Part shown: one piece after another, positions 1 to 64,000 of the stretch
Layout of the letters: each line of letters opens with the position of its first letter
How positions within the stretch are numbered: the stretch's first letter is position 1
Assembly (NCBI RefSeq): GCF_040954835.1
Contig: NC_090718.1
Coordinates: 15,577,532-15,641,531, forward strand
DNA length: 64,000 bases
Reading direction: 5' to 3'
Source of the DNA: Lepisosteus oculatus
Lineage: Eukaryota; Chordata; Actinopteri; Semionotiformes; Lepisosteidae
Made by a program: the position numbers and the translations under genes
The notes under the pieces: generated by a model
Told to the model about the DNA's origin: nothing
The model's input: only the letters and a program-made list of their open reading frames with translations
The model's database searches: none

Positions 1-275
1 GGCAGCCGGGCTGCGGCGTCACGCACTGGGGTCGTGGAGAGAACCTCTCTGTCACACACCCTGAACGTGACAACTCCCGCTCGCTGTCAGCGCTGCCGCA
101 CAGCTTAGACCAAGTGATTTAATTCAAGGTGGACAAAACAGAAAAAACAGCCTAGACAGACCGGCACGTGGAAGGTTTATATCACTTCCTGTAGCACACG
201 AGAACAAAACTCCTACTCCTCACGGGCATCGTTCCGCTGATGACCTCCCCCTGACCCCCCCGACCCCCATCTTAC

Positions 276-3200
276 CGAGGGAGAGGATGGTGACGTAGGC
301 CGGCCGGTCGGAGCGCAGCAGGGAATGCTCCCGCGCCTTGTTGAGGGACGTCTCCTTGTCGAACACCCCCTTCACCGGCCCCACCACGGACTCGAACCCG
401 TGCATCCGGAAGGTGAAGGCCCTGTGCGGCTGGTCGTAGCGCTGCTGCTCCTGGGGGGGGGAGACACAGGCCCAGACTGAGCTCACGCCACAGCCCGGGG
501 GCAGCTACAGCCCTGCCCGCTGCCCCACCTCGCCCCCTGACCTCACGCCCTCGCTCACGGACGGGCCCCTGCTCACCTGCTCCTGGAACACCTGCCTCTC
601 CTCGCCCGTGCTGGGCCTCACCACGTAGTCCGTCCACCTGCGGAGACCGGACAGGGAAACTCAGCCCACGGGAAGACAGGAGCAGGAGAGGGGCAGGCGG
701 CGCAGAGGGAGGGAGGAAAGGGAGGAAGGACGGGGCAGACTCACACTCTCGGCGTGGGTGGGGTCATCTCTGCCGGCTCCTCGCTCTCCGGCTTCAACAG
801 AAAGGAAGATCCGACAAAATCAGAACCGAAGTGACGGGGACACTGTACTGTAAAACGGCGCCGTCCTTCAGATGAGACGTAAAACCGAGGTCCTGACTCT
901 CTGAGGTCATTAACAATCCCGGGGTGTCTCTCGAGAAGAGTAGAGGTGTTACCCCAATGTCCTGGCCAAATCTCCCCCTGGCCTTTACCCATCATGACCT
1001 CCTAATAAACCCCATCTATAACAATAATAGAACTCTTCTGTAGTTTATACAGACTCCAAAACTGATACTCCCAGTGCACAGCAAATAACTGCTCCAAAAG
1101 AATATGCCTGGTCAGCAGCTACCAGCCATGAGCTCATAATTAAAACTCCTCCCATTAACCAAGTAAAAGCCCTGAACTCCAATAATGACCCTGTTCTCGC
1201 ACACAAGCCCGTTACCCTGAAGACCCTGGCAGAGGCCAGAAGGTTCAACTGGGACGAGCGCACTCAGGTGTGTGCCAGTTAGCCAGGGGGTGCAGTTCAG
1301 GGAGGTCCGTCTCACCACGTACCTTGATGACCACCTGGTCCTTTGTCTCCAGCCACAGCTGACAGAGGGCATTCAGGTCCTTCTCGCAGTCCTGACTGGG
1401 GCCTGAGAGAGAAGAGCCAAATACCAGACCTATGCAACAGCTGGAGAATTCCACTAACATTTCACTGGAAATAAACTCTACACGTCAAACATGCACAGGT
1501 ATATTGCTGTTTGCAGGCGCCAGACAAGAGGAAGTCTTACTGATCCACTTCCAGTGCTGAGAGCGCTCTTGGAATTCCACTGAAGGAGAGAACCCGGCTG
1601 GCAGACACAGCACGCCCGCTGAGGAGAGACACAGAGCAGCTTCATGAGTGCGACACTTGTCCGTGTCCCTGGGTCCGCCTCTCCCTCTCATTATCATCCA
1701 CTCCCTGCTGATGACTGCCACATCCCACATATCCCACATACTGTACAACACAAAGAGACAGGTCAGTGTGGGAGCAGGGCGGACTGAATAATAACCAGTT
1801 TTAGACATTAGAATTCGTTTTAGAGAGAGGACTGGTCCACACCCGATTCCCATGTGTAAATCTCCAATAATGGGGAGTATGATTTTTTCTCGGAATTTAC
1901 GTGTCTGCGTGTCTTTCAGGGCGGGCAACTTTCCTGAATAATATGCCTCTGAAAAAGATGGCCTCCTTTAAATGAACCACATCTTATTTGATACAGAAAT
2001 AACAAATGAAAACGTTCACAGGATGACATTTTTATAAAGTTTCTACTCTCCTGGTAAGGATGTTTTTTTTTTGCATATGCACTCCATTCTTGTGAAATGA
2101 TAATGATGTTTCCGTTTGGACATCACTAACTGCACGAAAGGACTACGGTGGCTCACTGGTACACGCTGGACTGCGATGGGCAATCCTGGTGTGTGAATCC
2201 ATCTGCTCATTCCAACCACTCACATCAGCTCACACCCTTCTGCAAGCAGTCCGCCACCCCATGTCTGCACACTGCTTTCACTTCATCTGAAAATGGTCCT
2301 CAAAAAGTACACTGTTTTACAAGAGGGAGGCTACACAGGCACGTGCTGTTCAAGGAGTCGCTCCAGATGAAACCGTCTGCGCACTGTGACACAGGCAGAC
2401 TCACCCTTGCTCTCTCCTGCCAAGAAGTGCAGCGCAGGCAACACCAGGTCAGACCAGCAGGGGGCACCGGAGAACCACGGATTGAGGGTGCTGGCAGGGG
2501 AGGCCTGCCACTGTTGCACCCTCTCCTCCAGCTGCAAGAGGGAACCAGAGACCACCAGTCACTCTGTGCTGTACCTCAGTACAGTCAGTCTCCCAGTACA
2601 GTACAGTCTCTCAGTCTCCCAGTACAGTACAGTCTCTCAGTACAGTACCTCAGTACAGTCAGTCTCCCAGTACAATCAGTCTCCCAGTACAGTACAGTCT
2701 CTCAGTCTCCCAGTACAGTACTTCAGTACAGTCAGTCTCCCAGTACAGTACAGTCTCTCAGTACAGTACCTCAGTACAGTCAGTCTCCCAGTACAATCAG
2801 TCTCCCAGTACAGCACAGTCTCTCAGTCTCCCAGTACAGTACTTCAGTACAGTCAGTCTCCCAGTACAGTACAGTCTCTCAGTAGAGCCAGTCTCTCGGT
2901 ACAGTCAGTCTCTTGGCACCGCAGGGTGGGCACGAGAGCAACAGGGCGCTCTCCAGCGGCGATCCTACCGTGGCGACGCTGGCCTGCCCCTCCAGGCGCA
3001 GGATGTCCTCCAGCAGGGTGAAGAAGCAGGCGGTGATCTCCTCCACCTGCGCCGGGCTGCTGTGCACCTCCTCCACCGGCCTGCGGAGGAAGACCAGGTC
3101 ATGATCTGGGACAACAGGCTTGGAGACAAATTTATATTCATTTTATATATATTATATTATATCAGTGAGCGGCTTCATGGGTGATCAGCACAGGGATCTC

Positions 3201-6200
3201 TAATCATCTCAAGGGAGAGAGGTCATGATGAAACATGGGAAGGAAGCTCGCCAGCCCTCAGGCTCAGTGTGAGCCAGAGGACGAGCCCTGTTTTACCGAG
3301 CGCTCACTGTCGGCGTGAGGACACGGAAACATCCCCAGGGGAAGTCCGGTACGGGACAGGTGCACGAGTGACCCCTGGGACAAGCACGGCAGCACTGTTT
3401 CATACAGAGCGGCTCAGTGCAGGTCGTGTAGGCACCATTTTCCCCTCATTTTCAGACGTCCTCTTAAAGGTTAGCAGGAGAGCAGGAATCACAGGCAGGG
3501 AGAGACGGAGGAGCAAGCCAGCAGAGGCGAGCCGAGAGAGAGCAGGGCCAGGGACGGGGGGACACGGCGGAGTCCCGGCACTCACTCCTCCTTCACGCCA
3601 GCCAGGGGGGCAGCGGGGGGCTCCGGGGAGACGACGGCCACGGTGGCCGCCGCAGCAGCCGCTGGGGGGGCGTCGGGGGGCCCCAGGACATCACATGGGT
3701 CCTCCGGCTCCATCTTGACCGGCCTCATCTTCTTCTTCCTCTTCTCCTCCCTCGCCTTCTTCTTGGGCACCCCGAGGTCGACCAGAGCTGCAGAAAGGAC
3801 GACGCAACACGTCCTTACCAGCCCGCCCCCGGGCAGCGGTTTCCGTTTCACTTCAGACTCACCGAAATCTGCACTGAACACCCGCCCAGCTGCATGTGGA
3901 AATGGCTTGAAATGATTTGTGATCTAAAAACACTCCGAGGAATGATCGGTTTACTCTTAAAGCCCTTGCTTTTAATCTTAAAAATGTTTTTAAGAATTAA
4001 ATTTAATGATAAAATACATTTAAACTGAGGTTTAACGTTAGGACCACCTTTAAAAGTAAGCATTTTTTTAATAAAAAAATTATGAAGGCGTAGAAGAAAA
4101 GAAAAACGATTCTACTAGAATTAAAACCTGAAGTCTCAGGCTCCAGGACCCGGAACGGGGGAGAGCACACTCACCCATGATCGAGCCCTTCCGGCCCGCA
4201 CTGACTCGTGACACGATGTCACTTAGACTGAGGTCCGAGGTCAGCAGGTCCGGGCGATCCTGCACACAAACAAAGAGCAGGGGCTCTGGACCAGGTGTGC
4301 GCGAGCCACCTGTTTCAGGTGTGTGTGTGTGTGTGTGTGTGACTGTGAGCCAGCGTGGCGGCAGGCCTTGCACAACTCACAGGCTGGTGCCTCCTCTTCT
4401 CTCGGTGCCGCCTCAGCATGGCCCGCAGGTCCTTCTCCGTCAGCTCGGGCTTGTCTGGGGAGACAAACGACACACCGCCCATCCAGACCTCCACACGCGG
4501 AAATGTATCACCGGATAAGATACCAAAACAGAGTTACTCAAGGGCTCTTCCACCTCAGAGATTCCTGCCTGTATGTGTGTAGTGAGCTTGCGGTGGATTG
4601 CTGCTTCAGCAGCGCTGTGCCAAGTGTCTTGTAAGACAACCCACAAGACAGGCCGTGCTGAATTCCTGGAACTCGTCTGTGGCCCCGGTCACATGGAAAG
4701 CACCAGCGCCTACAACAATGCTGAACACCATTTCCCGAGAGTGGAACTCCGGCGCGGAGCGGCGCATCTGCACTTACAGCCCCTTCAAGGCGTCCTGCGC
4801 GTGCCCGAGGAAAAAATGGCAAGCAAAGAAGACAAAGATCTCCCGCCGCGGAGGCGTGACCAGGACAGGACACCAGAGACGGGACAGCGCGAGCAGACGG
4901 ACGGAGAGGGGGCCCGAGAGCAGCTCTGACCTGCGGTCTTCATGTCCTGCGTGAAGAGGCTGGGCAGCACCCTGAGGGCCACGGGCTGGCTGGGAGAGGG
5001 CGGCAGCAGGGAGGCCGGCAGCCACGAGCCCAGGTCTGCGCAGACGGACAGAGGGACAGAGGGACAGAGGGGAGTGAAGCTCGGGTCGGCGGGCCCCGGC
5101 GCGTGTGGCGGCCGCAGCGCGGGGGCGGGGCTCACCGTCGTCCTCCGAGGACACGCCGCCGTCTCCGCACTCGCTCTTCACCTCCCGCAGGATGCGCAGC
5201 ACCCGCCTGCGGGCCCGCCGCTCCCGCTCCTCGCCGCGCGCCGAGGGCGACGGCCGCCGCCGCTTCAGGACCAGGTCCGGACCGCCGCGCCGGGCCCGGT
5301 CCAGCAGCTCCTGAGCCCGGCGCAGAAACAACAAACACGCGCGCCGTCAGGGAAGGGCGAGCTCTCCGACAGCGTCCCGACGGAGAAACAGGCTGAGGGG
5401 AAGGAAGCTGGGACCCCGACTCGCATCTCCAGATATGGGAGAGCCGGGAGAGCCTGCCAGCCTGCAGTGAGGTCTGGCTCCTCACCAGCTTCTACTGAGG
5501 GGCCTGACAGGGCAGGGCTCGAGGGACGCCTCTGCTGTTCTCCCTTTCCCGCCGGGCAGCAGCGAGGGACAGGGGGCCCTGGCGGGACGCTCCTGTTGCA
5601 GCCCTGGACAAGGTACTGCACCTCTCAACTGCCCGACAGTGCAAAGGATCCACGCCACCGTGAGTGAAGCTGGGCTGTGCGCTGACCTGTGCGCTGGTGA
5701 AATGAAGGATGACGTGTGTACATGGGGGCCGTAACCGAGGCAGAGCCGCACGGAGAACGGTACCTTCCTGGAGACGAGGATCTGCTTGAGCAGCCGGTGG
5801 TAGTGCTGCTGCTGGGAGTAGAGGCAGCGCTTCCTCTGCGACTTGGCCACCAGCTGCCTGTACTTCACCACCTCCGGGTTAAAGTAGCCATCTGGGTAGG
5901 ACAGGGTGAGGGCGTCAGTGCGCGTTCGCAGACCCCCCCAGACCACCCCGCGCGTCTGAGAGACGCGCCCCGAGGGCAGGAGTATGATCGCTGATTATTC
6001 CACTGCTGTAAGCTGCAACTCCAGGTGTGCAGCGCAAACAGTTTGTAACGGAACGTTATAACTAGAGCGTTTACAGGTCTTTTTGCAGGAACCTTTGTTT
6101 TATTTTGCGTAGCTCTGGAACAGCAATAACATCTAAATATATCTCCTCTGGGGGAAATGTACTTATTGTTTTGAAATGGAATACAACTGGGATATTCCTC

Positions 6201-7897
6201 TTCTTTCAAATGAAAACATTTCCAACATGTGGACTCTGATATGAAGAATGTGTAGCTGTCTTGTCTGGTATCTCTGTATTTTTGCCACGATGCGTTTTGC
6301 CCATGAAGACTGTGGAAATGTCAGTTCTCCCATCTCAGTGACAGGTGGATTTTCCCCGTATGCTTGTCTTTAGAGTAGCCTGCCCCCCGCCACCCTAAAG
6401 AAAAATTCTCGAAATGTCAGACCTGAGCTACAGTATGTGGTGCACAAGACCAATCATGACCACAGCGTCCCATGTAACAACCCGAAACCATTTAATCCTC
6501 TAAATGTCACAGCTCTAAATGCAATTTCAGCACGTCCACCACACTACATTAGCAAACATAAGCAAACATTAGCATCTCCTGTCCCAGGGGTACCAGGGTG
6601 CCACAGCCCCACACCTGACAAATTAAACCTGATGACCTTTCTGAAGACCCTTTCTGAAGATCTGTCCCACAAACCTGCACTGCAAAGGCCCCGCTTTGAA
6701 GGTCTTTTAAGGAGTCTTTCCCTCTTCAGCTCTCTCCCTCCCTTCTAATCCCACTTCCTCTCCGATTTCACAGGCGTATCTCTGCCCACCCTTCTCGTGC
6801 CCTCAGACTCCGGGGGGTGGCACGGGCCGGGAGGGGCTCACCTCGGAAGAGCTTCTGGGCGAGATGCAAGGGGTTTCCGAAGCGGAAGTTCTGGTTGCCG
6901 AAGAGGTCGGCGAGCACGCCGTCCTGCAGGGCGGCGCTGTCCTCGGGGAAGTGGGGCAGGAGCTGGCGCAGCCGCTGCCGCTGGGCGTCCGTCAGCACGT
7001 GGTGCCAGGTGCTGTCGCTCACGACGGAGAAGAAGATCTCTGGCTGGACACCAGAAACGGGAACAGGTCACGGGCTGTAAGGGCACCCCGCGGCCCGCTC
7101 CCCACCCCACACCCCACTATCTCCTATACGTTAAACCTGTGAGTTGCCTTCTGTCGTCAGTTAAAGCTCGTAGAAATCTTCAAGACGTAACTAAACACAG
7201 TCCAACAGATCAGGGCTCTTCTGTTCCGCCTCTGCTGGGCAGAAGGCCTGCAGGATGAATATGGACTTCGAAGAGGGACAACCTGAGGCAAGGTAATCCT
7301 CGTGGACACTGGACGTGACGGAGACAGAGCCAGCTGGAACACTGCCCCAGAGGGGAGCAGAGCTCGGCAGCCCTGTTGCAGGCATGTGAGCACGACAGAA
7401 GACCGGGGATGGAGGGTTAGAGTGTTCACTGCAGGGCGTTGATTACAGTTACAGTACAGCATCACCCATCGTCACATTTTCATCAGGGATTTTCTAGTAC
7501 CATCCACATACTCACAACTGGTGAGATCAGTTGATTCTACAATGACAAAACATGGTCAGCCTTGTGTATTCTATTTATGTTATAAAAGCTTAAGTCTCCT
7601 CTTAGCGGTCATTTGCTGATACTCAATCAAGTTTAGTTTTCCATTCTACACGTCCATGAGCCCTGGTTTGATTCCGGCTGCTACTTTTCTCTGTGTAACT
7701 ATGAATTCTTGGGGAGACGTCCCTCTCTCCATCCATTTTCCCCCGTTATCCTCCCTTCCTGGAAAACTCACGTCCTCCAGCAGGTCCTCTGGGAGACTGA
7801 CGCGGGTGTTTCCCAGCATGCACTCCTCCATGATGCGCCCATCGCCGCCCTGCCCCGAGTCCAGCGGGTCTGTGAGCATGTGATCCAGCGCGTCCAT
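276..7897 (-). CDS. nfrkb: NFRKB, 5' half (nuclear factor related to kappa-B-binding protein, INO80 subunit), partial
   Basis: Fifteen coding exons, in transcription order: 7772-7897, 6842-7043, 5764-5891, 5136-5310, 4931-5035, 4381-4454, 4175-4259, 3586-3787, 2969-3080, 2405-2531, 1541-1597, 1323-1402, 745-791, 577-637, 276-450. All have GT/AG ends and joined phases, giving about 585 residues; the gene continues off the left edge. The start is the ATG at 7897 (MDALDHMLTDP), matching the vertebrate N-terminus. Residues 43-150 form the DEUBAD domain with the FRF signature at 95-97 (NFRFGNP). In the family this domain binds and inhibits the deubiquitinase UCH37/UCHL5 within the INO80 chromatin remodeller. 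A Lys/Glu-rich stretch follows, and the last exons begin the winged-helix-like domain (AFTFRMHGFESVVGPVKGVF, nearly identical to mammals). The second half of the protein, low in complexity in mammals, is outside the window. Identification is from recalled family sequence and is secure. Confidence 0.96.
827..1025 (+). mobile_element. SINE body fragment in NFRKB intron
   Basis: This stretch closely matches the middle of the longer element at 21712-22265. Shared blocks include CGCCGTCCTTCAGATGAGAC, GTGTCCTGGCCAAAT and CCTTTACCCATCATG. The same text recurs in many fish genomes as a tRNA-derived SINE body. It lacks both the tRNA-like head and the tail. It sits 36 bases upstream (in gene sense) of the 47-base NFRKB exon at 745-791. 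Confidence 0.75.
2571..2910. repeat. Irregular tandem repeat of CAGTACAGT/CTCAGTCTCC units in NFRKB intron
   Basis: About 340 bases built from short units CAGTACAGT and CAGTCTCC in shifting order, with a larger period visible because several 100-base blocks repeat almost unchanged. The plus-strand ORFs reading through it (Ser/Gln/Val/Tyr-rich) are artefacts of the repeat. It lies between the exons at 2405-2531 and 2969-3080. Confidence 0.85.
4321..4341. repeat. GT dinucleotide microsatellite
   Basis: About ten GT units in the short intron between the NFRKB exons 4175-4259 and 4381-4454. No sign of function. Confidence 0.8.
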
Positions 7898-7915
7898 TCT
7901 GCAGGCACCGCCTGA

Positions 7916-8981
7916 AGCACGCTGCCTACCGGACACACACAAGCACAGCCACTGCCTGACACATTTGATCACTTAGTTAAAACGATCCAATTAACCAGCT
8001 GCATTTGGATTCACACCGATTTATTCCTGTACACCATTAATGGGCACCACTACCACCTGAGCAGCAGTCCTGCAGTTCACACCTTTCAGCTAGGCCAAGG
8101 TGTCATATCCAAATGCACGTGTGATCTGGGTTCTTATCCAGATGAAAGAGCTCAATGAAGTTAAACCAAGAGGATGAATTAAATACAGCCCTTGCGCTAC
8201 CGAGAGAGCAGCACAATAATCCAGTCTCATCATTACCATTCAATAAATCTACAGAAGACAGGATGAGATAAAAGAACAATATTACAAAAATACATTTGAG
8301 TTCACTTCGGTAAGTACCTCAGTTAAAACGCTTGGAAAAGACTACCGCAACATAAAGAAATATCATCTATATTAATTTAACGTTTTGCTACAAGAGCTAT
8401 CTGTCCTCACAGTATTATAACCTGTATTTACACATAAATAGATGCTTGTGCGCGTGTTAGAATAATAATGTTTAAAACCAACTATTAATTATGTGAGACT
8501 TAAATCAGGTGTTACTACGATGTACCCGAGTACATTTAGAACCACAAATGTGTAGGATTCATTTTAGTATTAAATTCAGAGTACATGTTACCTTAAAAAT
8601 ACTCAAATCCAGCTGGGTAAACAGTACCACAACAGCATCAACACTGCTAATGATATCATAAAGCGAAAAAATGAATATATTCCACTACGTTACGATTGTG
8701 ACAATACAGTTATTTCTAAGCAAACAGCACTGGAACCACAATTAATATTTGCATTTCGTATTTTAATAATCCGGTGTAGTCATTACTTTATTTCTGTATT
8801 TGAAGGTCCGTATGAGCCAGTTTGTCAACTGTGCTTTTCCAGTCTGCCCTCGTTACCTTTTTCAAATATCATTATCTCCCTGACACAATCACCCTCCTAC
8901 CCCAGATGTTTTCACACATAACTAATACACATGTAAATCACGTTAAATACGAAAAAAATAAGTAAAGTTTGCTTTGATTAC
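7916..8981 (-). other. NFRKB first intron, no recognisable feature
   Basis: AT-rich single-copy-looking sequence between the noncoding exon and the start-codon exon. I see no ORF, repeat array or RNA gene in it. Confidence 0.5.
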
Positions 8982-9060
8982 CTTTTGTCTTGGAAATGAA
9001 AACACAAAAACAGACACACCAAGGAGAGCCGGAACGAAAACAGAGACGGACTTCCGTTCC
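8982..9060 (-). promoter_or_regulatory. nfrkb: NFRKB noncoding first exon and promoter area (upper edge approximate)
   Basis: On the minus strand a good donor (AAAG|GTAATC) falls at 8982/8981, upstream of the ATG exon. The ATG exon has an acceptor shortly before its start codon (around 7900-7915), so a noncoding exon 1 here is expected. The block contains an ETS-type site (ACTTCCG near 9050, plus strand), common in promoters of housekeeping chromatin genes. The transcription start cannot be fixed from sequence; 9060 is a guess. Confidence 0.5.
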
Positions 9061-10600
9061 GTCAGCAAACTTTGTCCCCCGGATGAAAACACTTTGTATT
9101 TTCAGTCCGACCTGATGTACAGGCCAGGGAAGATTTAATTTGCAAACGGCTGCAGTGTTTTTTTTTTGTTGTTGTTTTTTGTTTTTAATTTTTTATTTAT
9201 GCTTTACAAAAGAACAAAGATTACAATACAAACAAGAGTACATATAACAATTCAAGACAAAAATATCGTCAGGGGTACATATTACTACATACATTCAAAT
9301 TATGAAAAAAGATTAAACAAATTAAATAAAAATAATGTCCGCACTGCTTTCATATTTTTACACTTCGAAATAGTCTGCAGTGTATGAGGCAGCTTATTTG
9401 GACCAGGTGGCAGCTTCCTCTCCCTCCACTGAAAATTTTAAACTTGATTCCAAAGTATATTTACGTAGGAAACTGTGCTGCGGGTCAGAGGTGCAGCCTT
9501 TTCAATAAATTTAAAACAAGGTCCCACCTGCTTTTAATAAGTACAAATCTTATGACACTATTCAAAATATGAAGGAGTGCCTTAACTCTAGGACTTTAAA
9601 ATTCCAGCTGAGGATGTTTAATTCTTGAATAGATCAACTGGATTCAGTGCTTCCACAAGCCTCTAATTTACTTCTTGTTAGTCCAGGGTAGCAGGCAAGC
9701 ACCAGTATAGAGGCTAATGTACAGCCCCTTCCGCATGTAGCAATCCCTGTACTGTATAGTAGTGTAGTGTAAACACTGTATAGACCCAGACAATGAAATT
9801 GCTATTATCATTCACTATGTACTTTATTTAGAGATAACTTTATAAGTCATAAATATTAGAAGCACTATGAGCTGGTGGTGGAACAATGCTGGCACTATAA
9901 ACACACAGTTATCACTGTCAACCCCTTAAACCTCCAGGGACAGATTTCCCACTCTGCATGCTCCGTGCAGTTTATCCTGGGGGGGCAGTGGAGTAAGATT
10001 GTCCTCCTGTACAAGCAGGGCTCACGTCTTACAGGAGCTCTGTTATTCAAAAGATTGTCCTGAATCTCATTGGAACAACTTTCAACCCTGGGCACAGTGA
10101 GAAAATTCTGTTTTCAAACTGCTGCACATTTTGCAGACAATTTGCAGACACTTTTTTAATGCAAATGTGGTTTCTTTTTTAGATTTGGAAAACTTTTAGC
10201 AATTTTCATTATGAACCCACTCAATTTGAAAACATTAATTATGTCTTGAGGTTTCAGCCTTCCTTGTACTTGTTGCCTGCTGGGACAGACTCCTGCTCCC
10301 CTATATTGTTAAAGCGGTTAGAGAATGGAAGAATAGGTGTTTCAGCTTACAGCAACGACCACACCTACTCCCACACATGCTCCTCTGAGCCAACTACCCA
10401 TCAAGAAATTCACCCTTTGACTTGCCGCAGGTCCCACAGCATCTGACAGGAGAGTTAGTGTCGATTGGAGGAGCTGCACATCTCTCAGTGACATCACTGC
10501 AAGCCTGCGGGCTCCTGGGAGGCTGTTGAAGTGGCCAATTAACATCTCCCCCCTTCCCTTTTCCCTTTTTAGCTGCTTTAAGTGTGGGAATCGTTCAGGA
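9061..10600. other. AT-rich intergenic spacer between NFRKB and the lipase-like gene
   Basis: No gene recognised. A run of T with TTG interruptions at 9158-9200, followed by A-rich text, could be the poly(A) end of an old minus-strand retroelement, but no coding remnant supports that. Both neighbouring genes are on the minus strand, so this holds the NFRKB promoter side and the region beyond the lipase-like gene's 3' end. Confidence 0.4.
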
Positions 10601-10681
10601 GAGTTTATTGTCATCATTAACAAGAAGCACATCATCATATGAAAGAAGGGACAACAGTCTAATGTGAAATTACACATGAGA

Positions 10682-10687
10682 TTTATT
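10682..10687 (-). terminator. Poly(A) signal candidate of the lipase-like gene
   Basis: Minus-strand AATAAA about 270 bases past the stop codon at 10953. A second AATAAA lies at 10604-10609. Either could end the transcript. Confidence 0.5.
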
Positions 10688-10952
10688 TTGTCCATGGATC
10701 CTATAAACAAAGTATGCACTGAATGTCATTAACTTATTCATAAGTAAATATAGACAGTTCTCATGTACAGGTTTAATAATGTAATGAATAATGTAAGTAA
10801 TCAATCATTAAGAAATGCCTTTCCAAGTTCTAAATTGCCATGTTAGCGATGAAGGCAGATATGAGCTTTTTAAAGTACTGTAGATTCTATATATTGAAGC
10901 CCAGACGTGTCCCAAATTACAGAATGTCCAAAGGTCTGCGCACTACAGGCCC

Positions 10953-13900
10953 TCACTGCTCTTCCTCCTCTTTTTGTTCCTCTTCCGTTGCCACCTCCTT
11001 GGTGAGCCGCACCTCCACCGTGTGCCCCTCTGCTGCCCTCACGTCGTAGGCGAAGTAGGAGACCCTGCGGGAGAGACCGGATTGACTACAGCAGTGGCTA
11101 CTGACCGCTGACCAGGCAGCAGCCTCTCTGCCACTGACACATCAGATATGACATCGGGCATCCTGGATATGAGTGTTTTAGTCTTCAAAGAGTTAAATCT
11201 CAGATCATCAGTGCTGATGGTGGCAGTGGGTGTGGCTGACCAGGACTGATCACGGCCTCACTGTGTCTCTGTGGAGTGTCAGGACTGATCACGGCCTCAC
11301 TGTGTCTCTGTGGAGAGTCAGGACTGGTCTCGGCCTCACTGTGTCTCTGTGGAGTGTCAGGACTGATCACGGCCTCACTATGTCTCTGTGGAGAGTCAGG
11401 ACTGATCACGGCCTCACTGTGTCTCTGTGGAGTGTCAGGACTGATCACGGCCTCACTATGTCTCTGTGGAGAGTCAGGACTGATCACGGCCTCACTGTGT
11501 CTCTGTGGAGAGTCAGGACTGGTCTCGGCCTCACTGTGTCTCTGTGGAGAGTCAGGACTGGTCTCGGCCTCACTGTGTGCCCTTACCCCCTGTCCCGAGG
11601 CAGCCTGGTGAGCAGCAGCTGGCTAAGATGGACGATCCTCTTCCTCCACTCCAGGTACAGATTGCGGCGGGTGTAGAACTCCAGCAGCAGGTGGCTGAAG
11701 TCGCCGTCGCGGTTCGCCGACACCATGAACCTGTACACCTTCCCCGGCTGGAACCTTACTGGAGCTGAGCTGGAGGCAAGCCACACGGGAACAAGACGGC
11801 CATTTTATTGTGCATTATTGAGAGCCTTCTTGTCATACAATCGTCAAACACTCTCAGAATTTTCACTAGCTTCAATTTGATCAAAGCCTTAAATCTCGAG
11901 ACACCCCAGTGTGCTCAGTGTGTAAGAATTAGAGAGGACACTGGTCGGCTACTTGGGCTACATCTTGTTTTTCGAGTGACCTGACCCCTGACCTCGCGTC
12001 TGCCCGCCACATGGCTTTAACTCGGGGCGCCCAGCTCCAGCTCACTGGCTCCGGTGGCCGCCTGGAAACGGCGCAGGCTCCCTCTGGTTTTCATTGATCA
12101 CTCACCCCGAGAGCAGCAGGGATGAGGTCTCCACGCCCCCGCCCCTCAGCTGGATGAAGAGGTACGCTCTCAGTGGCGTGACGCCCCCGACCTGGAACTC
12201 CAGCAGGAAAGGGGTGACTAGGACAGAGGGAGAGAGAGCTGGAGTGTCAGTCCTCAAAAGGCGTCAGCTGACATCACTCGAGCAGAGTGTCATCGGATCA
12301 GTAGACCATGCCGCCCCACCACCAGTCTATAACTAACCCACCCATTCTTTCACACTCTAGAGTGTTGCATGGCAAATCTTGCCCCATGTCAGTTCTCTCT
12401 CCTGGACATCCCACCATGCTGGATATCCTTCCTCCGACTTACACTACACTGTACTACAATCAAGTATAAACTGAAGGGATGGCAGGTCCAGGAAAGACGG
12501 CAGCTCTGGCCTGAACTACGTTTCCCAGAAAGCTGTATGTGTGTGTGGGGGGAGGGGTCGACCCCGATAACCTCAGTCACCTGACCTGTTGCTACACGCC
12601 AGTTGGTCAGGTGACAGTTTAAAACCCAGGAAGGAGAAGGTTTCAAAGGGCAGAAGAGGAGAAGCAAGAGAGGAGAGTGGACCTTGTGTGGTCCAGCAAC
12701 CCTGTAAAGGCCTAGTTAGGGACAGTTAGGGGTTTAGTCAGTAGCTCAGTCGAAGAAGATCTACTGTGTGCTTTTGTTTGCAGTTCCAATGGGTTTGATT
12801 TTGTGCCTGCTGTTAAATAAAGAACACAGATTGTTAGGTACCTTAAATCTGCTGTTGTGTCTCATTTCTGGGGACCCTTATTAAAAGAGTGCTGACTACA
12901 GGACCCGAACCCTTGGATGTGTCCTAAAACGAGCAGCTTTCCAGTTGTTGTGTTTAAATATGTATTTGATCTTGTACCGTGTGTCTGAAGTAGCCTGATC
13001 CTTGTGATCGGTTATCAATTACTCTGCCCTGTTGATGGGCTGGGAGGGTGTGGCTCACCACAGAAAGGCGGGGCAGAGGTGACGTCCAATAGCGCGGTGA
13101 GCTGCTGAAACGGGACCGGGCGCTCAGCTGCGACCCAGCTGGTGTTGTAGCCTGACAGAGGGGGGACAGGAAGCATTAGTGTCATTCCTTCTATCGCAGG
13201 AAGTCAGGACATTATCAAGCAAAACACTGATGGAGTGGTACTGAGGAACTGTGAAACAGTCTCATGATATCAAGGATTCAGTGTCAGATACCTTGGTCTC
13301 AGTGTCATGATGTTTCAGTGTGTCCGTGTCAGTATGTTGGTGTCAGTGTGGCACAGTTTCAGTGTCAGGAGCAGAGTTTCTCCCTGTCTCGGTGTGTCAG
13401 GAGCTGAGGTTCTCCCTGTCTCGGTGTGTCAGGAGCAGAGTTTCTCCCTGTCGCGGTGTGTCAGGAGCTGAGGTTCTCCCTGTCGCGGTGTGTCAGGAGC
13501 TGAGGTTCTCCCTGTCTCGGTGTGTCAGGAGCAGAGGTTCTCCCTGTCTCTGTGTGTCAGGAGCTGAGGTTCTCCCTGTCTCTGTGTGTCAGGAGCTGAG
13601 GTTCTCCCTGTCGCGGTGTGTCAGGAGCTGAGGTTCTCCCTGTCGCGGTGTGTCAGGAGCTGAGGTTCTCCCTGTCGCGGTGTGTCAGGAGCTGAGGTTC
13701 TCCCTGTCGCGGTGTGTCAGGAGCTGAGGTTCTCCCTGTCGCGGTGTGTCAGGAGCTGAGGTTCTCCCTGTCGCGGTGTGTCAGGAGCTGAGGTTCTCCC
13801 TGTCGCGGTGTGTCAGGAGCAGAGGTTCTCCCTGTCTCTGTGTGTCAGGAGCTGAGGTTCTCCCTGTCGCGGTGTGTCAGGAGCTGAGGTTCTCCCTGTC

Positions 13901-16900
13901 GCGGTGTGTCAGGAGCTGAGGTTCTCCCTGTCGCGGTGTGTCAGGAGCTGAGGTTCTCCCTGTCTCTGTGTGTCAGGAGCAGAGTTTCTCCCTGTCGCGG
14001 TGTGTCAGTGGTCAGTCCTCTCGGCGTCGGTGCTGTCTCTCTCACCCAGCTGTGGGCAGGCGTGCAGGCCCGCCGTGTGGCAGTGTGTGCACTGGCCTCT
14101 CTCGAAGCCGTGGCGCGAGAGGCAGGGGAAGGCGAAGAGAGGGCAGTGGGAGCGGATGGAGCTGGTGAAGATCTGGTGAGCCCTCCAGTGGCTGCACAGC
14201 ACGTACCTCTCCCCTGAAACGAGACACAGCACAGGCCTGACCCAGCTCCCCTGGACCGCCTGGCCAGGAGCGGAGGGCCCCGCCGCGCACCCGCTGTCTC
14301 GGGGCGGTCGCTGTACAGAGTGCTGGACAAACGTGGACGAAGTGGGCAGGGAGGGGCGCAGGTGCGAGTCCTGCACGACCCCCGGAGCTGGGGTGGGGAG
14401 GGGCTGAACACAGGCCCCGGAGCTCAGATTTCGGGGCTCCCAGTCTCCCGGGTGACGGAAACACTCACGGTCCAGGAGGCCGGGGGGGCAGCCGGGCAGC
14501 TGGTGGCCCTTGCCGATGTAGAAGTCCACGTGGCCCAGGGGCCGTGCGGAGCCCAGGGCCGCCACCGGCTCGTTGGCTGGAAAACAAAGGGCAGCAGGCG
14601 TGAGCGGACTGGAGCAGCTCCGCCAGCACACGGCTGTCTTCCTCTGGCTCCTGCTGTGACAGGCGGGGAGACAGACACTTTATTCTCCACTACTGTGGAA
14701 ATCCGACTTTGGCTTCCCCCAAGGAAGCACAAAACACGCAAGCAACACGCAAGAGTCGCATAAAATCATATGAAATCACCACAACAGTATGTGATACACA
14801 AATAAACAGGAAGTGGTGGGACATTTACACAGCTTCACTGAGCACATTGCAGTAGGGACAAAAGACTTCTTATGAATGTTTGTATTTGAACTGGGTTCCC
14901 TGTACCGTCTCCCACATAGGAGTGCTGTGACTTGAGAGAGGCTTGTGCGTGTGGGGGCGGCTGTGATGCTCCTCGTCGTTCTGAGAACTGTATTGTGATA
15001 TAAATCGCAGAGCCGGGGCTGCTGTTTCCCCGTTAAAGGAAGGGCTGGGAGGTGTGCTCTTTCTGAACAGAACTATTTCTGCTCTTCTGTGTTTCCCTCT
15101 CTCCCCTGCCTCTTCAGCGCCAGTGAAGAGATGGCTGCAGGGCCCCACCGAGGAAAGTCTCCCTGTCCTCCTGGCTCGTTTGTACACGTCAGCTGGTCAG
15201 CGAGCCCCTTCCACCACATGGCATGTTGTGCTGTGTAAAGACACGTTTCTTCCTCAGGCTGTTTCTCCGAGAGCAAGGGACTCACGTCTGAAGTTGGCGT
15301 GAATAACGTCCACGAACTGAGCGTCGGACCAGTCCAGCCCGACGCTGGGGCCAGCCTCTGTGAACTCGGGTCCGAATGGGTCCAGTCCTGGGAATAAAAC
15401 CAAAAGCAGGCAGGTCAATTTCCTACCCTGCAGATCTCTCGTTCACTGCTCTCTCGCACACATACACACGCATTTCCTGCGTAAACAATCGCATTTTGTT
15501 CCTAAATTCATCATGCAGGCCACTAAAACCTGACAGACATTTGGAGCTCCTGTCTGGGAGCAGTGTCTGATGATCCTCTTGGATCAGGGAATTCTCCCCG
15601 CTTTTCCTAGAAGAAGTAATTGTTCTTTGCATTTGGAAGAAAGGGGAGACAGCTCTTTCTGGTGGGTGAATGCAAGTGCACTGCTGTGGTTTGACTGAGG
15701 TTGGAGTAAATGGATCCCAACAAGGATAATATAGAGTGAGGCGCCATAAGAATAAAAACTGCGAAGGTATTAAATTATTAAGTTGGCTAATAAACTAAAA
15801 ACCCGGCGCTAGAGAGCTCTAAAGCGTCTGACGACAACAACAGCCAATTAGGCTACGGCTACGCATGCACCGCCCCCTACATTTACATCACTTTCTTATT
15901 GGTCACAAAAGATACAGTGAGCCAATCGCAAATCACAAACGATGAAAAAAGCAAACAAGTAACATTAAAAAGCAAATCATGTAATGCAAACAAGAGAAAT
16001 AAAATCTTCAATTTCTTTGGTCTGTATGGGTAGGTCTGGGACCAATCAGGGTGGGTCTGGGCCCGTGGCTCCACCCCTGCAAACCAATTTTGGATCCGAT
16101 CTCCTCTCCGGTGTGTCCGGGAGGCTCTGTCCTTACCCGTAATCCTCCCCAGACAGCCGCGCAGGGCAGCCCCAGCATTCCCTGCGATGTGAGCGCCGAC
16201 TCCGAAGCCGATCAGATGGATCGTCTCAGCTGAGGAACCACGGGCCTGGAGAAGAGACCCACCATCAGCCAGCCCTGCCCCTGAGACGCACCCGCCTCCC
16301 ACGTCTCCCAGGCAGAGCCGGAAAATTGTCGAAGCCAAACAAGACTCCCGTCAGCCCTGTGCTGAAAACTGTCTCTTCTTTCCTGGAATTAAGGACGTGA
16401 CCCTTCCGAGTGACTATTCCTAGTGACTGATCTAAGGCACGTGTACACATTCCTTTAAAATGTCAGGCCTTTAAAATAAGATGAAGAGGCTTCCAAAACA
16501 CTGCTTGATTGCAGGTCCAGGTTCCCCTGCAGGTGCTGATCGAGACGTGGCCAGGCCCTGCTCGCCTGCCCTCCCACACGGCCCCCCGCGAACACAGAGC
16601 CCCGACTCACCAGCAGCGCCCGGATCAGACAGGCCAGCTTCCTGCCCGCCTGCCTGGCGGTGGGCACCAGGCCGCGCCCGCGAGGGGACAGCCAGTCCAC
16701 AGCCAGGACGTTGAGCCGCTGGGTGGAGAACAGCTCTCGGGCCAGCTGGCCCACCCACTGGGGCCGCACCTGGGGGGGCCGCCGGCCATGCACGATCAGC
16801 ACGCTGGGGAGCCGGGGGTCCCAGGGGTACGCCCCGAGCCCCCCTGGTGCCGTCATGTTGAGGGGGCGCCCGCAGGGGCCGCCCTCAGCCGCGAACCCCA

Positions 16901-18341
16901 GCATTCTCACCTCCAGGGCGGGTGGGGCCACGGAGAGGAAGTCGGGGCATTGTGAGGCCCCGGTGCCTGTTGGGGTTAAAGGTCAGGGTCAGGCTTCCGT
17001 CACAGTCACAGTCCTTCAGGCTACAGACCACCTGCACATCCTCCAGGAGTTGCCTTGCGCCCCCGGCTGGACTCCCTCCCCCAAGCTGAGAGTGTCCCGT
17101 GGGGCTGCTGATCAGCCACAAGAACAATCACAGCACAGAAAACAGCGCTTGTGCCTTTAAAAAAGACAGAGTAGTAGTTCATTGAACAATTTCCGGTACA
17201 AGGTTAGTTGGGTAACCTTGGATAACTAGTCGCGCAGAAACGCGAGGGACCCTATCAGTAAGAAAATCAAAAAGGCACTAGCTGTAAACCCAAAAACACA
17301 ACAGATTCAACAGGAGGAAAGCCTTCTGGAGGCCAGGCTAGCTCCCTGCCCTAGACTGGCTAACAACTAAGCAAAGAAAAACCCGGAACAAATCCAAAAC
17401 ATGAAGAAAAAGGAGTAAAATACAGAGAAATCTAGAGCACAAACAAAACACAGTCTCATGCGAGGGCTTTTTCAAGACTCCGGATGTTGCGGCTCAGGGC
17501 TCTGTAGATCTCTCTGGGATCTCGCTCAAGAACTCATCGATCAGCTGGAGCTCCAGAGCAGATATGACTTCAGACTTGACCTCCAGCACACAGAGGGCAG
17601 AGCAGGGTGCCCTCCCAGCGGGGGGGTGGAGTCTCACGAAACAGTTGAGAAGTGAAATAGAGAGGGCCCGTGCTGTAGGGCACTCTGGAGCTCACACCGC
17701 AGACAGGCCCGGAAAATCCCCTTCAAGCCTGTCCTGCAGGAATCGCTGCTTAGGGTTGAAGCTACCCTGGTGAATCACTGAAGCAGGTATAAAACTTAAA
17801 ACACTGAGCACTCCTGATTCAGACACACCTGAACACTGGGTACCAACATAGTTAACGCACCACCTCTGGACACCCATAATTTACCAGACTCCATTGAGGC
17901 CCAACGAGACTCTGGGCACCCACAAATCAGACCCAGCCAGACCTGCACTATGCCCGATACCATGTTACTACGATTGGATTTTAAATTTATCTTGCCTTTT
18001 TGAGGCAACCGAAACACTTCATGAAGTAATATCTTGAGAAAATATCACATAAAACCATGTAGCAAAGCTAGCAAGTATGCACAAAACAACATGCTTTTAA
18101 GGATTTTTGCTATTTTTACATTATCATAAGGGATGTAGAATCCCTAGGGAAAAAAACATGCACATCCCTTCCAATTCTGATATCAGCTCCCGAAGGTGTT
18201 ACAACGATCAGCACAGTTGCATAGCCACACCTGACCGAAGATCTTGCCAGTCATGGCCGAGACCCCTCACGTCTTTCAGAGGGAGACCGTACCTGCGAGA
18301 GGTCCAGGGAGAAAGCAGAACAGCCACAGCGTCCGAAACAT
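10953..18341 (-). CDS. Secreted pancreatic-lipase-family protein lacking the catalytic serine (PLA1A/LIPH-like pseudolipase)
   Basis: Ten exons: 18293-18341, 16611-16966, 16137-16245, 15286-15387, 14469-14576, 14046-14213, 13059-13151, 12106-12217, 11587-11769, 10953-11064. They give one open frame of 463 codons plus stop, the usual family length. Residues 1-17 are a signal peptide (MFRTLWLFCFLPGPLA). The alpha/beta-hydrolase domain follows, with the oxyanion-side HG motif (VLIVHG), a conserved Asp174 (GLDPFGP) and His250 (CSHWRA). The nucleophile elbow reads GFGVG: Gly150 replaces the expected Ser of GxSxG. The lid between cysteines (CPPGLLDRERYVLC) is short, as in phosphatidylserine/phosphatidic-acid-selective PLA1 enzymes rather than triglyceride lipases. 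A PLAT-like C-terminal domain occupies about 310-450, ending in an acidic Glu-rich tail. N53 (NMT) is a possible glycosylation site. With one triad member missing, hydrolysis is unlikely; a binding or carrier role is inference. The exact orthologue is not recognised. Confidence 0.88.
11240..11580. repeat. 39-bp minisatellite, about nine copies
   Basis: Units start at about 11248 and repeat every 39 bases, differing mainly at GATCACGG versus GGTCTCGG and GTGTCAGG versus GAGTCAGG. The array is intronic in the lipase-like gene and ends a few bases from the splice donor of the exon at 11587-11769. Because 39 is a multiple of three it yields open frames on both strands; these are not genes. Confidence 0.95.
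12520..12900 (+). mobile_element. Possible solo LTR or other promoter-plus-poly(A) element (weak)
   Basis: A plus-strand block with a TATA-like TTTAAAA near 12618, a G/A-rich leader, AATAAA near 12815 and an end in TGACTACA is laid out like a retroelement LTR. It lies in the intron between the lipase-like exons 12106-12217 and 13059-13151. I cannot see target-site duplications or a matching second copy, so this is a suggestion only. Confidence 0.25.
13361..14015. repeat. 32-bp minisatellite, about 20 copies
   Basis: The GTGTCAGGAGC block recurs every 32 bases from 13362 to 13970, with small variants (GAGCAGAG or GAGCTGAG, TCGCGG or TCTCTG). It lies in the lipase-like intron just 3' of the exon at 14046-14213 in gene sense. 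The Ser/Leu/Cys/Arg-rich ORFs across it are repeat artefacts. Confidence 0.95.
16967..18292 (-). other. First intron of the lipase-like gene, nothing recognised
   Basis: About 1.3 kb between the signal-peptide exon and the second exon. No repeat array, RNA gene or convincing coding stretch is visible. Confidence 0.4.
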
Positions 18342-20800
18342 GCTCCTCTCCTGTCAGGTGCTGGCCACGGACTCCCTCCCGTCTCCCCTTGCAAACGAGA
18401 GCAGCAGAGGGACCAGGCCGATAGGCTCTTCCGCAGAAGAGCAAACCGGCTTATCGCCCACATCAGGCACTGGGCATGCAAATCTGCTCAGAATGTCTCT
18501 TTGTGCGCGGTTGACTGTTTTAAAGCTCTTATCGGCCTTCTGTTTTTCTTTGAGAAGCAAATTAACCGGATAACACGTTTTCTACTTGAAGAATCTGCTT
18601 GTGTCTATTTCTCCCCCAGTTCAAGTACGTGCAGGTGCCCAGCCGTGCCGTTGAAGCCGATGCCCTGGTTTCTCTCAGCCACCAGGTGGGCTGGGTGGGC
18701 TGGATGGACTGGACGGCTCCTCTCGCCAGGAGCTGTTTGCTTGAATAATAAAACTCGACTCCGGGGGTGAAAGGCATGGCTCTGGGGCACACGCAGAGCG
18801 GAACTTAACTGCTGTTCCTCAAAAACCTCTGCAGCACCCGAACAAGAAAAAAACACGGATTTGTCATTCAGTTCATTTTTATTTTACAGATTAAAACAAC
18901 ACCGACAGCAGAGTCACAAAGATCTTTGGCAGCATTGTCTTTAACAAGGCACGAAGTGGGAATGCCAACTGTCCCCACAGTGGGACAGAGGAGGGATTCC
19001 GGGCGTTCACTCTGATCCCAGCACGGCCGTCCCGGTCCACGCCCTGTGCCGCTATAACAAAGACGACGACGGTTTGGATAATGACATCACGGTGAGGGTG
19101 TCACTGCAATAATGTCACTGTGATGATGTCACAGCCACGCCAGTGACAGTGACATCAGGTGCAGCACGCTCCTCGCCTGGAAAGCAGCCCCTGGGTTCGC
19201 ATGCTTGGCCGAGACGTCGTCAGCACGGCACACGGCCGTCCCACTGCCCTGGAGCTTTTTAGTGGGGGACACAGCACCTGCTCCCCACAGCAATGGGACT
19301 GAGGCGGGGCAAAAATGCCACTGGGACAGGAGACCGCTTCAGGCTTTCCTGCACTAAGACTGGACGCATTTCAGATCCTAACACCCATCATAATAAGAAA
19401 CACAGATTTACACATATCGCCATCTTAGTCCTAACCCATACAGGAGAGAGTAAATTCAGACACGCAGGGATAAAAGTAACAAACAATCTCTACTAATCTG
19501 ACAGTTTTGTTTGAAAATGCAACATCTGTACACGCCCACGATAGTGTGCACGCACACACACAGTTTTACAGGCATCGGCACAGGTAGTCAGTTAGATCGG
19601 CTCCAAGCACAGTGGGAGTGTCTGTCCCTTTACACCCCCCCCACCCCGGTCCTGGAGACCCCCAGGCAAGCAGGTCACCACCTTCTAAAGACCTGGAAGA
19701 GCTTGGCCCTGATCAGGGATGATCGGCTACACTGCTTGGCGACTGTCTCCCTGTGCTCTTCCCTTGAGATCCTAGGGCTTCACTAGCAACACCCCGCGAC
19801 CTGTTCACATCAGGCCCACTCCCACAACACCCACTCTCCCACTGTTTCTCGGCGGGAACGACTGCATCCTTCAGAAAGACGACCCACGGTCTTTTCCGAA
19901 CCGCATCAGCCGAATCGCTTCAGTCGGGATTTCAACTGGGTTTCCTGCAGCCGGCCTCATCACTCCCTGCTCGTGCTGGGGAATGCTCGGCTGCATGAGT
20001 GCAGTTACGTGCTCCCAGACCCGAAGGTGCACACGAGCAGCGGAGATTAGCTGGAGAGCCTGATGATAAGAGCGATTAGATCCACTGCTCCGAAACCACG
20101 GAGGGAGGAAATAACCCGGACGACTCGCTTTCCTGGAAGAGCGACACTTGACACCTAAACGCCCCCCCCCCTGCAGATGGACTCCCGGGAGATCCCCACC
20201 TCTCTTCCCAAGAACCTCCCACGTCCCCCAAGGCGTCCAGCCTGTCAGAGCAGGGGTCTCGCCCCCCACGAGGGCCTGCTGGCACCTTCACTGCTCGAGG
20301 CGACCGTGAGCTCCCCCCTGCAGCGGTCCGGGCGGGACCGGCGCAAAAAAGAGAAGGAGAAGGAAAACCACTAAACACCCAACAATTTATTTGCCACTGT
20401 GGCACCGTTAATCTCCCATCGCCGCACGACTGCGAAACGTGCCAGCTCCGACGGATATTTACAACGCTGGAACACAAAAAAATTAAAAACAGCAAACGAA
20501 CGGACAATTAAGAGAAATCCCTGGGGCAGGGCTCATCTGACACTTGGACCAGGGACCCCATCCCGAGCAGGAGGCCGGAGCTCAGGAGCCTCACCGAGGG
20601 GCGAGCGAGAGCACGAGAGCAGGTCAGTCCAGCGAGACCCCCGGCTCCGGGGCCGTTTCCTCTGTGCAGGCAGCTCGAGGACCAGGCCGGCTCGGGCCCC
20701 AGACGCCACGGCGCGGGGGCGCAGGGGGGTCCCCCGACAACACCGCTATACAAACTAATCACGAACACAGCACTGTGGTTAAAAAGGCCAAGCGGAAACA
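18342..20800. other. Spacer between ST14 3' end and lipase-like gene 5' end
   Basis: This contains the unmapped promoter of the lipase-like gene just above 18341 and, further on, sequence beyond the ST14 3' end. Apart from one weak plus-strand exon-like stretch (18620-18748, see findings) I recognise nothing. Minus-strand AATAAA also occurs near 20387, so the ST14 3'UTR might reach that far. Confidence 0.4.
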
Positions 20801-20805
20801 CGAGA

Positions 20806-20811
20806 TTTATT
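20806..20811 (-). terminator. st14: Poly(A) signal candidate of ST14
   Basis: Minus-strand AATAAA about 140 bases past the ST14 stop codon (20948-20950). An (AAAAT)n tract at 20862-20886 lies between stop and signal. Confidence 0.5.
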
Positions 20812-20861
20812 TACATCCTTTTAAATTCATAAGTGGTAGAGCTTCCCCTCACAACAACAAA

Positions 20862-20886
20862 TAAAATAAAATAAAATAAAATAAAA
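20862..20886. repeat. (AAAAT)n microsatellite in ST14 3'UTR
   Basis: Five AAAAT-type units in the predicted ST14 3' untranslated region. Confidence 0.85.
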
Positions 20887-20947
20887 TGAAAACCAGTTTT
20901 AAAAAGTTCTTCACAGCCGGGCCCAGGCGCCCAGCGGTCCCGGCTCC

Positions 20948-39156
<18,209 letters not shown>

Positions 39157-39420
39157 CGCCTTTCGGGTAAAGCCGCTCGGCGGAGATCAATCACAACACC
39201 TTTGGCTCCTTTCCTCCTTTGCTGCCTCCGAGAAAATGTCGATCTTCGCTCTTTCCCCGCTCCCTCCTGCTGCGAGCGGCCCGGCGAGCCCTTGGTTCCG
39301 GGCGGGAGAGCTGGTGGGACCGACTCTCCGTAGGGACCCCCGACCTCCGCGGCGCGGACCGGCGGGGAGGGGGGGAGGGATGGCGCAGGCCTAGGGAGGG
39401 GTCCCCTTCCAGACACCAGA

Positions 39421-42400
39421 CACCCCAGCAGAAAGGACTCCCCTCGTGTGGCGTGCGTGGGGCTTTAACGTGGGGCGCCCGAGCTCCACAAACAGACAAA
39501 AATGAAAAGAAAAACCAGCGAGTAAGACGCGAAGGTGCGATAGTCCGAGGATTAAAAACACTGCAGGTCCGAGGAGAGTCGTCGCCTAGTGCGGTGTAGG
39601 AGCGCGCAGTCTTCCGCCCTGGGCTCAGGTTACTGCAGGTGTCTCCGCCTCTCTCAGCAATCATGAACCTGCAGCTTCCTGCGAGCAGGTGAGGCGGCGG
39701 GGCACAGAGAAAGCGGAAGGGGTGGTACTGAAGTTGCAGCGACCCTCCTGTCGCACGGATAAGATGACGCACAACACCAAGCACAACACAAACAAGGCAC
39801 AAACACCTTGGGCGCCGCGTATCTGGGCCTGTGATTTCCTTGGATTCACAGCGCCGTCTGCTCGGAGGCGCTCATTTTATTTCGGCCGGGCTTTTCTGCA
39901 GCTTTCCGCCGCCTGATAAGGCCAACCGCGGCGCGATGGACTGCTGTCTCACAGGGCTTTCGGCCGAGTCTCTGCGTGAATACGGGGACGTTGTGACACC
40001 TGTTCTCGTAAAGGGGTGTGAAGAGATTTCAAAATCAAGTTCCTGAAACAAAGTTCGCGTCCTGCGAGAGCGCAAGTTTCCTTGTTCTCCGGAGTCGGGG
40101 CTCGGCCGGGGGGAGAGTCCGTCCCGCAAGTCCGCCTGTTCCTGGCTGCAGAAGCAGGCCCGGGCGAGGCTGGAGATGGGGCTGCAGTGTTTGAGGTCAT
40201 CCCTAGTATGGCGAAACAGCAGACACGTCCTGCGAAAAAAGAAAGAGCGTATTTTGTCATTCCTGGTTTAATAAAAGTATTTGATCAAGCGTGCATCTGT
40301 TAGAAGCTAATGGAGAAGTAAATTTGTGACTGTGTTAAGAAATTTGACATGGAGTGGCACCCAAAGCAATTAAAGAAATGATTGACGCAATTCCACCTGC
40401 TCTACCGGCTTTGGTAATCTTCCACAGATCAACATTGGTCCTTACAACATTTAGATAAAGAGCGCAATAACACAAATATCCGCTGAGAGGTTCTTCCCAG
40501 ACATCAAGGAGAAAATCGTTTTTAATGATGTAGACGAGGACTCTCTTCTCTGCTAGAACGGAATGGATCACTCTCCCCACGACACCAAAAACCAAAGACG
40601 TTCATTCACAATACCGAATGACAGATGTCCCTCCCGAGAGCTGCTGAGCTGAGAGAACGGCCACACCATGAGTGCAACACCCGTACCTCGGCCAATCAGA
40701 TACCGAAACGACGGGACACATGGTGTGACCTTGGCGAAATCACAGTAATACTCGTGTACATCTCACACGCAGGAATCCTGTCCTGGGTGTTCCGAATGCA
40801 GACTTCCAAAGAAGTTCGTATAATGGCAAATGTCATTCTGATGTTGGCACCTTTTTCCATACATTCGCGTGGAGCTTAAAAAAAAACTACTATGTGCTGT
40901 AAAGAATTCTGTAACTCACCTAAGCCATACTCAAATTCACAAGAATACATAAAAAAATAAGCTTGGCGAGTTGGTCTACAACAATCTTCTGGCAAATAAA
41001 CTTATTAAAATTATTTAATGTAACCCCTAGCACCACAAAGCTTCTGTACCGTGGACAAAGTTTTTTTTGTTTTTTTTTCACTGTTTTACCAGGTTGTGAC
41101 ATTTGTGTATTTGTATGTATATACCCCTGTTTGTTTTGGTATTTTCCCCTTTTGTGTTGAAAAAATAACAGAAAGAGTGTTGCGAAAGCGATACCTGAGT
41201 CCTGACCGAGTGAAACACCCGGCGCGCCTGCGCTCGGTCTCGGTGAGACCAGCACGGTGAGTCACCGCCTCCGCGGCCGGGGCGGGTCGGGAGTCCGGGG
41301 GAGGCGGCGGGCCCTGGGACACGGTTTCACCCGCACAGTACGTCTGGCCCGGTGTGGCCTGGTGTCCGCGGCGTTAAAATACGGCACAGTACCGCGCTGG
41401 AGAGGAAGGGAAAGGAGAGACCAGGTGCTCACGGCCCTGCTCTCCAGGCTGCCCGCAGCTCTTTTATGAACGGGCGTTTGGACTCTTCCGGCCGAACCCG
41501 ACACCCGCTGGCTGGGTAACCTGTTCCACGCACCCACCACTCTTCCAGGCGCAGACGCTTGCATGCGTGAATCAGTCCACGCCCCGCTCCACGCACCCCG
41601 GACCTTTCTCGGAAACCTTCGGCATTATTAGTAAAGAATTAGTGCCCCTTTCAGGTGCCCCATGAAATCCGGCACCTGCGCCAGATAAACCCCAGCAATG
41701 AAGGAGAAAGCTGTAACAGTATTACTGTCTGCCCCAGCTGAGGTCCCCGCTGTCGTTTTCGATTCAGATATCAGAAATAAAACTTATATTTGTATATATG
41801 ATTTGCATATTAATTATATTCTTGTTCTATTTGAAGGTAATAGATGTGGATTCGCATCATTGCTCGCTTCGCCTTGTCGGTGTGTCTGCGTCGGTTTTCT
41901 TTTTCCGCTCCGTCACTACGCTGACTCAGCAGCGTGCGTTTTGAAGTTTTGTTGTGGGAAAAAGAAAGCCTGGAGTTTCTGTCCGCGTCGCGTCAGCAGC
42001 AGGTGTGACCGGCCTCTCCAGCGCGCATGTCAGCGGGACCACAGACACACGGGCACTCCCGGAAAGCGTCCTGTCAGCGCCCGGGGGTTTGGAACGGGCT
42101 TTATAAATAAGTTGTTATTATTATCATCGTTATTGTTATGAAAACATTGGTGTAGAGCACCCCGGAGCTGGGAGGGGGGCCCCTGCTCCCCCAGTTTGCG
42201 CCGTCGCTCCTGTCAGACAGACCCCGACTAGCTCTGCTGGCAGAGCCTGACACTCGTGATCCCAGGTCCTCCATGTGGGAGGTTGGGCACAAGACCACCA
42301 GCCCCGTGTAAAAACAACGTTACGGTTCTTCCCTGAAGGCGCGATGGACAAACACCCACCCTGTCAGACGGCCTGGAGCCCTGAGCCGAGGAGAGCAGCC

Positions 42401-43380
42401 ACACTGGCACCCCTGGAGCCTGGGAGGACCCTAAAAACACCCCGCTTGACTGCGAGGCCCCCACTAGTACAGGACACAGCGTTCCTCGGGAGACAGCGAT
42501 CCGATCCGATCCTCTCTTCTCTTTCCAGCAGGGAATGAACCTTTACCTGTCCCTTTGCAGTCCACGCACGCTGACGCAGCCGCCTGCTTGGACAAAAAAA
42601 AACGAATCACACAAAATATCCCCCCGTGCCCGGACGAACACTCCCTCACAACCCAACCAGCACCCAGCGCCTTGCTCACCCACTGGGCGACTGGCGAGGC
42701 AGGGCTTCACGGACCTCGCCCACGCGTGACAAGACACAGACACACACAGCCTGCGTGTCATGCCAAGAGCCACGCGTGTGCCCTCACACACACACACACA
42801 CACTGAAGGAGGACTCAGGAGGCGGCTTTTATGGAAGTAGTAGTGAGTTTATTGATGTGTTTCCCCCTACAGTTATCATAATCACCATCGTCATTGTTTT
42901 TCTCATACATTTATATTTATAGATATTCATTCATTCGGCCTGCAATCAAGCAGGCGTTACAAGATCAAAGCCGTTTCGGTGCATAGTGGGACAGCGACAA
43001 ACAGAGGAGATACTGTCACAGGAAGAAAGTTTTAATTTTTTTAAAAAAAAAGAAAGTAACAAAAAAGTGTGAGAAGTATATAGAGAACAATGCCACAGGT
43101 TTCCTCCGAGAAAGCCATGACAGCTACGTCAACTATACAGGCACACAAGGACGCTACTATGAAAACAAAACGAAACTGATTCAGCTCTCTCTCTTTCTCC
43201 ATGTCTGTAGCATGAAATAATCAAATTCTGAAAACCTGGGCCCAGACCTCACTAGCCGGGCCCTGAGCCCTGGTCCGGCCCATGTGGACCCGCCAGGGTC
43301 ACACCCCGGACGCACAGGTTCGGAGGGCTGTGTGGCGCCGCCAGCGAACTAGCCCACAACTCCCGGGCTCCCCACGTCCC
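39421..43380. other. Intergenic spacer between APLP2 3' end and ST14 promoter
   Basis: Mixed composition and no recognised gene. A small CpG-rich patch at 41195-41300 contains a plausible plus-strand donor (GCACG|GTGAGTC at 41257) and could be the first exon of a noncoding transcript. T-rich and A-rich runs occur at 41060-41090 and 43030-43060. A short CA repeat lies at 42785-42803. Confidence 0.35.
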
Positions 43381-43399
43381 CCAGCACACCTGTGGCCCC

Positions 43400-44060
43400 C
43401 GTGTTGTCACAGCGGGTCGTGCAGGGCGAGGAAGGGGGCTCCAGGCGCAAGAGGCGGGGGTCTGAGCGACCCGACGCGTGCGGCCCGAACTCAGCAGCCG
43501 CGTGTGCGGACCCTGGTGTGGACGGGAGGAGCCCCAGTCGGAGAAGCGGGGGCTGGTCTGCAGCCCGAGGGGACCCCGTCCCGGACAGCGCCCCCTGGCG
43601 GCGGACAGCCCTTAGCGCCCGCCCTGCCGACACTTTCTCTTTCGTGGCCGAAGCCTCTTCAGGGGAACACCTCTTAACCCCCCCCATCCTCTCTGACCCC
43701 CGGGGACCCGACAGCCGCAGCCCTGACCCCCCACACCCCCCCAAAACACACACACACGCGCCTGAGCGGTCTCCCGCCCTGCGCGCGCCCGGCCCGGCGG
43801 GACGCTCCAGAACCTTCCAGAGCGAGCGCGAGACGGGGCGGGGCCGTTCAGAACGAGCGCGAAACGGAGCGGGGCGGGGCTCCTCAGAACTTTCCAGAGC
43901 GAGCGCGAGACGGGGCGGCGCACGAAGGCGCGAAAGCAGAGGCTCGCGAGGAGGAGAAGGGGGCGGCGGCGCCGCGAGGGGCTTCGCGCTCGGGGCTGAG
44001 CGACCCGCCGGGGAACCGCCAGCGCCCAGAGCCGGTTTAGTCTCTGGAAATGAACGGAAC
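43400..44060. promoter_or_regulatory. Orphan CpG island with heat-shock elements and GC boxes
   Basis: Strongly CpG-rich, with repeated GAGCGCGAGACGGGGCGG-type units between 43810 and 43920. Several GGGGCGGGGC Sp1 boxes are present, plus two three-part heat-shock elements (AGAACCTTCCAGAG near 43809 and AGAACTTTCCAGAG near 43887). It lies 740 bases or more beyond the APLP2 stop and about 4 kb upstream of the ST14 start. A plus-strand ATG at 44051 is followed at once by a donor-like CAG|GTAACG. No gene is assigned. Confidence 0.5.
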
Positions 44061-44401
44061 AGGTAACGGAATCGACGAAGAAAACCGCCTTTTCCTCCCG
44101 TTCGCGTTTGTGGCGGTGAGCGGAAAAATATTCACGGTCGGTTTCTAGTCGTTTTTGTGGTTTTTGGTCGGTTTCTAGTCGTTTTTGTGATTTTTTTGTA
44201 CTCTTATTTGTTTCACCATACACCAAAATCGGTACAAAGAACCTTCATATACAAGCAATCTATTAAAAAAAATCGACATCTTAATATATATATATTTCGT
44301 CATTTTGAGAACAGGTTTGAGATGAGAAACGATAAAGTGGCAATTTTCGACTCTTTGTATATTCTCTTACCCCCGAAAGGGTCTTTCCTGATCAGTTCAT
44401 A

Positions 44402-44460
44402 AGATAAGATATGACTTTATTAGCCATGTACAATTTCTTGCATTAGGAATTTGTCTTTAT
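44402..44460 (-). mobile_element. SINE/LINE 3' tail fragment
   Basis: Read on the minus strand this matches the 3' tail of the SINE at 27342-27622 (AATTCCTAATGCAAGAAATT, GGCTAATAAAG). Only the tail is present, as expected for a severely 5'-truncated insertion. Confidence 0.75.
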
Positions 44461-44796
44461 TTGCTTTGCTCTATGATTAATTAACCTCCCCCCCTCCCCC
44501 CCCCCGAAGAACAGGATAAATCATATTCAGTCATAGCTCTCGGCGTGAAATAATTTACGTGTGTGTTCCCGTTATTATTTTAAATCTCATATTGTTGTTC
44601 TATCCACGTACAAAGAAAAAAAAAAGAAATTGAGCTCTACAGTACAAGAGTAGTAAGTAAGTAGTAGCATTATTTGAGTATTTCGAATGAGCCGGCCGGG
44701 TGTTCCGATGCAGATGGTTGGCCTTTGAGGTGAGCGCTTTGCGTTACAGGTCAGTAGTATTTTCTCTCGCCTCCACCGCGCCCCCTGCCGGCCCGG

Positions 44797-47700
44797 CTAG
44801 ATCTGCATCTGCTCCAGGTACTTGTAGGTGGGATTCTCGTAACCGTGGTTCTGCATCTTGCTCAGGTGACGCTCCTCCGGGGTCAGCATGGGGTCCACCT
44901 GTCGGAGAGCAGAGGAGACGCGTGAGTTCAAAACCTTTCATAACGGCACTGGGGCCGCCATTGGGGAAACTACCGCTATTTGGCATGTTTACATATGCAG
45001 ACTCTCTCGTAGCTTGATTTCATGATTAGTGAAGCATATTGAGTTGTGTACGAAATAAAGTAATGAAAACTGTTGTTTTGTCGTTTTACTGGAACCAAAG
45101 AACTAGAAGTAACCCTGAACAGTGTAACAGAACAATTTAACAACACGTGGGTTTTTGTCAACCGTTAAACGATTAAATCTTTTTTTTTCACAAGGTATTG
45201 GAGGTTAATTTTGCTTAGCAAGATAACAGTGTAAAATTCAAAATATGACGGGTGCTTGTAAGTTGTAACATTACAACTGAAACATTTATTCTCCACAGTG
45301 AGTGAAGTTGACATTCACAACCTTATGAAACATGTTTAGCATGTTCGATTGCCCTTGGCTGTTAAATCTAGAACTTGTAAGAATGATTAGTACTTGCTTA
45401 AAACATTGCTGAGACAAGACATTCTTTGTTGACTTAAACAGCTTAAGACACTCTTACTTGCAAGAAAGAAAGCATGTCTAATGGTAGTAATGGAATGAAA
45501 AACATGAGGATGGACCTAACACCGAGGAAGTGTTGCAGTGTGTGATTCTTGATGCTCTGGTATTACAAACATCACCATTTGATGGTCTGAATAAAGAAGT
45601 AGGCTGCTCTTGTTTTGTTTCTGACTGGATTCAGTTTGTATGGCCTTCGCTTGTTAAACAGCGATGCTCCTGTACTCTCCACACCCAGGCTTTCCTGCAT
45701 GATGGTTACCTTTTGTAATAAATGTGTGAGAAACACCTGGATGGTGAGGTACCGTAGAAGTAAAATCTGTTTCTACCAGTTCCTGGTCTGACAGCAATAT
45801 GACACTCAAACAGATCAAAAGGGACTAAAATATACATTTATTTTTAAAGAACCCAAGAATCGTCACCTATTATCATTATAAACCCAACTGAACTGGCCAG
45901 GTGTGTGTTTTTACAAAACTCCTCCAACTCTGATCCGAATCGGAGGAGCCGTGCTGATTGGGGGAGAGGCGTCCCTCCCCCACAGCCCCGGACCGGAGGA
46001 GCCGTGCTGATTGAGGGAGAGGCGTCCCTCCCCCACAACCCCGTACCGGAGGAGCCGTGGGGATTGGAGGAGATCTCTTGTGCATCACACACGCCCCTGG
46101 GTCATGCCCCTCTCACCTCCACGATGCCGTGGCTGATGGTGCCATACTGCCTCTTCCGCAGCATCACCAGGCTGATCACAATCACTGTGGCGATCGCCAC
46201 AGCAATCACCAGCAGGCCAATCAGAGCGCTGCTGCCAAAACTGAACTCCTCTCCCAGGGGCTGGTAGGATTCCTGTTAGAGAGAGGGAAGGAAGGAGTGA
46301 GAAAAGAGACAGAGAAAGAGCAAGAGTGCGCACAACACAAACAAGCACACAATACGTCCACACAAGGACAGGGGTAGGGATAAACAAGGTGTTCGTGCTG
46401 TGCTTTCTACCCTGTCATAAGCAGGAATAACAGTAGTGGTAGAGCTTTGTTAACCTCTGGCTTGCATGGTTGTTTTCCTTATATATTTACAACAAGCTTT
46501 AAATAACTAAAATAAATCCCCAGAGGGGTGGTAGTGTTTCAAGGAAAGATCTACAGATCTCTCTGACTGACTTAAAGCTGAAGATGGGGTGGCCCACGGC
46601 TTTAGGACCTACACTGTGCCAGGTGTGAATTTACATAGGGGGGCTGTGTCCTGGCACACAGTGGGTTCAGTATTGCTCTCCTGGCTGGCTCACTGACCCA
46701 GGCAGGGCAGGTAGAAACACAGGGTCTGCCTGCTGCACAGAGATCTGAGTAATTGTGGGGGCAAAGCGAGTGGTTCAGTTTGAGGCTTAAAAGTTTCAGG
46801 TTCTGGTCATGAAAAGAGAAACAACACAAAACAGTGATTGAAGACATGAAAATGAAGGAGCAAAATTACAAAAAAGAACAAATCAAAGCAGAAATAACTA
46901 AATGACCATTCAAGTGAATACATGCGTGGCCTACCGGTATCATGTAGAGCAGTATAAGTATGTTAATTTTTAAAATAAAACTTTAATTTGTTATCTTTTC
47001 ACAGCTGGTAATGTTCTACAATTAGAGGGCGCCAGTGTGTAGTGTACTCAGCAGAGTAGTTAACTGCTGAACACAGCCAAGGTCCCTGGACCAAAAGCTG
47101 CAATAAAATAAACAATAATATAATAATAATTATTAATGATAATTGTAGTAGTAGTATGTGAGGGACTTTAGACAGGGATCGGGGTAGTCTTCTCTAGTGT
47201 AGAGGATAGAAACACCTCTATACAGACTATATATGTATCTGACAGCAATGTATCTGACAGACGGTCAGACACTGTGAACACACAGACACAATGACCTCTG
47301 TCTCAATTTCTCTGATGTTCAGCTCTATGACTCAGAAGATGGGTCAACATGAGTGAATAGGAAACGACCTGGCATTATATGCATAAAGACATAAAATCCA
47401 AAATACTTGTGAGTGACAACAATCGTTAAAAATCTAACAGTTTGCAACAATGGTCCCATATCCATTTGATGCATTTTAAAGGCTTCTAGGGTGTAAAAGT
47501 TCTCTTGTGTTTACAGTGCTGTTTGCATATAATATCTACACATACTGCCCACAAGAAAACTCTAGAAGGGTGGGGGCAGCATCGGCTGCTGTTCTGGGAA
47601 TGCAGTGAATACAGCAGAGAGGGGGTCTTGTTTGCCTGTCCTATATTGGCACAGGCTGTTTGCTTAGCTTGTAGTTCCCCAGGTCGCTCACTGAGTGGCG

Positions 47701-50700
47701 CTGTACTCACCATCTCATCCTCCATACCGTTGACTCTCTCTGCATTGTAAATGACCTCTTTAACATCCAGAGACTCATCAATCACCTGTCAACACAGACA
47801 GGCAGGGATGTGTTACTCTTCTCTTCTCTGGACACATGGGTAGCACAGAGTGTGTACGTGAGTGTGTTAGTGCATGGGGAGGGGAGGGGGGTACAGGGTT
47901 TCAACACAAAAACTACAACCACCACAGAAACACAGCATGCATTTCAGTCCTCTCTTCCCTCAAACATCATGGGCTCACAACCTCATCTTCAGCTGCCCCT
48001 TGAAATATTGGCAGTACGTGATCCTGCTCCAAATCAGCTAACGTTGAGTGCAGTCATTCTAGAGGACCTGGAAGCCAGTAAAGTACTTTGCATGATCAAA
48101 ATCTCAGTCTTGATCATGGCAAGAAGCGCTCAGTACAGCACAGAGCCCTCAGGACCGAGCTGGCAATCTTGGAAATAGGGCAGGATCCTCAGGAAAGTGC
48201 ACAGTATCTCAGAGAAAGGGAAGAGCCCTCAAGAAAGTGCTGGGGATCTCGGAGACAGCACAGCACAAAGCACTCAGAAGACTTGTGGTGATCTCAGACA
48301 CAGAACAGAGCCCTCTGGAAACTGCTGGGGATCTGAGAGACAACACAGTGCACAGCCCTCAGGAGAGTGTTGGTAATCTCAGAGACGACAGAGTGCACTA
48401 CTCTCAGGAGAGTGTTGGTAATCCTGGAGACAGCACAGCGCAGAGCCATCAGGAGAGTGCTGGTAATCTCACAGAAAGCACAGAGCCCTCAGGAGAGTGT
48501 TGGTAATCTCAGAGACAGCACAGAGCCCTCAGGAGAGTGTTGGTGATCTCAGAGACAGCACAGCGCATAGCCCTCATGAGAGTGTTGGTATCGTCAGAGA
48601 CAGCACAGCGCACAACCCTCAGGTGCGTGTTGACGATCACAGAGACTAGACAGCGCAGCCCTCAGGAGAGTGTTGGTGATCTCAGAGACAGCATAGAGCC
48701 CTCGGGAGAGGGTTGGTAATCTCAGAGACAGCACAGAGTCCTCAGGAGAGTATTGGTGATCTTAGAGACAGCTCAGAGTCTTCAGCAGAGTGTTGGTGAT
48801 CTCAGAGACAGCATAGCGCACAACCCTTAGGAGGTCGTTGGTGATCTCAGAGACAGCATAGAGCCCTCAGGAGAGTGTTGGTAATCTCAGAGACAGCACA
48901 GAGTACTCAGGAGAGTATTGGTGATTTTAGAAACAGCTCAGAGTCTTCAGGAGAGTGTTGGTAATCCCAGAGAAAGCACAGTGCAGAGTCCTCAAGAGAG
49001 TATTGGTGATCTCAGAGACCAGACAGCGCAGCCCTCCGGAGAGTGTTGGTAATCTCAGAGACGGCACAGAGCCCTCAGGAGAGTGTTGGTAATCTCAAGA
49101 GACAGCAGAGCACAACCCTCAGGAGCGTGTTGATGATCTCAGACCGGACAGCACAGCCCTCAGGAGAGTGTTGGTAATATCAGAGACAGCACAGAGTCCT
49201 CGGGAGATTGTTGGTATCTGAAGAGACAGCACAGAGCCCTCAGGAGAGTGTTGGTGATCACAGAGAAAGGATAGTGTACAGCCCTCAAGAGCATTGGTGA
49301 TCTCTGAGAAAGCACAGTGCAGAGCTTTCAGGATAGTGTTGGTGATCTCAGAGACCGGACAGTGCTGCCCTCAGGAGAGTCTTGGTAATCTCAGAGACAG
49401 CACAGAGCCCTCAGGAGAGTGTTGGTGATCTGTGAGAAAGGAGAGCGCAGGGCCCTTAGGAAACTGCTGGGAATCTGAGAGACAGCATATTGCACAACCG
49501 TCAGAAGACTGTTGGTAATCTCAGAGACAGCTCAGTGTCCTCAGGAGAGTGTTGGTAACCCCAGAGACAGCACAGAGTCTTCAGGAGAGTGTTGGTGATC
49601 TCAGAGACAGCACATCGCACAGCCCTCAGGAAGTCGTTGGTGATCTCAGAGACAGCATAGAGCCCTCGGGAGAGGGTTGGTAATCTCAGAGACAGCACAG
49701 AGTCCTCAGGAGAGTATTGGCGATCTTAGAGACAGCTCAGAGTCTTCAGCAGAGTGTTGGTGATCTCAGAGACAGCATAGCGCACAACCCTTAGGAGGTC
49801 GTTGGTGATCTCAGAGACAGCATAGAGCCCTCAGGAGAGTGTTGGTAATCTCAGAGACAGCACAGAGTACTCAGGAGAGTATTGGTGATTTTAGAAACAG
49901 CTCAGAGTCTTCAGGAGAGTGTTGGTAATCCCAGAGAAAGCACAGTGCAGAGTCCTCAAGAGAGTATTGGTGATCTCAGAGACCAGACAGCGCAGCCCTC
50001 CGGAGAGTGTTGGTAATCTCAGAGACGGCACAGAGCCCTCAGGAGATTGTTGGTAATCTCAGAGACAGCGTAGTGCGCAACCATCAGGAGAGTGTTGGTA
50101 ATCCCAGAGACAGCACAGAGTTTGCAGGACACTGCTGGGGATCTCAGATACAGCACAGAGCCCTCAGGACACTGCCGGGGATCTCAGAGGCAGTACAGCA
50201 CAGAGCCCTAAGAGAGTTTTGATTATCTCAGAGACAGCACAAGCCTCAGGAGAGTGTTCATGATCTGAGAGACAGCATAGCGCACAGCCCTCAGTATAGA
50301 CCTGGGGATCTCAAGAGAAAGCACAGCACAGAGCCCTCAGGACAGAGACATCACAGCTCAGAGCCCTTAGGATGAATTTGAAGATCTCAGGACAGTACAG
50401 CAGAGAGCTCTCAGGACAGAACTGGTGGTCTCAGAGAAAACGCAGAGCCGTCATGGCATCTGATTTTAGAGAAAGAGACAGTAGAGCGCAGAGCCTGGGG
50501 TTCTTGTATGGCTGTAGAATGTTTAGAAAAGTGTGTGATTTAAAATGACTGATTTCCATCTGTGAAAAATTTAGGAAAATTTGAGACATAATTTTGGGAA
50601 AAGTGTGGAAATCTTAGTATGAAAATAATAGTGCTCGGTCATCTGTCGAGGGCGCAGCACACCATCACAAATACGGTTTGTGATGAGAATATGAGTAGTG

Positions 50701-53700
50701 GGAGGTTCACATGATGGAGCGACAATCCCTATTAGTCCTCAGTGTTTTCTGTTTAGCCAGCTAATGTGGATGTGATTTGCACTTAAGAGCAATCAATGCG
50801 TCTTCACAGCTGACTCGTTTCTTAGATTTGACATTTCATTGCAGAGCATCAGTGTTTATATTCCAGCTAGGATAAAAACAGAATTCAAGAACTGAACTCA
50901 GCTGTACTGAGAGTTGGTCATGCTAAGCAGTTGCTATTTTATACTAAGCATGTAATCGGTATTCAGTGTAAGTCGTATACCTGAAAGACAACTAGCTAAC
51001 AATAATGTTTACATTTTGACAGTGACCGATTTCCCCTTACCTCACCCCAAGCAGTTGCAGCTGTTACTCTCTCCTAGCTTTGCTTTCTTCTCCCTCCCCT
51101 ACCTGAGTGACTAGATCGCTCGTGTGTCCTTAGGAGAGTGTTGGCGATCTCAAAGACAGTGCAACGCCCTCGGGACACTGTTAAAGATCTCAGAGACAGC
51201 GCAACGCCCTCAGGACACTGCTGAGGATCTCAGAGACAGCGCAAAGCCTTCAGGACACTGCTGAGGATCTCAGAGACAGCGCAAAGCCCTTAGGCTGGAG
51301 ATCTTACAAGACTGCGCAAAGCCCATTAGGAAACTCCTGGTGATCTCAGAGACAGTATAGCAAAGAGCCCTCAGAATAGAGCTGGTGATCTTGGAGACAG
51401 TACAGCGCGGAGCTGTCAGGACAGAGCTGGTGATCCCTAAGATCTCTAAAATCGGATGGCACATCCTCATTATGCTAGCAGTTCGGAGGTAATGTGTAGG
51501 AATTGGTCATCGTAGGATGTGATCTAAGCTTGTTTTTAATGGAGCTTGTTTCAGAGCTCTGTTGGGGAGTAGGTGAGCTTTTCCCTAGACTCCCTCTCAC
51601 TGAGCTTCTCCAGCTGCTTGCCGGCTCACCAATCCCGGGACCCGAAGAACAGCCAAGCGCGGAGCACAGACCCTGAACTGAGCGTCACTGCCACTCATTC
51701 AACAGAGGAGAATCGCGCACCCTGGGCCCAACAACCGGAGGTAAGGACTGGTGTGGGGGAACCCGGGAAGAGCGAAGGGAATGTGGGCTCAGAGGATGGT
51801 GCAGGAGACCACGCTGTTGGGATGAGAGGACAGAAGAAAGGCAGGGCTGGGAGAAGGGAGGCTCTCTCCCTCCGAAGGGGTTCCCATCCCACACAGCTCT
51901 TACCACACTGCTGCCGATCTTCCCCTTGCTGTTGATGGCTCTCTCCTCCGCTCCCATCAGGCCGTCCAGTCCTGACATCCCGGAACCTGCGGGCAGAGTG
52001 CAGCGCCGTCACACCGCTGGCCAGTGGCTGCAGAGGCACAGAGATCTCAAACAAGAGCAAACCCCTTCACCCTGCAGCCCAGGTTTGGCTTTCGGTAACC
52101 ATCGGAGTGATGGGGAGGCTCCTTCTTTTTCACAAAGTCCGAAAACAAAATCACTTCAGCCGCCTGCAGCTTGTAACTTGAGCTCCTTTTTTTCTGATTT
52201 CCTCCCGGAGATGACATTGAGAAAGTCTCACATCAGAAATCTATAAGTTTAAGCCATCAAAAGGCCTCAAGATCGATCGTGAAAGCAGGAGCCCACACAT
52301 TATCTACTGCACCGCCACTAGATGGCTGCAGTGACTAGTGTGCAGCAAAGCGCACACGACTGCCCAGCATCAAACTGGTGAATGGGAAAGCCCATATTGG
52401 AAAACACTTTGCAAAAGTAAAAATGAAAAATTAGTGAAGTGAACAACTATTTCCTTTTCTAACCTCGGGTGCTTGTAGTCAGTAGCCAAGTCAGGAGGGA
52501 AAACCAGTTTGCGTGCGGCTACACTGAATGGATCCTGTACAGACCTGTGCAACTGGACGGCTTATTTCTGGCAGGGTGATGCCTTATTTCTGGGCCAGGC
52601 GGTTATCTGAGGCCTAGTGTAAGTCTTAATGAGAAGAACAAGCTCCTCTGTGCAGGGCAGCCTGTCTGAACCCTGCAGAGGTGGATATTTCCTCCGCACT
52701 ACCCGAATTGGAGAAAGTGTGTGTAGATAAACATGCACGTTTGAATTGCGTGCCACTGAAACATCTCAATCTGAGACACATTTTAGGTGTACACAGTGAT
52801 CCTTTGCATGAATGAAAAAAGAACTGCGCTTCATCCCACAAATGTCAAGTCAGAATTGTGTCATTACAGCTGAATCGCCGTTCTATGAATGTATCTCACT
52901 CATCTTTCTTGAAAAATACGTAAAACTGATGATTTCACGTTTTTGACAGAACTAAATATGTACACCTTTATAAAACAATGATTTAACAGCACAGTAATAT
53001 CAGAGTATTCAACGTGGGAGCTGAGAGACCTGTTGCACGTTCTAAGTTCCAATGCCTGAAAATGTTGTTGTAGAACAGTGAAGACGTGTTTGACTTTGGT
53101 TTCCTCCAGTACGCTCCTACAGTAGATGAGCACTTTTTATATTTTTTTGATACTACAGCAAAAATTCAGGCCATAAGATATCTGTGCTCTTGTACCTCAA
53201 TGACAAATACAAGCACCTGTAGCTGTTGCCACCTCATAGGGGGTGATCAGGTAGGGGAGAGCGCTGTGTGTCACTGAGCCCTCAGCTACAGCCTCGGCTC
53301 AGACTGCAGTGCTGGAGCAGGATCTCCTGAGTCATTGGCCTGTTCTTTATCTGGCTTTCACAAGCATTGCAGGAGGGGACGTATCAGACATCCTATTGTT
53401 CTGGGCTCTGAATGACAAGATCCCTGACCAGCGCCCTCGACAGATGACCGAGCACCAGCATGTGCCCGTTTCCAGCATGGAACGCGGTTGATGATACTCT
53501 GTTGTGGAGCAGCGCACACTGCGGCTCTCACCCACACTGATCACTATTTTCACAGAATCTGGGATCTCCAGTTTGTGCTACACACCTGGCAGGTGCCAGG
53601 ACCCAGGCTTTAACCAGAGAAAGGTTGAGGCTCGACCCAAGACTCCTCGCTCTCACAAGTGCAGAACAGACCGTGTGCCTCAGGGGCGGCGCTGTCGAGT

Positions 53701-56700
53701 CGCTGTCGACTCTGGACTGAGGTACACTCCCCTTCTCCGAAACATTGCGGATGGATCCCATCAATAACTTCCTATTGTTTGCAGTCCTGCGAACTGTACG
53801 TCTTTGTTCCTTTAGTCTGTATGGTCTACTTAACACTGAATTTTAAGTTCAGCTGCAAACCTAATCTACTGTATCCAGCTGAGGTTTGAAAATCTACAGC
53901 ACGCCTGGCTGAACGTCACTCCCTATTGCTTTTGGCCAGTCAACCGTTCTTCACCCCCAAGATCTTTTAATCATCAGAATTGGACAAAAGGGCAGGAAAT
54001 CGGCATGCCGAGTTGTGTCACCTTTTATTTTGTGAGGGCTATCTTGGGACGAGCAGTCTAGTCATACTTCATAGGAGACAGATATGAAATTTTAGCCCTG
54101 CCTCTGGACTGACAATGGGGCTACAGACCCGAGCTAAGGGGCACGAGAATAAACACAGGAGGGAAACCAGAGCAGCAGGAAAGCAACACAGCGGCACCCA
54201 CAAAATGGAAGGAATGGAGGAACGAGCGGACAGTTTCAGAAAGGAGAAAGACGGAGAGACAGAATGGAGGGAGGGGAGAGAGGAAGAGGAGGGACAGAGT
54301 GGAGAGGGACGCTGCGGAGGGCGAGACAGAGCAGGAACACCAACCTTTCTTCATGGCGCGAGGAGGGTCGGAGAGGGCGCCTAGCCGCCGCCACAGAGTA
54401 AAGAAACAAAATCAGAAGGGAAAACAGGAAAAAAGAAAGAAAACTCAGGTGAGCAGAGGAAAAAGGAGGAGAAATTAAACTGAGAGCTTGGTGACAGGTT
54501 CCTCCAGAGTCTGCGCAGGGCTGCCTGCTCATAGGCTAACTACAGGACAAATACAGAATAATAACAAATTGTAGAATAAAACCAACCCACTAGACCTTCT
54601 TTCCAAAACTCCTAAAACCCTTTTTTCTTTAGAGAACAATACCATTACTTGTGTCTCCGTTTCTCTGTATAGTCCAAAAGTCGAGCAGTTAAGGTAAAGA
54701 GCTTTGTTACCGAAAGCTTCAGTCCCAGCACGGTGACTTCAGACCGCTTGCCATCTTGAGCACTGATTTTATTACCTTATTTTAATCAAAGCTTTTCTTA
54801 TTAAGTTGTAGGACTTCTGTGCGTATCACTGTTCCTGTAGATAGTTTGTCATTTTCCTATTCAGTGATTTCCTCACAGCATCAAGTCTTGAAGGAGCCCA
54901 GCACCTCACACTTTGCAGTGTGACCTGGTCATCTGCTCCATGCGTCCTGGCTGTAAACAACTTTACTGAAATAGCTCAGGTCAGTCTTATTTATTACCCC
55001 TTCAGATTTTGAAAGCTTTAATTAAATCTGCCATTGTTGTTCACAGAGACTGAAAGGATTTAGTGCCTCCAATCTGTCCTTTAATTTGTTCTCCCTGCAG
55101 ACCCTTAAGCCTGGGAAGGAGTCTTGTTGCTTTTTGCTTTGAAATCCTCTATGGCCTCCATTTTGTCAAGTGGAGGCTGGTACCTCATGCAGCATCCTGT
55201 GAGGTCAAACCACCGGAGCCTGAACAGCTGCATTTCTGCAGTCTGCTATTTATCCAAGCAAGTTTCTTGTGTCGATAACCATTCCTGAGGTCCTGCTGGT
55301 CAATTTATGTGTTCAACAAGGCTAAGCTTGCAGAGCTTGTAAAACGTTTACATTAATCTTCACCTTTTCTTTGCAAGTCGACTGCTATTTTGTTTATCTG
55401 CCAGCAGGGGGTGTGAGTGATTCTGTTTTTTGCCAGAGCTCAGGAGAGATCAAGATAAAGACAACAGAAGGAGCCATCTTGGGTTGGGAGTATAGCAGCA
55501 TACACTTTTGTTTATTTATAGGCACACTGATAGCTTCGTCGTACAAAAATGTGTGAACAGGATTATTTTCGTTCGTTTGAAAAGTTCATACTTTGATTAC
55601 AAGCTGCACTATAGTTAACATAGAGAAACAGATGAAGCTGCAATGTTTTATTTAGCCTTACATGAAGTATGATTTAGGGAAAATGGTAAGAGTTATAGAG
55701 TGTTAATTAATGTTTTCTTTATTATTTGTCATTAGGTTTTGTTATTAATATTTAAGCATTTAGATTAAAAACAGGACCCAGTGTCCAGACTGAATTGAAT
55801 ACAAATAAATAATGTACAGTATATCGATGCTGATGGTATGGTATGGATGCCAGTAACATGGCATCTTTCTGGTTCTAGTTAACAAGGTCAGTGATTGTTG
55901 TTGTTTTATTATCTCACTGAGGATGACTATTAATATTACTGTAAATGGAAAGAGTGAAAACTGTTCAATCGCTGTGGAAAAACTAGATCTTTGTGGCCAC
56001 AGCTGAGAAATTAATATAACAAGATGAACATGAATAGACTGTTTTTGATGAAGTGTATCAGATCAGATGAAGTCAATACCTGTAGATGTACAGAAGCTTA
56101 AATAACCCTGTTGCAAGTCTGTAAAGGTGCCACAGCACAGAGCGAGAGAGAAGTACTTGAAAATCCACAGAAAGGAGAGAAAACTGAGATACAAGGTATG
56201 ATATTTTTAATTGTTGGTTTATTTTATGCTCGTGGGTTTAGCTCACACCCCTGTACTGGTCTGAGACACAAGGCTGACCATCACTGTGCCATGTGTGTCC
56301 TGGGAACATGGTGCCTGAAACGGCACCTTGACCGACTGGACGTGCTCTGGGGGTGGTGACCGGGTTCCAGTATCAGCCGGGTGGGACCCAGAAAGCCCCC
56401 ACTAACGCAGACAGGGACAGCATTTTTTTTTTTTTGCAGCGCGCATTTCCCACTTGTGGCTCTCATGGCCGTCTCCAGAACCGCAGGTCTGACCCAGACA
56501 GTGGGAGATTCTCGGGCTCACGCACGGCACAGCGGGCAGCATTTGTGACCGACACCCTGGGGTGGTCCGTGAAATCCCTGTTCTCGTCAGCAGGTGGCGC
56601 CATGCAGGGTTGAGACAAGCCAGCCCAGGCAGAAACAGAACAGTGCCATAGGAGCGTTGAGAGGAAGCTGAGACACCCAGGCATGAGCAGGTGTCCTTCA

Positions 56701-59700
56701 TTCTCCAGATTCCCAGAAACAAAGCCCAGCTGTCCTGCCACGCCACCTAGCAGCCACTGTAGTCACTGCAGTGTCTCTGGGGCCAGCTGCATGAAACTCC
56801 TTCAGTTACAGCTAGGGGGAAAGCAGTTACTCTGGCCCTAAGCTGTCCCCTCAAGTCCTCTGAGTTTCAGGTGGTCAGATCAAGCAGCTGCTAAAGGCAG
56901 TTAAAGGATAGCCTATCTACAAGTGCTGGGTACACTCAAACAGGTTTATGGTCCTTATTTATAAGCTGCTAGTTTTTGAGACCAGAGCTGTAGAGCATGT
57001 CCTCCAGCAGGCCTGGAAGTCAAATATATGAACACAGGAACAGGAGGTGCTAAACTAGGTGTCAGATCTTTGAAACCACCCCAGTAATAACTGTTATCAG
57101 AAAGACGCTTATTCCCAATGAACGAAAAGAACTTTGTTTTCCTGTAGCGCTGTATTTTTGCTAAGAACAGCCCCTATAGAGTTGAACCACTGAGACTCTT
57201 CTTTCTGTCACCCCCTTTTGTTTCGACACCGGCAGTGCTCTGTGGCACCCCCCACTGTTGCAGCGCGAGAGAAACGGAGACTGGAAACGAGGCTCTGCCA
57301 GCCCTGCAGTACCCGCGGATGATGCAGCGCACCCAGAGCCCGGCATTGCATCCGGGGCTCATCGGAACCCGCCACCGCCGGAAGTGGACCAAGTGTCACA
57401 ACACGACGGGGCCCAGGCGCCACTCACCCTCGGACTCAGGCAGGGACCCCAGCGCTGTCACCCGGATGGGGCGGTAAGGTTTTCCCGGAAGCTCCACGCT
57501 CTCCTCGGAGGACACGGTGACATCAGCCTGGGCCTCGGAGATGGAGGACAGGAACTGGTCCATGTCTGTTCTCTGCTCCTGCAGCAGCTCGTCTGAGGGG
57601 GTGAGGCGGGTGGATTGGGACATGTGCAGACACAGAAAGGCTCCATGACAGAGGCACAGGCAGAGACTGGTATATCCTTGTCCCAGACCCCCAGTCCACT
57701 CCATGTATAGTGACAAACCCCCCCACACAGCCAGGCAGACACAATGAACCCCACCCAGACACAAAGACCAACACTGACGCAGATGTGTGCAGAGAGGCAG
57801 AGAAAGGGAAGCAACTAAATGCACACAAACCCACAAGCAAACAGAAAGCAAATGGGAGAAGCTTGTTTTGTGAGGAATCACTACCCAATTAGCAAAAGCT
57901 GTACTAAGATCCTCTCTGATCTTTGCCCAGATGGTATATATCTGAGGACAGCTCTTATTATTTCCGATCTGCTGAGCGGCCAGATGAGAAACACTCCTGT
58001 CCCCATTCAGTCACTCTGTCACAGAGTCACGTGCGCTGCAGTCAGCAGGAACTCGCAACAGAGCTCCGTGTCCTGTTCGTCTTCCCTGCCAGTCCCGCGC
58101 GGAGTCTGGGGGGCGAGCCTGCTGTCAGGATCTGATTTATTTCTTCTGTTTCCTTTCCCTCCTGCTTTTTTTAGTTGAAGGGGATCATAAAATTGACAAC
58201 ACGCGAAGGAGGATTACAGCCCAAATACGCCAACACTAATCCAAATCAGTGCATCTGAGCTGCAATTTTAAATTCAACTCAAATTCTATTTATGATTGTG
58301 TGTTTCAGATTCTAACCAACAGAACGTTTGCCAGTCTTTTGCAGTGGGCACATCTTCCTCACTACCTCCAGATCTGTCATCGACTGAGCTTGGCAGCCAA
58401 AAAGTACATTTGTTTTATGCAGAAATATGGGTTATTTATATTTAAATTAGTTTTAGACTCATTTATATCCACGTAGAACTGGAAGCACTACACTTCCGCA
58501 AAGTGTGTTTGAGGGCTTCATATTCTTAAAAAATGGCTGCAGCTCTACACATCGACCAACACGCATACAATAGGTCCTGTCTTTACAAGCAATTCCTACT
58601 GACTCTGGTTACATTTTAATCAACACAACATTAGGGAGTTAAAAGCAACACTTCCTGTAATCCTATTCAAGTTCATTGTAACCCGTGAACTGAAATCTCA
58701 ACACGTAACACATGGATTAAATTTAGTGTGAAAGTATGCAGAGGCGTGTGTGGTGAATACTTCTTCTGACGCGTGCACCTCTGGGAGGGAGTGCGCAGGA
58801 GTGCTGAGGGCTCTGGACTCTAGACCCACAGGCTGTGGGTTCAGACCCCGGCGGGGACAGTCCTGCTACACCTAAGCTAATGTTCCAACCAGCTCCAGCA
58901 CACCCAGCTGCGTTAACAGGTGCTCCTCGCTCAAGGTTGTTTAGACAAATGTAATTATGTCACAAAAAATCATAAATTGTATAAATTAAAAATAAATAAG
59001 TTGATTTTTTCCAGAGTGTTGTTGGATTCACACTAGAAACGGGGCATCCTCAGACCACATAATGTAGACAAAGGCAGAACAAAGTGTTATCCCTATAAGT
59101 AATTACAAACCTGTTCACCTCACCTGGGACTGATCAGCATTTCTCTCTTTGTCCCCAGTTTTCAGCATCAAAACTGCCCCCCCCTCTAACACCCGCGCAT
59201 CCACTGGGGCTCAGAGAAACGCTGACACTCGCAGCCACCTGCGCAGAGCTACAGCTGAGCGACAGCCGAGGGGCTAGGAGAGAAAACACCCAGCTGTTCG
59301 CAGGAGCGGAGCGGTGTCCATGTCCGTCAGAGGCTGATGGACAGAAGCCCAGAGCTGCACTACTGCACCTCCCCAGGACTGGCAGACAGGTCTGACCCTG
59401 CAGCTGCACCCCAGGACTCGCTTGGCCGGCTCAAGTCCGCCGAGACTCACCGATCTCATCCTGGATCTCCTCGGCCACGTAGGGCACCTTGTAGAGCAGA
59501 GACAGGCTCTGGTTCATCCGCTCCTCGATCACACGCAGGTGGGTCATTACCTGAGGCCGGACACAGGAAGGGAGAAAAACGTGTGAGCCCATAACCCCAC
59601 AGCTCACTCAGAGGGTCTGTAGGCCGCCAAGACCCCACAGCTGGCAAGGGCACTGTATCGTCTGCCACCACCGGAAGGTGAAACGTGCAGCAGATGCACC

Positions 59701-60556
59701 AGTCTTGACAGATTCACACATAACCAGGTCCACTCCTATACCATCACATAACGTACTACAGGCTGTATGGCTAAAAGACACAAGTCACCTTCCCTTGTAT
59801 GATAATAGAGAACTAGTGCATTGACTTCAATTTAATGAAAATAACTGAATTTAAATAACATTCATATTTGAGAAGAGGCCTGAGAATGACAGCCCTGCGA
59901 ACTGCAGCCCAGCTGTCTTCAAGCGAGCTCCCTCTCCAGGCACAGCGGCAGCACACTGTGTCGTTCATGTCTCTCCGGACGTAGTGGAGCTCAGATTACA
60001 TGACTTTAATACTGTGCTTGCACATAACTGTCTAAACAGCGCCTATTGCAGAACACACCTTGCAGACTTACGGGTGAGGAACAGCTGAGATCCTGGGATC
60101 TTTGCGTTAATATATAGCTGAATGCACAAAGCACCACCAGGCTTTGGATTCCTTGTATTCTGGGGAAGGAAGCACCATAGGAACTTCAGAGGAAGGAACT
60201 GTTTCCTGGAGTTTTTAAAAACCCTACTTGGGTGTTTACGCTCCCTAGCATGGTTTTAATCTGGAATGAAATGACTGATGTCCCACAGAGTGTTCCATTC
60301 CCAGGACATGGGAGAGTCCGGAAAAAAGTTTAATGAAGATGCTGAAATAAAAGATGAGGCTATGGCAGCGTTGGATCAGAAACAGACTGGAGCCAAGATC
60401 CACTCCGGAGTGGAGATTTTGTCTGACCTGGGACTTCATCTGAGCTGCCTTCTCCGGGTCCACAGCCAGGACGTGCTGGTAGTGCCGGACGGTGTGCTGG
60501 CGGTCCTTGTTCTCCGCTCGGACATAGCGCTTCAGGGCCTGGAGGATACGGTGAGG
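44797..60556 (-). CDS. aplp2: APLP2 (amyloid-beta precursor-like protein 2), 3' part, partial
   Basis: Eight exons: 60428-60556, 59451-59550, 57428-57592, 54345-54380, 51904-51986, 47711-47785, 46117-46272, 44797-44898. They join in frame for 281 residues plus stop. The first two carry the end of the E2 helical domain ([45 protein letters not shown]). A linker exon follows ([14 protein letters not shown]), then a 36-base exon, the juxtamembrane exons, the membrane span ([20 protein letters not shown]) and a cytoplasmic tail with the GYENPTY sorting/adaptor signal. The final 33 residues are nearly identical to human APLP2, and [12 protein letters not shown] separates it from APP. The family is shed by alpha/beta-secretases, then cut by gamma-secretase; adaptors such as Fe65 bind NPTY. 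The upstream exons (signal peptide, E1, acidic, Kunitz) are outside the window. Confidence 0.97.
45941..46075. repeat. 53-bp tandem repeat, about 2.5 copies
   Basis: The CGGAGGAGCCGTG block starts at 45941, 45994 and 46047. It is intronic, directly next to the donor of the APLP2 transmembrane exon 46117-46272. Confidence 0.9.
48170..50250. repeat. Large 40-bp minisatellite (about 2 kb) in APLP2 intron
   Basis: The basic unit is about 40 bases (CTCAGGAGAGTGTTGGTAAT followed by CTCAGAGACAGCACAGAGCC), with 46-50 base variants carrying GCGCACAACC. Several dozen copies fill the intron between exons 47711-47785 and 51904-51986. A higher-order duplication is present (see findings). ORFs in it are artefacts. 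Confidence 0.95.
50251..51120. other. APLP2 intron, unique sequence between minisatellite blocks
   Basis: The first 250 bases still hold decayed units of the 40-bp repeat. The remainder is AT-rich with no recognisable feature. Confidence 0.5.
51121..51440. repeat. Detached block of the 40-bp minisatellite family
   Basis: Units such as GATCTCAGAGACAGCGCAA and CCTCAGGACACTGCTGAGG match the array at 48170-50250 after about 900 bases of other sequence. Confidence 0.85.
52000..57420 (-). other. APLP2 introns flanking the 36-base exon, nothing else recognised
   Basis: Apart from the exon at 54345-54380 these introns hold no array or gene that I can support. A purine-rich stretch lies at 54200-54480. 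A run of T at 56425-56440 followed by unique sequence gives no mobile-element signature I recognise. Confidence 0.35.
54345..54380 (-). other. aplp2: APLP2 36-base cassette exon controlling a glycosaminoglycan site
   Basis: The exon is exactly 12 codons, phase 1 at both ends (acceptor CGGCTAG, donor AAAG|GTTGGT), and ends in MKK like the human cassette exon. Including it gives ESEGALSDPP...MKKGSGMSG. Skipping it joins ESE directly to GSGMSG, creating the acidic-x-GSG context used for chondroitin sulfate attachment in mammalian L-APLP2. Conservation of size, phase and site is seen directly; the alternative splicing itself is inferred. Confidence 0.75.
58796..58995 (+). mobile_element. tRNA-derived SINE-like element in APLP2 intron
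   Basis: It has a B-box-like GGGTTCAGACCCC (about 58839), a head similar to the one at 21712 (TGTGGGTTCAGA), a unique body and an A-rich tail ending TAAATAAG. It lies between APLP2 exons 57428-57592 and 59451-59550. Confidence 0.6.
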
Positions 60557-60589
60557 CTGCAGGAGAGGTGAGAGGAGTGTGAGAGACAA

Positions 60590-61925
60590 CACATAGGAAC
60601 ACCCTGACAAAGTACTGGCCTGGTGACCACAGACTGGACCTAGGAACAGGACACAGGCAAGCCTGCATATCTAGAGTATAGGCTCAGTGACCTTACTGTG
60701 GACAGAGAAACTGGACACAGGCAGACCTGGTTGTCCAGAGAGGACGGGGTTAGACATCACAGTCTATATAGAAACTGGACAGAGGCAGACCTGGCTGTCC
60801 AGAGAGGACAGGCTCAGTGGCCACAGACTGGACCTAGGAACAGGACACAGGCAGACCTGGACGTCCACAGCGGATAGACTTAGTGACCACAATCTGTATA
60901 TAAAAAATGGGACATAGACAGACCTGGCTATATAGAGTACAAGCTCACTGGCCACAGTCTGGACATAGAACCTCAGTCAGTGTATAGAAACGGAGGCAGA
61001 TCAGGCTTTCCAGAGAGGACAGGCTCAGTAACCACAGCCAGTATATCAATATTGGACACGGACAGATCTGGCTGTCCAGGCTTAGAGACCACAGTCTGCG
61101 TATTGAAACTGGACACTGGCAGACCAGGCTGTCCAGAGAGGACTGGCTCAGTGACCACAGCCTGACCTTAGAAAATGGACACAGGTAGACCTTGCTGTCC
61201 AGAGACGACGGGCTTAGTGACCTCAGTCAGTGTATAGAAACAGAGGCAGACCAGGCTTTCCAGAGAGGACAGGCTCAGTGACCACAGATTGGACATAGAA
61301 ATTGGACACAGGCAGATCTGGATGTCCAGAGAGGACATGCTCAGTAGCCACTGACTGGACATACAAAGTGGACAGAGGTAGACCTGGCTTTCCAGAGAGG
61401 ACAGTCTCATTGACCATAGCCTGGCCATAGAAACTGGACACAGACAGACTTTTGGCTGTCCCAAGAGTACAGACTTGGTGACTACAGACTGGACATAGAA
61501 ACTGGAGATGGGCACACCTCTCTGTCCACAGAGAACAGACTCAGTCATCACAATGTGGACATAGGAACTTGACACGGGCAGACCTGGCTGTCCAGAGAGG
61601 ACAGTCTCAGTGAGCATAGACAGGACACAGGTAGACCTAAGTGTCCAGAGAGGACTGGCTCAGTTATCACAGCTTGGACAGCCTGACCATAGTGGTGGAC
61701 ACCAGTAGATCTGGCTGTCCAGAGAGGTCAGGTGTAGTGATAACAGACAGGCAGGCCTGGCTATCTGGTGTTCAGATGGCCATAGACTGGACATAGAAGC
61801 TGGAAACAGATGGACCTCAGTGTCCGGAGAGTTCAGTCTCATTGATAACAGACTGGACATTGAAACTAGATACAGGCAGACCAGATTCTCCAGAGAGGAC
61901 AGACTGGTCATAGAAACAGGTGAGA
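60590..61925. repeat. About 65-bp minisatellite, 19-20 copies, in APLP2 intron
   Basis: Blocks such as CTGGACACAGGCAGACCTGG and CCAGAGAGGACAGGCTCAGT recur every 64-66 bases with moderate divergence. The array starts just upstream (gene sense) of exon 60428-60556. The minus-strand Ser/Leu/Val/Cys-rich ORFs reading through it are artefacts. Confidence 0.93.
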
Positions 61926-62094
61926 GACGTGGGCTGAGTGCACCTTAGAGACACATAGTAGGATTGTGAAGTTAACAGAGAAAAATATTAGAATTACAAT
62001 AACTGTTTATATACGTAAAGATATTACACAAACACATATCTGACTTCCAACAGCCTGTCACTTATTTAGCAGTTCTCACAAGCCAACTCCGGCC

Positions 62095-62620
62095 TACCCC
62101 CAGATGTTTCAGCACCAACTGTTCAGAGGAGGTTGCTATAAAACTGGCTTACCAGGAAGAATTGCTGCAAAAAACCAACAGGGCAGAATAAGAGGAAGAG
62201 ACTTGCCTGGGCCAAAAGACACAGAAACTGGACCTTTGAGGCCAGCTTCACACAACCTCCTCTGGAACAGTTGATGTTGAAGCATCTGTACTTCTAGTTG
62301 CATTGAGTTCAGCTTGTATTTCAGGGGCAGTTAGTCACCAGATTCCCAGACTTGTGACTCTAACGTATTCTCGGATTCCGAGGTCACCTTTGGCCTGCCT
62401 GACCCTTTTTGGTCCTCATGTGTGCCAGTTTCTTCATATCGTTTATAGTCTTGGCAACAGCAGTTACTGACACTTGCAAAGTTCTTGCAATTTGTCTTAA
62501 AATTAACCTTCATTTCTTAAAGTAATTATAGACGGTCTTTTTTCCTTGCTTTCTGAGCAAATTATGCCATGCTCATTCAGGAATTACAAACTTTTGCCCA
62601 TGCTCCCTATATTTATAGTC
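62095..62620 (-). mobile_element. Degenerate Tc1/mariner-like transposon relic
   Basis: On the minus strand, 62513-62331 encodes YEETGTHEDQKGSGRPKVTS, resembling the Tc1 helix-turn-helix linker (SGRPKVT). It is followed by AELNATRSTDASTSTV and AGLKGPVSV in shifted frames. There are several stops and frameshifts and no catalytic DDE core. An internal inverted repeat (62103-62135 with 62253-62286) is described in the findings. It lies in an APLP2 intron. Confidence 0.7.
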
Positions 62621-62699
62621 ATTATGGACCCTCATCTGTTTACCAATAATTGGTGACAAAAGGTAAATGAGGTAACATGCTAGTTAACTGTGAGAACAT

Positions 62700-64000
62700 C
62701 CAACAAAGACTATTTTAAATTTCTTTCAGTGTTCCAACACCATGTTATACACATTTCTGACTTTTAACTAACCTCAGCTTCAGACTTAAATCTGCTTGCT
62801 TTGGTTGTTCATTTTACTGAAAATGAAAAATGAACGTTTTCAACGCACTTCACTTAAGATTCTAAGTACACAAATCATGTAATTAAACTTTAAGTGTTTA
62901 TAGACAAATTTATACAGTTTAAAGCACAGATAAGCATGAAAAACCTGGTTTCAAGCAGGTGTACTAAAACGTTTGACTGGTACCGTATGTAAGTGTAGAC
63001 CTCAGACACGTGAGGGTTGTTCATGTTTAAAAACGGTAAGAACCTGAGACAGAGAATAGAAGACGCGATTACTTCAATTAGCTGCAAGAGCTCCATCAGA
63101 GGAGCTTGCACAATAAAGCACTGGGCATGCAGTGCCATTCTGAGCTAGCGAAGACGCCTGATGGCCGGGCACTCTCATTTCACTGGTCTGGGGGGAGTAG
63201 CTGGTGCCTCTTGATTCATTACTGTGTGAGGAAAGTCGCCTGTGCTGTCGAGCCTGGAGAGAACAGCTCCCAGCAAACTGACACCTGTGACAGCTCAGTA
63301 AATTGCCATACAAGGCCTGTTCATTGCAGATGTGTCAGTGTGACAGTGTGATTAGGGGGAGGGCAGCCAGCAGATGACCTGGTATTCCCTCTGGGGCACT
63401 GATGGTAACACCGCCTGCAGGCCCAGGTTCTGCCTGTGACGTGTCTGTCCAGGGCAGCACGATCCCCTGAGCCTCGAGGGTGCCATGGGGGAGAGACAGA
63501 GAGGGGTCCCTTGAGTGTACTGCATTGCCCCTGATAAGGACTTAGGCCGTGTCCCAATTCACTTCTTTTTTATTTAGTAGCCAAGTGCACGTCTGCAGAT
63601 AACGTTTTTTAAAGAATTTTGTTCTCCGCTCTGAGTTTGAATGTCATCTCGTCTGTCCCTGCACACAAGTACGCATCATGCTCATTCATGTTGAGCTGCT
63701 GGACTCGAAATGGGCGAAGTAAACGAAGAAAAACTTGGCAATACCACTCTATTTACTCAAAGCTTTGTACTATTAAAAACATTTCATCTCGACTGTCCCA
63801 GTACAAAACTGACAGTGCGAGAAACATAACGGGTTCATCCATGTTAATCGGGATTGATTCAAAGGGGTTGAAGTAAAGTAAGGTAAACCTGGCAATACAA
63901 CGTTGCTTTGTACTATTAAAAACGTAATACAAAATACACTGCAGACTAACGAATATTCATCAGTCGAACTGGAGTGTCTACCTTTATGTCAACACTTTGT
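62700..64000. other. Upstream APLP2 intron, no exon found
   Basis: I looked here on the minus strand for the preceding E2 exon (which would end in residues like LQSDPPR) and did not find it. The last 400 bases hold a diverged duplication (see findings). Confidence 0.45.

Follow-up and report, generated by a model that had tools for sequence, protein, structure and literature searches.

Does the lipase-like gene carried on the minus strand of this Lepisosteus oculatus window (the whole stretch of DNA analyzed, 64,000 nucleotides) still encode an enzyme when a glycine stands where lipases have their nucleophile serine, and if not, is its reading frame being kept for another purpose or is it a gene on its way to decay? 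We addressed this by examining the gene model and its active site, the placement of the protein among lipases, and the chance that a frame free of constraint would have remained intact.

The gene model and the nucleophile elbow

The lipase-like gene runs from 18341 to 10953 and contains 1392 coding bases in ten exons (Table 1). The original prediction of a ten-exon, 463-residue open frame with proper splice sites was reproduced: all nine introns begin with GT and end with AG, there is no internal stop, and no disabling change was found in the coding bases or at the 18 splice ends. Candidate polyadenylation signals, located by plain motif match, lie near 10777, 10687 and 10609. A tblastn search using the model and seven relatives detected no further lipase copy in the window: outside the gene, no match was better than an E value of 0.66.

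Table 1. Exons of the lipase-like gene and the position of codon 150 within the window
Feature	Position	Strand	Content
Exon 1	18293..18341	-	Start codon; N-terminus hydrophobic, resembling a signal peptide by eye
Exon 2	16611..16966	-	Residues 17-135; Arg78 after HG, aromatic in 7/7 references; Tyr after VDW, present in 7/7 references, absent
Exon 3	16137..16245	-	Nucleophile elbow GFGVG; boundaries ag|GCCCGT...TTACGG|gtaagg
Codon 150	16201..16203	-	TCC on the plus strand, GGA (Gly) on the coding strand; Ser in 7/7 comparison lipases
Exon 4	15286..15387	-	Asp174 (GLDP) and beginning of the beta9 loop
Exon 5	14469..14576	-	Beta9 loop continued (19 residues in all); Cys235, the first cysteine of the lid
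Exon 6	14046..14213	-	Second lid cysteine, Cys248; His250; more cysteine pairs
Exon 7	13059..13151	-	Lipase domain ends here
Exon 8	12106..12217	-	C-terminal region; no Pfam or PDB lipase match
Exon 9	11587..11769	-	C-terminal region; no Pfam or PDB lipase match
Exon 10	10953..11064	-	Last part of the C-terminal region, with acidic tail and stop codon

The coding sequence is GC-rich (GC3 84%), and the mature protein uses Arg over Lys, 39 to 6, with a net charge of +7. Two introns contain minisatellites, one in intron 6 (13362-14008; 32-base unit, 20.2 copies, 95% matches) and the other in intron 9 (11241-11578; 39-base unit, 8.7 copies, 94% matches). On the same strand as the lipase gene lie ST14/matriptase-like exons (20948-32360), with further Trypsin and LDLa Pfam matches; the last trypsin exon has ST14 as its best PDB match (E value 1.1e-24). 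An amyloid-precursor E2 exon, also on the minus strand (60245-60670), has APLP2 as its best PDB match (E value 4e-23). In humans, ST14 and APLP2 are neighbors on 11q24, where no lipase is known. The left neighbor (0.3-6 kb), which is reminiscent of NFRKB, gave no Pfam or PDB match for the pieces tried. Elsewhere in the window, diverged tandem repeats fill about 2 kb (48187-50342), with periods of 40, 85, 125 and 165 bases over the same stretch, and a plus-strand open frame of 223 residues (34141-34812) is by eye LINE reverse transcriptase-like and has no Pfam match.

The replacement of the catalytic Ser by Gly at codon 150, which the original prediction had described, was borne out by the comparison lipases, and the elbow therefore lacks the Ser nucleophile of active lipases. 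It had further been argued that GGA lies at least two substitutions from Ser, and this is true of all six Ser codons; the second change may have been silent once Ser had become Gly. A single-base error at codon 150 was rejected, because no Ser codon can become GGA by one substitution. Because two changes separate GGA from Ser, one of them possibly silent following the change to Gly, Gly150 is probably long-standing, a double mutation being the exception. It is very improbable that the gene of this species carries Ser and that the Gly stems from a rare allele or from a mistake in sequencing or assembly: one assembled sequence is the sole source, but two wrong bases would be needed, the surrounding exon is intact, and independent active-site changes are present in other exons. 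We also looked for an alternative, Ser-bearing elbow exon using a set elbow pattern that allowed Ser or Gly, and in all frames of both strands of the window only the codon 150 site matched.

Without the serine no acyl-enzyme can form, and the Ser-dependent hydrolysis of the lipase family cannot run. Since the nucleophile Ser has been replaced by Gly, the protein, as judged from its sequence, is probably no longer an enzyme. Asp174 and His250 nevertheless align with the catalytic Asp and His of the references, and Cys235 and Cys248 align with the lid cysteines and enclose a lid of 12 residues, so that the claim that these elements and a short, disulfide-bounded lid are kept was confirmed; the cysteine pairs 272/283 and 286/294 are likewise kept in the alignment. 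The persistence of Asp174 and His250 would be expected if the protein had an enzymatic role independent of Ser150, for instance as a transferase or by way of another nucleophile, but there is no substitute Ser at the elbow, changes have also occurred at the oxyanion and groove positions, and we consider such an activity improbable. In addition to the changes listed for exon 2 in Table 1, Val151 occupies a position that is Leu in all seven references. Taken together, these data support an intact gene whose product is an apparently secreted lipase-fold protein without the nucleophile.

Placement within the lipase family

The protein belongs to the Pfam Lipase family (PF00151), which it matched over residues 69-310 with an E value of 8.5e-56 and 190.1 bits, against a curated cut-off of 27; a match to Abhydrolase_2 (E value 0.0081) was below the cut-off of that family. 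Fifteen PDB sequences were matched, the best being pancreatic lipase-related protein 2 (E value 1.9e-40), with lipoprotein lipase at 2.2e-33. Since LIPH, LIPI and PLA1A were absent among these 15, human sequences not drawn from a database record were used, and the LIPH copy agrees with published data at all 15 residues or sites tested against the text of PMC3482443. With the human sequences blastp gave 203 bits for LIPH, 194 for LIPI, 185 for PLA1A and 134 for LPL; the corresponding identities, which were calculated over different lengths, were 32.1%, 31.6%, 29.2% and 29.6%. PMC3482443 puts the identity among vertebrate LIPH proteins at 47-99% in its text; its abstract gives 56-97%. Because the protein shows only about 32% identity to LIPH, compared with that 47-99%, it does not resemble a typical orthologue of LIPH. 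When eight sequences were placed in a tree with LPL as the root, it fell beside PLA1A, with a support of only 48.

The protein resembles the LIPH/LIPI/PLA1A group in giving its top alignment scores of the compared set to these three and in having their lid length, 12 residues between the two lid cysteines, as opposed to 22-23 in LPL, 1bu8 and 1w52 and five in 1gpl. Like LIPH, for which the same number is published (PMC3482443), it is encoded by ten coding exons, and its three cysteine pairs match pairs 233/246, 270/281 and 284/292 of LIPH. It differs from the group in the Gly that replaces the nucleophile Ser and in its beta9 loop, which has 19 residues between His201 and His221 where the group has 13. 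The extra residues are located at the exon 4/5 junction; a shorter exon 5 that would give a 13-residue loop was considered and rejected, as inspection by eye found no fitting acceptor. According to PMC9031518, conventional lipases have a beta9 loop of 18-19 residues and the LIPH group one of 13. Pancreatic lipase-related protein 2 and lipoprotein lipase share with the protein the PF00151 fold and the loop length, and are its best PDB matches, but they have the Ser nucleophile and score lower than the LIPH group. On its sequence, then, the protein is a mixture that combines the short lid of the LIPH group with a beta9 loop of pancreatic type, and it lacks one feature by which the group is defined.

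The last 168 residues had no Pfam match up to an E value of 10 and three PDB matches with E values of 0.63-1, none of them a lipase. A PLAT-like domain, which had been predicted for this region, was thus not confirmed; its sole support is a blastp alignment with the human LIPH copy that extends as far as residue 389. PS-PLA1 is reported in PMC3482443 to be without the C-terminal cysteine pair, and the protein described here is also without it. Searches with a peptide pattern from exon 2 confirmed no relatives among 87 matching stretches in GTDB genomes or among five in IMG/VR contigs.

Retention or decay of the reading frame

To weigh decay against retention we used a neutral-decay model with assumed rates, in which a frame of this composition is exposed to 38.75 nonsense changes per unit K, to changes in 36 splice bases and in the start and stop codons, and to between 0 and 0.1 indels per substitution. 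Under this model an intact frame is expected at even odds only up to a K of 0.0038-0.0087, and the probability that the frame stays intact while codon 150 takes a second hit reaches at most 0.0005-0.0012. With the frame held by selection, the chance of a second hit in codon 150 alone is 0.025 at a K of 0.1. Comparison of 0.025 with 0.0005-0.0012 means that, at a K of 0.1, retention is some 20 to 50 times better supported by the model, which is a rough one and offers an argument that does not replace dN/dS.

We also asked how far the protein has departed from its relatives by counting, among eight sequences, the alignment columns in which all of the other sequences agree, restricted to columns that have six or more sequences present and are ungapped in the sequence under test. 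The protein breaks nine of 49 such columns (residues 71, 82, 150, 151, 176, 188, 227, 228 and 321). The counts for the others were 3/44 for LIPH, 6/47 for PLA1A, 0/41 for LIPI and 7/48 for LPL, and 0/41, 2/43 and 0/41 for 1bu8, 1w52 and 1gpl, these last three being lowered because the three PDB sequences are close relatives of each other. The departure is the largest of the eight, yet it is not far above those of LPL and PLA1A, both of which are active enzymes; what distinguishes it is that the nucleophile is among the changed columns. Its branch in the tree is also the longest, at 1.65, with LPL nearly equal at 1.59 and the rest shorter.

The main rival to retention is that constraint was relaxed after a lineage-specific loss, leaving a pseudogene in the making in which a stop or frameshift is yet to come. 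The long branch and the number of broken columns are what such a history would produce, and the persistence of Asp and His would follow from a recent loss. It is difficult to reconcile with the complete lack of disabling changes and with the small K over which a neutral frame would stay open, and we regard it as rather unlikely, although of real weight. The original statement that the gene is not simply decaying thus gains indirect support from the neutral-decay calculation and from the further active-site changes; that the protein is maintained is inferred, and the nine broken columns and the long branch fit relaxed constraint as well.

Because the chance under the neutral model is so low, we lean toward a retained, non-enzymatic secreted protein, a diverged paralogue of short-lid PLA1 type that lost hydrolysis with the change from Ser to Gly. 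The gene would be related in this way to LIPH, LIPI and PLA1A, the short-lid lipases of phospholipase A1 type in vertebrates, and its hydrolysis would have been lost when the nucleophile Ser became Gly, together with changes in the oxyanion hole and acyl groove. The loss would not be brand-new, and the frame would since have been kept open by selection. The folded, secreted protein may then bind lipid or a lipid surface but leave it uncleaved, the most likely ligand being phospholipid, as for its relatives.

Putative function and comparison with known systems

Extracellular binding of lipid or of an interface is the likeliest role that remains for a retained, non-enzymatic product, and we propose it as a putative one. 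If orthologues share the Gly, the gene would encode a secreted lipase-fold protein of vertebrates whose binding role is unexplored, and it would reveal which elements of the fold persist when catalysis is lost, namely the disulfides, Asp and His, while oxyanion and groove positions change. A search of the literature for pseudolipases and inactive lipases found nothing that matched, which is no proof that the gene has gone undescribed. It is tempting to speculate, though we think it unlikely, that a short-lid lipase branch beside ST14/APLP2 long ago turned into a secreted, non-enzymatic phospholipid-binder that many fishes share and mammals lack, which would make it the vertebrate equivalent of the lipid and yolk proteins that insects derived from lipases.

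The insect proteins are described in PMC7240578, according to which the catalytic motif has been lost in an average of 10% of the neutral and acid lipases of insects. Of the 58 lipases of one wasp, 11 are without the consensus triad and nearly all of the non-catalytic neutral ones are short-lidded, and binding or yolk roles have been proposed for insect non-catalytic lipases (PMC7240578). Other wasps have venom lipases that combine short lids with complete triads (PMC7240578), so that activity need not be lost where the lid is short. The non-catalytic neutral lipases and lipase-derived yolk proteins of insects resemble the protein described here in their lipase fold, their incomplete triad and, mostly in one wasp, their short lids; they differ in that the changed residue varies and is most often His, and they are set beside it by description only (PMC7240578). 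The parallel with the dead lipases of insects is one of analogy only.
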